This document shows positions 1 to 64,000 of a DNA stretch of 64,000 bases, piece by piece. Source of the stretch: Hydrogenophilaceae bacterium (GTDB lineage Bacteria > Pseudomonadota > Alphaproteobacteria > Caulobacterales > Aquidulcibacteraceae); assembly GCA_013389015.1 (NCBI GenBank), contig JACAEE010000119.1, positions 1-64,000 of the forward strand. The letters run 5' to 3'. Numbering within the stretch: position 1 is the first letter of the stretch; each line of letters opens with the position of its first letter. The position numbers and the translations under genes are program-made. A model generated the notes under the pieces. The model saw only the letters and a program-made list of their open reading frames with translations. It had not been told where the DNA came from and ran no database searches.

Positions 1-121
1 GCCCCAGCCGGCGCGGGCCCAGGACCCGCCGCGCGCCGCGCCGCCTCCCCCCGCGCGGGCGCCCGAGCCGCCGCCAGCGCCGGAACCGGAGCCCAAGAAG
101 AAAAAGAAGGGCTGGTTCTAG
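1..121 (+). CDS. C-terminal end of an unidentified protein (5' end outside window)
   Basis: The frame starting at base 2 is open and stops with TAG at 119-121. It encodes about 39 residues that are very rich in Pro and Ala, then a run of five lysines and the ending GWF. Such a low-complexity tail is typical of the C-terminus of several envelope proteins and does not identify the family. The gene's body lies upstream of the window. The reading is supported only by the open frame and the tail-like composition. Confidence 0.4.
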   Translation, partial: PQPARAQDPPRAAPPPPARAPEPPPAPEPEPKKKKKGWF

Positions 122-212
122 ACTGCGTCCGGGCGCTGGCAAGCGATCCCCGGCGCAGCCGTCTTGAGCCTCGCCGCCAATGATCTAGGCTCCCTCCAAA
201 AGGGAGAGCGCG

Positions 213-1070
213 ATGCTGGCTTGGCGGATCGGCGAGGTGAACGTCACCCGCCTGCTAGAGATCGAGCTCGTGACGCCCTATGATCCCGAGCGCCCCTTCC
301 TCGCCGAAGCGACGCCGGAGGAATTGCGGCGCATGCCCTGGCTCTACCCGCACTTCGTGACGCCCGAAGGCGCGCTGAAGATATCCGTCCACGCCCTGCT
401 GATCGACGCGCCAGGCAAGCGCGTCATCGTCGACACCTGCTTCGGCAACGACAAGCCGCACGCCCTGATCGATCGCCAGCCGTTGCAGACGCGCTTCCTG
501 GAGGAAATGGCGGACATCGGCTGGCCGCGCGAGCGCGTCGACGTCGTCGTCTGCACCCACCTCCATGTCGATCATGTCGGCTGGAACACGATGAAGGACG
601 CCGATCGCTGGGTCCCGACCTTTCCGAACGCGCGCTACCTCATCGGCCGTGAGGAATGGGCCTTCTGGTCCGCACAGCAGGACAAGGGATCGGTCCGCGT
701 CATGGAGCAATCCGTGCGCCCGGTGCTCGATGCCGGGCTCGTCGACCTCGTCGAGGTCGACCATCGCATCTCCAACGAGATCCGCCTCACGCCCACGGTC
801 GGCCACACGCCCGGCCATGTCAGCGTGCTGATCGAGTCCCAAGGCGAACGCGCGATCATCACCGGCGACCTGATGCACCACCCCTGCCAGGTCACGCGCC
901 CCGAATGGGCGCCCTACGCCGACAGCGACCCCGACCAGGCCCGCCGCACCCGGCGCAAATTTGTCTCCGATCACGCCGATCAGCCGGTGCTGATCATCGG
1001 CACGCACTTCGCCGCGCCCACGGCCGGCCGCATCCGGCGCGACGGCGACGCCTTCCGCTTCCAGGTCTGA
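213..1070 (+). CDS. MBL-fold metallo-hydrolase
   Basis: A 285-residue metallo-beta-lactamase-fold hydrolase, probably cytoplasmic since no signal peptide is seen. The zinc motif HLHVDH lies at residues 116-121, a second ligand region GHTPGH at about 198-203 and the bridging Asp in TGDL at about 219. Length and motif spacing fit the lactonase/glyoxalase-II-like branch, which includes N-acyl-homoserine-lactone lactonases, but the substrate cannot be told. The ATG at 213 follows a purine-rich AAGGGAGAG sequence. It is convergent with the aldo/keto reductase, with 2 bases between them. Confidence 0.85.
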   Translation: MLAWRIGEVNVTRLLEIELVTPYDPERPFLAEATPEELRRMPWLYPHFVTPEGALKISVHALLIDAPGKRVIVDTCFGNDKPHALIDRQPLQTRFLEEMADIGWPRERVDVVVCTHLHVDHVGWNTMKDADRWVPTFPNARYLIGREEWAFWSAQQDKGSVRVMEQSVRPVLDAGLVDLVEVDHRISNEIRLTPTVGHTPGHVSVLIESQGERAIITGDLMHHPCQVTRPEWAPYADSDPDQARRTRRKFVSDHADQPVLIIGTHFAAPTAGRIRRDGDAFRFQV

Positions 1071-1072
1071 AC

Positions 1073-2011
1073 CTACGCGCTCGCCGCGTCGAGCTCGGCC
1101 ATGTCGGCGTCGCTCAAGGTGAGCCGCACCGCGCCCATGATCTCGTGCAGCTGCTCGACATTGGTGACGCTGGCGATCGGCGCAGCGATCGCCGGCTTGG
1201 CCATGATCCAGGCGAGCGCGACCTGCGCCGGCCTGGCGCTGCGGCGCTCGCTCACCGCATCGAGCGCCTTGAGCACGCGCCCGCCCTTGTCGGTCAGGTA
1301 GCGGTCCATCCGGCCGCCGCGCACGCTCTTCGCCTTGTCGTCGGCGTGGCGATACTTGCCGGTCAGGAACCCCGACGCGAGCCCGTAATACGGAATGATC
1401 GAGACGCCCTCGCGCACGCATAGCGGAACCAGCTCCGCCTCGATTCCGCGCTCCATGAGATTGTATTCGGGCTGCAGCGTCTCGAAGCGCGCCAGCGATC
1501 CCGCGGCGCTGGCGCCAAGCGCCTGAGACAGCCGCGCCGCCGTGAAGTTCGACGCCCCGACCGCGCGCGCCTTGCCCGCCTTCACCAGCGCGTCGAACGC
1601 CGCCATGTATTCCTCCGGCGCGACCGCGTCATCGTCGCGATGCGCCTGGTAGAGGTCGACATAGTCCGTCTGCAGGCGCCGCAGTGAATCGTCGAACGCG
1701 GCCTCGATATTGGCGCGGCGTAGTCCTGGCCGCTTAGGCCACATCCCGACCTTCGTGGCGATGACGACCTTGTCGCGCTTGCCGCTCGCTTTCAGCCAAT
1801 GGCCAATGACGGTTTCCGATTCTCCGCCCTGATTGCCCGGCGCCCAGGCCGAATAGACGTCGGCCGTATCGATCGCGTTCCCGCCCAGCTCCACGAACGC
1901 GTCGAGGATGATGTTGGCCTTCGCCTGATCGACATTCCAGCCGAACACATTGCCGCCCAGCATCAGCGGCGTGATGTCGATCCCCGTGCGTCCCAGCTTG
2001 CGTTTGATCAC
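1073..2011 (-). CDS. Aldo/keto reductase
   Basis: A 312-residue NADPH-dependent aldo/keto reductase of the TIM-barrel superfamily, which reduces carbonyls to alcohols. The catalytic tetrad is visible: Asp49 and Tyr53 in AIDTADVY, Lys87 in ATKVG and His124 in DLYQAHRDD. The start is a GTG at 2011 with a strong GGAGGAG Shine-Dalgarno 5-6 bases upstream. The N-terminal LGRTGIDITPLMLGGNVFGW and the overall length match the YajO/general stress protein 69-like branch. The physiological substrate is unknown. It appears to be transcribed alone. Confidence 0.9.
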   Translation of the reverse strand: MIKRKLGRTGIDITPLMLGGNVFGWNVDQAKANIILDAFVELGGNAIDTADVYSAWAPGNQGGESETVIGHWLKASGKRDKVVIATKVGMWPKRPGLRRANIEAAFDDSLRRLQTDYVDLYQAHRDDDAVAPEEYMAAFDALVKAGKARAVGASNFTAARLSQALGASAAGSLARFETLQPEYNLMERGIEAELVPLCVREGVSIIPYYGLASGFLTGKYRHADDKAKSVRGGRMDRYLTDKGGRVLKALDAVSERRSARPAQVALAWIMAKPAIAAPIASVTNVEQLHEIMGAVRLTLSDADMAELDAASA

Positions 2012-2241
2012 GGCGCTCCTCCTCGCCGAGGCATCTAGGCGCGGCGCGCGGCGTGATCAATCCGCTTCCCCCGCCGCGCCTCAACGCTGGACTCGAACAC
2101 GGCGCAGGCGGCGCGCGCCCGGCAGGCTGCGCTGGATGGGCGAGCCCGGCCCGCTGTTCTTTCCTCGCCGGCGCCGCAAATGCGCGATAGAAGGCCGATG
2201 CCAGCAGCGGGCGCTGTCGCCGCCGATGAAGTGAAAGCGCG

Positions 2242-2799
2242 ATGACCGACGCCGAAGCCGCCGCCGCGATCGCCGCCCGCCTTGAGCCGGGCGAAAGCTT
2301 GCTCTGGTCGCAAGCCGCCCCCAGCGGCGCCTTGGCCGAGGAGGCCGCGCCTCTTCTCGCCTTCACCATCGTCTGGAACGTCTTCGTCTGGGCGGCCGCC
2401 TGGATCGCGATCCGCGACCGCAGCGTCAAGGAAGGGCTGCGCGATAGCCCTACGCCCGTCGTCGTGCTCGTGATCTTCGTTCTGGTGGGCCTCTTCCTTC
2501 TTTACGGGTCGGCGACGACGTTCGGCAGCGCCTGGTCGACCAGCTATGGCCTCACGGATCGGCGCGTGATCATCGCCCGCGAGGCGCCGTTCCGCGCCAC
2601 GCACAGCTACGGCCCCGCCGCATTTGCGCGGATGGAGGTGCGCGAGGGCGACATCTGGTTCGACTACGGCGACTCCGGCAAGCACGGCCCGCGCAACCGC
2701 GAACGCCTGCGCAGCGTGCCCGAGCCCGAAGCGCTGGCCGCTCGCATCCGCGCCGCGCTGGCCTCTGAGGCCGAACAAGCGGCCGAACCCGCGCCTTGA
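2242..2799 (+). CDS. Two-helix membrane protein with bacterial PH-like domain
   Basis: 185 residues with two hydrophobic segments (about 36-57 and 71-93). These are followed by a region starting with LTDRRVI, the signature of bacterial PH-like (bPH2/YdbS-type) domains in which a short strand follows the second membrane helix. Such proteins are small inner-membrane proteins of unknown role. The ATG at 2242 has only a weak ribosome-binding site. The gene lies just upstream of the thiamine riboswitch but ends before it, so it is not obviously under its control. Assignment rests on the LTxRRV motif and topology. Confidence 0.65.
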   Translation: MTDAEAAAAIAARLEPGESLLWSQAAPSGALAEEAAPLLAFTIVWNVFVWAAAWIAIRDRSVKEGLRDSPTPVVVLVIFVLVGLFLLYGSATTFGSAWSTSYGLTDRRVIIAREAPFRATHSYGPAAFARMEVREGDIWFDYGDSGKHGPRNRERLRSVPEPEALAARIRAALASEAEQAAEPAP

Positions 2800-2832
2800 C
2801 GGCGCGCAGGGCAGGTCTAGTCTCCGCGCCGT

Positions 2833-2926
2833 TCTCCGGGGCGCCCTGATCGCAGGGCTGAGAGGCGGGCTTCTCCCGCGACCCGCCGAACCTGATCCGG
2901 GTCATGCCGGCGAAGGGAGAGACGCC
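2833..2926 (+). promoter_or_regulatory. TPP (thiamin pyrophosphate) riboswitch
   Basis: The conserved TPP aptamer elements are in order: GGGGCGCCCTG at 2838-2848, the invariant GCTGAGA at 2857-2863, and the second conserved arm ACCTGATCCGGGTCATGCCGG at about 2890-2910, followed by CGAAGGGAGA that closes P1. The last element contains the ribosome-binding site (GGGAGA) just before the ATG at 2927. This suggests translational control by sequestration of the Shine-Dalgarno when TPP is bound; that mechanism is inferred. It controls the membrane protein at 2927 and, through overlap, thiC. Confidence 0.95.
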
Positions 2927-5172
<2,246 letters not shown>

Positions 5173-5196
5173 CAAGGGCGTGTGGAACGACCCTTG

Positions 5197-5745
5197 CTAT
5201 GGCGAAGGCGCTTTGGCCTTCGGAGCGTACTTTGTAGACGCCTTGAGTTTCCTCATAAGGTGCTGACAGAGAACAATCGTCTCAAGCGCGATTTGAGGGT
5301 CTTCAATCCACCCGTTCTCATGGGCACATGGGTTGCGAATTCCCAGCATGGAGCCCGCGAACAGCCGGTGATAGCCCGCTTGTTCGTCCTGCTCGCTTTG
5401 AGTCTCCTGCGCGTTCAACGGAATGATCGGCCCGTTGGGCGAGAATGCCTTCTCCATCAACCGGGTGCCGCTAAGCCCTTCATTGCTGACGCGCCTCACT
5501 TCCTCATCGAGCATCTTGAACGCTGCCTCGACAGCCTCCGAGTAAAAGCCCGAGACAAAGAGATCACGCGAAACAGCGAGGACTTCCGCGTCCTCCACAA
5601 CCACCAGAAAGTTTTCGTGGACAGTGTTCTGACCTGAACTAGGACCTGGCAGCGCGAGCATACGCGGAGCTGGCAACTGCAGCACTGCCGCACCTAGACC
5701 GATCCGATACACGGCCTCCTGGAATTTGCGAATCGCGTCGAACAT
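5197..5745 (-). CDS. TIGR02391 (Ymh-like) family protein
   Basis: 182 residues. The middle and C-terminal half follow the TIGR02391 pattern: LFVSGFYSEAVEAAFKMLDE, then a Val-Arg segment, LSGTRLMEKAF, a Gln/Glu-rich turn, and LFAGSMLGIRNPCAHE near residues 126-141. The family is of unknown biochemical function and is known from phages, plasmids and genomic islands. The start lies one base after the stop of the DUF5343 gene, so the two are co-translated. Base composition is clearly lower in GC than the flanking genes, which points to acquisition by transfer. It converges on thiC with a 24-base gap. Confidence 0.8.
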   Translation of the reverse strand: MFDAIRKFQEAVYRIGLGAAVLQLPAPRMLALPGPSSGQNTVHENFLVVVEDAEVLAVSRDLFVSGFYSEAVEAAFKMLDEEVRRVSNEGLSGTRLMEKAFSPNGPIIPLNAQETQSEQDEQAGYHRLFAGSMLGIRNPCAHENGWIEDPQIALETIVLCQHLMRKLKASTKYAPKAKAPSP

Positions 5746-5746
5746 C

Positions 5747-6385
5747 TCACGTCAAATACTTCTTCATGTTGGCAAAGATTGACTCGATCTGCTCGTTGTT
5801 GGCATCGGCACTGATGTGAATCTGAACGTTTACATTTAGCGGAGGCAATTGCTGCTTCTCCACAGGCAGTTTGCCGGGCTCTCGCCTCGATGAGGGCGGC
5901 GCATCGGAAGCCGCCCGCCTCGGCCGCTCTGAGCCGGCAGTACGCGCCCTCGGCGCTTCGTCCGGCGGTTCAGATGCACCAATCATGAAGTATGTTGCGG
6001 CCTTGTTGCGCGCTGCACCTTCACCAAGGTCGCCGACCGTCATGAACCAACGCACCGCCTTTTCGCGGTCGCCATCCGACGGCGGCGCGGCGTCGATCAA
6101 TTCTCTGGGATAGGCCGCGTGCAACATCTCATCCGAAGCTTCGCGATACGTGTCGTCCATTCGCCACTTCTTGGCGACGTCGCGTGGCTTTCCATCGTCG
6201 TCCAGCAATCCAAGCCGTTTCAGCTCAGTCAGGTAAAACTTGGCCGCCGCCGGCTGCACGTTAAGCTCCACAGCGAGGAAGGTCTCCGTAACGGCGTTCG
6301 GAATAGACCGCTTGAACTTGTCGCGCAGGCCCCACCAGACGGTCGCGGGCAGCTGCGGAAACGGGCGCTTTTCACCTTCGGCCAC
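5747..6385 (-). CDS. DUF5343 domain protein
   Basis: 212 residues. The N-terminal 130 residues look like DUF5343: an opening PQLPATVWWGLRDKFKRSIP, a winged-helix-like segment with LTELKRLGLLDDDGKP, and a helical remainder. A low-complexity linker (about 135-180) leads to a C-terminal strand-helix motif (LNVNVQIHIS then IESIFANMKKYL) that recurs at the end of this family. The function is unknown. The start is a GTG at 6385 preceded by TAAGGAGAG with good spacing. It is the first gene of a two-gene unit with the TIGR02391 gene and is preceded by an AT-rich stretch likely to hold its promoter. Confidence 0.78.
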   Translation of the reverse strand: MAEGEKRPFPQLPATVWWGLRDKFKRSIPNAVTETFLAVELNVQPAAAKFYLTELKRLGLLDDDGKPRDVAKKWRMDDTYREASDEMLHAAYPRELIDAAPPSDGDREKAVRWFMTVGDLGEGAARNKAATYFMIGASEPPDEAPRARTAGSERPRRAASDAPPSSRREPGKLPVEKQQLPPLNVNVQIHISADANNEQIESIFANMKKYLT

Positions 6386-6662
6386 GTGGCCCTCTCCTTA
6401 CGGCAAATCGTCGGAGACATGGGGGCGGACTCCGCCGCTCGCAAGGGCTCAGTACTTCGATACAATAGCCAATGTGTGGGTTGTCATTTTTTTTCAATAA
6501 AATCAGTTGCATATATTTGAGTCCACAACATGAACAGTTAAGTAGTGGCCGCGCACTACGACGAGCGTCGCGTCACTGATTCTCCCAGTCCTCCCTCAGA
6601 TCGACAAATTGCGCGTCGGCACCACCCTTGCCAATTCTTGCCAACCGCCCCATCCTCCGCCC
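6386..6662. other. AT-rich divergent intergenic region
   Basis: This 277-base gap separates the DUF5343 gene (leftward) from the parD-parE pair (rightward). Bases about 6480-6545 contain the most AT-rich stretch of the window, with a run of eight T and an ATATATTT segment. This is the natural place for the promoters of both accessory units. I could not assign confident -35/-10 hexamers and see no convincing open frame in it. Confidence 0.5.
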
Positions 6663-6971
6663 ATGGCGACGCGCAACGTCAACCTCACCCCCGCTCTCGA
6701 CAGCTTCGTCGCAGACCTGATCGAATCCGGCGCCTACCAGAACGCCTCCGAGGTGGTGCGCGCCGGATTGCGGCTGCTCGAAGCCGAGCAGGCGGAGCGC
6801 GCGGCCAAGCTCGACCTTCTGCGCAAGGCCGTGCAGGAGGGCTGGGACTCGTTCGATCGCGGCGCTGGCGTCGTCGTCCGTGACATCGACGCCTTCTTCG
6901 CCGAGATCGACAACGAAATAGAAACCGAGGTCGCCGCCGAGGAAGCAGCCAGGAGCGCCGCGGCTGAATGA
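6663..6971 (+). CDS. parD: ParD-type antitoxin
   Basis: 102 residues. The first 45 residues (MATRNVNLTPALDSFVADLI followed by ESGAYQNASEVVRAGLRLLE) are a ribbon-helix-helix DNA-binding domain typical of ParD, which represses its own operon. The acidic helical C-terminus is the part that wraps the toxin. The start is taken at the ATG before the beta strand; no strong ribosome-binding site precedes it. The stop overlaps the start of parE by ATGA. It lies at the edge of the accessory block that follows thiC. Confidence 0.9.
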   Translation: MATRNVNLTPALDSFVADLIESGAYQNASEVVRAGLRLLEAEQAERAAKLDLLRKAVQEGWDSFDRGAGVVVRDIDAFFAEIDNEIETEVAAEEAARSAAAE

Positions 6972-7309
6972 GGCGGCTCGTCATCGAGCCGCCAGCACGC
7001 GCCGATATCAAAGCCATCCGCGCCTACTCGCGCCGCGCCTTCGGCTCCGGCGCGCAGCAGAAATACGGCGCGCTCATGCGGCGCGCGTTCGTCTTGCTCT
7101 GCGCCGATCCTGAACGCGCCGGCGCTCAGCGGCGAGAGGACTTGCCCCGCGCACCCTACGTTTTCCACCTGCGCCATGCGCGGACCCGCGGCGCAGCGCC
7201 GAAAACCGCGCGCCACTTCATCATCTTCACGTTCGACGAGGCGGCGCTGACCGTGCTGCGCGTGCTCCACGACTCCATGGATGTCCCCCAGCGCTTGGGC
7301 GACGATTGA
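6968..7309 (+). CDS. parE: ParE/RelE-fold toxin
   Basis: 113 residues. The fold markers of ParE are clear: the N-terminal LVIEPPARADIKAIRAYSRR helix pair, then RHFIIFTFDEAALTVLRVLH with the closing DSMDVPQRL. ParE toxins poison DNA gyrase; the target here is inferred from family alone. It overlaps parD by four bases, the usual antitoxin-first layout. The region around residues 70-85 (HARTRGAAPKTARH) is longer than in many ParE proteins, but the frame is intact. Confidence 0.88.
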   Translation: MRRLVIEPPARADIKAIRAYSRRAFGSGAQQKYGALMRRAFVLLCADPERAGAQRREDLPRAPYVFHLRHARTRGAAPKTARHFIIFTFDEAALTVLRVLHDSMDVPQRLGDD

Positions 7310-7370
7310 CCCCCGCGCGCCCGCCCCTATCGTTGCGCCAAACGCCAATGACCAGGGAGACGGCGAGACC

Positions 7371-9179
7371 ATGAACATCCTCGAGCGTATCCGCAGCGAT
7401 TTCGCCGTTCTCGCCGGCGCCTCGGCCACGCTCAAGGCCTATAAGGAGCTCGAAGCTGAGGGCTCGCGCACCGTCGCCGACGATCTCGAGCGCACGGTCG
7501 ATCGCTTCCCCGACAACATCGCCTTCCGCTTCGAAGGCGCAGCGATCACCTATCGCGAGTTCGACGCGCGCGCGAACCGCTACGCCCACTGGGCGCTCGC
7601 CCAGGGCCTGAAGCCCGGCGCCGTCGTCGCGCTGTTCATGTCCAACCGCCCGGATTACGTCGCCTGCTGGATGGGCCTCGCTAAAGCCGGCGTCACTGCC
7701 GCGCTCATCAACTCCAACCTCCAGGGCGGCCCCCTCACCCATTCGATCGACATCTCCGGCGCCGATCACGTCATCGTGTCCGAGGATCTGGCCGACGCGC
7801 TCGCCGCCGTCGCGCCAAACCTGGCGCGCAAGTCGAAAGCGTGGGTCCAGCGCCTTCCGCCCGCCGCCGCCCCGAACACGATGGAGAATCTCGACGCCGC
7901 CCTCGCGGCGCTTCCGGCTGATCGTCCGCCTACGGAGCATCGCGCCGGAATCAAATCCAAGGATCTGGCGCTCTACGTCTACACCTCGGGCACCACCGGC
8001 GCGCCGAAGGCCGCAAAGCTCACCCATCTGCGCACCATGGGCATGATGCGAGCCTTCATCGGCGGCGGCAAAGCCCGGCCGAGCGATCGCGTCTATGTCA
8101 CGCTTCCGCTCTATCACGGCACCGGCGGCCTCTGCGGAATCGGCTTCGCCATTGAATCCGGCGCCAGCGTCATCCTGCGCCGCAAATTCTCCACCTCCCA
8201 TTTCTGGGAGGATTGCGTGAACGAAGGCGCGACCGTCTTCTTCTATATCGGCGAACTCTGCCGCTATCTCGTCAACGCCCCGCCCCACCCGCTCGAGCGC
8301 CAGCACAAGCTCCGCCTCGGCGTCGGCAACGGCATGCGCCCGGAAGTGTGGGAGAAGTTCAAGGAGCGCTTCGGCGACATCAAGTTCCTCGAATTCTATG
8401 GCTCGACCGAGGGCAATGTCTCGCTGCTCAATTTCGACAACAAGGTCGGCTCGATCGGCCGGATTCCCTCCTGGATGCAGAGCCGTGTGAACGTCCGTAT
8501 CCTGAAGTTCGACGTCGAGACCGAGCAGCCCGTCCGCGGCCCGGACGGCTTCTGCATCGAAGCCGACGTCGATGAAGCCGGCGAAGCCGTCGGCCTCATC
8601 GATCCCGACGAACCCCGCTTCAAGTACGAAGGCTATGCCGGGGACAAATCCCAGACCGAGAAGAAGATCCTCCGCGACGTCTTCCAAAAGGGCGACGCCT
8701 GGTTCCGCACCGGCGACCTGCTGCGCAAGGACAAGGACGGCTACTTCTATTTCATCGACCGCATCGGCGACACCTTCCGCTGGAAGGGCGAGAACGTGTC
8801 CACCAATGAAGTCGGCGACGTGCTCGCGCAATTTCCTGGAATCGCCGAGGCCAACGTCTATGGCGTCTCCATCCCCGGCCACGACGGCCGCGCGGGCATG
8901 GCCGCGCTCACCGTCTCCAAGGACATCGACCTCGCCGCGCTGCGCGCCTATCTCGTCCGCGAGCTTCCTTCCTACGCGCGCCCGCTGTTCTTGCGCCTGC
9001 AGCCGGAGATCACCACCACCGGCACCTTCAAGTACCGCAAAGTTGATCTCGTCCGCGACGGCTTCGACCTCGCCCGCGTCGCCGATCCTATCTATTTTGA
9101 CGATCCGACCGCCCAGGCTTACGTTGACCTGACGCCGGAGCTTGCCGCGCGGATCGTCTCCGGAGAGATCAAGCTCTGA
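7371..9179 (+). CDS. Long-chain/very-long-chain acyl-CoA synthetase (FATP-like)
   Basis: 602-residue AMP-binding enzyme that activates fatty acids to acyl-CoA. The nucleotide-binding motif YTSGTTGAPKAAK and the FYGSTEGN segment are characteristic of the fatty-acid-transport-protein/very-long-chain acyl-CoA synthetase branch. TGDLLRKDKDGYFYFIDRIG and RWKGENVSTNEV mark the C-terminal hinge, and KYRKVDL carries the catalytic Lys near the end. The ATG at 7371 follows GGGAGACGGCGAG. It is followed after 49 bases by a second CoA ligase, so the two probably form an operon for lipid or xenobiotic acid activation. Confidence 0.93.
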   Translation: MNILERIRSDFAVLAGASATLKAYKELEAEGSRTVADDLERTVDRFPDNIAFRFEGAAITYREFDARANRYAHWALAQGLKPGAVVALFMSNRPDYVACWMGLAKAGVTAALINSNLQGGPLTHSIDISGADHVIVSEDLADALAAVAPNLARKSKAWVQRLPPAAAPNTMENLDAALAALPADRPPTEHRAGIKSKDLALYVYTSGTTGAPKAAKLTHLRTMGMMRAFIGGGKARPSDRVYVTLPLYHGTGGLCGIGFAIESGASVILRRKFSTSHFWEDCVNEGATVFFYIGELCRYLVNAPPHPLERQHKLRLGVGNGMRPEVWEKFKERFGDIKFLEFYGSTEGNVSLLNFDNKVGSIGRIPSWMQSRVNVRILKFDVETEQPVRGPDGFCIEADVDEAGEAVGLIDPDEPRFKYEGYAGDKSQTEKKILRDVFQKGDAWFRTGDLLRKDKDGYFYFIDRIGDTFRWKGENVSTNEVGDVLAQFPGIAEANVYGVSIPGHDGRAGMAALTVSKDIDLAALRAYLVRELPSYARPLFLRLQPEITTTGTFKYRKVDLVRDGFDLARVADPIYFDDPTAQAYVDLTPELAARIVSGEIKL

Positions 9180-9228
9180 AAGTCTCGCGCCAATGCTGGG
9201 ACGTCGATAAAGGGATGGGGAGAGATCG

Positions 9229-10797
9229 ATGATTGACTTGACCGGCGTCGCCGCGCTGGCCGATGTCGCCCGCCGCCAGGCTGAGCGCCGCCCGCACGCG
9301 CTGGCGCTCAAGGACGGCGGCTACGAAACCACCTACGCCCAGCTCGATGCGCATTCGAACCGCGTCGCTGACCGCATGCTGGTGGAGGGCTTGAAGCCGG
9401 GCGACCGCGTCGCCGTTCTCTCCAAGAACTGCGACTTCTTCTACGAGATCTGGTTCGGCGCAATGAAAGCGCGCGCCGCGTTGGCCGGCGTCAATTTCCG
9501 CCTCGCACCGCCTGAAATCGCCTATATCATCGACGACAGCGAAGCCAAGCTCCTCTTCGTCGGCGAGGACTTCTACGCCCTCGCCGAGGCCGCGCTTGCG
9601 CAAATGAAGACCCGCCCCAAGCTCATCGCTCTCGACGGCGAGCGCCCCGGCTATGTCTGGTACGAATCCTGGCGCGCCCAAGGCTCCGCGATCGATCCGA
9701 TGCTGAAGGGCGCCGACGATGATGTCGTTCTCCAGCTCTACACTTCCGGCACCACCGGCCATCCGAAGGGCGTCGAGATCTCGAACGCCAACATGATCGC
9801 CGTGCTTAGCCTGGCTCATGGCGTCGCCGGCTTCAACTACGCAGCCGACGACAACGTCATCAACGCCATGCCGCAATTCCATGTCGCGGGAACCAATATC
9901 GGCATTGTCGCGTTGGCGAGCGGCGCGCGCTTGCACATCCTGCGCGATCTCATCCCCGCGCAGATCATCGCCATGATCGAGCGCGAGAAGATCAACCACG
10001 CCTTCTTCGTGCCCGCCGTGATCCTGATGCTGATGCAGGCGCCCGAGATGGCCGCCGCCGATCTCTCCAGCGTGCGCACGGTCTCCTACGGCGCAAGCCC
10101 GATCGCGGAAGACCTGCTCATCCGCGCGCGCGATCGCTTCAAATGCAGCTTCCTGCAATTCTACGGCATGACGGAAACATGCGGCGCCGGCACGCATCTG
10201 CCGCCGGAAGCGCACGATCCGGCGCGGAACAAGCTCCGCTCCTGCGGGATTCCGTGGCCAGGCGTCGACGTGAAAGTCGTCGACGCGAACGGAAACGAGT
10301 GCAAGACGGGCGAAGTCGGCGAAATCGTCATCAAGGCGCCGATCGTGATGAAAGGCTATTGGAAGCGCCCGGACGCCACCGCCGAAGCGGTGAAGGACGG
10401 CTGGATGCACACCGGCGACGCCGCCTACAAGGATGAGGAAGGCTATTTCTTCATCTATGATCGCGTGAAGGACATGATCGTGTCGGGCGGCGAGAACATC
10501 TATCCGGCCGAAGTCGAGAACGCGATCTTCTCCCATCCCGATGTCGCCGACGTCGCCGTCATCGGCGTGCCTGACGACAAATGGGGCGAAAGCGTCAAGG
10601 CGATCGTCATCCTCAAGCCGGGCGCCGCCGCCGATCCGGACTCGATCATCGCCCACACCCGCGAGCGCCTGGCCGGCTACAAGGTCCCGAAGACCGTCGA
10701 TTTCGTCGACGCCATCCCACGCAACGCCTCCGGCAAGATCCTGCGCCGCGAGCTGCGCAAACCCTATTGGGAAGGCCGCGGCAGGATGGTCGGCTGA
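9229..10797 (+). CDS. Acyl-CoA synthetase (AMP-dependent)
   Basis: 522-residue member of the adenylate-forming ligases, forming acyl-AMP and then acyl-CoA. Visible motifs are YTSGTTGHPKGVE, FYGMTETCG, GWMHTGDAAYKDEEGYFFIY with the hinge DRVKDMIVSGGENIYPAEVE, and the terminal catalytic lysine region PRNASGKILRREL. The ribosome-binding site is GGGGAGAG before the ATG at 9229. Substrate chain length cannot be read; the sequence type is close to FadD-like or short/medium-chain ligases. The stop overlaps the next small gene by one base (TGATG). Confidence 0.93.
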   Translation: MIDLTGVAALADVARRQAERRPHALALKDGGYETTYAQLDAHSNRVADRMLVEGLKPGDRVAVLSKNCDFFYEIWFGAMKARAALAGVNFRLAPPEIAYIIDDSEAKLLFVGEDFYALAEAALAQMKTRPKLIALDGERPGYVWYESWRAQGSAIDPMLKGADDDVVLQLYTSGTTGHPKGVEISNANMIAVLSLAHGVAGFNYAADDNVINAMPQFHVAGTNIGIVALASGARLHILRDLIPAQIIAMIEREKINHAFFVPAVILMLMQAPEMAAADLSSVRTVSYGASPIAEDLLIRARDRFKCSFLQFYGMTETCGAGTHLPPEAHDPARNKLRSCGIPWPGVDVKVVDANGNECKTGEVGEIVIKAPIVMKGYWKRPDATAEAVKDGWMHTGDAAYKDEEGYFFIYDRVKDMIVSGGENIYPAEVENAIFSHPDVADVAVIGVPDDKWGESVKAIVILKPGAAADPDSIIAHTRERLAGYKVPKTVDFVDAIPRNASGKILRRELRKPYWEGRGRMVG

Positions 10798-11132
10798 TGC
10801 GCCACGCCCGCCCTGAGGATCTGGCGCGTATCGAAGGCCTGCTCGCACGTCTGCGCGCGCTCGACGGCCTCGACGAGAAGGGGCCCGGGCGATTCTACCT
10901 CAAGGGCAGAGCCTTCCTGCACTTCCACGAGCATCAAGGCGGGCTCCTCGCGGACGTGCGCGACGGCGCCGATTGGCGCCGCATGCCCGCGACGACGCCG
11001 CGCGAGCAGGATGCTGTGCAGTCGCTCGCGCGCGCCGCCTGCGCTAAGCCGCGTAGCGCTCCCAGTACCCCTCGGCAGGCGCGATCTGCTCCACCACGTC
11101 GATCAGGACGCCGGCGGGATCGCGCGTCATGA
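10797..11132 (+). CDS. Small hypothetical protein, 3' end overlapping the convergent VOC gene
   Basis: 111 residues starting at an ATG that shares one base with the stop of the CoA ligase (TGATG), which suggests translational coupling. The first 80 residues look structured (ARIEGLLARLRALDGLDEKG and FYLKGRAFLHFHEHQGGLLA). The last 28 are Ser/Pro/Arg-rich and lie entirely over the antisense VOC gene, so the true end of the ancestral gene was probably near 11045 and its stop has been lost or moved. I do not recognise a function; the His/Glu pair in FHEH is notable. Confidence 0.6.
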   Translation: MRHARPEDLARIEGLLARLRALDGLDEKGPGRFYLKGRAFLHFHEHQGGLLADVRDGADWRRMPATTPREQDAVQSLARAACAKPRSAPSTPRQARSAPPRRSGRRRDRAS

Positions 11133-11460
11133 ACCGGCGCTGCCCCCACGCCTCGACGGCGAGCGGATAGTCGATCGGCGCGCCGGCGCCGCGCAACGCC
11201 GCTTGCGCCGCCGCCGCATCCGCGACTTGAACCGTGAGGATCATGCCCTTGCCGTCGAACGCCTCGGGCCCCGGCGGTCGCGTCGGATGATCGGGCGTCA
11301 TGAACGCCAAGGTGAACCCGCCGCGCTCCCCCGCCAAGGAGAGCACGACCACCCAGCGCGCTTCGAACAGGACCGTCGCCCCGAAATGGCGGACATAGAA
11401 GTCCCGCGTTTCCGCAAGCTTCGCCGTCGTGATCAGCGGATAGACGTCGAGCGCTTTCAT
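11044..11460 (-). CDS. VOC-family (glyoxalase/bleomycin-resistance fold) protein
   Basis: 138 residues with the vicinal-oxygen-chelate layout: LITTAKLAETRDFYVRHFGA at the N-terminus and DPAGVLIDVVEQ as the last strand. These are metal-binding or substrate-binding proteins acting on small molecules. The start at 11460 is preceded by AGAGG at the right distance; upstream in-frame ATG/TTG codons would run into the operator. It is divergent from a TetR regulator across a 58-base spacer carrying inverted repeats, so it is probably the regulator's target. Confidence 0.87.
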   Translation of the reverse strand: MKALDVYPLITTAKLAETRDFYVRHFGATVLFEARWVVVLSLAGERGGFTLAFMTPDHPTRPPGPEAFDGKGMILTVQVADAAAAQAALRGAGAPIDYPLAVEAWGQRRFMTRDPAGVLIDVVEQIAPAEGYWERYAA

Positions 11461-11475
11461 CGGGCGGCCTCTCAT

Positions 11476-11519
11476 GTTACATACATCGTGCACGTAACTA
11501 ACATACAGGGCGTATGTAA
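11476..11519. promoter_or_regulatory. Putative TetR operator between VOC gene and tetR-like gene
   Basis: The short divergent spacer contains nested inverted repeats: ACATAC-AGGGC-GTATGT at 11501-11517 (perfect 6-bp arms), GTTAC at 11476-11480 facing GTAAC at 11494-11498, and an outer pair TTACATAC (11477-11484) / GTATGTAA (11512-11519). The size and position are those of a TetR-type operator covering both start regions. The last arm touches the tetR-like start codon at 11519, which would allow tight autoregulation. Confidence 0.7.
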
Positions 11520-12139
11520 TGCAATCCCCCCGCCGCACCCAGGCCGAGCGCCGCGCGGAGACCCGCGCCGCCCTGCTTCGCGCCGGCGCGAGTCTGTTTG
11601 CGGCCAAGGGCTTCGCGGAGACCGGCGCTGAGGAGATCGTCGCCTCCGCCGGCGTCACCCGCGGCGCGCTCTACCACCATTTCAAGGACAAGGCCGATCT
11701 CTTCGAAACCATCGTCGAGCAGGCCTTCGCCGACATCGTCGCCGAGATCGACGCCGCCGCCGCTCAGGCGCCCGACCCCGCAAGCGCATTGCGCCTGGGT
11801 TCTCTTGCCTGGCTGCGTGCGAGCCAGCATCGCGCGCGCCGCCGCATCCTGCTGATCGATGCGCCCGCTGTGATCGGCTGGGACAAATGGCGCGCGCTCG
11901 ATTCACGCTACGGCATGGGCTCGCTGCGTGAGGGCCTCGCAGCCGTCGCGCGCGATCGCGCCATCAAGCTCCCCGACATCGAGATCGCCGCGCATCTCCT
12001 GTCCGGCGCGCTCAACGAGGCTGCGCTCCTGCTCGCCGCACATGGGCGCGACAAAGCGTTTCAGCGCCGCCTTGAAGCCTCCGTAGGCGCCTTGCTGGAC
12101 TGCATCCTCGAGGCGCCCCGCGGCGGCGCGAAGCGCTGA
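11519..12139 (+). CDS. TetR/AcrR-family transcriptional regulator
   Basis: 206 residues. The N-terminal helix-turn-helix is clear: RAALLRAGASLFAAKGFAET, then EEIVASAGVTRGALYHHFKD with the hallmark YHHFKDK. The C-terminal domain is ligand-binding, of the AefR-like or TetR_C type, and its ligand is unknown. No ribosome-binding site precedes the ATG at 11519 because the operator lies there; the mRNA may be leaderless or nearly so. It probably represses itself and the divergent VOC gene. Confidence 0.92.
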   Translation: MQSPRRTQAERRAETRAALLRAGASLFAAKGFAETGAEEIVASAGVTRGALYHHFKDKADLFETIVEQAFADIVAEIDAAAAQAPDPASALRLGSLAWLRASQHRARRRILLIDAPAVIGWDKWRALDSRYGMGSLREGLAAVARDRAIKLPDIEIAAHLLSGALNEAALLLAAHGRDKAFQRRLEASVGALLDCILEAPRGGAKR

Positions 12140-12205
12140 CCGCTGCGTCAGCCGTTGCGCGCGCTCCGACGCCGCCTAGTATGACCCCATACAAGGGAGG
12201 AAGCC

Positions 12206-14047
12206 TTGGCGGATCCGTCGACAGCGCTGCCGGCGTTCAAGAAACTGCCGATGAAGGGCCCCGACATCAGCGTCGAGCGCGCCCCCGGCGGCGTCATCTA
12301 TATGCGCTCGAACCACCCGCCTGGCGATCGTCCGCGCTCCATTCCCCATCTGCTGGACAGCAAGGCCGCGCAGCATCCCGATCGCCCGTTCCTCAAGCAG
12401 CGCGAGCCCAATCACGGCCCGTGGCGCAGCGTCAGCTACGGCGAGGCCGCGCGCTTCTCCGGCGCCGCGGCGGAAAAGTTCTACGCCCTGGGGCTCGGGC
12501 CCCATGCGCCGCTGATGATTCTGTCTGGCAACTCGATAGAGCACGCAATCCTCGCGCTCGCGGCGCAGAAGATTCGCGCCCCCGTCGCCCCGATCAGCGC
12601 CCCCTATTCGTTGATGAGCTCCGACTTCGCCAAGCTCCGCCATTGCTTCGACGCCGTGAAGCCGAAAGCGGTCTTCGTGCAGAGCCATGCGCTCTTCGCC
12701 CGCGCCCTGGCTTCGCTGCCCCTCGACGGCGTGACTGTGATCTCCGCCGATGACGAGCCGCCGAACAACACCGCCATTCTCTACAAGGACCTGATCGAGG
12801 GCACGCCCGGCGCCGCCGTCTCCGTCGAGATGGACAAGATCACCGACCGCACCATCGCCAAGTTCCTGTTCACTTCCGGCTCCACCGGCATGCCCAAGGC
12901 GGCGCCGCAATACCAGGGCATGCTCTGCGCCCAGATCGCGGCGAGCGAAGGCCTGCGCAACGAAGATCCGAATCCGGACGAAGCGCCGCAGACGCTCGAA
13001 TGGATGCCCTGGAGCCACATCTCAGCCGGCAATGTGGGCTTCAACGGCGCGCTCTGGTCCGGCGCCACCATTCACCTCGACGAGGGCAAACCGCTGCCCG
13101 GCCTGTTCGAGACCACGATCAAGAATCTTTATGAAGTAAGCCCGGTCGTCTTCGGCTCCGCCCCCATCGCCTTCGCCATGCTCGCCGACGCGCTGGAGAA
13201 GGATGAAAGGCTCCGCAAGAGCTTCTTCAAGAACCTGCGCTACATGGGCTATGGCGGCGCCACGCTGTCGGACGATCTCTACGATCGCCTGCAAGCGCTC
13301 GCCATCGCCGAAACCGGCCAGCGCATTCCGCTGACCACCATGTACGGGGCGACCGAGACCCAGGGCATCACCGTGGTGCATTGGGAGGCCGAGCGCGTCG
13401 GCCTCATCGGCCTGCCGCTGCCCGGCATCACCTTGAAGCTCGTGCCCAACGGCGAGAAGCTCGAAGTGCGCGTCAAGGGACCGACCGTCACCACCGGCTA
13501 TTGGAACGATGAGCAGAAGACCGCCGAAGCGTTCGACGAGGAGGGCTTCTACAAGCTGGGCGACGCCTGCCGTTTCGTCGATGAGCGCGATCCCGCCCAA
13601 GGGCTCGTTTTCGACGGCCGCGTCACCGAGGATTTCAAGCTCGCCTCCGGCACGTGGGTGAGCGTCGGCACGCTGCGCCCCGACATCGTCGCGGCCTGCA
13701 GCCCCTACGTGTTCGACGCGATCATCACCGGCCAGGACAAGCCCTTCATCGGCGCGCTTGTGTGGCCTTCGCCGGCGGGCATGGCGCAATTGGCGGCCGA
13801 AGGCGGCGATCCGCTCGCCAAACTCGCCGCGCTCATCAAGCAGCGCCTCGCCGCCTTCAACGCCGAGGCCGGCGGCACGTCGCGCCGCATCGCCCGCGTG
13901 CGGATCATGACCTCGCCGCCCTCGATCGACGCCGGCGAGATCACCGACAAGGGCTATGTGAACCAGCGCGCCGCGCTCGCCGCACGCAAGGATCTCGTGG
14001 ATTCGCTCTACGCCGAGCCGCCCGGCGAAGGCGTGATCCTCGTTTGA
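12206..14047 (+). CDS. Feruloyl-CoA synthase-like CoA ligase
   Basis: 613 residues, longer than ordinary acyl-CoA ligases and matching the feruloyl-CoA synthase branch. The opening ISVERAPGGVIYMRSNHPPG is typical of that branch, followed by RSIPHLLDSKAAQHPDRPF. The P-loop FTSGSTGMPKAAP, the MYGATETQG box and the C-terminal DGRVTEDFKLASGTWVSVG are also present. Such enzymes activate hydroxycinnamic acids, but close relatives act on other aromatic or long acids. The start is TTG at 12206 with a strong AAGGGAGGAAG ribosome-binding site. No downstream hydratase/aldolase for ferulate is adjacent. Confidence 0.85.
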   Translation: MADPSTALPAFKKLPMKGPDISVERAPGGVIYMRSNHPPGDRPRSIPHLLDSKAAQHPDRPFLKQREPNHGPWRSVSYGEAARFSGAAAEKFYALGLGPHAPLMILSGNSIEHAILALAAQKIRAPVAPISAPYSLMSSDFAKLRHCFDAVKPKAVFVQSHALFARALASLPLDGVTVISADDEPPNNTAILYKDLIEGTPGAAVSVEMDKITDRTIAKFLFTSGSTGMPKAAPQYQGMLCAQIAASEGLRNEDPNPDEAPQTLEWMPWSHISAGNVGFNGALWSGATIHLDEGKPLPGLFETTIKNLYEVSPVVFGSAPIAFAMLADALEKDERLRKSFFKNLRYMGYGGATLSDDLYDRLQALAIAETGQRIPLTTMYGATETQGITVVHWEAERVGLIGLPLPGITLKLVPNGEKLEVRVKGPTVTTGYWNDEQKTAEAFDEEGFYKLGDACRFVDERDPAQGLVFDGRVTEDFKLASGTWVSVGTLRPDIVAACSPYVFDAIITGQDKPFIGALVWPSPAGMAQLAAEGGDPLAKLAALIKQRLAAFNAEAGGTSRRIARVRIMTSPPSIDAGEITDKGYVNQRAALAARKDLVDSLYAEPPGEGVILV

Positions 14048-14077
14048 CGATCCGCCCCGCCCGCCTCACGACATCCC

Positions 14078-14224
14078 GTGCCCTGGAACGCGCCCTTCTA
14101 CCGCACCTGCGGCTTCGTCGACCTCCCCCGTACCGCCTACAAGCCCTGGATGCACGCCGTCGAGGCCGATCAGGCGCGTATCCTCGACATCGCGACGCGT
14201 GTCTTCATGCGCCGGCCGCTTTGA
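14078..14224 (+). pseudogene. C-terminal remnant of a GNAT acetyltransferase
   Basis: The frame from 14078 to the TGA at 14222-14224 reads VPWNAPFYRTCGFVDL, then further residues ending in RVFMRRPL. This matches the last 45-50 residues of GNAT N-acetyltransferases, where a V-P-W-N-x-x-F-Y segment follows the acetyl-CoA helix. The catalytic and CoA-binding portions are absent, and the feruloyl-CoA synthase stop sits only 30 bases upstream. It is best read as the surviving 3' end of a deleted gene. Confidence 0.65.
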
Positions 14225-14257
14225 GCGCGGACGCCAGGATCGCGTATAGGAGAGCCC

Positions 14258-14998
14258 ATGCCTGACGCCGCCGCCAAGCCGTCCCCCCTTCTGCGCTTTG
14301 CGCCGCTCATCCTGATCGCAGCGGCGCTGGGGGCCGCCTTCGCGCTCGGCCTCCATCGCCAGGTGTCGCTGGAGGCGCTGCGCGAGCGGCAAGCGGAGCT
14401 GGAGGCGTTCGTCGCCGCCAATCTCGCCGCCGCACTCGGCCTCTACATTCTCTTCTACGCGCTCGCGGTCGCGATCTCGTTTCCCGTCGCTTCGGTGTTG
14501 ACGCTCGCCGGCGGCTTCCTCTTCGGCCCCTGGGTCGGCGGCGCAGCGACCGTCATCGCCGCCACCATCGGCGCCACGCTCCTCTTCTTGGCGGCCCGCA
14601 CCGCGATCGGCGATTCCTTGCGCGCCCGCGCCGGCGGCTGGCTCGACAAGCTCGAACGCGGCTTCCGCGAGAACGCCTTCAACTACCTTCTCGCGCTTCG
14701 CCTCTTTCCCGGCGCGCCGTTCTTCATCGTCAATCTCGTGCCTGCTTTCTTCGGTGTGAAGCTACGCGACTTCGTGCTCGCGACGTTCATCGGCATCATC
14801 CCCGGCACGCTCGTCTACGCCTCGGTCGGCAACGGCCTGCGCGCCGCGTTCGAAGCCGGCGTCTCCGCCGATCCCGCCGCCCAAGGCCGCGCCCTGCTGT
14901 TTTCGCCGGAGATCATCCTGCCGATCGCCGGCCTCATCCTCCTGTCGCTTCTCCCCATCGTCGCGAAGGCGTTCCGCAAACGGGCGCCAGAGGCATGA
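14258..14998 (+). CDS. TVP38/TMEM64-family membrane protein
   Basis: 246 residues with an N-terminal anchor (about 9-28) and at least four further hydrophobic segments. The VTT/SNARE-associated domain is recognisable from PVASVLTLAGGFLFGPWVGG, LRLFPGAPFFIVNLVPAFFG and FIGIIPGTLVYASVGNGL. The family (related to DedA and YdjZ) consists of membrane proteins associated with lipid or solute movement. It starts with AGGAG at ideal spacing and overlaps the next gene by ATGA. TVP38 genes are often paired with flavoprotein reductases like the one that follows. Confidence 0.92.
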   Translation: MPDAAAKPSPLLRFAPLILIAAALGAAFALGLHRQVSLEALRERQAELEAFVAANLAAALGLYILFYALAVAISFPVASVLTLAGGFLFGPWVGGAATVIAATIGATLLFLAARTAIGDSLRARAGGWLDKLERGFRENAFNYLLALRLFPGAPFFIVNLVPAFFGVKLRDFVLATFIGIIPGTLVYASVGNGLRAAFEAGVSADPAAQGRALLFSPEIILPIAGLILLSLLPIVAKAFRKRAPEA

Positions 14999-16407
14999 GA
15001 GATCTCAAAGTCGACCTCTGCGTCATCGGCGCGGGCTCGGCCGGCCTCTCGGTCGCTGCCGGCGCCGTCCAGCTCGGCCTCAAGGTTGCGCTGTTCGAGC
15101 ATCGCGAAATGGGCGGCGATTGCCTCAACTGGGGCTGCGTGCCCTCCAAGGCGCTGATTGCGGCCGCCGACGCCGCCCATGCTGCGCGCACGAGCGCCCG
15201 CCTCGGCGTATCGGCCGCGCCGGAGATCAGCTGGCAGGCGGTGAAGGCCCACGTCCACGCCGCCATCGCCCGCATCGCGCCGATCGATTCCCAGGAACGC
15301 TTCGAAGGCCTGGGCGTTGCGGTCATTCGCGAGCACGCGCGCTTCGTCGATCCGTATACGGTGCAATCGAACGGCGTCCGCGTGCGCGCGCGTCGGTTCG
15401 TGATCGCCACGGGCTCCCATCCCGCCATTCCGCCGATCCCCGGTCTCGCCGAAACGCCCCACCTCACCAACGAAACCATCTTTTCGCTCGAAGCCCTGCC
15501 CCGTCGCCTGCTCATCCTCGGCGGCGGCGCAATCGGCGTCGAGCTCGGCCAGGCGTTCCGCCGTCTGGGCGCCGAAGTCGTCGTCATCGAAGCGCTGCGC
15601 CTGCTCAACGGCGCCGATGAAGAAGCCACGGGCCTCGTGCGCGCCCAGCTCGCCGCCGACGGCGTCGAGATCGTCGAAGGCGCGAAAGCCGCAAGCGTCG
15701 CGCGCAGCGACGCCGGCGTCGCCGTGACGCTCGAGGATCGTCGCAGCTTCGACGGCTCACACCTCCTCATCGCCACGGGCCGAACGCCGGCCATCGAAGG
15801 CTTGGGCCTCGAAGCCGCCAATGTGCGCTTCACCCGCAAGGGCGTGGAGACGTCGCCGACGCTGCGCACTTCGAACCCGCGCGTCTGGGCGTTGGGCGAC
15901 GCCGCCGGCCGCGAACTCCTCACCCACGCCGCCGGCTGGCACGCCAGCGTCTTCGTCCGCAACGCCTTGTTCAAGGCCCGCACCCGCGCCGATGGCCAGC
16001 CGATCCCCAGCGTCGTCTACGCCGATCCAGAGATCGCCCAGATCGGCCTGACCGAAGCGCAAGCGGCGGAGCGCTACGGCGCCGCGATCACGACCGTGCG
16101 CTGGGCGTTCGAGGAGAATGATCGCGCCGTCGTCGAGGCTGATCCGTGCGGCTTCGCCAAGATCATCGTCGGCAGGAAGGGCCGCATCCTCGGCGCGACC
16201 ATCGTCGGCGCCCACGCCGGCGATCTCATCGCGGCCATCAGCCTCGCCATGGCCAACAGGCTCACCATCCGTGCGCTGACCAATCCGGTGATCGCCTATC
16301 CCACCCGCTCAGAAATCTGGAAACGCGCCGCCGGCGCCTATTACACGCCGCTTCTCTTCTCCGCCCGCACCCGAGCGCTCGTTCGCGTCCTGCAGCGGAT
16401 TCCTTAA
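14995..16407 (+). CDS. FAD-dependent pyridine nucleotide-disulfide oxidoreductase (mercuric reductase/dihydrolipoamide dehydrogenase-like)
   Basis: 470-residue class I flavin disulfide reductase. The FAD Rossmann motif [14 protein letters not shown] is at about 11-24 and the redox-active disulfide is in [16 protein letters not shown] second Rossmann motif [14 protein letters not shown] lies near 180, and WALGDAAG marks the FAD-binding end. It lacks a heavy-metal-binding N-terminal domain and the terminal Cys pair of true MerA. The C-terminal catalytic His-Glu dyad of dihydrolipoamide dehydrogenases is not evident, the position reading AYPTRSE. It probably acts with the coupled TVP38 protein; the substrate is unknown. 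Confidence 0.9.
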
Positions 16408-16979
16408 TCCTTCGCCCGCTCCACGTACGAGCCGTCTTCTGTGGAGACGACCACGCGCGTTCCCGCCTCGATATGCGGCGGCACCATGGTTTTGACCCCG
16501 TTGGAGAGCTTCGCGGGCTTGTAGGAGGAGGAGGCCGTCTGCCCTTTGACCACGGGCTCCGTCTCCACGATCTCCAGCGTCACCCGCGGCGGCAGCTCGA
16601 TCGACAGCGGCACGCCTTCATGCATCAGCAGGAAGCATTCCATGTTCTCGGTGAGATACGCGGCTTGATCGCCCAGCGTATCGCGCGGCACGGTGACCTG
16701 CTCATAGGTCGTGGGATTCATGAAGACGAAGCCCGCATCGCCGTCCTCATAGAGGTAGGTGTGCTTCACCTCTTCGACGAACGCCTTTTCCAGGCTGTCG
16801 GTCGTCTTGTAGGTTTGCGTCGTCTTCACCCCGTCGACGATGCGGCGCATGACGATCGTCGTCGTCGGCGTGCCCTTGCCGGGGCGGAATGTCTCGTAGG
16901 AGAGCACGACGTAGAGCTTGCCGTCCTCCAGTTCGAGCACATTGCCTTTGCGGACGTCGCTGGCGATAACCTTGGCCAC
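16404..16979 (-). CDS. efp: Elongation factor P
   Basis: 191 residues, the normal EF-P length with three beta-barrel domains. EF-P relieves ribosome stalling at polyproline. The loop FRPGKGT places Lys35 (from the GTG start at 16979) as the residue that EpmA beta-lysylates. The EpmA and EpmB genes lie next to it on the other strand. The GTG start is supported by AGAAGG upstream and by alignment of the initial [11 protein letters not shown] to the EF-P N-terminus. It converges with, and overlaps by 4 bases, the flavin reductase gene. Confidence 0.97.
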
Positions 16980-17121
16980 CGGGATGCCTTCTAGTCTCGC
17001 CCCTGTGTTCTGGGCCTTGGCCCGAACCAAGGGGCGCGCGAAAAACGCGAAGATTTCAGGAAAACGCTGCGTCATACAGGCATCCGCGCCCGCTTCCAAG
17101 TCTTGATCCCCGCACCCAGCC

Positions 17122-18072
17122 GTGACCGATAGCCCCTACTGGACCCGCGCCCGCCACGCCGACCGCCGCCCCTTCCTGCTGGCGCGCGCGAAAATCCTGG
17201 CCGTCATCCGCGCCTGGTTCGCCGACCAGGGCTTCATCGAAGCCGATGTCGGCGCGCTGGTTCAAAGCCCCGGCGCGGAGGTGCACCTCCACGCGTTCGA
17301 GACCGCCGGCCGCTACCTCCACACTTCTCCCGAATTTGCGCTCAAGCGGCTTTTGGCCGCCGGCGAAGACAAGCTCTTCTTCCTCGGCAAGGTCTACCGC
17401 GCCGGTGATCGCGGGCCCCTGCACGCGCCCGAGTTCACGCTGCTCGAATGGTGCCGCGCCGGCGCGCCTTACGAAGCTGTCCAGCAGGATTGCATCGACA
17501 TCGCCCGCGCCGCCTGCCGCGCGATCGGCGCCGGCGCGCTCACATGGCGCGGGAAAGCCTGCGATCCTTTCTCCGAACCGCAACGCCTCTCAGTGCGCGC
17601 TGCGTTCGCCCGATACGCCCCCCCTCCCCCTTGCGGGGAGGGGGCAGGGGGTGGGGGGGATGATCAGCCTACGGACGTGTTCGCCAAAATCCTGGTCGCG
17701 CACGTCGAGCCCAATCTCGGCCGCGATCGCCTCACCTTTCTCACCGAATACCCGATCACCGAAGCCGCCCTCGCGCGCCGCAAGCCCGACGATCCATCCG
17801 TCGCCGAGCGCTTCGAGCTCTACGCCTGCGGAATCGAGCTCGCCAACGGCTTCGGGGAACTCACCGATCCGATCGAACAACGCGCCCGCCTCGAAGCCGC
17901 CATGGACGAAAAACAACGCCGCTACGGCGTCCGCTGGCCGATCGACGAAGACTTCCTCGCCGCCCTCGCCCACATGCCGCCCGCCAGCGGCTGCGCGCTT
18001 GGATTCGATCGCCTCGTCATGCTCGCCGCCGGCGCGACGCACATCGATCAGGTGCTATGGACGCCGCCATGA
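17122..18072 (+). CDS. epmA: EF-P lysyltransferase EpmA (GenX/PoxA)
   Basis: 316 residues, a class II lysyl-tRNA synthetase paralog lacking the anticodon-binding domain, which attaches beta-lysine to EF-P. Visible features are the [16 protein letters not shown] motif 2 region, [31 protein letters not shown] and the motif 3 [14 protein letters not shown]. Around residues 167-180 there is an odd Pro- then Gly-rich stretch encoded by a GC palindrome (17618-17660). This stands where other EpmA proteins have a variable helical segment. The start is GTG at 17122, and the stop overlaps the next gene (ATGA). It is divergent from efp across 142 bases. Confidence 0.95.
17618..17660. repeat. Palindromic REP-like element inserted in frame in epmA
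   Basis: A C-rich arm (CCCCCCTCCCCC) is followed by TTGC and a facing GGGGAGGGGG arm, then a second G-rich tail CAGGGGGTGGGGGG. This is the form of the short intergenic palindromes common in alphaproteobacterial genomes, here located inside a coding sequence. Its length keeps the reading frame and it encodes [13 protein letters not shown]. No second copy was seen in this window. Confidence 0.7.
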
Positions 18073-18569
18073 TCATCCGTGACGCAGAACCCGAGGACGC
18101 CCTCGCCATCCGCGCCATCGTCGCCTCGGCCTTCGGCCGCGCCGACGAGGCGCGCCTCGTCGAGCGCTTGCGCGCCGACGGCGACGCCTTCATCGAACTT
18201 GTGGCCGAGGACGAAGACTCCGGCGAACTCATCGGCAGCATCCTGTTCAGCCCGCTCGCCATCGACCGCCCCGGCGAAACCCTGACCGCCCTGGCGCTCG
18301 CGCCGGTCGCCGTGCGCCCGGACCGCCAGAAGGACGGCGTCGGCTCCGCGCTCATTCGCGCTGGAATTGAGCAGGCGCGCTTTGCGCAGGCGCCCGCCAT
18401 CATCCTGCTCGGCCACCCGGCCTATTATCCGCGCTTCGGCTTCTCGGCTGCGGCGGCCGAATCATTGGATGCTCCCTTCTCGGGCCCGTCCTTCATGGCG
18501 CTCGAGCTTGAACCCGGCGCGCTGAGGGCGGGCGGATCAGTCCGCTATGCGGCGGCGTTTGGGATTTGA
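18069..18569 (+). CDS. GNAT-family N-acetyltransferase (YhbS-like)
   Basis: 166 residues. The GNAT fold is evident: RDAEPEDALAIRAIVASAF, LALAPVAVRPDRQKDGVGSA with the acetyl-CoA loop RxxxGVGS, and the C-terminal HPAYYPRFGF typical of the YhbS branch. The ATG overlaps the epmA stop (ATGA), and its own stop is 3 bases before the epmB start, so it is embedded in the EF-P modification operon. Its acceptor is unknown; the position invites a link to EF-P or to lysine metabolism, but this is inference. Confidence 0.9.
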   Translation: MIIRDAEPEDALAIRAIVASAFGRADEARLVERLRADGDAFIELVAEDEDSGELIGSILFSPLAIDRPGETLTALALAPVAVRPDRQKDGVGSALIRAGIEQARFAQAPAIILLGHPAYYPRFGFSAAAAESLDAPFSGPSFMALELEPGALRAGGSVRYAAAFGI

Positions 18570-18572
18570 GCC

Positions 18573-19583
18573 ATGGACGGGGCGCTCTCACCGGTCACGG
18601 CGGCGCGCGATGCGCTGGAAGAGGTCGAGCGTCGCTACGCGACGGCGATCACGCCGCTCATGGAGAGCCTGATCGGCCCCAATGATCCCGACGATCCCAT
18701 CGCCCTGCAATTCCGGCCCGACGCCCGCGAACTGATCACCACCCCGGCCGAGCGCGCCGATCCGATCGGCGATCATCCGTTCACGCCCGTCGAAGGCGTG
18801 GTGCGCCGCTACCGCGACCGCTGCCTGTTGAAGGTCGTGAGCATCTGCCCAGTCTACTGCCGGTTCTGCTTCCGCCGCGAGATGGTCGGCCCCGGCAAGA
18901 CGGCGCCGCTCTCCGCCGAAGCGCTCGACGCCGCCTTCGCCTACATCGCAGCCCATCCCGAGATCTGGGAAGTTATCCTCACCGGCGGCGATCCGTTCCT
19001 GCTCTCGCCGCGCCGCGCGCGCGCGATCACCGAGCGCCTCGCCGCCATCCCGCACGTGAAGATCATCCGCTGGCACACCCGCGTGCCCATCGTCGATCCC
19101 GACCGCGTCACCGCCGCCTTCGTCGATGCTCTGCATACGGATGAACTGACCGCCTATGTCGCGATTCACGCCAACCACCCCCGCGAGATCACGCCGCAAG
19201 CAAGACAAGCGCTCGCCCGCCTCGCCAAAGCGGGAATCCCGCTCCTGTCGCAAACCGTGCTGCTTAAGGGCGTAAACGACGACGTCGAGACGCTGGAGCA
19301 GCTCATGCGCGCGCTCGTGGAGGCGCGGGTGAAGCCCTACTACCTCCACCACCCCGACCTTGCGCCCGGGACGTCGCATTTCCGCGTCTCCCTCGAGCGC
19401 GGCCGCCAGATCGTGCGCGAACTCCACGCCCGCGCCTCCGGCCTCTGTCAGCCGACCTATGTCCTCGACATTCCCGGCGGCCACGGCAAGGCGCCGCTCG
19501 GCCCCTGCGCGATCCGCGCCGGTGTGGAGGGCTACGAACTCCGCGGAACCGACGGCGCCTGGCGCAAGTACACGCCAGACTGA
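18573..19583 (+). CDS. epmB: EF-P (R)-beta-lysine synthesis enzyme EpmB (KamA-family radical SAM aminomutase)
   Basis: 336 residues, short compared with catabolic lysine 2,3-aminomutases and typical of EpmB, which makes (R)-beta-lysine for EF-P. The radical-SAM cluster motif is CPVYCRFC (Cys92, Cys96, Cys99). GGDPFLLSPRR and RWHTRVPIVDPDRVT follow, and a C-terminal IPGGHGKAPLGP carries the PLP-binding lysine. It lies 3 bases after the acetyltransferase gene, in one operon with epmA. Together with efp, the EF-P beta-lysylation pathway is complete here, apart from the optional hydroxylase EpmC. Confidence 0.94.
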   Translation: MDGALSPVTAARDALEEVERRYATAITPLMESLIGPNDPDDPIALQFRPDARELITTPAERADPIGDHPFTPVEGVVRRYRDRCLLKVVSICPVYCRFCFRREMVGPGKTAPLSAEALDAAFAYIAAHPEIWEVILTGGDPFLLSPRRARAITERLAAIPHVKIIRWHTRVPIVDPDRVTAAFVDALHTDELTAYVAIHANHPREITPQARQALARLAKAGIPLLSQTVLLKGVNDDVETLEQLMRALVEARVKPYYLHHPDLAPGTSHFRVSLERGRQIVRELHARASGLCQPTYVLDIPGGHGKAPLGPCAIRAGVEGYELRGTDGAWRKYTPD

Positions 19584-19598
19584 GCGCTGCACTGTCGT

Positions 19599-19640
19599 CC
19601 CTCATTCCGGACAGCGCGCAGCGCTGATCCGGAATGAGGG
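19599..19640. repeat. Palindromic repeat, copy 1
   Basis: Perfect 13-bp inverted arms, CCCTCATTCCGGA at 19599-19611 and TCCGGAATGAGGG at 19628-19640, enclose CAGCGCGCAGCGCTGA, which itself contains a smaller dyad. It lies 15 bases after the epmB stop. A near-identical copy occurs at 28887-28925. The RNA hairpin could also serve as a bidirectional transcription end. Confidence 0.85.
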
Positions 19641-19643
19641 AGG

Positions 19644-19873
19644 CTACGAGCCAATCGTCCTCACAATCTCTCCCAGCGCCTCTTCCAGACCCATCACCGC
19701 CATATCGATCCGCACGTCCGCGTCCGTATACGGAGCATAGTCCCGCGCCTCGACCTCAGCCCAACTCGCCCGCGCAAGCCCCCGCGCGTCGATCGCCCGC
19801 GTCTTCACCGTACGCCGCGGCATAGCCAAGCGGACCGATATCGCTGACCCGATCCGCTGAACACGAACAGCAT
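19644..19873 (-). pseudogene. Possible degenerate small gene in the epmB-SDR gap
   Basis: This 362-base gap (19584-19945) holds no clean gene. On the minus strand a frame ending at 19644 encodes a coherent tail: RRTVKTRAIDARGLARASWA, EVEARDYAPYTDADVRIDMA and MGLEEALGEIVRTIGS. This reads like the C-terminus of a small globular, possibly kinase-like, protein. A start-like segment MLFVFSGSG at 19873 lies in a different frame. I infer a frameshifted or internally deleted remnant; no family can be named. Confidence 0.3.
19723..19734. repeat. Best copy of a dispersed 12-bp palindrome (TCCGTATACGGA)
   Basis: This is the perfect form of a motif TCCG-N4-CGGA that recurs. Other copies are at 4636, 7925, 27442, 35213, 38086, 44139, 45628, 46565 and 50335, with one-mismatch forms at 15351, 22445 and 31588. 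Copies occur in different reading frames and strands and in two non-coding positions. They are collected by eye, so the list may be incomplete. Confidence 0.55.
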
Positions 19874-19945
19874 GCGCCTCTCCCAACGGCGCCTGGACTT
19901 CCCGCCGTCTTGGCGCTTTCGTGCCCCCAACACGGGAGCGAAACC

Positions 19946-20842
19946 ATGGACGCCTCAAAACTCATGTTCCGCGATGGCCTGATGCAGGGCGAGCGCATTC
20001 TTGTCACCGGCGGCGGCACCGGCCTCGGCAAGGAGATGAGCGAGGCCTTCCTCAAGCTCGGCGCCGAAGTGATCATCTGGGGCCGCCGCGGTGAAGTCCT
20101 TAAGGAAACTGCCGATGAACTGATGGGCAGGCACGGCGGCAAGGTCGTGCCCATGGCGTGCGACATCCGCGCCGCAGAAGCCGTCCACGAGGCGCTGGAC
20201 GAAATCTGGGCCACGGGCCCATTGACCGGCCTCGTCAACAACGCCGCCGGCAATTTCATCTCCCGCACCCAGGATCTTTCCCCGCGCGGCTTCGACGCCA
20301 TCGCCAACATCGTCTTCCGCGGCTCGTTCTACGTCACGCTCGATGTCGGCAAGCGCTGGATCGCCGAGAAGCGCAAGGGAAACGTGATCTCGATCCTGAC
20401 CACCTGGGTGTGGAACGGCTCGCCGTTCACGGTTCCCTCGGCGATGTCGAAGGCCGGCCTCAACGCCATGACCCAATCCCTGGCCGTCGAATGGGGCCCC
20501 TACGGCATCCGCTTCAACGCCATCGCGCCGGGCCCATTCCCCACCAAGGGCGCTTGGGACCGCCTCTCCCCCGGCCAGGGCGCGGACGCGGCCGGCGGCC
20601 GCTCCGGCAATCCCATGGGCCGCGTCGGCGAGATGACCGAGCTCTGCAACCTCGCCGTCTTCCTGATGGCCCCCGGCTGCGAGTACCTGACCGGCCAGAC
20701 CATCGCCATCGACGGCGCCATGTACCAGGCCTCCGGCGGAAATTTCTCCCGCCTCTCCGAATGGACCGACGAGCAATGGGCGGCCGCCCGCGACATGATC
20801 AAGGCGTCCAACGAGAAGGACCGCGCCCAAAGGACCGCCTGA
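19946..20842 (+). CDS. SDR-family 2,4-dienoyl-CoA reductase-like oxidoreductase
   Basis: 298 residues. The NAD(P) loop TGGGTGLG is at 21-28. The usual YxxxK is replaced by PSAMSKAGLNAM, followed by EWGPYGIRFNAIAPGP and TKGAWDRLSP. This pattern is that of the mitochondrial/bacterial 2,4-dienoyl-CoA reductases, in which a Ser stands at the usual Tyr position. The enzyme would allow beta-oxidation of polyunsaturated fatty acids, consistent with the acyl-CoA ligases and hydratases elsewhere in the window. It is preceded by CGGGAGCG at a suitable distance and is apparently monocistronic. Confidence 0.9.
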   Translation: MDASKLMFRDGLMQGERILVTGGGTGLGKEMSEAFLKLGAEVIIWGRRGEVLKETADELMGRHGGKVVPMACDIRAAEAVHEALDEIWATGPLTGLVNNAAGNFISRTQDLSPRGFDAIANIVFRGSFYVTLDVGKRWIAEKRKGNVISILTTWVWNGSPFTVPSAMSKAGLNAMTQSLAVEWGPYGIRFNAIAPGPFPTKGAWDRLSPGQGADAAGGRSGNPMGRVGEMTELCNLAVFLMAPGCEYLTGQTIAIDGAMYQASGGNFSRLSEWTDEQWAAARDMIKASNEKDRAQRTA

Positions 20843-21065
20843 CGCTGCAACGCGCTTGAAACATTCGGCCATCGCCTGGACACGCCTTGGCCCTAGCCTC
20901 CAGGGAGCGAGGACGCTCCGACCCGCTCCCTCAGCGGGATCGGATCGCCCTCGCTTTGCGTAGGCGTCAGCCGGGAGCCGCATTCATGCCGCCCCGGCCG
21001 GCGCGCGCGACGGAAGGTCGAGACGCAGTCCGTTGTAGCGCGGATGCTTGCAGGACGGTGACCCA

Positions 21066-22586
21066 ATGGCTGGAGCGTTTGGTTGGGCGAGGAAGCGGGC
21101 GGCGCGTGTCCCGCGCCTCGTTTGGATCGTGGGCGCCGTGGCGCTCGCGCTCTTGCTTGCCTGGTTCCTGTTCTTCCGCGGCGACGGCGACGAGACCCCT
21201 TACCGCACCGCTGCGGTCGATCGCGGCCGCATCACCCAGTCGGTGAGCGCCACCGGCTCGCTCCAGCCGTTGGTCTCGGTGAACGTCGGCTCCACAGTCT
21301 CTGGCCTGGTCGAGGAAGTGCTGGTCGACTTCAACTCGCAGGTCCGCGCCGGCCAGATCCTGGCGCGGCTCGAGCCGGATACCTTCGAGCAGCGCATGCA
21401 GCAATTGCAGGCCTCGCTCAACACAGCGCGCGCCGACTACCAGGTCGCCGACTCCGACTATCAGCGCTACCTCCGTCTCGCCGAGCAAGGCTTCGTCTCG
21501 GATCAATTGATGGCGCAGCAGCGCGCCGCCCGCGCCCGTGCAGCGGCCGCCGTGCAGCAGGCCTCCGCGCAACTTGAGACCGCACGCGTGGATTTCGAGC
21601 GCTCGATCATCCGGAGCCCGATCGACGGCGTCGTCGTCGATCGCCAGATCAATCCGGGCCAATCCGTCGCCGCGAGCTTCCAGGCGCCGACCCTCTTCGT
21701 CATCGCCCAGGATCTCTCGCGGCTTCAGGCCAACATCACCGTCGACGAAGCCGACATCGGCCAGGTGCGCGAAGGCCTGCCTGTGCGCTTCACCGTCGAC
21801 GCTTTTCCCGATGAGGATTTCGAAGGCCGCGTGAGCCAGGTGCGCCAGCAGGGCGTCGATACCAACGGCGTGGTCAGCTACACCGTCGTCGTCGAGGCGG
21901 ACAATCCGGGCCGCCGCCTCCTGCCTGGCATGACCGCCAACGCCTCCATCATCATCCAGGAGACGGCCGAAGTCGCCCGCATCCCGAACAGCGCGCTGCG
22001 CTTTCAGCCGCCGGACGAGGCCCTCCAGGCCCGCGCCCGCGCCCTCATGAGCCCTGGCCAAGGACGCGGTGGCGACGGCGAAGCGATCGCCGCCGAGCGC
22101 GGCGGCCAGAGCCGAGCGGCTGGCCAGCCCCGCGGCGCGCTCGCCTTCGCCGAGGGGCTCGATCTGACCGAGCGACAAAAACAGCTCGCCCGCGACGCCG
22201 CGCGCAACGCCCGCCAAGCCGGCGGCGACGACGGCGATCGCCGCGCCCAGATGCGGCGCGTCCGTCAAGCCGTTCTGGCCGCGCTCGAGCCGACATTGAG
22301 CGAAACGCAGCGCGCGCGCCTGGCGGCTTTGCGCGGCGCCGCAGCCAACGGCCCCCGTGAAACGCCGACCCGCGCCGCGGTGATCTTCGTTCTGCGCAAC
22401 AACCGGCCCGAGCCTGTCCGCGTCGAGCTCGGCGCCGCTGACGATTCGTATACGGAGCTTCGCGGCGGCGACCTGCGCGACGGCGACCAGATCATCACCG
22501 GCGGCGGGCCCGTGGATCGCGCGCGACAGCAGCAGCAGATGCGCGGCGGGCCGATGGGCGGCGGCGTGCGGATCCGGGGCGGCTGA
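21066..22586 (+). CDS. MacA-like periplasmic adaptor (HlyD/RND membrane-fusion protein)
   Basis: 506 residues from the ATG at 21066. An N-terminal membrane anchor (about 18-35) is followed by a barrel-sandwich hybrid domain (TGSLQPLVSVNVGSTVSGLV), an alpha-helical hairpin with LNTARADYQVADSDYQRYLR, a second lipoyl half (RSPIDGVVVDRQINPGQSVA) and a beta-barrel. Between IPNSALRF (about 315) and AVIFVLRNN (about 440) there is an Arg/Gln/Gly-rich helical insertion absent from short MacA proteins. An in-frame TTG at 21048 would add six residues. It is the first gene of an export operon with an ATPase, a permease and a TolC-like protein. Confidence 0.93.
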   Translation: MAGAFGWARKRAARVPRLVWIVGAVALALLLAWFLFFRGDGDETPYRTAAVDRGRITQSVSATGSLQPLVSVNVGSTVSGLVEEVLVDFNSQVRAGQILARLEPDTFEQRMQQLQASLNTARADYQVADSDYQRYLRLAEQGFVSDQLMAQQRAARARAAAAVQQASAQLETARVDFERSIIRSPIDGVVVDRQINPGQSVAASFQAPTLFVIAQDLSRLQANITVDEADIGQVREGLPVRFTVDAFPDEDFEGRVSQVRQQGVDTNGVVSYTVVVEADNPGRRLLPGMTANASIIIQETAEVARIPNSALRFQPPDEALQARARALMSPGQGRGGDGEAIAAERGGQSRAAGQPRGALAFAEGLDLTERQKQLARDAARNARQAGGDDGDRRAQMRRVRQAVLAALEPTLSETQRARLAALRGAAANGPRETPTRAAVIFVLRNNRPEPVRVELGAADDSYTELRGGDLRDGDQIITGGGPVDRARQQQQMRGGPMGGGVRIRGG

Positions 22587-22587
22587 G

Positions 22588-23279
<692 letters not shown>

Positions 23280-23283
<4 letters not shown>

Positions 23284-24509
23284 TCCGCTCTACCGATCTC
23301 GTCGGCGCCGCCATGCGCGCGCTGCGCGCCAACCCGATGCGTTCGGCGCTGACCGCTCTCGGCGTGATCATCGGCGTCGCCTCCGTCGTCGCCATGGTCG
23401 CGCTCGGCTCCGGCGCGCAGGCGCGCGTCGAGGCCAACATTCAGAGCCTCGGCTCGAACCTCCTCATCGTCGTGCCGGGGGCCCAGCGCGGCGCGGGCGG
23501 CGTGCGCGGCGCCGCCGGCGGCTGGGATTCGCTGACCCTGGGCGACGCCGAAGCGATCGAGCGCGACGTCGCCAACATCGCCGCCGTAGCGCCGGTGCAG
23601 AACGCCGGCGGCCAGATGATCGCCAACGGCCTCAACTGGAACACCCGCGTGCTCGGCGTGACGCCGCATTATTTCATCGCCCGCGACCTCGCCGTCGAGA
23701 ACGGCCGCCCGATCGAGGACGCCGACGTCTCACAGGCGCGCCGCGTCATCCTGCTGGGCCCCACCGTCGCGCAGAACCTGTTCCCGAACATGGACCCAGT
23801 CGGCCAGACGTTGCGCCTCAACGGCGGCGCGTACGAGGTGATTGGCGTGCTCGAATCCAAGGGCCAGTCGGGCTTTCAGGATCAGGACGACATCGCGCTC
23901 GCGCCGCTCACCACCGTCAAGCGCCGGATCGCCGGGCGCCGCGGGCGCGGCGACTCGATCAGCCAGATTTCCGTGAAAGCCGTGAGCGAGGACTTGATCC
24001 CGATCGTGGAGGCCGACGTCACCGACGTGCTGCGCCAACGCCACCGCACCGATGGCGACGACGACGACTTCACCGTGCAGAATCTCGCTTCGATCACCGA
24101 CGCGATGAAGGAGACGACCCAGACTTTCACTCTTCTTCTGGCCGCCATCGCCGGCGTGTCGCTGCTCGTCGGCGGCATCGGCATCATGAACATAATGTTG
24201 GTTTCGGTGACCGAGCGCACCCGCGAGATCGGCCTCCGCAAGGCGCTGGGCGCCCGCCGGAGCGACATTCTGAACCAGTTCGGCCTCGAAGCGATCGCGC
24301 TTTCCGTCGCCGGCGGCGCCGCCGGCCTCCTGATCGGCGTTTTGGGCGCCTGGGGGATCACGAGCGCCATGGGCCTGCCCTTGGTGCTCAGCGCCGAGAC
24401 GCCCATTTACGCGATGCTATTCTCCGGTCTGGTAGGCGTAACCTTCGGAGCCTATCCTGCCTGGAGGGCTGCGCGGCTCGATCCGATCGAGGCGCTCAGG
24501 CGGGAATGA
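23280..24509 (+). CDS. MacB-type ABC transporter permease
   Basis: 409 residues with four membrane helices: one N-terminal (about 22-42, RSALTALGVIIGVASVVAMV) and three near the C-terminus (about 280-305, 335-360, 368-388). A large periplasmic domain lies between them. The LVGGIGIMNIMLVSVTERTR and EIGLRKALGARRSDIL segments are diagnostic of the FtsX-like/MacB family. The ATPase is encoded separately upstream rather than fused. The role is most likely export of a peptide, lipid, siderophore or drug from the periplasm through the TolC-like partner. Confidence 0.95.
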
Positions 24510-24531
24510 GCTTCAGAACGAAGAGACGACG

Positions 24532-25782
24532 ATGATCCGCAGTCTGATGATCGCTTGCGCGGCGTCCGCGCTGATCGCCCCGGCCTATGGCGAAACGCTC
24601 GACGAGGCCGTCGCCGCCGCGGTGGAATCCAATCCTTCGCTCGCTGCGCAGCGCGCACGGCTCAACGCCACACGCGAACAATTGCCGCAGGCGCGCGCCG
24701 ATTTGCTGCCGCAGCTTTCCGCCTCCGCAAGCGCCGGTCGCACCGACGACGATTTCGGCACGGATGAGAACTGGTCGGCCGGTCTTTCCGCCTCGCAGCT
24801 TCTGTTTTCCGGCGGCGGGGCCCTGGCTTCGGTGCGCCAGGCGCGCGCGAACATCGCCGGCGCCATCGCCGACTATGACGCCGCCGAACAGCAACTGATT
24901 CTCGATGTCGCCGCAGCTTATGCCGGCGTCCGCCAGGCGCAGGCGGTGCTCGCCGCGCGCGAGACGACCGTCTCCAATCTCACCGAGCAATTGCGCTATG
25001 CCGAGGCCCAGTTCAATGCCGGCCTGGTGACGCGCACGGACGTCGCCCAATCACAGGCCCGCCTTGCGCAAGCGCGCACGAATTTCGTACAGGCGCAGGG
25101 CCAGTATTCCGCAGCGGTGGAAGCCTACATCCGTCTTGTCGGCCACCCGCCCGCGGAGCTCGGCGCGCCGCCCACGGCCGCCGGCCTCCCCGCCAGCCTC
25201 GAAGACGCGCTCGCTGTCGCCGTGCGCGAGAACCCGGGCCTGCTTTCCGCCCAGGCGGCGGAAAAATCCGCCGACGCCGCCGTCGACGTCGCCACATCCA
25301 ACTTTTTCCCGAACGTCGCGCTCACCGCCGGCGCGAACCGATCGGGCGACTTCGAGGACGGCACGGATGACTTCTCCTCCGACTCCGTCGGCATACGCCT
25401 TTCCTGGCAGCTCTTCACGGGCGGTTCGAATCTTTCGCGCAATCGCCAGAGTCGCGCCTTGCGCAGCGCTGCGCGCTTTGACGTGGCCGCAACCCAGCGC
25501 AGCGTGCGCGAGCAGGTCACCACCGCTTGGACGGGTCTGCAGAGCGCGCAAGCCGCCGTCGTTTCCGCGCGCGAGCAGGTTGAGACGGCGGAGCTCGCCT
25601 ATCGCGGCATCCGCCTCGAGCAGGAGACGGGCCTGCGCTCCACCATCGACGTGCTGATCCAGGAGGACGACCTCCTGAACGCGCGCCTTGCGCTCGCGGC
25701 GGCGGAGCGGGATCTCGTCGTCGCCGAGCGTCAGCTGCTCGCGACCATGGGCGTGCTGGCGGAGAACGCTCCGCGTCCCTAA
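24532..25782 (+). CDS. TolC-family outer-membrane efflux protein
   Basis: 416 residues with a signal peptide (cleavage probably after ALIAPAYG). The duplicated TolC repeat is seen as LDEAVAAAVESNPSLAAQRA and LEDALAVAVRENPGLLSAQA. Long coiled helices follow, with conserved LRYAEAQFNAGLVTRTDVAQ and YRGIRLEQETGLRSTIDVLI. It supplies the outer-membrane channel for the adaptor/ATPase/permease genes immediately upstream. The gap to the permease is only 22 bases with GAAGAGA before the ATG. Confidence 0.95.
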   Translation: MIRSLMIACAASALIAPAYGETLDEAVAAAVESNPSLAAQRARLNATREQLPQARADLLPQLSASASAGRTDDDFGTDENWSAGLSASQLLFSGGGALASVRQARANIAGAIADYDAAEQQLILDVAAAYAGVRQAQAVLAARETTVSNLTEQLRYAEAQFNAGLVTRTDVAQSQARLAQARTNFVQAQGQYSAAVEAYIRLVGHPPAELGAPPTAAGLPASLEDALAVAVRENPGLLSAQAAEKSADAAVDVATSNFFPNVALTAGANRSGDFEDGTDDFSSDSVGIRLSWQLFTGGSNLSRNRQSRALRSAARFDVAATQRSVREQVTTAWTGLQSAQAAVVSAREQVETAELAYRGIRLEQETGLRSTIDVLIQEDDLLNARLALAAAERDLVVAERQLLATMGVLAENAPRP

Positions 25783-25800
25783 TCTAGGCCAAGGCCGCGC

Positions 25801-26745
25801 GTGCAGGCTCTGGCGATGGATCCGAAACTTCAGGCGCTGTTGGACTCCGTGTCCCGGCTCGCGCCGCGCATCGATCTGAAGGCGTCCGCGGTCCAGGCGC
25901 GCGCCGCCTTCTGGCGCGCCGCCCAACGCTTGGAGGCTGACGCCCCGCTATTGCACGATCGCCGCGCCCTCAGGGTCGACGGCGGCGCAGGCGCCCTCGA
26001 CGCCCGCCTCTACACGCCCTTCGCTGCAGGACCGATCGGTCCCGGGCTCGTCTACTTCCACGGCGGCGGCTTCGTCATGGGCGATCTCGACAGCCACGAG
26101 ATGCTGTGCCGCCGCCTCGCCGCCGCCGCACACATCCGCGTGCTGAGCGTGGCCTATCGCCTGGCGCCGGAGCACCGCTTTCCCGCCGCCGTCGATGACG
26201 CCGAGGCCGCCGCGCGCTGGGCCTTCGCCAACGCCGCCGCGATCGGCTTTGATCCCGCGCGCATCGCGCTGGGCGGCGATTCCGCCGGCGGCACGCTCGC
26301 AGCAGTGGCTGCGCAAACACTGCGACGCGACCCCCGCAGCCGCCTGGCGGCGCAGCTGCTCATTTATCCCTGCACGCAGATGGTGACGATGACGCCCTCG
26401 CAGCTCAAGTTCCGCGAAGGCTATGTCGTCACCCAGGCGGCGCAGGACTTCTTCAAGGACAAGTATCTCGCGCGTCGCGAGGACGCCTACGACGTCCGCT
26501 GCTCGCCGCTGCTGGAGAATGATCTCGCCGGCCTGCCGCAGACGCTGTGCATCACCGCCGGCTTCGATCCCCTGCTCGACGAGGCCAAGGCCTATGCCGA
26601 CAAGCTCGCCGCCGCCGGCGTGCCGGTGACGCACCGCCACTACCCCAACCAGCCGCACGGCTTCTTCAACATGACCGCCGTCTCGACCGCCGCCCGCCAC
26701 GCGATCGAAGACGCCGGCCGCTGGCTGGCGGAAGCGCTGAGTTAA
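25801..26745 (+). CDS. Alpha/beta hydrolase (hormone-sensitive lipase family esterase)
   Basis: 314 residues. The oxyanion motif HGGG is at 87-90, the nucleophile elbow GDSAG has Ser161, the acid lies in FDPLLDEAK (about 255) and the His in NQPHGFFN (about 280). These define the HSL/family IV esterases, which act on short-chain esters. The start is set at GTG 25801 with AAGG upstream; an ATG five codons later is possible. It lies 18 bases after the TolC gene in the same direction, so it may be a trailing member of the export operon. Its end overlaps the convergent MFS gene by 4 bases. Confidence 0.9.
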   Translation: MQALAMDPKLQALLDSVSRLAPRIDLKASAVQARAAFWRAAQRLEADAPLLHDRRALRVDGGAGALDARLYTPFAAGPIGPGLVYFHGGGFVMGDLDSHEMLCRRLAAAAHIRVLSVAYRLAPEHRFPAAVDDAEAAARWAFANAAAIGFDPARIALGGDSAGGTLAAVAAQTLRRDPRSRLAAQLLIYPCTQMVTMTPSQLKFREGYVVTQAAQDFFKDKYLARREDAYDVRCSPLLENDLAGLPQTLCITAGFDPLLDEAKAYADKLAAAGVPVTHRHYPNQPHGFFNMTAVSTAARHAIEDAGRWLAEALS

Positions 26746-27941
26746 GCGCGCTTGGGCGCGGCGAACGCCGCCAGCGCCACGGCGCATGCGAGCACGCCGG
26801 CCCCGACCCAGAACGGTGAGCTATGCCCGAACTGGTCGAACAGGAGCCCCGCGAACGCCGGCCCGATCACGCGCCCGAGCGCCGAGGCCGATTGATTGAG
26901 CCCCATCACCAGCCCGCGCTCCTGCTCGCCCGCCTGCGCGCCGACCATCGAGGAGAGCGCCGGCGTCGCCGCGCCGCCGCCCACCGCGAGGAGCGCCAGC
27001 GCCGCATAGGCTTGCCAAGTCGTCTGCGCCGCGCCCAGCGCCGCGAACCCGAGCGCAAACAGCGTGAGCCCGCCGAGCAGCATGCGCCGTTCGCCTAGCC
27101 GTTTCGCCAGCCAACCCGCCCCGCCGCCCTGCAAGCCCACCGTCATCAGCCCGAGCACGGCGAACGCCACGCCCGTCTCGCGCGGCCCCCAGCTGAGCTG
27201 CGCATCCGACCAGAGCCCGAACGTCGTCTCCATCAGCGCCTGCGCGGCGATCATCATCAGCGTCACCGCGACCAGTTGCGCCAAGGCAGGGCGCTTGATC
27301 AGGAGCGCCGCCCGCCCGTCCCGCGGCGCCGCAGCCGGACGCCGCGCGCCCGCCGCCAGCGTCTCGCGGAAGAACGCCGCCGCCGCGAGCGCCGCGAGCA
27401 GCGCGAACGCCGCCGCCATAAGGCAAACCCGGCGAAAACCTTCCGTATCCGGACGATCGCCGACGATCAGCGCGCCGAGCCCCGGTCCGAAAATGAAGCC
27501 GAGCGCGAACGCCGCCCCCAGGAGCCCCATGTTCCGCGTCCGGGTGCGCTCATCCGCCAGATCGGGCGCCGCGGCGAACGCCGCGCCCACATTGCCCGCC
27601 ATCAGCCCGCCGAACAGCCGGGCGAACCCGAGCGCCTCAACATTAGCTGCATAAGCGATCATCACGTAGGAAGCGCCCGCGCCGATGAGCCCGGCGATCA
27701 GAACTGGCTTTCTGCCCACGGCGTCGGAGAGCCGCCCCCAGGCCGGCGCCGCGACCAGCTGCCCGAACGAATAGGCGCCCATCGCGATCGTGGTCTCGGT
27801 CGCCGTTCCGCCGAGATGCAGGGAGAGGAACGGAAAGATCGGAACGAAGATCCCGAACCCGATCATGCCCGTGAGCACGACCAGGAAGAGCGCGAGAAGC
27901 GACCCTCTCGCCGAAAGCTGCGCCGCCGCCGCCATGCGCAA
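26742..27941 (-). CDS. MFS transporter (TetA-like drug/metabolite exporter)
   Basis: 399 residues with twelve hydrophobic segments. The motif-A loop is GRLSDAVGRKPV at about 73-84, followed by helices with FGGLMAGNVGAA, and a second motif-like loop lies in the C-terminal half (WLAKRLGERRM). The arrangement resembles the tetracycline/multidrug proton antiporters, but the substrate is unknown. The gene is convergent with the esterase and divergent from the enoyl-CoA hydratase. No regulator is adjacent. Confidence 0.9.
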   Translation of the reverse strand: MRMAAAAQLSARGSLLALFLVVLTGMIGFGIFVPIFPFLSLHLGGTATETTIAMGAYSFGQLVAAPAWGRLSDAVGRKPVLIAGLIGAGASYVMIAYAANVEALGFARLFGGLMAGNVGAAFAAAPDLADERTRTRNMGLLGAAFALGFIFGPGLGALIVGDRPDTEGFRRVCLMAAAFALLAALAAAAFFRETLAAGARRPAAAPRDGRAALLIKRPALAQLVAVTLMMIAAQALMETTFGLWSDAQLSWGPRETGVAFAVLGLMTVGLQGGGAGWLAKRLGERRMLLGGLTLFALGFAALGAAQTTWQAYAALALLAVGGGAATPALSSMVGAQAGEQERGLVMGLNQSASALGRVIGPAFAGLLFDQFGHSSPFWVGAGVLACAVALAAFAAPKRA

Positions 27942-28062
27942 GCCTTACCCCGCCTGGGGCTGGCGCGCGAGGCGGCGTTTCGGCCCATTCGGTTGACTTG
28001 CCGCAGGAGGAGGTCGCGAAATGGCGGCTGACCGATGGGACACAGAGAAGACGGAGGACCCG

Positions 28063-28875
28063 ATGAGCGAACACCGCGTCACAGTGACCATGAACGCCGG
28101 CGTCGCCGATGTGCGCCTCGTGCGCGCCGACAAGATGAACGCGCTCGACGACGCCATGTTCGCCGCCCTGATCGAGACCGGCGAGCGGCTGAAAGAGGAT
28201 CGCTCCGTCCGCGCCATCGTGCTCTCCGGCGAAGGCCGCGCCTTCTGCGCCGGCCTCGACACGTCGAACTTCGGCAAGATGGCCTCCGGCGAGCCGCGCG
28301 GAAACACCAGCCTGGAGGCCCAGAAGCGCACCCCCGGCGGCGCCAACCGCGCCCAGCACGCGGTGATGGTCTGGCGCGAACAGCCGGCGCCGGTGATCGC
28401 GGCCGTGCATGGCGTCGCCTATGGCGGCGGCTTCCAGCTGACTCTCGGCGCCGACATGCGCTTCGTCACGCCCGACGCGAAGCTCTCCATCTTCGAGATC
28501 AATTGGGGCCTCGTGCCCGACATGGCCGGCATCGCGCTCCTGCGCGGCCTCGTGCGCGACGACTTCGTCCGTGAGCTGACCTATTCCGGCCGCATCTTCA
28601 GCGGCGAGGAAGCGCTCGGGCTAGGGATCGCCACCCGCGTCTGCGCCGACCCGCGCGCCGAAGCGCTGGCGCTCGCCGCCCAGATCGCCGGCAAAAACCC
28701 CCACGCCGTCCGCGGCGCCAAGCGCCTCATCAACGCGATGGCCGATGCGGACCAACACGAGATCCTGAAGCAGGAAACCGCGGAGCAAATCGCCTTGATA
28801 GGCTCCCCCAACCAAGTCGAAGCGGTGATGGCCAATATGCAGAAGCGCACGCCGAACTTCGCCGACGTCGCTTAG
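28063..28875 (+). CDS. Crotonase/enoyl-CoA hydratase family protein
   Basis: 270 residues. The oxyanion-hole segments GEGRAFCAGLD (about 56-66) and HGVAYGGGFQLTLGADMRF (about 117-135) identify the crotonase fold; the latter region carries the second oxyanion glycines. The enzyme probably acts in beta-oxidation or a related acyl-CoA pathway. The start at 28063 is supported by GGAGG seven bases upstream. Family members also include isomerases and dehalogenases, so the exact reaction is unresolved. A palindromic repeat follows the stop. Confidence 0.9.
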   Translation: MSEHRVTVTMNAGVADVRLVRADKMNALDDAMFAALIETGERLKEDRSVRAIVLSGEGRAFCAGLDTSNFGKMASGEPRGNTSLEAQKRTPGGANRAQHAVMVWREQPAPVIAAVHGVAYGGGFQLTLGADMRFVTPDAKLSIFEINWGLVPDMAGIALLRGLVRDDFVRELTYSGRIFSGEEALGLGIATRVCADPRAEALALAAQIAGKNPHAVRGAKRLINAMADADQHEILKQETAEQIALIGSPNQVEAVMANMQKRTPNFADVA

Positions 28876-28886
28876 TAGCTCTCCGC

Positions 28887-28925
28887 CCCTCATTCCGGAC
28901 AGCGCGAAGCGCTGATCCGGAACCC
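28887..28925. repeat. Palindromic repeat, copy 2
   Basis: This copy matches the element at 19599-19640 over CCCTCATTCCGGACAGCGCG and the following AGCGCTGATCCGGAA, with one substitution and a degraded right end (AACCC instead of AATGAGGG). It sits between the convergent enoyl-CoA hydratase and sucB genes, where it could also act as a terminator hairpin for either side. Confidence 0.8.
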
Positions 28926-28965
28926 AGGCCCAAGCGCGCAAGACTACGATCCTCTGGGCTCCTGA

Positions 28966-30156
28966 TCACAAATCGAGCAGCATCCGCTCCGGATCCTCGA
29001 GCCCCTCCTTCACCCGCACCAGGAACGTCACGGCTTCCTTGCCGTCGACGATGCGGTGATCGTAACTGAGCGCAAGATACATCATCGGCCGGATCACCAC
29101 CTGCCCGTTGATCGCCACCGGCCGGTCCTGGATCTTGTGCATGCCGAGAATGCCGGACTGCGGCGCATTGAGGATCGGCGTCGACATCAGCGAGCCGTAC
29201 ACCCCCCCGTTCGAGATCGTGAACGTAGCGCCCTGCAGGTCTTCCAGCTTCAGACGCCCGTCCCTCGCCTTGGCGCCGAGTTCCGCGATCTCTTTCTCGA
29301 TCTCCGCCATCGAGCGCTGGTCGGCGTCGCGCACCACCGGCACGACGAGGCCTTTATCCGTGCCCACCGCGATGCCGATGTCGTAGAAATTCTTGTAGAT
29401 GATGTCCTCGCCGTCGATCTCGGCATTGACGTTCGGCAGATCCTTCAGCGCGGCCACCACAGCCTTCACGAAGAAGCTCATGAAGCCGAGCTTCACGCCG
29501 TGGCGCTGCTCGAACCCGTCCTTGTACTTCGCCCGCGCCGCCATGATCGCCGACATGTCGGCTTCATTGAACGTCGTCAGCATCGCCGCCGTGTTCTGCG
29601 CCTCTTTGAGCCGGCGCGCGATCGTCTGCCTGAGCCGCGTCATCCGCACGCGCTCTTCGCGCGGCCCGATCGGGCGCGGCGCGTGCGCCGGCGTCGGCGC
29701 CTGCGGCCGCGTCACCAGCGCATTGAGCGCATCGAGCTTCGTCACCCGGCCGTCGCGCCCCGTGCCGGCGACGCTGGCCAGATCGACCCCGCGCTCGGCC
29801 GCCACGCGCTGCGCCGAGGGCGCGGCGATCGTCTCGCGGCCTGCGCCATTGCTCGGCTTCGCTGCGGCGGGTGCAGGCTTGGCGCTTTCCTTCGCCGCCG
29901 GCTTGGGCGCGGCCTTGCCGCCGCCTTCGCCCAGTCGCCCGAGCAAGGAGCCGATTTCGACGGTGGCGCCCTCCTGGGCCACGATGTCGGCAAGCACGCC
30001 CGCCGCCGGCGCCGGCACCTCGACGGACACCTTGTCCGTCTCCAGCTCCACCAGCGCCTCGTCTTTGGCTACCGCGTCGCCAGCCTTCTTCAGCCAGCGC
30101 GCGACGGTCGCTTCCGTGATCGATTCGCCGAGCGTCGGGACGACGATGTCGGTCAT
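28966..30156 (-). CDS. sucB: Dihydrolipoyllysine succinyltransferase (2-oxoglutarate dehydrogenase E2)
   Basis: 396 residues. One lipoyl domain with the lipoylated lysine in [11 protein letters not shown] (about 43) is followed by an Ala/Pro/Lys-rich linker and the peripheral-subunit-binding domain ([20 protein letters not shown]). The catalytic core ends in [20 protein letters not shown], with the active-site His and Asp. It transfers succinyl from E1 to CoA in the TCA cycle. The ATG at 30156 is preceded by GAGGAGAG; a GTG three codons upstream is too close to that site. It lies 44 bases after sucA in the same operon. The E3 gene (lpd) is not adjacent. Confidence 0.97.
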
Positions 30157-30200
30157 GTTCTTCACTCTCCTCGCGGGCTGTGCGTCAGCATCCGCTCAAA

Positions 30201-33179
30201 TCACGCCAAGGCCTCGTTCACGAACGCTTCGAGTTCCGCCAGATGTTTGCGCATTTGCCCCGCCGCCGTGGAGGCGGTGGCCGGCCGGCCCACATAGCGC
30301 GCGTGTTTGGCGCGGATATGGAGCTTCTCCAGCGTGATCGCCATCCACGGCTCCACGAAGCTCCACCCGCCCATATTCTTGGGCTCCTCCTGGCACCACA
30401 CGATCTCGGCGTTCGCAAACCGCACCAATTCGTGCGTCAACGACTTGATCGGCCACGGATAGAATTGTTCGAGCCGCAGGATGTAGATGTCGTCGATCCC
30501 GCGCTTCTCGCGCTCCTCCAGGAGATCGTAATAGACCTTCCCGGAGCACACGATCACCCGACGGATGTCGCTGTCGCTCTTGAGCTTGGTCGTCGTCAAC
30601 CCGCGGTCCGCCTGCGCGTCGGCGTCGTCCCACAGGACCCGGTGGAAACTCGTCCCCGGCCCCATTTCGCTGAGTTGCGAAACGCAGCGTTTGTGCCGCA
30701 GCAGCGATTTCGGCGTCATCACCACCAGCGGCTTGCGGTAGTCTCGGTGAATCTGCCGGCGCAGCGCGTGGAAATAATTGGCCGGCGTGGTGCAGTTGAC
30801 GACCTGCATATTGTCTTCCGCGCAAAGCTGCAGGAAGCGTTCGAGCCGCGCCGAGGAATGCTCCGGCCCCTGGCCCTCATAGCCGTGCGGCAGGAGCAGC
30901 ACGAGCCCGCTCATCCTGAGCCACTTGCGTTCGCCCGATGAGATGAACTGGTCGATCACCACCTGCGCGCCGTTCACGAAGTCGCCGAACTGCGCCTCCC
31001 ACAGCGTCAGCGTGTTCGGATCGGCGAGCGAATAGCCGTACTCGAAGCCGAGCACGGCCTCCTCGGAGAGCAGCGAATCGATCACCTCGTAGTGCGCTTG
31101 CCCGGCGCGGATATTGTTGAGCGGCGTGTAGCGCTCTTCCGTCTCCTGATCGATGAAGTGCGAGTGCCGCTGCGAGAACGTGCCGCGGCAGGAATCTTGC
31201 CCCGAGAGCCGCACGCCGAAGCCCTCGTCGAGCAGCGCGCCGAACGCCAGATGCTCGGCGAGCGCCCAATCGATCGGCCCGCCATCCTCGATCGCCTTGC
31301 GCCGCTGCTCCACCACGCGCTGCACCGTGCGGTGCATGGCGAAATTCGCCGGGATCGCCGTGATCGCGCGGCCGATTTCCTTGAGCTTGTCGACGCCGAC
31401 TTCCGTCTTGCCCCGCCGGTCGTCATCCTCCGGCAGCCCGAAGCCCGACCATGCCCCGTCGAGCCAATCGGCCTTGTTCGGCTTGTAATCCTTGCCGGCT
31501 TCGAACTCGGCGTCGAGAAAGGCCTCGAATTCCCTCACCCAGCCATCGACGTCGCCCCGGCTCACCACGCCTTCCTCGATCAGACGGTCCGTATACAGAC
31601 TGAGCGTCGTCGGATGCTCCTTGATGCGCCTGTACATCAAGGGCTGCGTCATCGTCGGATCGTCGCCCTCGTTGTGCCCGAAGCGGCGATAGCAGAACAT
31701 GTCGATGACGACGTCCTTGCCGAAGGCCTGGCGATACTCGGTCGCCACTTTCGCGGCGAAGACCACCGCCTCGGGGTCGTCCCCGTTCACGTGGAAGATC
31801 GGCGCCTGCACCATGAGCGCAGTGTCGCTCGGATACGGCGAGGAGCGCGAGAACCGCGGCGCCGTCGTGAACCCGATCTGGTTGTTGACGATGAAGTGCA
31901 CGGTCCCGCCCGTGCGGTAGCCGCGCAGGCCCGAGAGCGCGAAGCACTCCGCCACCACGCCCTGGCCCGCAAACGCCGCATCGCCATGGATGAGCAGCGG
32001 CAGCACCCGCGAGCGCAGCTTCAGGAGCTCTTCGTCGGTTTCGCGCCACGTCTGCCGTTCGGCCTGCTTGGCCCGCGCCTTGCCGAGCACGACCGGATTG
32101 ACGATTTCAAGGTGGGAGGGATTTGCGGTCAGCGAGAGGTGCACGGTGTTGCCGTCGAACGCCCGGTCGCTCGATGCGCCCATGTGATATTTGACGTCGC
32201 CCGACCCCAGCACGTCTTCCGGCGTCGCCGAGCCGCCGCCGAACTCGTGGAAGATCACCCGGTACGGCTTGCCCATCACCGCGGCGAGCACATTGAGCCG
32301 CCCGCGGTGCGGCATGCCGATGACGATGTCCTCCACGCCCATCGCGCCGCCGCGCTTGATGATCTGTTCGAGCGCCGGGATCATCGCTTCGCCGCCGTCG
32401 AGCCCGAAGCGCTTCGTGCCCGGATAGCGCTTGTGCAGGAACTTCTCGTAGACTTCGGCCTCGACGAGCTTCTTCAGGATCGCGGCCTTGCCTTCGGGCG
32501 TGAACGCGATCTGTTTGTGCGGCCCTTCGATGCGCTCCTGGATCCAGCTTTTTTCCACCGGATCGGTGATGTGCATGAACTCGACGCCGAACGTCCCGCA
32601 ATAGGTGCGCTTCAGGATCTCCAGCATTTGCGGGATGGTGGCGTTGTCCATCCCAAGCACGCCGTCGATGAATATCTCACGTTCGAAATCGCCGGGCCCG
32701 AACCCGTAGGACGCCGGATCGAGCTCCGCCGGGATCGCATCGCGCGTTTCGATCCCGAGCGGATCGAGATTGGCCGCGAGGTGCCCGCGGGTGCGGTAGG
32801 CGCGGATCATCATCAGCGCCCGCACGCTGTCGCGCGCCGCCGATTGCACGTCGACGATCGAGGCCTGCGGCAGCCGCGCCCGCGCCTTGCGCGCCGCCTG
32901 CGCCTCGACCACCGGCCAATTGCCGTCCAGGAGCGCCGTCGCCTCCGTGGCGCCGGCCTTCAGGTCGGGACGCGACCAGGAGGGCCCCGCGACAGCATGG
33001 CGCACATCGTCGGGATGGTCGCCCAGCGCATTGAAGAACGCGCGCCACGAGGGATCCACCGACTGCGGATCCGCGAGATAGCGCGCGTGCATCTCCTCCA
33101 CGTACAACGCATTGGCGCCGTAGAGAAAACTGGTTTCGAGCAGCGCCGCATTGGGCGCCCGCCGGACATCGTCCGCCAT
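30201..33179 (-). CDS. sucA: 2-oxoglutarate dehydrogenase E1 component
   Basis: 992 residues, the standard length for the thiamin-diphosphate-dependent E1 that decarboxylates 2-oxoglutarate. Recognisable segments are FLYGANALYVEEMHARYLAD at the N-terminus (E2-binding end), GMPHRGRLNVLAAVMGKPYR, HGDAAFAGQGVVAE, NNQIGFTT, the ThDP-binding RRFGHNEGDDPTMTQPLMYR and the C-terminal EEPKNMGGWSFVEPW. It lies between sucD (172 bases upstream, with a hairpin in the gap) and sucB. The product relies on TPP, the cofactor whose synthesis gene thiC is also in this window. Confidence 0.98.
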   Translation of the reverse strand: MADDVRRAPNAALLETSFLYGANALYVEEMHARYLADPQSVDPSWRAFFNALGDHPDDVRHAVAGPSWSRPDLKAGATEATALLDGNWPVVEAQAARKARARLPQASIVDVQSAARDSVRALMMIRAYRTRGHLAANLDPLGIETRDAIPAELDPASYGFGPGDFEREIFIDGVLGMDNATIPQMLEILKRTYCGTFGVEFMHITDPVEKSWIQERIEGPHKQIAFTPEGKAAILKKLVEAEVYEKFLHKRYPGTKRFGLDGGEAMIPALEQIIKRGGAMGVEDIVIGMPHRGRLNVLAAVMGKPYRVIFHEFGGGSATPEDVLGSGDVKYHMGASSDRAFDGNTVHLSLTANPSHLEIVNPVVLGKARAKQAERQTWRETDEELLKLRSRVLPLLIHGDAAFAGQGVVAECFALSGLRGYRTGGTVHFIVNNQIGFTTAPRFSRSSPYPSDTALMVQAPIFHVNGDDPEAVVFAAKVATEYRQAFGKDVVIDMFCYRRFGHNEGDDPTMTQPLMYRRIKEHPTTLSLYTDRLIEEGVVSRGDVDGWVREFEAFLDAEFEAGKDYKPNKADWLDGAWSGFGLPEDDDRRGKTEVGVDKLKEIGRAITAIPANFAMHRTVQRVVEQRRKAIEDGGPIDWALAEHLAFGALLDEGFGVRLSGQDSCRGTFSQRHSHFIDQETEERYTPLNNIRAGQAHYEVIDSLLSEEAVLGFEYGYSLADPNTLTLWEAQFGDFVNGAQVVIDQFISSGERKWLRMSGLVLLLPHGYEGQGPEHSSARLERFLQLCAEDNMQVVNCTTPANYFHALRRQIHRDYRKPLVVMTPKSLLRHKRCVSQLSEMGPGTSFHRVLWDDADAQADRGLTTTKLKSDSDIRRVIVCSGKVYYDLLEEREKRGIDDIYILRLEQFYPWPIKSLTHELVRFANAEIVWCQEEPKNMGGWSFVEPWMAITLEKLHIRAKHARYVGRPATASTAAGQMRKHLAELEAFVNEALA

Positions 33180-33244
33180 GATCCATCCTTGCGCCGCAGT
33201 GATCTGCGCGGCGCCGATCGCTCATATGGTGAGGAAAGCCAGAG

Positions 33245-33264
33245 CGCGCCCCTTTTAGGGCGCG
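33245..33264 (-). terminator. Stem-loop between sucD and sucA
   Basis: CGCGCCC and GGGCGCG arms enclose a short loop containing TTTTA, 66 bases upstream of the sucA start. There is no strong U-run after it in the sucD-to-sucA direction. It may be an attenuator or an RNA-processing/stability element that sets the sucD:sucA ratio rather than a full terminator. Confidence 0.4.
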
Positions 33265-33351
33265 TCGCGGCGCGCGCAAAGGCCGCGAACCGCGCCCAAG
33301 CGATGCATTTTCGCCGGCGCCCCCGCAAGCGGCGGCGAGGCCCTTCCTGCT

Positions 33352-34236
33352 TCAGCCCGCGAGCAATTCCTTCATCGCCCGCCCCATGGCGGCGGGGTGC
33401 GGCGCGATCTTGATCCCGGCGGCCTCCATGGCGGCGATCTTGGAGCCGGCGTCGCCCTTGCCGCCCGAGATGATGGCGCCGGCGTGGCCCATCCGCCGCC
33501 CCGGCGGCGCCGTGCGCCCGGCGATGAACCCCACGACCGGCTTCTTGCGCCCCCGCTTGGCCTCGTCGGCCAGGAACTGCGCGGCGTCCTCCTCGGCGGA
33601 GCCGCCGATTTCGCCGATCATGATGATCGCCTTCGTCTCGTCGTCGGCGAGAAAAAGCTCAAGCATTGGAATGAATTCCGTGCCCTTGACCGGATCGCCG
33701 CCGATCCCGACGGCGGTGCTCTGCCCCAGTCCTTCCTGGGTCGTTTGAAAGACGGCCTCGTAGGTCAGCGTTCCTGATCGCGAAAGCACCCCGATCGCCC
33801 CCTTGGCGAAGATATTGCCGGGCATGATTCCGATCTTGCAGGCGCCGGGCGTGAGCACGCCCGGGCAGTTCGGCCCGATCAGTCGCGACTTTGACTTTTC
33901 CAGCTTGGCTTTCACCCGCACCATGTCGAGCACGGGGATGCCTTCGGTGATGCACACGATGAGCGGGATCTCCGCGTCGATCGCCTCTTCGATCGCGGCG
34001 GCGGCGCCGGGCGGGGGGACATAGATCACCGTCGCGTCAGCGCCAACCTTCGCCTTCGCTTCGGCCACGCTGTTGAACACCGGCAAGCCGAGATGCGTCT
34101 GCCCGCCTTTCCCTGGCGACACCCCGCCGGTCATCCGCGTGCCGTAGGCGATCGCCTGCTCGGAGTGGAACGTGCCGTTCTTCCCCGTGAAGCCCTGGCA
34201 GATGACGCGAGTCTCAGCATTGATCAGAATGGACAT
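33352..34236 (-). CDS. sucD: Succinyl-CoA ligase alpha subunit
   Basis: 294 residues. The CoA-binding Rossmann domain begins [40 protein letters not shown] follows, and the phosphorylated histidine is in [13 protein letters not shown]. It forms the catalytic alpha subunit with SucC, interconverting succinyl-CoA and succinate with nucleotide phosphorylation. In most alphaproteobacteria it is the direct neighbour of sucC. Here the two are separated by about 3.9 kb carrying genes on both strands, so it needs its own promoter, presumably in 34237-34383. Confidence 0.97.
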
Positions 34237-34383
34237 TGCAGTGCCGGCGGCCCCTCTTACCCTCCGCATGCGCGGCGCCCGGGCGTGGTAGCGGGCATTC
34301 TCGCGAACTGCAAACCCGGTCTGGGCTTGTTTTTGCGATGAACCCGGCGTTGAACGAGCTCACGGTCTGAGGGAGGCGCGAGC

Positions 34384-35052
34384 ATGCGGCGGAGCACGGC
34401 GGCGCTGGCGGCGGTTCTCATTCTCGCCGCCTGCACGACGACGCAATCGCACACGTTCACCGCCGGCTTCGAGCGGCCGGCGCCGGGCGCTACGATCCTC
34501 GTCATCGAACCGGATATCGAGCTGGCGGTGCTGACCGCGGCCGGGCTTCCTGAACCGCGCGAGGATTGGACCCAATCGGCGCGCGCCAATGTCGCTGAAG
34601 CGATCGCGGCGCAGCTCGGCGAGCGCGGCCGTCCTGTCCGCGCTTACGCGCCCGGGCACAGCGGCCGCGAGGGCCAACTCATCCGCCTGCACGAGGCCGT
34701 CGGCAATTCGATCCTCCTCTTCAATTACGGCTACATCGCCTTGCCCACGAAGGAGGAGAATTTCGACTGGACCTTGGGGCCCGGCGCGCGAGAGATCGCC
34801 GCGGCGCAGGGCGCCCGCTACGCGCTCATCACCCACGCGCGCGGCCACTACGCCTCGACCGGCCGCGTGGTGATGGCGCTTCTGTTCGGCGGCCCCGTCG
34901 GCGGTCAGCAGATTTTCGCATCCTTGGTGGACCTCCATTCTGGCGACATCATTTGGTTCAACGTCGCCACCACCGGCCCGAACGCGGACATGCGCCAAGA
35001 AGAGGGCGCTGAGGCGCTCGTGCGCGCCCTCCTGAACGATGCGCCGCTATGA
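34384..35052 (+). CDS. Lipoprotein of unknown function
   Basis: 222 residues with a lipoprotein signal peptide: Arg-Arg, a hydrophobic core, and the lipobox LAAC with Cys18. The mature part begins TTTQSHTFTAGFERPAPGAT and contains an alternating helix/strand pattern that I cannot assign; GRVVMALLFGGPVGGQ and DLHSGDIIWFN are reminiscent of envelope lipoproteins that assemble into rings or trans-envelope complexes. GGGAGG precedes the ATG at good spacing. It overlaps the M48 peptidase gene by ATGA, forming the first gene of a three-gene envelope operon. Confidence 0.8.
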   Translation: MRRSTAALAAVLILAACTTTQSHTFTAGFERPAPGATILVIEPDIELAVLTAAGLPEPREDWTQSARANVAEAIAAQLGERGRPVRAYAPGHSGREGQLIRLHEAVGNSILLFNYGYIALPTKEENFDWTLGPGAREIAAAQGARYALITHARGHYASTGRVVMALLFGGPVGGQQIFASLVDLHSGDIIWFNVATTGPNADMRQEEGAEALVRALLNDAPL

Positions 35053-36359
35053 AGCGAAGCTTCCTGCGCGGCGCGATCTCCGTTTTTTCCGCGGCGGCGC
35101 TCATAGCGGCGCCGGCGGCCAGCGTCGCGCAGCAATCCGCGCCTCTTGCGCCGCCCGCGGCGACGGCGGCTGATCCCCCGCCGCGCCCCGCCCCCGCCCG
35201 CGCACGCCCTGATCCGTCTACGGACGAAGGCGGCATCTGGGGCGTCGCCGACCGTGCGGAAGAAGACGCCCGCCGCTCCGCCGAACGCATCAGCGATCCC
35301 GGGCTCAACGCCTATGTCGCATCCATCGCCTGCCGGGTTGCGGCTGAGTTCTGCGGCGACGTGCGCATCTATCTGATGCAGCGTCCGTTCTACAACGCCA
35401 GCATGGCGCCCAACGGCTACATGGAGGTGTGGTCGGGCCTGATGCTGCGCGTCGAGGACGAGGCGCAGCTGGCCTTTGTGCTCGGCCATGAGATCGCCCA
35501 CTATGACGCGCGCCACTCGCTTGAGACCTTGCGCGCCATGCGCGGTCGATCGAACGCCGCCCTCGCCGCCTCGGTCGCGATCGCCGTCATCGGCGCGGCC
35601 GCCGCCGCCAATAGTCCGAACTCGGCGCAATCGATCATGAACGCCGCCGGCGGACTTATCGACATCGCCTATCTCGGCGCGCTCGCCTCGCTTTTCGGCT
35701 ATTCGCGCGAGAATGAGACCGAGGCCGACGCCGAAGGCTTTCGCCGCATCGCCGCCGCCGGCTACGACCCCGCCGCGCCGGCCCGGCAATGGCGCCTGCG
35801 CATCGACGAGGTCGCCGCCTCCGATTTCGAGCGCACGCGCCGCGAGGAGGCCCGCGCCGGCGTCTTCAACACGCACCCGCTGAACCGCGACCGCGTCCAG
35901 GCCTTGGAGGCGCTGGCGCTACGCGCCGCCGCTGTCGGCGAAACCGGCCGCGCGCGCTATCGCGCGGCGATCCGCCCCTTCCTCGACCCCTGGCTGCGCG
36001 ATGAGCTGCGTCGCCGCGACTACGGCCAGACGCTGTTCCTCATCGAGCGCCTCGCAAGCGCTGAGGAGGACCTCGGCGTGCTGCTCTTCTACCGTGGCGA
36101 GGCCCACCGCCTCCGCCGCGGCGAAGGCGATCTCGCGCACGCGCGCGCGGCCTACGAAAGCGCGATTCAGCATCCTGATGCGCCGCCGCTCGCTTGGCGC
36201 CAGCTCGGCGAGATTTACGAGCGCGAGCGGCGCGCCGCGGAGGCCGCCGCGCTCTTTCGCGCCTATCTCGATCGAGCCCCCGCTGCGAGCGATCGGCTTC
36301 TGATCGAACGCCGGATCGCGGCGCTTGAAGCCCAGGCGCCGCCAGGAGGAACGCCATGA
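35049..36359 (+). CDS. M48-family metallopeptidase
   Basis: 436 residues with a signal peptide (about 1-27) and a Pro/Ala-rich linker. The zinc motif is HEIAH in LAFVLGHEIAHYDARH (about 137-152), and the third ligand lies in ENETEADAEGF (about 220). The C-terminal third (about 300-425) looks like tetratricopeptide-type helices (GDLAHARAAYESAIQ, WRQLGEIYERERRAAEAAAL). This layout resembles BepA/YfgC-like periplasmic proteases that assist outer-membrane assembly. It overlaps lipoprotein genes on both sides by ATGA. Confidence 0.9.
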   Translation: MKRSFLRGAISVFSAAALIAAPAASVAQQSAPLAPPAATAADPPPRPAPARARPDPSTDEGGIWGVADRAEEDARRSAERISDPGLNAYVASIACRVAAEFCGDVRIYLMQRPFYNASMAPNGYMEVWSGLMLRVEDEAQLAFVLGHEIAHYDARHSLETLRAMRGRSNAALAASVAIAVIGAAAAANSPNSAQSIMNAAGGLIDIAYLGALASLFGYSRENETEADAEGFRRIAAAGYDPAAPARQWRLRIDEVAASDFERTRREEARAGVFNTHPLNRDRVQALEALALRAAAVGETGRARYRAAIRPFLDPWLRDELRRRDYGQTLFLIERLASAEEDLGVLLFYRGEAHRLRRGEGDLAHARAAYESAIQHPDAPPLAWRQLGEIYERERRAAEAAALFRAYLDRAPAASDRLLIERRIAALEAQAPPGGTP

Positions 36360-36922
36360 TCAAGGCCCTCGCCGCCGCCCTCGCCCTCTCCGCCTGCGCC
36401 GCCGTCGCCGCCGTCGAGGGCCCCTACAGCGCCGCCGGCGCCTACACGGTGACGCTCGATCGTCAGTGGTCGGACATTTCCGCCGTCATGACCCAGCGCC
36501 CGCGCAATGTGCGCCTGCTCTCCGTGGACGGCCCGCTCCTCAACCGGCTCTATATCGCAAGCGCGATCGAGCCAGGCCAGTTCCTGGTCAAGCCGGCGCG
36601 GCGCGAGGCGCCGACGCCGATCTTCCGCGCCGACATGAGCGAGACCGAACTCGTCGAGTTCGTGATCGATAGCGTCGCTGCGCTCGGCTATCTGCGCCCC
36701 GAATCTCGGAACCTCCGCCCCGATCTGTTCGGCGGCCGCGAGGCGGTGCGATTCGAGATCGAGGCGCAAACGCCCGAAGGCCTCGCCTTCAGCGGGACCG
36801 CGCTGCTTGCGCGCGCCGGCGACCGCCTCCACCTCATTCTCTATCTCGCGCCGACCGAGCACTATTATGCGCGCCTGCTGCCGCACGTGGAGCAGGTGTT
36901 CGCGAGCGTGCGCTTCCAGTGA
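36356..36922 (+). CDS. Putative lipoprotein
   Basis: 188 residues starting with a short hydrophobic signal and a lipobox-like ALSAC (Cys14). The mature region has DRQWSDISAVM and ends in a helix with HYYARLLPHVEQVFASVRF, a pattern seen in small secreted proteins that resemble PsbP/MOG1-like folds. No family can be named firmly. It overlaps the M48 peptidase gene by ATGA, so it is the last gene of the lipoprotein-protease-lipoprotein operon. It abuts the convergent gene at 36923 with no gap. Confidence 0.7.
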   Translation: MIKALAAALALSACAAVAAVEGPYSAAGAYTVTLDRQWSDISAVMTQRPRNVRLLSVDGPLLNRLYIASAIEPGQFLVKPARREAPTPIFRADMSETELVEFVIDSVAALGYLRPESRNLRPDLFGGREAVRFEIEAQTPEGLAFSGTALLARAGDRLHLILYLAPTEHYYARLLPHVEQVFASVRFQ

Positions 36923-37561
36923 TCACTCCGTCGGCGCGGGCGCCGTGCTGGGCGTCGCCACGATGCTGAGGATCATGCCCGCGACCGTGTCCGGCGCCGC
37001 GCCGTCCTGCCGCTGCAGATACATGTGCCGGAAGACGGCCACGCCCGGCATCGAGGGCGGGTTGGTCCAGACCTGCGAAATGAAGCGGTTCGGCTGCTCG
37101 CGCCAATCGTCCGCCGCGACCCCCACCCATTCGCGCACCAGCGCGCCGGGCACGGTCTGCGGCGCATCGAATGCATAGAACGCGCAGCCGATCACCTCTT
37201 GCCCGCGATTGTCATAGTTCGAGAGCGCCAGAAAGCCGCGCTCCCCGCCGACGATCTCCCGCGAGAACAGCCGGATCGCGCGGATCGTCATCCCTTGCGC
37301 CGCAAAGCTGCGCGCCTGCGCCATCACCCGCGTCAACTCCGGGCGATCGCCGACCTCCGCCTCCGCCCAGCCCTGCGCCTGGGCCGCCGCCTCGAGCGTC
37401 GCGTAGCTTGCGCGCGCCTCGACGCAGACGTCTTGAAACGCCGTGAACCGCGGTTCCGGCGCCGGCGCCGCCCCGCTGTCCTGCGAGTAAGCCGGCGCCG
37501 CGGCCAGCGCCGCCGCGACAAGCCCCGCCCACACGCCTCGCACGCCTTTCTGTCCCGTCAT
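36923..37561 (-). CDS. Secreted protein of unknown function
   Basis: 212 residues from the ATG at 37561 (an in-frame upstream start at 37597 lacks a ribosome-binding site). The signal peptide ends about APAYSQ. The mature part opens PRFTAFQDVCVEARASYATL and contains two further hydrophobic/aromatic strands (REIVGGERGFLALSNYDNRG, VIGCAFYAFDAP), with a pair of cysteines that could form a disulfide. I do not recognise the family. It is transcribed toward the lipoprotein operon and is divergent from the UrcA gene. Confidence 0.7.
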   Translation of the reverse strand: MTGQKGVRGVWAGLVAAALAAAPAYSQDSGAAPAPEPRFTAFQDVCVEARASYATLEAAAQAQGWAEAEVGDRPELTRVMAQARSFAAQGMTIRAIRLFSREIVGGERGFLALSNYDNRGQEVIGCAFYAFDAPQTVPGALVREWVGVAADDWREQPNRFISQVWTNPPSMPGVAVFRHMYLQRQDGAAPDTVAGMILSIVATPSTAPAPTE

Positions 37562-37658
37562 CCCAACCCAAAGAGCGGCTGCAGCGCCGTCGCGCAAGCC
37601 CGTACGGCGCCCCTAGCCCCGCCTCAGCCTCCGAACTTTTCCACAACCACCGCGCGTA

Positions 37659-37723
37659 CAGTCAATTTTGACGTTTACGTGACACTTCAATCGCTGTTAG
37701 ATGACGCTTCAATGACGGTTCCG
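37659..37723. promoter_or_regulatory. Array of 11-bp TGAC repeats (Pho-box-like) between divergent genes
   Basis: TGAC occurs in phase at 37669, 37680, 37702 and 37713, with a degenerate unit (TCGC) at 37691, so five units are spaced exactly 11 bases apart. Two of them are nearly identical (TGACACTTCAAT, TGACGCTTCAAT). Read on the minus strand the units are YGTCA followed by AT-richer bases, the architecture of binding sites for OmpR/PhoB-family regulators. It lies 35 bases upstream of the UrcA gene and about 100 upstream of the divergent secreted-protein gene. Confidence 0.6.
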
Positions 37724-37758
37724 TGTAGGGCCGCCCGTCGGAGAGCGAGGAGGAGAGC

Positions 37759-38082
37759 ATGAAACATGCAGCGCTGGCGGCGGCTTTGGCGGTTGCGCTT
37801 TCCGCGTCCGCATTCGCTGACCCCTGGGTCGCGCCGAGCGAGCGCCACGCGGTTCCCGTGAGCTATGAAGATCTCGATCTATCGCGCGCCGAGGACGCCG
37901 CCGCGCTTATCCAGCGGCTGCACTCGGCGACCCAGCGCGCCTGCGAACTACGTGAACTCGCCCAGCAAGGCCCCACCGCACGCCGCGCCGTGCGCGCCTG
38001 CCGCGACGATGCGCTCCACGCCGCGATCGAACGCATCAACGCGCCCGAAGTCACCCGCCTCTATCAGGAAGCGCGCCGCTAG
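37759..38082 (+). CDS. UrcA-family protein
   Basis: 107 residues with a cleavable signal peptide ending about SAFA. The core VSYEDLDLSRAEDAAALIQR, then LHSATQRAC and a later Cys (AVRACRDDALHAAIERIN), is the UrcA pattern, a small secreted protein family common in sphingomonads and Caulobacterales with no known activity. It starts after GAGGAGGAGAGC. The gene sits directly downstream of the 11-bp TGAC repeat array and is its most likely target. Confidence 0.85.
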   Translation: MKHAALAAALAVALSASAFADPWVAPSERHAVPVSYEDLDLSRAEDAAALIQRLHSATQRACELRELAQQGPTARRAVRACRDDALHAAIERINAPEVTRLYQEARR

Positions 38083-38118
38083 CAGTCCGTAGGCGGATGA
38101 TCCGTATCGAACGCGGCG

Positions 38119-39312
38119 CTATCCGCGCACCGCCGCCACGATCTTGCGCGCTGCGTCTTCCAGATCGTCGGCGTTGATCACGTTGAGCCCGCTCTCGGCG
38201 ATGATCTTCTTGCCTTCGGCGACATTGGTGCCCTCGAGCCGCACCACCAGCGGGACTTTGAGCCCCACTTCCTTGACCGCCGCGACGACGCCCGCGGCGA
38301 GCACGTCGCACTTCATGATCCCGCCGAAGATGTTGATGAGAATCCCCTTCACCTTCGGGTCTGCGGTGATGATCTTGAACGCGGCCGAAACCTTCGCCTG
38401 ATCGGCGCCGCCGCCGACGTCGAGGAAATTCGCCGGCTCCTCGCCGAACAGCTTGATGATGTCCATCGTCGCCATCGCGAGGCCCGCGCCATTGACCATG
38501 CAGCCGATGTCGCCATCCAGCGCAATATAGGCCAGGTCGTACTTGGACGCCTCGATCTCTTTGGGATCCTCTTCGCCGAGATCGCGGAGCTTTTCCCATT
38601 CCGGATGCCGGAATTCCGCGTTCGAATCGAAGCTCACTTTGGCGTCGAGGCACACGAGCTTGCCCTCGCCCGTCACCATCAGCGGATTGATCTCGAGCAG
38701 GCTCATGTCGCTCTTGGTGAAGGCCTCGTAGAGCGATTTGAGCAACGCCTCGCATTGGCGCGCGAGATCGCCTTCGAGCTTCAGCGCGCCGGCGACCTTC
38801 GCCGCGTCCTGGCCAGTGACGCCCGCGTCCGGATCGATCGCCACCGTCGTGATGCGTTCCGGCGTCTCATGCGCCACCTCTTCGATGTTCATCCCGCCCG
38901 CGTCGGACGCCACGAACGCCACCCGTCCCGCTTCGCGATCGACGAGCGCCGAGAGATAGAGTTCGCGCGCGATGTTCGCGCCTTCCTCGATATAGAGCCG
39001 CCTCACCACGCGCCCCGCCTCGCCGGTCTGCAGCGTCACCAGCGTGCGCCCCAGCATCTGTTCGGCATAGACGCCCACATCCTCCGGCGCCTTGGCGATT
39101 CGCACGCCGCCCTTGTCGCCGGCTTCGGCCTCCTTGAACCGGCCTTTGCCCCGCCCGCCGGCATGGATTTGCGCCTTGACCACCCAGACCGAGCCGCCGA
39201 GCTTCGCGGCCGCGTCGACCGCCTCCTCGGGCGTGAACGCTGGAAACCCGCGCGGCGTCGGCGCGCCGAACGCGCGCAGGATTTCCTTGGCTTGGTATTC
39301 GTGGATGTTCAT
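38119..39312 (-). CDS. sucC: Succinyl-CoA ligase beta subunit
   Basis: 397 residues. The ATP-grasp domain begins [20 protein letters not shown], with [17 protein letters not shown] as nucleotide-binding segment, [20 protein letters not shown] carrying the metal ligands, and the C-terminal ligase domain [20 protein letters not shown] and [15 protein letters not shown]. It pairs with SucD, which is encoded about 3.9 kb downstream on the same strand behind five unrelated genes. The start at 39312 gives the canonical N-terminus. It is preceded after 67 bases by an MFS gene in the same direction. Confidence 0.97.
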
Positions 39313-39379
39313 GGGGCCCCTCGATGGTCGCGTCGTGTATGGCGGCGCGGAGCCGATGGCGCAACCGGGCGGACCCGCG

Positions 39380-40606
39380 TCAATCGCGCTCCTCGCCATA
39401 GGCGATTTCCGCCGCTGCGACGCTCGTCTCCGGCTTGGCGGCGTACGCTTCTTTTTCGGCCGGCGGCGTCTCGGCCCGGGCCGCGCCGCGCCAGAACATC
39501 GCCGCGGTGAGCGCCGCCGCGCTGACCGCCCCGAACCAGAAGACGCCGCGCCCGCCCAGGAGATCGACCGCCGCGCCCAGGACGACCGGGCCGATCACGG
39601 ACCCGGCCGCCCACACGAACAGCACCCCGCTCGCCGCCTGCGCGAGCCGCCCCGGCTCGGCGCGATCGGCCATATGCGCGACCGCAATTCCGTAGAAGCA
39701 AAGCGAGCCTGCCCCCCAGGCGGCGTAGAGCAGCGCCGCCAGCCAAAGCGGCGTCGCGTCTCGAAAGATGGCGAGCGTCAGCGCAGCGAGCGCGGCGAGC
39801 CCCGTCAGCATCGCGATCACCACCCGCCGGTCGAGCGAATCCGACAGCCGCCCCGCCGGCCATTGCAGCGCCAGCGATCCGATCCACGCCGCGGAATAGA
39901 AAGTCGCCGCCGCAGCCTGACCAAACCGCTCGGCCGCATAGAGCGGCGCGAGAGTCAGCATCCCCGAATTGATGAATCCGGCGCCGAACGCTGCGATCAC
40001 GGCGGCCGGCGCGGTGTTGAATTGCGCGCGCAGCGCCAGCGGCTGGGCCTTGGGCGCCGGGGGCTGCGCCGCACTGGTGAAACACACCGGCGCGATCGCG
40101 AGCGTCGCCAGCCCCGCCGCGATCATCCATGGCTCGGCGGCGCCGATCGGCAGCCCGAACAGCAGAAACGGCCCGAGCGCCAGCGCCGCGCGCGTCGCCA
40201 CCAGATAGACGCCCATGATGCTGCCGCGCTCGGTGCGCCCCACCGACGCGCTCATCCAGCTTTCCACTGCCGCGAACATCAGCGCCACAGCGACGCCCGC
40301 GAGCGCCCGCGCCAGCGCCCACGACCACGGCTCGCCCGCTCCATGCAGCGCGAGCGTGCTGACCGAGAGGATCGCCGCGCACGCCGCGAACACGCGGATG
40401 TGCCCCACCCGCGCCAGCATCGCCGTGGCGCCCATCGCGCCGATCATGAATCCGGCCGAATAGGCCGCCGCCACCAGCCCCAACTCCGCCGGCGTGTGCT
40501 GATCGAGCGCGAAGGCCAGCGGCAGCAAGAAGCCCAGGAGCCCCTGCCCGGCCTGCAATATCGTGACCGCGGCGATCAGCGCGGCGACGTTGCGCAACGA
40601 AGTCAT
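39380..40606 (-). CDS. MFS transporter (YcaD-like)
   Basis: 408 residues and twelve membrane segments. [20 protein letters not shown] and [20 protein letters not shown], ending [15 protein letters not shown], match the YcaD-type MFS transporters. It lies immediately upstream of sucC on the same strand, in the place where mdh stands in the ancestral TCA operon, so sucC expression may now depend on this gene's promoter. The substrate is unknown. The ATG at 40606 follows a TCGGGAGCG-type site. Confidence 0.88.
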
Positions 40607-40732
40607 GACGCTCCCGAGGGCTAGCCCCGTAGCAGAGCGCCCGCACCGTCTCTATCGTCGGATTTGCCGCGCCTCCACGATCCTGTACGTGGGGAACGTG
40701 GATAAAGGCGCTCAACAGCGGCGGGGGGAGCT

Positions 40733-41269
40733 ATGCGTAAGGTTTTTGCAGCATTGGCGATCGTGTTTCTCGGCGCCGCGCCGGCGTTCGCTGGCGATTT
40801 CGAGTGCGTCTGGCGCAATATGCCGACCGACGTGCGCGCCGCCTTCACCCGCAACACCGTCACCTCCGAAGACATCAACACCGTCCTGAATTCTGGCGTC
40901 CTCACCGAGCCGATCCTCGTTGCGGCCATGCAGCCCTGCGCGATCGAAGACAGCGAGGCCACCCAGCTTGGCCAGTACGTCGCCGCGCGGGCGCTGGCCC
41001 TCGCGCAGCGCAGCCGCCTGATCACCCAGCACGGCTGGCACGAATCCCAGTTCATCGTCCTCATGGCGCCGGTGACTGCCGACGAGCGCGAAGCCGTGTG
41101 GCGCTCCGCCAGCGGCGATCAAGGCGTCGACACCTCAAGCGTAGCCATGCGCTTCCGGACAAGCGCACAGGGCCAGGGGCTGACCGACGAGGCCGCCCTT
41201 CGCTCGGCGATGGAGTTCATGTACGCCCAGGTCGTGGTCGAGCGCCTGGCCCCGGCTATGCGTCCCTGA
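40733..41269 (+). CDS. Secreted protein of unknown function
   Basis: 178 residues with a typical signal peptide (MRKVFAALAIVFLGAAPAFA, cleavage after about residue 20). The mature protein is largely helical, contains Cys25 and Cys64 and no recognised motif. GGGGGGAG precedes the ATG. It stands alone between the divergent MFS gene and the convergent DUF2306 gene. Confidence 0.7.
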   Translation: MRKVFAALAIVFLGAAPAFAGDFECVWRNMPTDVRAAFTRNTVTSEDINTVLNSGVLTEPILVAAMQPCAIEDSEATQLGQYVAARALALAQRSRLITQHGWHESQFIVLMAPVTADEREAVWRSASGDQGVDTSSVAMRFRTSAQGQGLTDEAALRSAMEFMYAQVVVERLAPAMRP

Positions 41270-41297
41270 CGCGCTCAGCCGAAGAACACCCGCCACA

Positions 41298-41801
41298 TCA
41301 GCCGGTGAGCGCGCCGGCGATCACCAGCCCGCCGACGAACATCCCGGTCATGGCTGCGCGGTGCGCCATTACGCGCTTGCTGCGGATGGCGAAGATTCCC
41401 ATCGGCAGGGCCACGATCACCCAGCCGCTGATCAGGTGGATGAACGAATAGGCGTCGCCGTTGATCCCGGTGATGAACAGGCTGGAGACGGCGGTGATCG
41501 CCATCGCCGCGACCCAAGCCCAGCCGAGCGCCCTGTGCATCCCCGTGCCCTTGCGGCGCAGCAGGATCACGCAGCCGATCGCGAATGCGACGAGCGCCGC
41601 GTAGACATGCAGCTGGATCATCGGCGACTGCGCGAACCACAGCCCCCAGTCCGGCCCGGCGGCGCGCCACCGCGTCCGTCCCATACCGTCGATCATCCCC
41701 GGCGCGAACGGGGCGAGCCCGACCGCCAGGACGGCGACGATCCCGAGCCAGAGAAAGCGGGTCCGCACCGGCTTGGCGGCGGGGGGCGTTGCGTTCGGCA
41801 T
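41298..41801 (-). CDS. DUF2306-type membrane protein
   Basis: 167 residues with four or five membrane helices. The segments HVYAALVAFAIGCVILLRRK followed by GTGMHRALGWAWVAAMAITA, then FIHLISGWVIVALPM and MAHRAAMTGMFVGGLVIAGA, follow the DUF2306 pattern, with conserved His residues at helix ends that could bind heme or metal. Function unknown. Just upstream lies the divergent LytTR regulator, 66 bases away, a possible partner or target. Confidence 0.8.
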   Translation of the reverse strand: MPNATPPAAKPVRTRFLWLGIVAVLAVGLAPFAPGMIDGMGRTRWRAAGPDWGLWFAQSPMIQLHVYAALVAFAIGCVILLRRKGTGMHRALGWAWVAAMAITAVSSLFITGINGDAYSFIHLISGWVIVALPMGIFAIRSKRVMAHRAAMTGMFVGGLVIAGALTG

Positions 41802-41867
41802 TTGCGGTCTCCAGCGGATCGGCTACGCCCCCGACCATGACCGCCCGCAGCGCTGCCGCATCCGCTC

Positions 41868-42671
41868 ATGCGTGAACCGGCCGATCCGCTTCGCCGGCCG
41901 CCGGCCGGCGCCGTTCACGAAGCGCGAACGGCGGCCGGTTATTGGCGCCAGTTGGCGCGAAACCTGGCGATCGCCGCCGCCGCCGGCGCCTTCCTTGCGA
42001 TCGTGAACGCCTTTGACATGGAGGCGCCGCTCTCGACGCGGCTGCTCTACTGGGCGCCGTTGATGATGATGGGCGCGCTGGTGGGCGGCGCGCTGGCCAG
42101 CCTTGCGACCCGGATTCCGGCGGCCCGTCAGAACCTCTGGCTTCTCTGGGCCCTGATCAGCTTGGGGGTGGCCGTCGTCAGCTTGGGCTTCATCTGGGGC
42201 TACACGGAACTGCTTTGGGCCGGCGGCGCCCCGCCTTTGTCGGCGCTTCCCTACTTCTTCTTCACCGTCCTGGTGATCGCAGCGGCGATGACGGCGATCA
42301 TGATCGCCATCAACCGGCCCGGCGTTCAAACCCACGCGGCGCCGGCGGGCGCGCCGCCCGTTCGTTTTCTTGACCGCTTGCCGCCGCGGCTGCGCGGCGC
42401 AGCGCTCTACGCCGTCCAGGCGGAGGATCATTACCTGCGCCTGCACACTTCGAAGGGCGCCGATCTGATCCTCATGCGTCTCTCCGACGCCATCGCCGAA
42501 CTCGAAGGCCTGGAGGGCGCCCAGACCCACCGCTCGTGGTGGGTCGCGCGCGAAGCGGTGGAGGAGGTGATCCGCGACGGCGCGCGCGTCGTGTTGAAGC
42601 TGCGCGGCGGGACGCAAGCGCCGGTCAGCCGCCCGAACATCCGCGCGCTCAGGCAGGCGGGTTGGTTCTGA
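41868..42671 (+). CDS. Membrane-anchored LytTR-type transcriptional regulator
   Basis: 267 residues. Four membrane segments occupy about 29-145. The C-terminal about 100 residues are a LytTR DNA-binding domain: LYAVQAEDHYLRLHTSKGAD, LILMRLSDAIAELEGLEGAQ, HRSWWVAREAV, then VLKLRGGTQAPVSRPNIRAL. There is no receiver domain, so it would sense something at or in the membrane directly. LytTR proteins activate a few nearby targets. The divergent DUF2306 gene is the nearest candidate. Its 3' end overlaps the convergent acetyltransferase gene by 23 bases. Confidence 0.9.
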   Translation: MREPADPLRRPPAGAVHEARTAAGYWRQLARNLAIAAAAGAFLAIVNAFDMEAPLSTRLLYWAPLMMMGALVGGALASLATRIPAARQNLWLLWALISLGVAVVSLGFIWGYTELLWAGGAPPLSALPYFFFTVLVIAAAMTAIMIAINRPGVQTHAAPAGAPPVRFLDRLPPRLRGAALYAVQAEDHYLRLHTSKGADLILMRLSDAIAELEGLEGAQTHRSWWVAREAVEEVIRDGARVVLKLRGGTQAPVSRPNIRALRQAGWF

Positions 42672-43200
42672 ACCAATCCGCCTGCGCCACCGCCCAGATC
42701 ACGTGCGGCATGCCGGCATGCAGCGTCGCGGCGCCCGGCTTCGCGCCGAGCCGCATCGCCACGTTTTGAGACGCGACATTGTCGACATGAATGAGCGAAA
42801 TGAGCCGCTCCGGCCTCAGCGCTTGAAACGCCCAACACCCCGCCGCCCGCGCCGCTTCGGTCGCATAGCCCTTGCCCCAATAGCGCCGGTCGAGCCCCCA
42901 GCCGAGTTCGAGCCCGGTCCAGCCTTCGGGGTTCCACAGCCCCACGCGCCCGACGAACGCGCCCGACGCCTTTTCCTCCACCGCATACAGCCCATAGCCG
43001 CGCAGCGCCCAATGGCCGAGAAACGCCGAAAGCGTCCGCCACGCCGCCGCCAAATCCTGCGGCCGCTGATCCGCGGTCAGAAATCGCGCGACCTCCGGCT
43101 GCGCCATCATCGCCGCAAACGGCGCGATGTCGTCCCGCCGCCAGCCGCGCAGGATCAGGCGCTCGGTTTCAAGCTGTGGGATCGCGTTGAGGTTCTGCAT
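42649..43200 (-). CDS. GNAT-family acetyltransferase (RimJ/RimL-like)
   Basis: 183 residues. LETERLILRGWRRDDIAPFA, LGWGLDRRYWGKGYATEAAR (the acetyl-CoA loop) and LISLIHVDNVASQNVAMRLG identify the Acetyltransf_3 branch that acts on protein N-termini or small amines. The ATG at 43200 shares a base with the stop of the M28 peptidase gene (TGATG), so the two are coupled. A second related copy at 45963-46508 is broken. Confidence 0.9.
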   Translation of the reverse strand: MQNLNAIPQLETERLILRGWRRDDIAPFAAMMAQPEVARFLTADQRPQDLAAAWRTLSAFLGHWALRGYGLYAVEEKASGAFVGRVGLWNPEGWTGLELGWGLDRRYWGKGYATEAARAAGCWAFQALRPERLISLIHVDNVASQNVAMRLGAKPGAATLHAGMPHVIWAVAQADWFRTNPPA

Positions 43201-44603
43201 CACTCCGCCGCGCGGAAATCCCAGTCCATCTCCGCCGCGAGATAGACTGCGATCGCCCACGCGGCCACGTTCTGGCGCAAGTTGGCGGGGTCGACCTTGT
43301 CGAGCGTGTCGTCGGCGGTGTGGTGATAGTCGAAATAGTCGAGCCCGTCTTGACCGAGATCGATCACCGGCACGCCGGCTGCGCGCGCCGCGGCGATGTC
43401 TGCGCCGCCGAACGCCGGCTGGGTATCGGAGACCATGACCTCGGCGGCGTTCAGCGCCTGCGCCATCGCGGCGTGATGGCCGCCCGCGCCTGCGCCGAAC
43501 CGCGAGCGGAAGCGCCAGATCCGCCCCGCCCCGAAATCGCTTTCCAGCGCCAGCACATGCCACGGCAATTCCTCTGCATGCGCCCGCGCATACTCGGCGC
43601 CGCCGAACACGCCGGTCTCTTCGGCGCCCGCGATGAGCAGACGGATGGTGCGGCGCGGGCGCCGCGGCAGCTGGCGGATGAGATCGGCCGTCGCGATGAT
43701 GACGCCGACGCCGGCGGCGTCGTCGATGGCGCCGGTTCCTTCCTCCCAGGAATCCAGGTGCGCGGCGAGGAGCACGATCTCCTCCGGCGCCGAACGCCCG
43801 CGGATCTCCGCGATCACATTGCCCGATTGCGCCGCCGCCTCGCGCTCGATCGCAATGTCGAGCCGCATCCGCACCGGCCCGCGCGCAATGAGCCGCGCCA
43901 ATTGATCCGCGTCCGGATTGGAGAGCGCCGCCGCCGGCACGCGGGTCCCCGCCGCGAAATCGGCCGTCGTGCCCTGATGCGGGAAGCGGTGTCCGTCGGT
44001 GCCGACGGATCGGATCACGCACGCCGCCGCGCCCTTCTCGCGCGCGAGCCGCGGGCAGGCGCTGCGTCGCGGCACGGCCGCGCCATAGCCTGATCCGTCC
44101 ATCGTCGCGGTCATGCCTTCGTCGACGAACACGATCCGTCCGGCTACGGAGGAAGGCGCGGCGTCGCGCAGCGCCGCGAGGCTGGCGAAGCGCGCCACCT
44201 CGGCCTCCAGCCCGCCCTCGGGCGTCGCCGCCGATCCGCCGAGCGCGACGATCCGCAGCGGCTGTTGGGAGGGCGCAACGACCGCGGCCTCCTGCCGCGT
44301 CGCCCGCCAATAGGGAATTGCGAACGGCTCGATGCGGATGTTCTCGAACCGCCGCGCCCGCAATTGCGCGACCGCCCAGTCGCGCGCCCGCGCTTCCGCC
44401 GCCGATCCCGCCAGCCGCGGCCCGACTTCAGTGGTGAGGCTTTCCGTCAGCGCATAGGCGTCGTCGCTCGCCATCGCCCGCGCGCGCAGCGTCTCCAGCG
44501 TGCGCTGCACCTCAGCGGGGATCGGGCTTGGCGCCGGCGTCGTTTGCGCGGCGCTGCCGTGCGCCAGGCAGACGGCCGCAGCCGCCGCGATCAGAAATCT
44601 CAT
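43200..44603 (-). CDS. M28-family zinc peptidase (secreted aminopeptidase/carboxypeptidase-like)
   Basis: 467 residues with a signal peptide ending SAAQ (about 20). After a PA-like insert (about 120-220), the M28 core carries the first zinc ligands in LLAAHLDSWEEGTGAIDDAA (His and Asp), the catalytic Glu in IAGAEETGVFG and the last ligands in FDYHHTADDTLDKVDP. Such enzymes, related to plasma glutamate carboxypeptidase, clip N- or C-terminal residues in the periplasm or outside the cell. It is coupled to the downstream acetyltransferase gene by TGATG. Confidence 0.92.
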   Translation of the reverse strand: MRFLIAAAAAVCLAHGSAAQTTPAPSPIPAEVQRTLETLRARAMASDDAYALTESLTTEVGPRLAGSAAEARARDWAVAQLRARRFENIRIEPFAIPYWRATRQEAAVVAPSQQPLRIVALGGSAATPEGGLEAEVARFASLAALRDAAPSSVAGRIVFVDEGMTATMDGSGYGAAVPRRSACPRLAREKGAAACVIRSVGTDGHRFPHQGTTADFAAGTRVPAAALSNPDADQLARLIARGPVRMRLDIAIEREAAAQSGNVIAEIRGRSAPEEIVLLAAHLDSWEEGTGAIDDAAGVGVIIATADLIRQLPRRPRRTIRLLIAGAEETGVFGGAEYARAHAEELPWHVLALESDFGAGRIWRFRSRFGAGAGGHHAAMAQALNAAEVMVSDTQPAFGGADIAAARAAGVPVIDLGQDGLDYFDYHHTADDTLDKVDPANLRQNVAAWAIAVYLAAEMDWDFRAAE

Positions 44604-44684
44604 GGGTCCCTCTCGCGGCGAATGTGGCGATGCGTCAGCGCGTTGCAACCCGCTTCGCGTCGGCCCGTGTCAGCAGCCGTCGCA

Positions 44685-45161
44685 TCAGAGCGGCGCGCGG
44701 CGATAGCGCAACACTTCGTCGCGCACGTCGTTCTCGCCATAGCGGATGCGGATGGCTCCGATCAGCGCCTCGCCCTCAAGCCGGAAGCTGAGCGAGCGGA
44801 ACACCAGTTCGTTCGGGCCGCTGCGCACCGGCTCGAACGTCGCCCAGGCGTCCTTTTCCTCCCAGCCGACGAAATCCGGATTGAAATGCTTCACCCGCAT
44901 CCTCAGCCCGGCCTCGGTCTCCTCCAGGAGCATGATCTCGTAGAACGCCGGGCGCCCCTCGCGCACGAGCCGGAAATAGCCGACCATCTGCCCGCCCGCG
45001 GGCTCGGACCACGCCTCCTCGATCTGCCCGCCGAGCCCCTCGCCGACCCAGCGCCCCGCCAGCCAGCGCGCCTCCTCGATCGACGCCTGCGCCAGCGCCG
45101 CCTGCGCGCTGCAGATCATGAGCGCGGCCGCCGTCGCGAGCGCTTTCCAAGCCTTCATCAT
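44685..45161 (-). CDS. DUF6265-like secreted protein
   Basis: 158 residues from the ATG at 45161, chosen because GGAGG lies five bases upstream; an ATG four codons earlier lacks this. After a signal peptide ending AALAQ, the mature part RWLAGRWVGEGLGGQIEEAW, ending SEPAGGQMVGYFRLV, matches the DUF6265 pattern, a beta-rich domain with the GxW and EExW signatures of small-ligand-binding barrels. The ligand is unknown. It is divergent from the DUF2461 gene by about 70 bases. Confidence 0.82.
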   Translation of the reverse strand: MMKAWKALATAAALMICSAQAALAQASIEEARWLAGRWVGEGLGGQIEEAWSEPAGGQMVGYFRLVREGRPAFYEIMLLEETEAGLRMRVKHFNPDFVGWEEKDAWATFEPVRSGPNELVFRSLSFRLEGEALIGAIRIRYGENDVRDEVLRYRRAPL

Positions 45162-45230
45162 CGTCGCCTCCATGGTCTTGCGCTGCTATGACGTCTGGTT
45201 TGATCCGATTTCGACAGTCAGGGGCTGACG

Positions 45231-45923
45231 ATGGCGTTCGAAGGATTCTCCAAGGATTTTTTCAAGTTCCTGCGCGATCTCAAGAAGAACAACGAACGCG
45301 CCTGGTTCGAGGCGAACCGCGAGCGCTACCGCAATCACGTGCAGGCGCCGCTCTCCGCATTCATCACCGATCTCGCGCCCCTGCTCGCCAAGACCTCGCC
45401 CAACTTCACATGCGATCCCCGCCCCAATGGCGGCTCCATGTTCCGCATCCACCGCGACGTCCGCTTCGCCAAGGACAAGAGCCCCTACAAGACGCACGCC
45501 GCCGCGCACTTCCGCCACACTGTCGGCAAGAACGTCCACGCGCCGGGCTATTATCTCCATCTCGCGCCCGGCGAGATCTTCTTCGGCGGCGGCATGTACA
45601 TGCCCGAACCGCCCGCCCTCGCCATGATCCGTACACGGATCGCCGAGAGGCCGGCCGAGTGGAGCAAGGCGCGCGACGCCGCCTCGATCAGAAGGACCTA
45701 TGGCGGAATCGCCAGCCGCGACGCGCTCGCCAAGCCGCCGCGCGGCTTCCCCGCCGATCACCCGATGATCGAGGACATCAAGCGCAAGAGCTACTTCGTC
45801 GGCGTCGACGGCGACGAGGCCGCGGCCGCCTCGCCCGCCTTCGTCAAACAGGTCGCCAAGGCCTACGCCGACGCGGCGCCTCTGATGCAATTCCTCTGCG
45901 CCGCCGTCGGCGTGAAGTACTGA
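45231..45923 (+). CDS. DUF2461/TIGR02453 family protein
   Basis: 230 residues. The family pattern is clear throughout: FEGFSKDFFKFLRDLKKNNE and RAWFEANRERYRNHV at the start, SMFRIHRDVRFAKDKSPYKT in the middle, GYYLHLAPGEIFFGGGMYMP in the core and the terminal helices. It is a cytoplasmic domain of unknown activity. It appears monocistronic. It contains a good copy of the dispersed palindrome (TCCGTACACGGA at 45628-45639, extended to GATC on both sides). Confidence 0.9.
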   Translation: MAFEGFSKDFFKFLRDLKKNNERAWFEANRERYRNHVQAPLSAFITDLAPLLAKTSPNFTCDPRPNGGSMFRIHRDVRFAKDKSPYKTHAAAHFRHTVGKNVHAPGYYLHLAPGEIFFGGGMYMPEPPALAMIRTRIAERPAEWSKARDAASIRRTYGGIASRDALAKPPRGFPADHPMIEDIKRKSYFVGVDGDEAAAASPAFVKQVAKAYADAAPLMQFLCAAVGVKY

Positions 45924-45962
45924 GCATCCATGGACTGCGGGCCTGAAGGCGCGCGGTCCCGC

Positions 45963-46508
45963 CTAGCGCCGCGCGCGCCATTCCGCGCGCGTCTGCCCCC
46001 AGACGTCGATCGGCACGCTGATCGGCGCGGGCAGCATGACGTCTTCCTCCATCATATAGGAGCCAAGCCGCTGCGCCACGGCCTGCGAGGACGCATTGTC
46101 CTTGGCGATGCAATGCACCACGCGCGTCCAGCCGAGCGTCTCGAACGCCCAGTCGATCGCGGCGGCCGCACCCTCGGTCGCGTAGCCCTTGCCCTACGCC
46201 GACCTGATCAGCCCCCAGCCGACTTCCGTGTCCGGCCAGCCGCCGCCTTCGCCGCCCGGAAACCACGGCCCGAGGCGCCCCACCCAGCGCCCGCTCTCCT
46301 TCTCGATCACCGAAAACATCCCGAAGCCCTGCAGCGCCCACGCGCCCGCGATCGTCGCCATCTGCCGCCAGGCGCCATGCGGCGGGACAACGCCGCCGAG
46401 CGTGCGCATCACCTCTTCGTCCGCACAGAACGCGGCGAAATCGGCGAAGTCCCCTTGCGTCGGCGGCCGCAACACGAGGCGCGGCGATTCAAGCGTTGGC
46501 CCCAGCAT
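45963..46508 (-). pseudogene. GNAT-family acetyltransferase interrupted by an internal TAG
   Basis: The frame from the ATG at 46508 (LGPTLESPRLVLRPPTQGDF at the start) reads through to 45963 as a 181-residue GNAT homologous in layout to the intact gene at 42649. A TAG codon at 46196-46194 splits it within the acetyl-CoA motif: GWGLIRSA, stop, GKGYATEGAAAAIDWAFETL. The stop falls exactly where family members have Trp or Tyr, so a single TGG-to-TAG change explains it. The part after the stop is otherwise intact, implying a recent lesion or a sequencing error. Confidence 0.85.
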
Positions 46509-46535
46509 GTTTCCTCCAACGTCGAAATACAGAAC

Positions 46536-46556
46536 AGCGGGCCTTTTGGGCCCCGC
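46536..46556 (-). terminator. Possible terminator hairpin downstream of mdh
   Basis: AGCGGGCC and GGGCCCCGC arms, pairing with one or two bulges, enclose a TTTT loop, 57 bases after the mdh stop and just upstream of the broken acetyltransferase. There is no clean U-tract, so a rho-independent terminator is uncertain. Confidence 0.35.
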
Positions 46557-46612
46557 AAAGTTCGTCCGGGTACGGAGCGTCGGAGCGGCAGGAGCGGGCC
46601 CGAAGCCCCAAC

Positions 46613-47632
<1,020 letters not shown>

Positions 47633-47697
47633 CTAGCGCCGGCCGCGACGAAGCGCAACGCGGCCGCCGGCCTCGGCGATGGGAGGCGCGCCGCCGG

Positions 47698-48129
47698 TTA
47701 TTTCTTGGGCTTTTCGTCGTCCTTGCGCGCCGCTTCTTCTTCCGTCAGCGCGCGCACGAGATCGAGCACGCGGCGGCGCACTTTCTGGTTCTTGATCGAC
47801 GCGAACATCGCCACAAGCTGCAATCCCTCGGGCGTCGAGATCGTGTCGTAGAGAAACGACTCGCCCTGGTCTTCCGCCACGCCCGCAGTCTGGGACGCGC
47901 GCAATCCGTCGAAGAAGTGCGAGACCGGCACGTCGAGCGCTCCAGCGATCGAGAACAAGCGGCTGGCCGCGATGCGGTTGACGCCCTTTTCGTACTTCTG
48001 GACCTGTTGGAACGTGACGCCGAGAAGCTCCGCCAAACGCTCCTGACTCATGTTCATCTCGAGGCGTCGGGCCCGCACTTTTTGGCCGATTCTCTTGTCC
48101 ACGGCGTTGGCCGTGCGCTCGTCATTCAT
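47698..48129 (-). CDS. XRE/cI-type helix-turn-helix regulator
   Basis: 143 residues. The helix-turn-helix domain RLEMNMSQERLAELLGVTFQ, followed by QVQKYEKGVNRIAASRLF, occupies about 20-75. The C-terminal half is helical and ends in Lys-rich EKPKK. The ATG at 48129 overlaps the lnt stop by 8 bases (ATGAATGA). Small XRE regulators of this form are conserved downstream of lnt in alphaproteobacteria. Its targets are not evident here. Confidence 0.92.
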   Translation of the reverse strand: MNDERTANAVDKRIGQKVRARRLEMNMSQERLAELLGVTFQQVQKYEKGVNRIAASRLFSIAGALDVPVSHFFDGLRASQTAGVAEDQGESFLYDTISTPEGLQLVAMFASIKNQKVRRRVLDLVRALTEEEAARKDDEKPKK

Positions 48130-49774
48130 GCCCGTTTGTCCCGGTTCTTCTTGTCCTGCCGATTGGCGCGACACACAGCGCCAGAATCAGAAAAAACACA
48201 AGCGCGGCCGCAACATGGCCGATCCTGGCGTAATATGTCGCAGGCAGCGCGGCAGGAAGCGCTGCTTCCGCACCGTAAACGCCTTTTGCGGTTTCCGCCA
48301 CTGGCCGCCCGTAGGAATCGATGATCGCCGAGACCCCGCCGGAGGCTGCGCGTACGATCGGCAAGCCCTCCTCGATCGCCCGGTACCGGGTCATGTTGTA
48401 GTGCTGGCGGGGCCCCACCCCGCCCCCGAACCAGGCGTCGTTTGAGATGGAGGCGATCCAGCCGGGCCGCTCCGCCCCGCGCGGAGCAAGCCCGGGAAAG
48501 ATCGCCTCATAGCAGATGAGCACCACCACGGGCGGCGCGTCCGGCACGATCAGCCGCCGCGGCGCCGGCCCTGCGCGAAAGCCGCGTCCGATGCGGGCGA
48601 CGGGCTTGATGTTCGCCCATTCGATCCACGAATAGAGCGGGATGAACTCGCCGAATGGCACCAACCGGTGCTTGTCGTAGATTTGCTCCGCATCGGGCAG
48701 CCTCAGCCGCCCGGACACCCCGTCCAGCACCGCGGCTGAATTGTAGAAGACCGGCTGGCCGGCGGCGTCGAGTTCGTAGCGCGAAAATCCGATGATCAGC
48801 GCGCGATCGCCCAACGCCGCGCCGATCGCCTGCTGCAGCCGCGCATCGTCGAGCAGGAAGGTGTTGAGCGCCGGGATCGCGCCTTCCGGCCACACCAGCA
48901 CATTGGCCCGGCTCTCTTCCGGATCGCCGCTCGCGGCTGCGAACCGCGCGAGCACGCGCCATTCCTGATCGGGACGGTTTTCCCATTTTTGCCCTTCGCT
49001 CAGGCCGGAATCGACGACCCGCATGATCGGCCGCGAGCCCGGGGCCGGCTCGCTCGCCTGCGCCAGCCGCTGCAGTCCCGCGCCCCACGCCAGCCCGATC
49101 GCCAGCAGCGCCGCGAAGAACGGCGCAAACCGCGCGACGCCGGGCCTGGCGTCCGCAAGCGTCGCCGGCGCCGCCGCCGCCAGAAGCGTCAACGCCGTGA
49201 GGCCGTAGATCCCGACCGCCGCCGCAAGCTGCGAAACCGGCGCGCCGGCGGCCCAGATATAGCCGGCAAGATTCCACGGCAGCCCGCCGAACAGGACGCC
49301 GCGTCCCACCTCCGCCAACCCCGCGGCGGTCGCGAACACCGCGATGCGTCGCCAGTCGCGCGTCCAGAAGCCGATCGCGAGCGCGAATGCGGCGCCCCAG
49401 AACAGCGCGAGCACCCCCGCCAACGCGACGACGGCGGGAACCGCGAGCGCCGCGAAGGTTTCCGCGTCCACCTGGAACGCGAAATAGATCCAGTGCAGCC
49501 CGATCGTGAATTGCCCGAGCCCGAACCAGAATCCGCGAGCGAACGCCATGCGCCGGCGGCGCGCGCCCTGCGCCGCGACGTCGAGCTGCCAGACCAGGAA
49601 GGTGATCGCCGCAAAGAAGGCCGGTTGCACGTGGAACGGCGCAAACCCGAGCGTCGCCAGCGCCCCTGCGGAGAACGCCAAAGCATGTCCCCGCCATCCC
49701 CCCTGCGCCGCGATCCAGCGGTGCAGCGCTGATCCCGCCCCAGTTTGGGTCGCTCTTGCTTCCGGCGTCGTCAT
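48122..49774 (-). CDS. lnt: Apolipoprotein N-acyltransferase
   Basis: 550 residues. An N-terminal domain of about eight membrane helices is followed by a nitrilase-fold periplasmic domain with the catalytic Glu in WPEGAIPAL, the Lys region near YDKHRLVPFGEF, and the Cys in VVLICYEAIFPG. It adds the third acyl chain to lipoproteins in the inner membrane; several lipoproteins are encoded in this window. The ATG at 49774 gives the normal N-terminus. It follows the corC-like gene by 34 bases. Confidence 0.97.
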   Translation of the reverse strand: MTTPEARATQTGAGSALHRWIAAQGGWRGHALAFSAGALATLGFAPFHVQPAFFAAITFLVWQLDVAAQGARRRRMAFARGFWFGLGQFTIGLHWIYFAFQVDAETFAALAVPAVVALAGVLALFWGAAFALAIGFWTRDWRRIAVFATAAGLAEVGRGVLFGGLPWNLAGYIWAAGAPVSQLAAAVGIYGLTALTLLAAAAPATLADARPGVARFAPFFAALLAIGLAWGAGLQRLAQASEPAPGSRPIMRVVDSGLSEGQKWENRPDQEWRVLARFAAASGDPEESRANVLVWPEGAIPALNTFLLDDARLQQAIGAALGDRALIIGFSRYELDAAGQPVFYNSAAVLDGVSGRLRLPDAEQIYDKHRLVPFGEFIPLYSWIEWANIKPVARIGRGFRAGPAPRRLIVPDAPPVVVLICYEAIFPGLAPRGAERPGWIASISNDAWFGGGVGPRQHYNMTRYRAIEEGLPIVRAASGGVSAIIDSYGRPVAETAKGVYGAEAALPAALPATYYARIGHVAAALVFFLILALCVAPIGRTRRTGTNGHE

Positions 49775-49808
49775 CGGCAGCGGGTTGGACCCGCACGCGC
49801 CTGCCCCG

Positions 49809-50735
49809 TCAAGGCCGCGCCGAGGGCCCCGCTGCATCCGACGGCGCCGGGCGCACGCGCACGCGCTTCACCCGCCGCGGATCGGCGTCCACGACCTCGA
49901 CGTCGAACCCAGCCGGATGGTGGATGATCTCGCCGCGCTGAGGCACCCGCCCCGCCAGCGTGACGACCAACCCCCCGATGGTGTCGAATTCATCCTCGTG
50001 CTCGGGCAGCGACAGATCCCCGGCGCTGAGCGCGCGGGCCACCTGCTCGACATCGGCGCGCCCGTCCGCCTCGACGGCCCCGCCCTTGGCCTCCACCAGG
50101 CCCGCATCATCGTCGTGCTCGTCGTCGATCTCGCCGACGATCTGTTCGACCAGGTCTTCCATCGAGACCAAGCCGTCTGTGCCGCCATATTCGTCCACGA
50201 CCAGCGCAAGATGGATGCGGCTCTGCTGCATTTTGAGGAACAGCGTCGAGAGTTTCATCGACGGCGGCACGAACAGGATCTCGCGCTTGATGCGGGTCAG
50301 GATGCGGTCCGAGAACTTGGCCTTCGCGTTTCCCTCCGCATCCGGAGCGATCTGCGCCACCACGTCGCGCACGTGCAGCAGTCCGATCGGATCGTCGAGC
50401 GTGTCGCGATAGATCGGCAGTCTGGAGTGTTGGCTCTCGGAGAAGATCTGCGCCGCTTCCCCGAGCGTCGCGGAAGCCTCCACGGCCACGATCTCCGCCC
50501 GCGGCCGCATGGCGTCCTCCACCCGCAGACGGTCGAACCAGGCCGCCTTGAGGATCATGCTCTTTTGCGACGCCTCGAGATCCTCTCCGAGCGACTCGCG
50601 CTCGTGCAGCACGGCCGCGACGTCGGCGGCGGCGCCGCCCTCGGCGCGGATCAGCCGCCGCGCGAGCCGCTTCCAGAAGTTGCGTCGTCCGGTCTTGTTT
50701 CCCGCGCCGTTGGGCGCATCGCCAGCGTCAGCCAT
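49809..50735 (-). CDS. corC: CorC/HlyC-type CBS-domain protein
   Basis: 308 residues without membrane helices, so it is the soluble CorC form. A pair of CBS domains (RPRAEIVAVEASATLGEAAQ to QQSRIHLALVVDEYGGTDGL) is followed by a C-terminal CorC_HlyC domain. Related proteins affect magnesium/cobalt homeostasis. The gene starts 2 bases after the ybeY stop and precedes lnt, the standard alphaproteobacterial order. Confidence 0.93.
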   Translation of the reverse strand: MADAGDAPNGAGNKTGRRNFWKRLARRLIRAEGGAAADVAAVLHERESLGEDLEASQKSMILKAAWFDRLRVEDAMRPRAEIVAVEASATLGEAAQIFSESQHSRLPIYRDTLDDPIGLLHVRDVVAQIAPDAEGNAKAKFSDRILTRIKREILFVPPSMKLSTLFLKMQQSRIHLALVVDEYGGTDGLVSMEDLVEQIVGEIDDEHDDDAGLVEAKGGAVEADGRADVEQVARALSAGDLSLPEHEDEFDTIGGLVVTLAGRVPQRGEIIHHPAGFDVEVVDADPRRVKRVRVRPAPSDAAGPSARP

Positions 50736-50737
50736 GG

Positions 50738-51211
50738 CTATTGCTCGCGGTCCTCCGCATAAGGATCAGGCCATCCCATGACGGCGAGAATCTCCCGTTC
50801 GCGCGCCTCCATGCGCGCGGCCGCGCCGTCATCGTCGTGATCATAGCCCAAAAGGTGCAGAAACCCGTGAACGAGCAGATGGGCTGCGTGCTGGTCCACC
50901 CTCTTGCCCTGTCGCGCCGCCTCCGCCTCGATCGTTTCGCGGGCGAGCGCGATGTCGCCGAGATAGTCGGGCGCGCCATGCGCGGCCGGGAATGCGAGCA
51001 CGTTGGTCGCTTCCTGCACGCCCAGGAACTGTCCCTTGAGCGCCGCGAGGCGCGCATCGTCGGCGAACAGCGCGGTCACCGCTCCCGTGATCGCCTCAGC
51101 TGCGCCGGCCCGGCCCAGCACGCGCGCCGCAAAAGCCTGGACATCCTCGCCAAGCGCCCCGCGCCAGCGCTCATCCTCGATCACGCATTCGACGCATAAT
51201 CGCTCAGCCAT
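50738..51211 (-). CDS. ybeY: Endoribonuclease YbeY
   Basis: 157 residues. The zinc motif HGFLHLLGYDH (H-x3-H-x5-H) is intact at about 111-121 and is preceded by TNVLAFPA. YbeY processes 16S rRNA ends and takes part in ribosome quality control. The start at 51211 overlaps the phoH stop by 8 bases (ATGGCTGA), indicating coupled translation. An upstream in-frame start lies within phoH and is unlikely. Confidence 0.96.
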   Translation of the reverse strand: MAERLCVECVIEDERWRGALGEDVQAFAARVLGRAGAAEAITGAVTALFADDARLAALKGQFLGVQEATNVLAFPAAHGAPDYLGDIALARETIEAEAARQGKRVDQHAAHLLVHGFLHLLGYDHDDDGAAARMEAREREILAVMGWPDPYAEDREQ

Positions 51212-52256
51212 CGGAGCGCCCGCCTTCGCGAGCTGCGCGCCGCCGCGCCTCGTCCTCGTCATAGGCCTCTATGATCCGCGCCACGAGCCGGTGGCGCACG
51301 ACGTCCTGCGTCGCGAACCGGATCACCTCAACGCCAGGCAATCCCTCCAGGATCGAGAGCGCATGCGCCAGCCCCGATTGCTCCGCCCGCGGAAGATCCG
51401 ATTGCGACGGGTCGCCCGTCACCACCATGCGCGAGCCTTCGCCCAGCCGCGTCAGCACCATCTTCATCTGCAGCACGGTGGCGTTCTGCGCCTCGTCCAC
51501 GATCACGAACGCATCCGCAAGCGTGCGCCCGCGCATGAACGCCAGCGGCGCCACCTCGATCACCCGTCGCTCGCGGCGATTGCGCAGATCCGTTTCGCCC
51601 ATCTGGCTGCGGAACGCGTCCCAGATCGGCTGCAGATAGGGATCGACCTTCTCGGCCAGATCGCCCGGCAGGTAGCCGAGCTTCTCGCCCGCCTCCACCG
51701 CCGGGCGCGTCACCACGATCCGCGCCACACGCTCGGCCTTGAGCGCCTCCACCGCCGCCGCCACGGCGAGAAACGTTTTGCCCGTCCCGGCCGGACCCAC
51801 GCCGAAAATGAGATCGACCCCATCGTCGCGCAGCGCTTCGACATAGTGCGCCTGGCGCGGCGTGCGCAGCGTCAGCCCGCCGATGCGTTGCAGCGAATGC
51901 GGGCCGTCTTTTTCTGCGCCGCCCGCATGGGAGAACGCGATCGCGGCGCGCACATCCTGATCGGCGACGCCCTTGCCCGCCCGCGCATGCGCCGCCAGCG
52001 TCTCCACGATCGCGCTCGCGCGTTTGAGCGACTCGGCGGCCTCCGCCCCCGCTCGCAGGCGAACGTCCGTACCCTGAGCGTCGAGCACGACGCCGTAGCG
52101 CGGCTTGCCTCGCGCCGCGCCCGCTTCGCGAAAATCTTCCTGGATGAGCGCGAGATTGCGGTGCAGCGGCCCGCACACGGCCTGCGCGATCTCCGCCGTC
52201 TCCAGCCTGATGACGTGCTCCAGCGCACCGCCGCCGTTCGTCTCGTTTTCGCTCAC
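51204..52256 (-). CDS. phoH: PhoH-like ATPase (YbeZ)
   Basis: 350 residues. Walker A is GPAGTGKTF, Walker [12 protein letters not shown], and [10 protein letters not shown] follows, the pattern of the PhoH family. An N-terminal KH-like extension (about 1-110) makes it the YbeZ type, which partners YbeY in RNA metabolism. It overlaps the miaB stop by 4 bases (ATGA) and the ybeY start by 8. Confidence 0.95.
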
Positions 52257-53623
52257 GCCGGCGCCTTCGCGGGCATGCGCGCGCCGAGGCTGTTCAAGGA
52301 CGCGGCCGTAATCTCGACCGTCGTCACCGCGCCGATCTGACGCTCGTCGCCGTCGAAATGCACGGCTTGGAGATAGGGGCTGCGCCCGTGCATCTGCCCT
52401 GGATGGCGTCCCGGCCCGTCGACCAGCACCGGCAGGCGCTTGCCGATCTGCTGCGCGTTGAACGCCAGCTGCTGCGCGCGCAGCAGCGCCTGGAGCCGCT
52501 GCAGCCGCTCGCGCGCGACGTCGTCGGCGACCTGGCCGGGCATATCCGCCGCCGGCGTGCCGGGCCGGCGCGAATATTTGAACGAGAACGCCTGCGCAAA
52601 TCCGACAGCGCGCACGAGCGCCAGCGTCTCCTCGAACTCGCTTTCCCGTTCGCCGGGAAAGCCGACGATGAAATCGCTCGACAGCGCGATGTCGCGCCGC
52701 GCGGCGCGCAACTTCTCCACGATGGCGAGATAGGCCTCGGCGTCATGCTTGCGGTTCATCGCCCTGAGAACCCGCGTCGAGCCCGATTGCACCGGCAGAT
52801 GCAGGAACGGCATGAGCGCCTCGATCTCGCCATGCGCGGCGATGAGGTCGTCGCTCATCTCATTGGGGTGGCTCGTCGTATAGCGGATGCGCTCGACGCC
52901 GGGGATCTGCGCGGCCGCGCGGATGAGGCCGGCAAGGCTCATCCCGCCATGATAGGCGTTCACGTTCTGCCCGATGAACACGATCTCGCGCACGCCCTGC
53001 GCGGCAAGCGCGCGAGTCTCGGCTAGCACCGCTTCGGCCGGGCGCGAATATTCCGCGCCGCGGGTGTAGGGCACCACGCAGAACGTGCAGAATTTGTCGC
53101 AGCCCTCCTGCACCGACACGAACGCCGAGACGCCCGATGCTGCGCGCGCCGGCAGCGCATCGAACTTTTCTTCCGGCGTGAACGTCGTCTCCAGCGTCAC
53201 CCCGTTCGCGCGGGCGCTGCGCGCGATCAGCTCCGGCAGCTGATGATAGGCTTGCGGGCCGACGACGAGATCGACGCCCGGCGCGCGCCGCGCGATCTCC
53301 TCGCCCTGCGCCTGCGCGACGCAGCCCGCCACCGCGATCGTCATCTGGCCGCCTGCGGCGCGGCGGCGGTCCTTCTCCTGTTTGAGCCGGCCGAGCGTGG
53401 AGAACACCTTCTCCGTCGCCTTTTCGCGAATGTGGCAGGTGTTGAGGATGACCAGATCGGCGCCCTCGGGCGCGTCGGCCTGCACAAAGCCGAGCGGAGC
53501 GAGCACATCGCGCATCCGTTCGGAATCATAGACGTTCATCTGGCAGCCATGCGTCTCGATATAGAGGCGCTTGGCGCGGCTGGCCTGGGGTTGCGGATGG
53601 CGATCCGCGCTGCGGTCTGTCAT
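52253..53623 (-). CDS. miaB: tRNA-2-methylthio-N6-dimethylallyladenosine synthase MiaB
   Basis: 456 residues. The N-terminal methylthiotransferase domain has the auxiliary cluster cysteines ([13 protein letters not shown] and [19 protein letters not shown], plus AVAGCVAQ). The radical-SAM motif is CDKFCTFC in [19 protein letters not shown], and a TRAM domain closes the protein. It thiomethylates A37 of tRNAs reading UNN codons. Its stop overlaps the phoH start by four bases. Confidence 0.97.
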
Positions 53624-53688
53624 GGGAAATCGTATTGGAACAATCGCATGCTAGCGCGGCGGGGCTCCAAAGTCGATGCGCGGCCGGC

Positions 53689-54120
53689 TTAGCGGCTCCG
53701 CCCCTTCGCATCGCCGTCGTCGATCGGCACGCCATAGAGTTCAAGGCGGTGGTCGACGAGCTTGTAGCCGAGCCGCGCGGCGATCTCTCTCTGCAGGCGC
53801 TCAATCTCCGGATCGACGAATTCGACGACCTTGCCGGTCTTCATGTCGATCAGGTGGTCATGGTGCGTTTCCGGCGTTTCTTCGTAGCGTGATCGCCCGT
53901 CGCGGAAGTCGTGCCGTTCGAGGATGCCGCTCTCTTCGAACAGACGGACCGTTCTATACACCGTGGCGATCGAGATGCCCGGATCGACGGCGGCGGCGCG
54001 CCGATGCAGCTCTTCCACATCAGGATGGTCGTGGCTCGACGAAATGACTCGCGCGATGACCTTGCGCTGTTCGGTCATGCGCATGCCTTTTTCGATGCAG
54101 AGCTTCTCGATGCGGTCCAT
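53689..54120 (-). CDS. fur: Fur-family ferric uptake regulator
   Basis: 143 residues. The winged helix includes MRMTEQRKVIARVISSSHDH, then VEELHRRAAAVDPGISIATV and YRTVRLFEESGI. The metal site HHDHLIDMKTGKVVEFVDPE is present, but the two CxxC structural-zinc pairs of enterobacterial Fur are missing, as is usual in alphaproteobacterial Fur. It regulates iron (or manganese) uptake in response to metal status. It lies 65 bases before miaB on the same strand. Confidence 0.95.
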   Translation of the reverse strand: MDRIEKLCIEKGMRMTEQRKVIARVISSSHDHPDVEELHRRAAAVDPGISIATVYRTVRLFEESGILERHDFRDGRSRYEETPETHHDHLIDMKTGKVVEFVDPEIERLQREIAARLGYKLVDHRLELYGVPIDDGDAKGRSR

Positions 54121-54213
54121 GAATATCCTCTAGGTCGTCCTTGTCAGGGCGCCTGCTGCGTCCCGATTTATGCCCGCGCCGGCGCGCGATGTCCAGAAAA
54201 TCCCAGCCTCGTG

Positions 54214-54660
54214 CTAGGATATTGCCAGAGCCTTTCGCATCAGAACGGCGTCATGAACGCCGTGCGCATCGCGGTAATAGCCGGGCCGGCGGCCGACGGC
54301 GGCGAATCCCGCGCGCTCATAGAGCGCGTGCGCGGCGTTGTTGTCGGCGCGCACGTCGAGGAAGAGGGCCGCCGCGCCCGCCGCCTTTGCGTGCGCGCAC
54401 GCCGCCGCCAGCAGCGCCCGCCCGATCCCCTCGCGCCGGCGCGTGGCCGCCACGCCTATCGCCAGGAGTTCCGCTTCGTCCGCCGCAACTTGCACCAGCG
54501 CGAATCCCGCGGGCGCCGGCGCCGCAGCCACGAGCCCGAACGTGGTCGGCAGCGCCAGGAGCTGCGCGAAGGTCTCCTCCGGCCACGGCGCGTCGAAACA
54601 CGCCGCATGCAGCGCCGCATAGAGGGGCGGATGCCGCACGCGCTCGATGCGGGGGCTCAT
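54214..54660 (-). CDS. rimI: Ribosomal-protein-alanine acetyltransferase-like GNAT (RimI)
   Basis: 148 residues. The RimI pattern is seen in [40 protein letters not shown] (acetyl-CoA loop) and [20 protein letters not shown], with the following GRRPGYY. RimI acetylates ribosomal protein S18. The ATG overlaps the tsaB stop by four bases; the tsaB-rimI pairing supports the assignment. It is followed 93 bases later by fur. Confidence 0.94.
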
Positions 54661-55292
54661 GTCTCCTCCCCGAGCGGCGCGCGCAGATACTGCGGCGCGG
54701 GCGGCGCGCGCGCGGGGTCGAGCGTCCGCGCCCGCAGCGCAAGCCGCCCCGCGTCGACATGCGCGACGTCCTCCCCGGTCGCACCCGCTATTTCGGACGC
54801 AATCGCCGCCGCTCCAGGCCCGCGCAAGCGGATGGCTTGGTCTTGCGCGGCGGCGCGCAGGGCCGCGCTGACGCCGCCGCGTTCGATCCGCTGCGGCGCC
54901 AGCGCCGCCGCGCCGTCGCGATAGAGCGCCGCATAGCACGCGCCCGGGGTCACGATCACGGCGCCGCGCAGCCCGTCCTCCCCCCCTTCCAGCGCCAGCG
55001 CCTCCAGCGTCGACACGCCCACGCAAGGGACAGCCAGCGCCAGCGCCAGTCCGCGCGCGAACGCAAGCCCGATCCGCACGCCCGTGAACGAGCCCGGCCC
55101 CACCGTCACGGCGATGCGCTCAAGATCGGCGAACGCGAGCCCGCCTTGCGCCATCGCCGCGCGCGTCATCAATGCGATCCGCTCGGCCTGCCCGCGCGTC
55201 ATCGCCTCGCTCACAAGCGCCCGCACGCCGCCGCCGTCCGCGACCGCGACCGAACACGCATCAAGCGCCGTATCCACGGCGAGGATGTTCAT
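54657..55292 (-). CDS. tsaB: tRNA threonylcarbamoyladenosine biosynthesis protein TsaB
   Basis: 211 residues. The ASKHA-fold N-terminus [20 protein letters not shown] and the [20 protein letters not shown] motif identify TsaB (YeaZ), the partner that stabilises TsaD in t6A37 modification of tRNAs. The start at 55292 gives the canonical N-terminus. It is the first gene of the coupled tsaB-rimI pair and lies next to the low-GC insert at 55.4-56.9 kb. Confidence 0.96.
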
Positions 55293-55440
55293 TTGGTTCC
55301 CGCGGCGCAACGATTCGATGTGGGGGGACTCATTCTTGCGCAATACTGCCCCGCATGAGCACACGCCCGCGCAAGTCGAATCCCTTTGAGGCATTTTATT
55401 CGGAACATTGACACCGCTCACGACATTGATTCAAACAATC

Positions 55441-55851
55441 ATGCCCCGACGGCAAGCGCAGCATCGGTCTCGGACTGCTGAAGACGAAGATGGTCGGTAC
55501 ATACACCCGACCTGGGAAGCCTTTCGGTCCTTCGCAAACGCAGCGGGCGTCTCGCCAGCGCGCGCCCTTCAACTTCTTGTTTGGGACTTCGTCACAAGCG
55601 AGGGGGGCGTCCTGGAGCGGGTCGAGTTCTTGGAGCAATTAGCAGCCAGCCAGTTTTCCGATCTGCCGATGGTTGTGGAGCCCAATGAATCTCCTCGCTG
55701 TGATTCGAACGCGAGCGTGCTGGAAGCGGCTGCATGGGCAAACTTAGCGCGGGCCAAGTTGCGCGAGCCATGTCGGGAGCCATTCGGGGCTCGGGATGAC
55801 CTCAAGCGCCATGCGCGCGCTAAACGCCGCCGACCCCGTGACGAACAATAG
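55441..55851 (+). CDS. Hypothetical protein in low-GC insert
   Basis: 136 residues from the ATG at 55441 (an in-frame TTG 11 codons upstream also exists). It has a basic start (MPRRQAQHRSR) and a helical middle (HPTWEAFRSFANAAGVSPAR then ALQLLVWDFVTSEGGVLERV), ending in a very basic tail KRHARAKRRRPRDEQ. I do not recognise it. Base composition is lower in GC than the housekeeping genes on both sides. Its last 108 bases overlap the convergent membrane-protein gene, so one of the two 3' ends may be altered. Confidence 0.55.
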   Translation: MPRRQAQHRSRTAEDEDGRYIHPTWEAFRSFANAAGVSPARALQLLVWDFVTSEGGVLERVEFLEQLAASQFSDLPMVVEPNESPRCDSNASVLEAAAWANLARAKLREPCREPFGARDDLKRHARAKRRRPRDEQ

Positions 55852-56235
55852 GAAGGTGAAAACGAGGATCGTTGCGATCCAGCGGCTAAGTCTGCGCTCT
55901 TTGTTGCGAGCGCGCCAAAACTCTTGGGCGGACTCAAGCTTGCTATCCCCGTGGGCGCTGTACGGAAATGCAAGGAACGTAGTTTGGCTCTCGTGATCGG
56001 CGATAGTCCCGGGCATGCGCATGGTCGCCAGCAAGGCAAGTACATAGACAATCATCGCAACGAAGAAGAGCGCCGCAGCCCAAGCAGCGAGAACTATCAC
56101 ACGGCGATCCACGTCATCCTGAACACCATCAATTGCGCCGAAGTTCTCGGGTAGAGTCGCAAAAAGGGAAAGCCCTACCAAGGCAGAAAGAATCGACCCC
56201 GAGCGCATTACGCGTCGGATCGCGCTCCAGTTCAT
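55744..56235 (-). CDS. Membrane protein of unknown function in low-GC insert
   Basis: 163 residues from the ATG at 56235, seven bases after the stop of the upstream gene; a GTG at 56310 would add 25 residues inside that gene. Three hydrophobic segments are visible (about 13-27, 47-68, 119-141), separated by a hydrophilic loop with AFPYSAHGDSKLESAQEFWR. This resembles small membrane proteins of genomic islands, with a cytoplasmic loop between helices 2 and 3, but no family is recognised. Composition differs from the flanking genes. Confidence 0.6.
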   Translation of the reverse strand: MNWSAIRRVMRSGSILSALVGLSLFATLPENFGAIDGVQDDVDRRVIVLAAWAAALFFVAMIVYVLALLATMRMPGTIADHESQTTFLAFPYSAHGDSKLESAQEFWRARNKERRLSRWIATILVFTFLLFVTGSAAFSARMALEVIPSPEWLPTWLAQLGPR

Positions 56236-56242
56236 CTCGATC

Positions 56243-56839
56243 TCAGGGTCCAAGCCCGGTAGCGTGCCAAACTGGAGGCATCCCTCCAAGATCGAGCGCA
56301 CGCCCGCCACTCACCCACGCGGCCACAGCCCTGTCGCCGTGATTCTGATGAAAGTAGCGGATGAGTTCGCGCCACCGCACTTCGCACAGCGCGTTGTCGA
56401 GCCAAGCGACGATGCACTTCGCGCGCGTCACATTCTCCGGTACATCCCCCAAGGTCGCGCGGCAAATCTCCGCGAGTCGCTTCGCGACTGTTCCTTTATT
56501 TGCCACCCGGATGGCGCGCTCTGAGTCCCGCGACCTACGGCCCATCCTCCTGCTCGCGGCCTCCGGATCCGCATGCAGTACAAATTCACCAATCACTTGG
56601 TCCACGGCAACGCGAATGGCGGCGTAAACATAAACGCGATACCGGCGCCAGAGTTCATGATTGAAACCGTCGCCGTCGTGCGGAACAATCACGCTTCGGA
56701 CGAAGGGGAACAATTCGGCACGTTTGGGCTCAGCCAATAGGCTGTCGAAACCGCCGGCAAGTGGATCGCCCTTCAGAGTCTCAATCGGACGTCTGCGCTC
56801 TCCACCACCGTCCAAAAGACCCCATCGTCCGAAGGTCAT
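56243..56839 (-). CDS. Hypothetical protein in low-GC insert
   Basis: 198 residues from the ATG at 56839, favoured because GAGG stands eight bases upstream; a further ATG at 56866 has no ribosome-binding site. The protein is soluble and mainly helical. It has WRRYRVYVYAAIRVAVDQVI and a conserved-looking centre VTRAKCIVAWLDNALCEVRW followed by RELIRYFHQNHGDRA. No family is recognised. It is followed after 7 bases by the membrane-protein gene, so the two probably form an operon. Confidence 0.6.
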   Translation of the reverse strand: MTFGRWGLLDGGGERRRPIETLKGDPLAGGFDSLLAEPKRAELFPFVRSVIVPHDGDGFNHELWRRYRVYVYAAIRVAVDQVIGEFVLHADPEAASRRMGRRSRDSERAIRVANKGTVAKRLAEICRATLGDVPENVTRAKCIVAWLDNALCEVRWRELIRYFHQNHGDRAVAAWVSGGRALDLGGMPPVWHATGLGP

Positions 56840-56914
56840 TGCTGCAACCTCGCCCCGAGATTGCATCTGATTAGTGCTTTCGGCTGCAAATCGTCAACCG
56901 ACTCGGCACGGCGG

Positions 56915-57487
56915 CTAATCCGCCTGCTCGACGGCGACGACCTCCGGCACGTAGTGCCGCAGCATGTTCTCGATGCCCTGCTTCAGCGTCATGGCGGAGG
57001 ATGGGCAGCCGGCGCACGCGCCGCGCATCGTCAGCCGCACCACGCCCTCCTCATGGTCCCAGGAGTGGAAGAGCACATCCCCGCCGTCGCGCGCGACGGC
57101 AGGGCGGATGCGCGTTTCGATGAGCTCCCTGAGCTGCGCCACGATCTCGGCCGCCTCGCCTTCATAGACGCGCGCATCCTCCGCGCCGGATTCGACTGCG
57201 CCCTCCACGAGCATGGGACGCCCGGCCACGTAGTGCTCCATGATCGCAGCCAGCACGTGCGGCTTCAGATGCGCCCACTCGATCGCCTCGTCCTTGGTGG
57301 CGGTGATGAAGTCCGGGCCGAGATAGACGCGCCTGACGCCGTCCACCGCGAACACCGCCGCCGCCAGCGGCGATGCGGCCGCGGCCTCGGGGGTCGTGAA
57401 CTCCCGGCCGCCGGCGCCCAGCACCGCGCGCCCCGGCAGGAACTTGAGCGTTTGCGGATTGGGGGTGGATTCAGTCTGGATGAACAT
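56915..57487 (-). CDS. NifU-family iron-sulfur carrier (NfuA-like)
   Basis: 190 residues. The N-terminal Nfu domain is MFIQTESTPNPQTLKFLPGR; the C-terminal NifU domain carries the cluster-binding motif GACAGCPSSAMTLKQGIENM (C-x2-C). It delivers [4Fe-4S] clusters to client enzymes; ThiC, MiaB and EpmB in this window are clients of that type. The start at 57487 gives the canonical N-terminus. It lies 54 bases after the universal stress protein gene on the same strand. Confidence 0.95.
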   Translation of the reverse strand: MFIQTESTPNPQTLKFLPGRAVLGAGGREFTTPEAAAASPLAAAVFAVDGVRRVYLGPDFITATKDEAIEWAHLKPHVLAAIMEHYVAGRPMLVEGAVESGAEDARVYEGEAAEIVAQLRELIETRIRPAVARDGGDVLFHSWDHEEGVVRLTMRGACAGCPSSAMTLKQGIENMLRHYVPEVVAVEQAD

Positions 57488-57541
57488 GCGGGCCTCTCCC
57501 GCCATCTGGGCGCGCGCGGCGCTGCGATCAACCGGTTTCAC

Positions 57542-58057
57542 TCACGCGGCTGGCGGCGTTTCCGCGGGGGCCGCGCCGCCCTCCGGCTCGGCGAGCGCCA
57601 GCAGCTGCTCGCGCGGCAGCGCGCCGGGCACGATCAGCACCGGCACCGGCCGCGTCGCGAAACTCTGGCCGCGCGCGGCCTGCGTGACCAGCGGTCCTGG
57701 CCCGCCGGCGCCCGCGCCCGCCGCCAGCGCCAACACCTTGATGCTGGGATCTTCGTCGATCAGCCGCTTGATCTCGGTCTTGAGGTCGCCCTCGCGAATG
57801 ATGATCTCGACCGTGAGCCCGGATTCCGCCCAAACCTCTGCGGCGTAGCGTTCGGCCAGCGCCTCGGCGGCGTCGGCTGCTTCTCGGCGAATCTCTTCGG
57901 ACACCGCCACCCATTCCGCCGGAGGCGTCGGCGCGATCACGCGCAGCAAGACCACGCCGGCGTCCGTCAGCTTGGCGCGGCGCGCGGCATAGGTCAGCGC
58001 CGCGGGAAATTCAGGACTCTCATCCGCGATCACCAGATATCGAAACCGATCCGCCAT
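57542..58057 (-). CDS. Universal stress protein (UspA family)
   Basis: 171 residues. The fold is marked by RYLVIADESPEFPAALTYAA at the start and the alternating strands ending in VPVLIVPG. The usual nucleotide-binding G-x2-G-x9-G(S/T) region is represented by a Gly/Ala-rich run GAGAGGPGPLVTQAA and is therefore not typical. An Ala/Pro-rich tail follows. It stands between trpS and the nfuA-like gene on the same strand. Confidence 0.88.
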   Translation of the reverse strand: MADRFRYLVIADESPEFPAALTYAARRAKLTDAGVVLLRVIAPTPPAEWVAVSEEIRREAADAAEALAERYAAEVWAESGLTVEIIIREGDLKTEIKRLIDEDPSIKVLALAAGAGAGGPGPLVTQAARGQSFATRPVPVLIVPGALPREQLLALAEPEGGAAPAETPPAA

Positions 58058-58222
58058 GGCGTCACCTGCCCGTCGCTTTGTTCGTCCCGCTCGCATGGAG
58101 ACGAATGCTTGGGCGCGTCGCCTTGTTACTTAAGTCGCCGCGCCGCCCTTGGCCAGCGCCGGGCGCGGCCCCGAATCACATGCAGCGATGACTATGCGCC
58201 GGGTCCAGCGCGTCGCCGACTC

Positions 58223-59260
58223 TCAGGCGCCCCAGAACCCGACGATCCGGCGCACGTCGCGCATGATCGGCTCGGCCAGCGCGTCCGCTCGCGCCGCCCC
58301 CTCGCGCAGGATCGCGTCGAGCGCCGCGCGATCGGCCAAGAGCCGGCGCAGCTCCGCCGCGATCGGGCTCAGCTTGGCGATGAGCGCTTCCGCGAGCGCC
58401 GGCTTGAACGCGCCGAATCCCTTGCCGCCCCATTCCTGCAGCGCCGCCTCGACGCTCTTGTCCGTCACCGCCGCATAGATGCCGACGAGATTTTCGACCT
58501 CGGGGCGCCCATCGAGGCCCGCCTTCGTCTCCGGCAGCGGTTGCGGATCGGTCGTCGCCTTTTTGATCTTGTTCATGATCGCATCGGAATCGTCGGTCAG
58601 GTTGATCCGCGACATGTCCGAGGGATCGGACTTCGACATCTTCTTCGCGCCGTCGCGCAGGCTCATGATCCGCGCCCCCGGCCCTTCGATCAGCGATTCC
58701 GGCAGCGGAAAGAATCCCGGCGCGTCGAAATCATTGTTGAACTTCTGCGCAATGTCGCGCGCCAGCTCCAGGTGCTGCTTCTGATCTTCGCCCACCGGCA
58801 CGTGCGTGGCCTTGTAGGCGAGGATGTCCGCCGCCTGCAGCACCGGATAGTCGAACAGCCCCACGCTCATGCGCTCGGAGTGCTTGCCGGCCTTGTCCTT
58901 GAACTGCGTCATCCGCTCGAGCCAGCCCATGCGCGCCACGCAATTGAAGATCCAGGCGAGCTCCGCATGCGCCCGCACCGCCGATTGCACGAACACGATC
59001 GAGCGCTTGGGGTCGACGCCCGCCGCGAGATACGCCGCGGCCACTTCGCGCGAGCGCTCGGCCAGCGTCTTGGGATCGTGATCGGCGGTCATGGCGTGCA
59101 GATCGACGATGCAATAGATGCAGTCGTCGAAGCGCTGCTGCAGCGCCACGAACTTTGTGAGCGCGCCGAGATAATTGCCCAGATGCAGCCCGTTCGTCGG
59201 CTGCATGCCCGAGAATACGCGCTGCGGGCCGGCATAGGCCGGCGGGGATTGGTCAGACAT
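58223..59260 (-). CDS. trpS: Tryptophanyl-tRNA synthetase
   Basis: 345 residues. The class I signatures are [14 protein letters not shown] (HIGH) at about 19-32 and [10 protein letters not shown] (KMSKS) near 207. [20 protein letters not shown] is the tryptophan/ATP region. Length and arrangement are those of bacterial TrpS. The ATG at 59260 follows GGAG-rich sequence. It lies in the typical glnD-murJ-trpS order, with murJ upstream by 128 bases. Confidence 0.98.
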
Positions 59261-59388
59261 GGAAGGCTCCAAGGGAGAAGAACGCAAACGAAGGCGCCGC
59301 CCCGTGCGGAGCGGATCGGGAGCGGGTCACCGCCGCCATCGTCCCTTCAGAGCAAGCATCATGCGTCCTTCTCGCGGCGCCGCTTCTA

Positions 59389-60996
59389 TCAGCCGTCGAA
59401 CCCGCCGGGCAAGCCGCCGCTCCCCGCGCCGGCCGGCCCCCGCTCGCGCCGAAACGCCGCGCGCACCTCGCTGATCGTCACCGCGCGGAACAGGAACGCG
59501 CACACGAAATAGACGACCCCGCCTACGCCGATCACCGCCGCGATCGCCATTTCCTTGCCGCCCAATAGCGCCTCCAGCGTCGCCCGCTGCGAGCCGGCCA
59601 GAAACAGCAGCAGGAACAGCGTCCCGCTGGCGAGCCCCACCCGCGCCAGCCGCGCATAGGCCGCCCGCGTCGGCCCATAGGCGTTTCGCTTCGAAAGCGA
59701 GCGGATCATCAGCCCGACATTGAGCCATGCCGCGGCGCTCGTCGCGATCGCCAGCCCCGGAAACCCTGCAACCCCGAGCGCCCGCAGGCCGAAGAAGAGC
59801 GCCGCGCCAAGCCCGATGTTCAGCGCCATTGAAACGATCGCGTAACGCATCGGCGCGCGCGTGTCTTCACGCGCGAAGAACGCCGGCGCATAGACCCGCG
59901 CCAGCACGAACGCCGGCACGCCCCAGCCATAGTGCGTCAGCGCCAGCGCCGTATTGCGCGCGTCATCCGCAGTGAACGCGCCGCGCGAGAACAGGCCGTC
60001 GATGATGAAGAACGGGATCGCCAGCATCGCCGCCGCCGCCGGCAGCGTGAACGCCATCGAGAGCGCCACCGCATCGTCGAGCGCCGCCTTGGCGCCCGGC
60101 GCGTCGCCTTCCTGCACCAGCCGCGAAAGCCGCGGCAGCATCGCCACGCCGACGGCGATGCCGATGAGCCCGAGCGGCATCTGATAGAGCCGGTCCGCGA
60201 CATTGAGGAACGCGATCGCGCCTTCTTCGTAGGACGCGAGAATCTGGCTGACCATGACATTGATCTGCAGCGCCCCGCCGGCGATCGCGCCCGGCACGGC
60301 GAGCGCCGCGATCCGCTTCACGTTCGCGGTGATCCGCGGCGCCTTGATCGCGCCATGCGCCCCGGCGCGCTGCGCGCCGGCCCACACCCAAGCCGCCTGC
60401 AGCACGCCCGACACGCTGACCGACACGGCCGCGGCGATGGCGGCCTGCACCGCGTCGCGCTGAAACGGCCACACGCCCACGAGCAAACAGAGATTGAGCA
60501 GGATCGGCGCCGCCGCCGCGACGAAGAACTTCCCCCGCGCATTGAGCACGCCGGAGAACAGCGTCGCCACGCTCATCGCCATCAGATACGGCATCGTCAG
60601 CTGCGTCAGCAGCGTCGCCAGCCGGAACGCCTGGGGATCGTCGACATAGCCGGCGAACAGCACGAGATTGATCCACGGCATCGCCGCCACCGCGATCGCC
60701 GTCAGCGCCGCGGTGATCACCAGCAGCACGGCGAGCGCCTCGTTCGCCATCCGGTCGGCCTCCTCAGGCCCCTTCTCCGCGAGCGTCTTGGCGTAGACCG
60801 GCACGAACGCCTGGCTGAACGCGCCCTCGGCGAAGAGCCGCCGGAACAGGTTTGGAAAGCGCAATGCCGCGAAGAACGCGTCCGCCACCGGCCCCGCGCC
60901 CATCGCCGCCGCGATCAGGAGGTCGCGCGCGAATCCGAGCACGCGCGAGATGAGCGTGAGCCCGCCGATCACCGCCGTGTTGCGCGCCAAGCTCAT
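59389..60996 (-). CDS. murJ: Lipid II flippase MurJ
   Basis: 535 residues with about fourteen membrane segments. NTAVIGGLTLISRVLGFARD followed by LLIAAAMGAGPVADAFFAAL, then FRRLFAEGAFSQAFVPVYAK is the MviN/MurJ N-terminus with the functional arginines. It flips lipid II across the inner membrane for peptidoglycan synthesis. It follows glnD by 40 bases, as in many alphaproteobacteria. Confidence 0.97.
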   Translation of the reverse strand: MSLARNTAVIGGLTLISRVLGFARDLLIAAAMGAGPVADAFFAALRFPNLFRRLFAEGAFSQAFVPVYAKTLAEKGPEEADRMANEALAVLLVITAALTAIAVAAMPWINLVLFAGYVDDPQAFRLATLLTQLTMPYLMAMSVATLFSGVLNARGKFFVAAAAPILLNLCLLVGVWPFQRDAVQAAIAAAVSVSVSGVLQAAWVWAGAQRAGAHGAIKAPRITANVKRIAALAVPGAIAGGALQINVMVSQILASYEEGAIAFLNVADRLYQMPLGLIGIAVGVAMLPRLSRLVQEGDAPGAKAALDDAVALSMAFTLPAAAAMLAIPFFIIDGLFSRGAFTADDARNTALALTHYGWGVPAFVLARVYAPAFFAREDTRAPMRYAIVSMALNIGLGAALFFGLRALGVAGFPGLAIATSAAAWLNVGLMIRSLSKRNAYGPTRAAYARLARVGLASGTLFLLLFLAGSQRATLEALLGGKEMAIAAVIGVGGVVYFVCAFLFRAVTISEVRAAFRRERGPAGAGSGGLPGGFDG

Positions 60997-61036
60997 TCGC
61001 GATCGCCTCCCGCGGGCCCGCCCGCGGCGCGGAGTG

Positions 61037-63874
61037 CTAACGCGCGTCGGAGGCGAGCGCCACCGCCAAGGCGCGCCGCGCCGGATCGGACGGCGCCTCA
61101 GGCGCGCCCGCGCGCAGCGTCTCGAGCAGTCCGTCCTTCAATCGCTGGAGCAGCATGGGGTCGGTGATTTTCCCCCCGCCGGGCGCTTGGACGTAGAAGA
61201 CGTCCTCCACCCGCTCGCCGAGCGCCCCGATATGGGCGGACGCAATCGAGACGCCCGCCTCGGCGAACACCGCCGCCAGCTCCGCCAGCAGCCCCGCCCG
61301 GTCGCGCCCCGACGCTTCGATCACCGTCGCCCCGGGCGTGAACGCGTTGTCGATCCGCACCCACGGCTCGATCGCGAACGCCGCGAGCCGCTGCGACGGC
61401 GTCGATCCGGCGGACGCACGCACGTCGCCGTCCGCCGCCTGCTCCAGGCGCAGGATCAGCCGGTTGAGCGTGTAGGGATCGTCGACGCCATAGGGCTTGC
61501 CGTCGGCGGCGTGCACCGAGAACACGTCGAACGCGCGCGCATCGTCCGTGGTGTTGATGCGCGCGTCGATGATGTCGGCGCCGGAATTGGCGAACGCCGC
61601 CGCGAGGCTGGCGAACAACCCCTTGCGGTCGGGCGCGATCACCAGGATCTCGGTCACGCCGCGCCCCGGCCGCGGCCGCGCCGCCACGTGGATCGCCTTG
61701 CCCTGTTGCAGCGCCGCGTCGGTCTCCTGCGCGTGCCAAGTCAGCGCCTCGAGATCGAACGCGAGCCAATAGGCGTCGCCCATGGCGTCGAGACGGGGCG
61801 CAAGCCGCGCCGCCGCCGACGCCCCAATCGCATCATTGAGTTGTCCGCGCACGCCCGCGGCCCGCGCCGCGAGCCGTTCGCGCACGCCCGCTTCGTCCGT
61901 ATGTCCGCCCTGCAGCGCCGCCTCCGCAAATCCGAAGAGATCGCGCAACACCTGGCCCTTCCAGTCGTTCCAGATGCCCGGCCCGACCGCGCGGATATCG
62001 GCCACCGTCAGCACCAGAAGCAGGCGCAGCCGCTCCAGCGTGCCCATGGTTTGCGCAAATTGCGCGATCGTATGCGGATCGCCGATGTCGCGTTTCTGCG
62101 CCGTGTCGCTCATCAGGAGATGATGGCGCACCAGCCAGGCGACGAGTTCGATCTCCTCTTCCGGCAGCTTGAGGCGCTGGCACGCCGCACGCGCGGCCAT
62201 CTCGCCCATGATGCACTGATCCCCGGCGCCCTTGCCCATGTCATGAAATAGCATCGCCAGATAGAGCGCGCGGCGCATCTGCACCTTGGGCATGATCTCG
62301 CTCGCCAGCGGATGCTGATCGCGGCACCGTCCGTTTTCGATGTCCGAAATGATCTGAACCGCGCGCAGCGTGTGCTCGTCCACCGTGTAGTGGTGGTACA
62401 TGTTGAACTGCATCTGCCCGACGACGCGTCCGAACTCCGGCACGAACCGCCCGAGCACGCCCGTCTCGTTCATCAGCCGCAGCACGGCGGCGGGATTGCG
62501 CTTGGATGTCGCGGCGTTGAGGAACGCTGCGATCGCGCGCGGATCGCTGCGCAGCCCGCTGTCGATGCGCCGCAGCCGCCTGTCGATCAGCGTGATCAGA
62601 TCGGGATGCAGGTCGAGATCATTGGCGTCGGCGATCTCGAACACGCGCAGGATGTTCACCGGATCGTCGAACGTCGCCGCGCTCTCCGCGCTCAGCCGCC
62701 CGCCGACCAGGGTGAAGCCGGGCTCGGCCAGCGCCCGCGCCGCGCGCGGCCGGTTGGCGCCGCCCGAGAGCATGCGCGCCAGATTGATCGGCCCGCCCTT
62801 GGCGTGGTCGGCCTCGAGCTTCGCGCACAGCGTCCGCGTCAGCGCGCCGACATCCTTCGCCATCAGGAAATAGTGCTTCATGAACCGCTCGACGCGGGGC
62901 TGGCCCTCGCGCTCGACATAGCCGAGCCGCGCCGCGATCTCCGGCTGCAGATCGAAAGAGAGTCGCTCCTCCGCGCGCCCGGTCAGGAAGTGCAGATGGC
63001 AGCGCACGCTGTACATGAATTCGAGCGCGCGGCGGAATCGCTTGCCGTCCTCGGGCGAGAACACGCCCTTGCGTATGTATTCCGCGCCCTTTTGATAGCC
63101 GTACACATGCCGCGCCAGCCAGAACAGCGTGTGCAGATCGCGCAAGCCGCCCTTGCCCTCTTTGACGTTGGGCTCGACCATGTAGCGCGATGCGCCCACG
63201 CGCGCGTGCCGCAGATCACGCTCCTTCAACTTCGCGGCGATGAACGCGGCGTGCCGCCCTTCCGTCACCTCCTTGCGGAACCGCTCGCGCAATTTCTCCG
63301 TCAGCGCCTTGTCGCCGGCGACATGCCGCATCTCCAGCAGCGCGGATTCGATCGTGTGGTCCTCGCGCGCAAGCCGGATGCATTCGTCCACCGTGCGCGA
63401 AGAGAAGCCGACCTTGAGCGAGAGATCATAGAGCCGATGCAGCATGTACTCGGTCACGCTTTCGGCCCACGGCGTGAGCTTGTAGTCCCGCAGGAACAGC
63501 AGATCGATGTCCGATGAGGGCGCCAGCTCGCCGCGGCCATAGCCGCCGACGGCGATCACGGCGAACTTCTCTCCCTCGGTCGGATTGCGCGATCGGAAGA
63601 CGTGCACCGTCGTGAAATCGTAGAGCGCCTCGATCACCACATTGGCGACTTTGGCGAGCAGCCGCGCCGTCGCAAAACCGTTCTCGCCCGCCTCCAGCCG
63701 CTCCTTGGCCGTCAGCCGCCCGCGGAACAGCGCCCCGTGCAGCAACTCGCTGGCGCGCCGACGCAGGCTCGCATCGTCCCCGATATGATCGAGCGCGGCC
63801 GCGGTCAGCTGCGCCCGCAGCCGCGCCCCGTCCACCACATCGTCGATCCGGGCGGGCTTGATCCGTCTGGCCAT
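61037..63874 (-). CDS. glnD: Bifunctional uridylyltransferase/uridylyl-removing enzyme GlnD
   Basis: 945 residues, normal for GlnD. The nucleotidyltransferase motif GYGRGELAPSSDIDLLFL lies at 111-128, the HD domain includes YHHYTVDEHTLRAVQIISDI and LAMLFHDMGKG, and two ACT domains end the protein (TEILVIAPDRKGLFASLAAA and VIEASGRDRAGLLAELAAVF). It modifies and demodifies PII proteins according to glutamine level. It is the first gene of the glnD-murJ pair; its ATG at 63874 is followed upstream by a 50-base spacer. Confidence 0.98.
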   Translation of the reverse strand: MARRIKPARIDDVVDGARLRAQLTAAALDHIGDDASLRRRASELLHGALFRGRLTAKERLEAGENGFATARLLAKVANVVIEALYDFTTVHVFRSRNPTEGEKFAVIAVGGYGRGELAPSSDIDLLFLRDYKLTPWAESVTEYMLHRLYDLSLKVGFSSRTVDECIRLAREDHTIESALLEMRHVAGDKALTEKLRERFRKEVTEGRHAAFIAAKLKERDLRHARVGASRYMVEPNVKEGKGGLRDLHTLFWLARHVYGYQKGAEYIRKGVFSPEDGKRFRRALEFMYSVRCHLHFLTGRAEERLSFDLQPEIAARLGYVEREGQPRVERFMKHYFLMAKDVGALTRTLCAKLEADHAKGGPINLARMLSGGANRPRAARALAEPGFTLVGGRLSAESAATFDDPVNILRVFEIADANDLDLHPDLITLIDRRLRRIDSGLRSDPRAIAAFLNAATSKRNPAAVLRLMNETGVLGRFVPEFGRVVGQMQFNMYHHYTVDEHTLRAVQIISDIENGRCRDQHPLASEIMPKVQMRRALYLAMLFHDMGKGAGDQCIMGEMAARAACQRLKLPEEEIELVAWLVRHHLLMSDTAQKRDIGDPHTIAQFAQTMGTLERLRLLLVLTVADIRAVGPGIWNDWKGQVLRDLFGFAEAALQGGHTDEAGVRERLAARAAGVRGQLNDAIGASAAARLAPRLDAMGDAYWLAFDLEALTWHAQETDAALQQGKAIHVAARPRPGRGVTEILVIAPDRKGLFASLAAAFANSGADIIDARINTTDDARAFDVFSVHAADGKPYGVDDPYTLNRLILRLEQAADGDVRASAGSTPSQRLAAFAIEPWVRIDNAFTPGATVIEASGRDRAGLLAELAAVFAEAGVSIASAHIGALGERVEDVFYVQAPGGGKITDPMLLQRLKDGLLETLRAGAPEAPSDPARRALAVALASDAR

Positions 63875-63924
63875 GCGCCTACTTTCACCTCTCGCGAGTG
63901 CGATGGGAAACGCTTAAGCTTCGT

Positions 63925-64000
63925 TCATGAATCGCGCGTCACCATCGCGAACGCAAACTTGCCCGAATTGCCGGGCTGAGTGATGCTCAGGGGCTGGGCG
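63925..64000 (-). CDS. C-terminal end of an unidentified protein (5' end outside window)
   Basis: On the minus strand an open frame enters from the window edge, reads AQPLSITQPGNSGKFAFAMV, then TRDS and TGA at 63927-63925. The composition is that of a globular protein's C-terminus. Twenty-four residues do not suffice to name it. It lies upstream of glnD in the same orientation. Confidence 0.35.
   Translation of the reverse strand, partial: AQPLSITQPGNSGKFAFAMVTRDS

Follow-up and report, generated by a model that had tools for sequence, protein, structure and literature searches.

In the Pho boxes of Escherichia coli the repeat units point at the regulated gene. PhoB binds 11-nt direct repeat units head to tail, the E. 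coli unit being CTGTCAT, and the same source names Bacillus PhoP as a repressor of teichoic acid genes (PMC4415409). According to PMC9275681, the sites of CenR in R. sphaeroides read TGA-N8-TGA and are co-directional and upstream of the -35 element in 28 of 31 cases, and two of three CenR-repressed promoters carry opposed sites. The urcA family has a described regulator of its own: according to PMC8963506, the urcA gene of Caulobacter is induced by uranium and placed under UzcRS through CATTAC-N6-TTAA, a site (m_5) acting on it from upstream of the promoter. In this regard, an earlier note on this DNA, which held UrcA proteins to be without known role or regulation, was right about the role, but the regulation has been described, namely in Caulobacter. 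Finally, the consensus printed for ChvI of C. crescentus in PMC9731502, TTGC-N3-GCAA, looks different by eye from the array described here.

The window, by which we mean the whole stretch of 64,000 nucleotides that was analysed, holds upstream of a urcA gene a direct repeat (Table 1) with TGAC at 37669, 37680, 37702 and 37713 and TCGC at 37691, all in exact 11-bp phase; the TGAC coordinates and the phase first claimed for it were all exact on recount. Throughout the 64-kb window TGAC is the sole plus-strand tetramer, out of 256, with at least four of five copies at 11 bp. Among dinucleotide shuffles of the intergenic region 37562-37758, 0 of 5000 reproduced four of five TGAC copies at this step and 1 of 5000 did so when every tetramer was counted; with all periods from 8 to 22 allowed as well, 0 of 1000 showed such an arrangement. 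Moreover, the gapped four-unit pattern matched once in the 2.97-Mb genome, its reversed control not at all. Five phased units, as originally counted, are indeed present in the window, but the core shared across genomes comprises four, at 37680-37723, following TTTACR.

Table 1. Coordinates of the array, the neighbouring genes and the candidate signals in the window.
Feature	Position	Strand	Remarks
Array, five 11-bp units (that at 37691 degenerate)	37669..37723	-	Pho-type half-sites GTCAYNNAACY on the minus strand, pointing away from urcA
Conserved footprint, window vs same-genus species G010	37665..37722		51 of 58 aligned columns identical
TTTACG, candidate -35 (inferred)	37674..37679	+	TTTACR in 7 of 8 orthologs
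TTAGAT, candidate -10 (inferred)	37697..37702	+	17 bp after TTTACG; 6 of the other 7 orthologs have TTNTAT
Likely ribosome-binding site, GAGGAGGAG	37747..37755	+	From sequence
urcA, UrcA family protein, 107 aa	37759..38082	+	TIGR04433, 51.4 bits, cut-off 25
Divergent gene, 212 aa	36923..37561	-	Faced by the Pho units in the window genome

A search with the UrcA protein in 60 genomes of the host family gave a match at 1e-5 in 19 of them, and the best match per genome at E <=1e-10 defined eight orthologs, including that of the window genome (G000); L021, a G000 paralog and the ninth match to pass this threshold (1e-11), has no such array. The earlier note had made its proposal depend on the repeats being kept upstream of orthologs, and phased TGAC units precede urcA in all eight, the number of exact units out of six being four in G000, G010, G011 and G052, three in G024, G047 and G055, and two in G028, whose array is poor. 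Among the remaining 21 urcA-family loci, which include two window-genome paralogs, L026 has two exact units and no other has more than one. An order-wide profile built from the eight orthologs listed 97 matches, from which 90 upstream regions were drawn (seven were left out), and there at least three units occur before 7 of the 8 orthologs vs 1 of the 82 other urcA homologs; among periods 7-16, the orthologs reach this number at 11 alone. Their alignment shows TTTACR (in seven of eight) and then TGAC-N7 roughly four times. The additional unit at 37669 recurs exactly in G010, reads TTAC in G047 and is unrecognisable in the other five non-window orthologs. Around the footprint shared with G010, the flanks are identical at 49 of 96 positions upstream and 17 of 36 downstream in a gapped alignment.

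The resemblance to Pho boxes can be followed through the phosphate-transport genes of the same family. A pattern of three exact TGAC units, applied blindly, matched 28 times in 21 of the 60 host-family genomes, and its reversed control twice. From the 28 rows of this search we picked 13 loci to read on the GTCA side, and in six of them this side begins pstS (L037, L046, L055) or a pstC-like gene (L042, L043, L044); five of these six were submitted to a profile check and all five exceeded the cut-offs. Order-wide, a three-unit TGAC match exists in 121 of 398 genomes. Outside the host family, 1 of 40 array loci, at 300 bp per locus and with five of the 40 GTCA sides profile-checked, has a confirmed phosphate gene starting on its GTCA side, a partial phoU over the Pfam cut-off (L132); others among them have genes there that are TonB-type or of no recognised family. 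These 40 come from the 43 of 122 listed rows that passed a spacer A+T filter, three near-duplicates being dropped. Given the pstS and pstC starts on the GTCA side, the three-unit pattern includes the host-family Pho box, with GTCA toward pst, and surely further elements too.

The spacers of the urcA arrays were compared with those of these boxes. Under a model of the 10 blind pst spacers, the 22 urcA spacers of the eight orthologs, which come from genomes related to one another, score 4.22 bits, the pst spacers themselves 3.65 in leave-one-out scoring, and shuffles -1.56 +/- 0.72, with 0 of 2000 reaching the urcA value; read on the opposite strand, the urcA spacers fail the model. The 10-blind-spacer test was added because a 16-spacer model, under which urcA scores 3.55, joins to the blind pst spacers six from boxes chosen by an E. 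coli-type consensus (duplicates, i.e., L043, L154 and one of L153/L155, were removed, as were L150, which has no scorable spacer, and the distal L147 spacer). In the window, the blind pst model ranks the minus-strand sites at 37669 and 37702 first and second of 127,972 positions (20.9 and 19.9; the highest score elsewhere is 11.4), and the 16-spacer model gives the array sites 19.6 and 17.9, where 12 Markov nulls reached 16.4 at most. These ranks and the spacer shuffles support the suggestion of the earlier note that the minus-strand units of an OmpR/PhoB-type 11-bp array resemble Pho boxes. In the window genome and in G010 the pst boxes themselves are weak, differing from the E. coli-type consensus by three mismatches. 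PhoB was found over the cut-off in 7 of the 8 ortholog genomes and not in the window genome, which is 83.4% complete and encodes pstC. Altogether, the urcA array shares with the host-family pst boxes the 11-bp direct repeats, the GTCAY core and the AA(C)(T/C) spacer; unlike a usual Pho box it is inverted, has four to five units, may overlap a promoter and adjoins a gene that is not known to belong to the Pho regulon. The array is real, conserved, associated with urcA, Pho-type in sequence and inverted in orientation, all of which was computed.

TGAC arrays are also found in other surroundings. In five of nine genus g2 genomes a conserved three-unit array (L031-L035) precedes a small exported protein; its spacers disagree with the Pho model, and on the opposite side of L031 lie reading frames for a small protein and for an OmpR-family regulator. 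Near-identical arrays of genus g35 (L119, L121, L123-L125, L129) run into TGAAACTGATACA-like sequence and then into small-protein starts, the L119 protein having a TonB C-terminal match, and the last array unit may reach into the start codon there. Two acid-phosphatase genes of G030 and G033, L048 (PF03767) and L049, have arrays on their TGAC side, and the GTCA side of L048 shows by eye a terminator-like hairpin. Lastly, TGAC arrays face distant urcA-family genes in other genera and in a second family (L038, L052, L143, L144); three of the four exceed the TIGR04433 cut-off and L144 reaches 20.9 of 25 bits, and their spacers show a mixed fit to the Pho model.

Which gene the array serves has to be decided between its two sides. 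The downstream gene belongs to the UrcA family, as first noted (Table 1); the start of its product resembles a signal peptide by eye, two cysteines are invariant in the eight orthologs, and 76-102 bp separate the first core unit from the start of urcA (the G055 start, at about 80 bp, was placed by eye). On the opposite side the window and G010 have similar frames for a protein of no recognised family, G024 and G028 a VOC-like and G011 an oxygenase-like protein (both named by eye), and G047 and G052 the succinyl-CoA ligase alpha subunit by Pfam, about 540 bp off in G052; none was recognised in G055. Because this gene changes while urcA stays with the array, the latter is most likely a conserved operator of urcA, a putative role drawn from comparing the loci. 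The array might instead be an ordinary Pho box of the divergent gene, with urcA a mere bystander, for the GTCA units face that gene as they do in pst promoters, its start is about 108 bp from the array and a similar frame occurs there in the sister genome G010; such a reading is quite improbable given the turnover of neighbours. The divergent gene gave no match in Pfam or NCBIfam. As to the wider neighbourhood, a succinyl-CoA ligase beta-type gene (Pfam) is convergent with urcA in the window (38119-39318, minus strand), and alpha-type genes (Pfam) are divergent from it in G052 and G047 (L006, 1-840; L009, 371-1255), so that urcA seems to sit at or within the sucCD locus of the host family.

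If the array serves urcA, regulators other than PhoB have to be considered. CenR, an OmpR-family regulator of envelope genes in alphaproteobacteria, would bind TGA-N8-TGA upstream of the -35 element and activate urcA within an envelope regulon, and matrix rank, period and direction favour it: the array does contain TGA-N8-TGA at the right 11-bp step and co-directional with urcA, a matrix of 31 CenR sites puts 37669 first of 127,972 positions, the supposedly degenerate TCGC is an accepted first half-site of CenR, UrcA is exported, and a CenR-like regulator exists at C76 (L063, named by eye, NCBIfam giving none). It was dropped on spacer scores, since the urcA spacers reach -2.31 under CenR and 1999 of 2000 shuffles do equally well or better; the scoring with a CenR matrix proposed in the earlier note matches the TGAC cores and not the spacers. 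Moreover, the matrix barely splits the array (14.45) from the unrelated position 34025 (14.42), CenR sites have two half-sites as against four or five units here, and T[GC]AC-N7-TGA is absent within 300 bp of tolQ at 13 of 13 loci, a weak test with the operon start not located. We regard control by CenR as improbable. The tolQ locus L175 has a TCGC-type CenR matrix site at -104 (11.2 bits), and a loose CenR pattern matches 66 times in the window's genome vs 14 for its reversed control, a count judged uninformative because coding sequence feeds the pattern. UzcR has in its favour the described control of the Caulobacter urcA from upstream of the promoter and a metal-type regulator frame, L059, that adjoins a DegP-like gene (by eye) and scores 224.5 of 279.2 bits with the cztR/copR model. 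That the repeats are a UzcR site governing the window urcA is scarcely credible, as the array sequence differs and CATTAC-N6-TTAA has three to four mismatches at best in all eight orthologs, the same as in shuffles; a UzcR (m_5) site at the array was rejected on this ground. Among the 82 other urcA homologs the motif is exact in three (L251, L255, L270) and has one mismatch in three (L249, L256, L258), with no such match in shuffles; the urcA-family genes that it precedes, at a distance of 109-190 bp, belong to other families of the order, most of them to genus g20.

A further OmpR-family regulator could read the TGAC repeats in the direction of urcA, the likeness to Pho boxes then reflecting related DNA-binding domains. 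Several observations go in this line: the TGAC-to-gene orientation holds in all eight orthologs, TGAC arrays face the distant urcA-family genes mentioned above, some with spacers unfit for the Pho model, and the acid-phosphatase genes as well, and ten of these genomes hold 8-18 PF00486 matches each. We consider it unlikely, however, because no candidate was found, the ortholog spacers are as Pho-like as those of the pst arrays, and the sole array beside an OmpR-family regulator gene in the loci read (L031 of genus g2) does not fit the Pho model. A search for autoregulation found neither TGA-N8-TGA nor TCA-N8-TCA in the 250 bp before the frames of the eight OmpR-family regulators found in the window's genome, where the L059 frame is wrong and that of L063 too long; the names of the CenR-like, CtrA-like and KdpE-like regulators and of the DegP-like neighbour were given by eye.

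On balance we lean slightly towards a putative urcA operator made of inverted Pho-type half-sites and read by PhoB or by a regulator of the same specificity, and the binding protein would probably be PhoB itself. Judged by its sequence the element is a Pho operator, yet its orientation differs from that of a standard Pho promoter of urcA, since the units are inverted relative to the gene in 8 of 8 orthologs and the pst promoters of the host family run the opposite way. Plain activation of urcA by PhoB therefore does not follow from units that face away from it. A scan of 37500-37900 for a consensus sigma-70 promoter and a terminator found neither; the candidate promoter is read from the conserved TTTACR and TTNTAT, and TTNTA occurs in the second spacer of most orthologs. 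On phosphate starvation, PhoB~P or a regulator sharing its specificity would bind the array head-to-tail, spanning four to five units on one helix face. TTTACR and TTNTAT would form the core promoter inside the array, at a location that we infer, and because the array spans one through the other, the bound protein would most simply block it; urcA would then be expressed while phosphate is plentiful and shut off when it is scarce. By analogy, a promoter-covering array that faces away from its gene is most simply a repressor site, a reading based on the opposed sites at CenR-repressed promoters and on repression by Bacillus PhoP. Against repression, the TGAC-side arrays of L048 and L049 end in TTGACA, 17 bp before TGAATR (by eye), a position that could fit activation. 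Provided that PhoB is the binding protein, repression of urcA is slightly favoured over activation.

UrcA proteins form an exported family of unknown function, and the Pho-type array offers both a testable condition, phosphate supply, which may control urcA, and a regulator. Its presence at one ortholog group suggests that different lineages run the urcA family through different regulators. Moreover, the inverted multi-unit Pho arrays of the orthologs form a natural set for asking whether a regulator activates or represses according to the orientation of its boxes. We put forward as a tentative and still doubtful proposal that urcA is phosphate-controlled, with PhoB~P switching the promoter off from an inverted array, and that the family has been rewired within a single order between UzcR-type metal control and phosphate control. 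If this were true, metal and phosphate stress would be joined in one physiology, of which the 'uranium response' protein would be a part.
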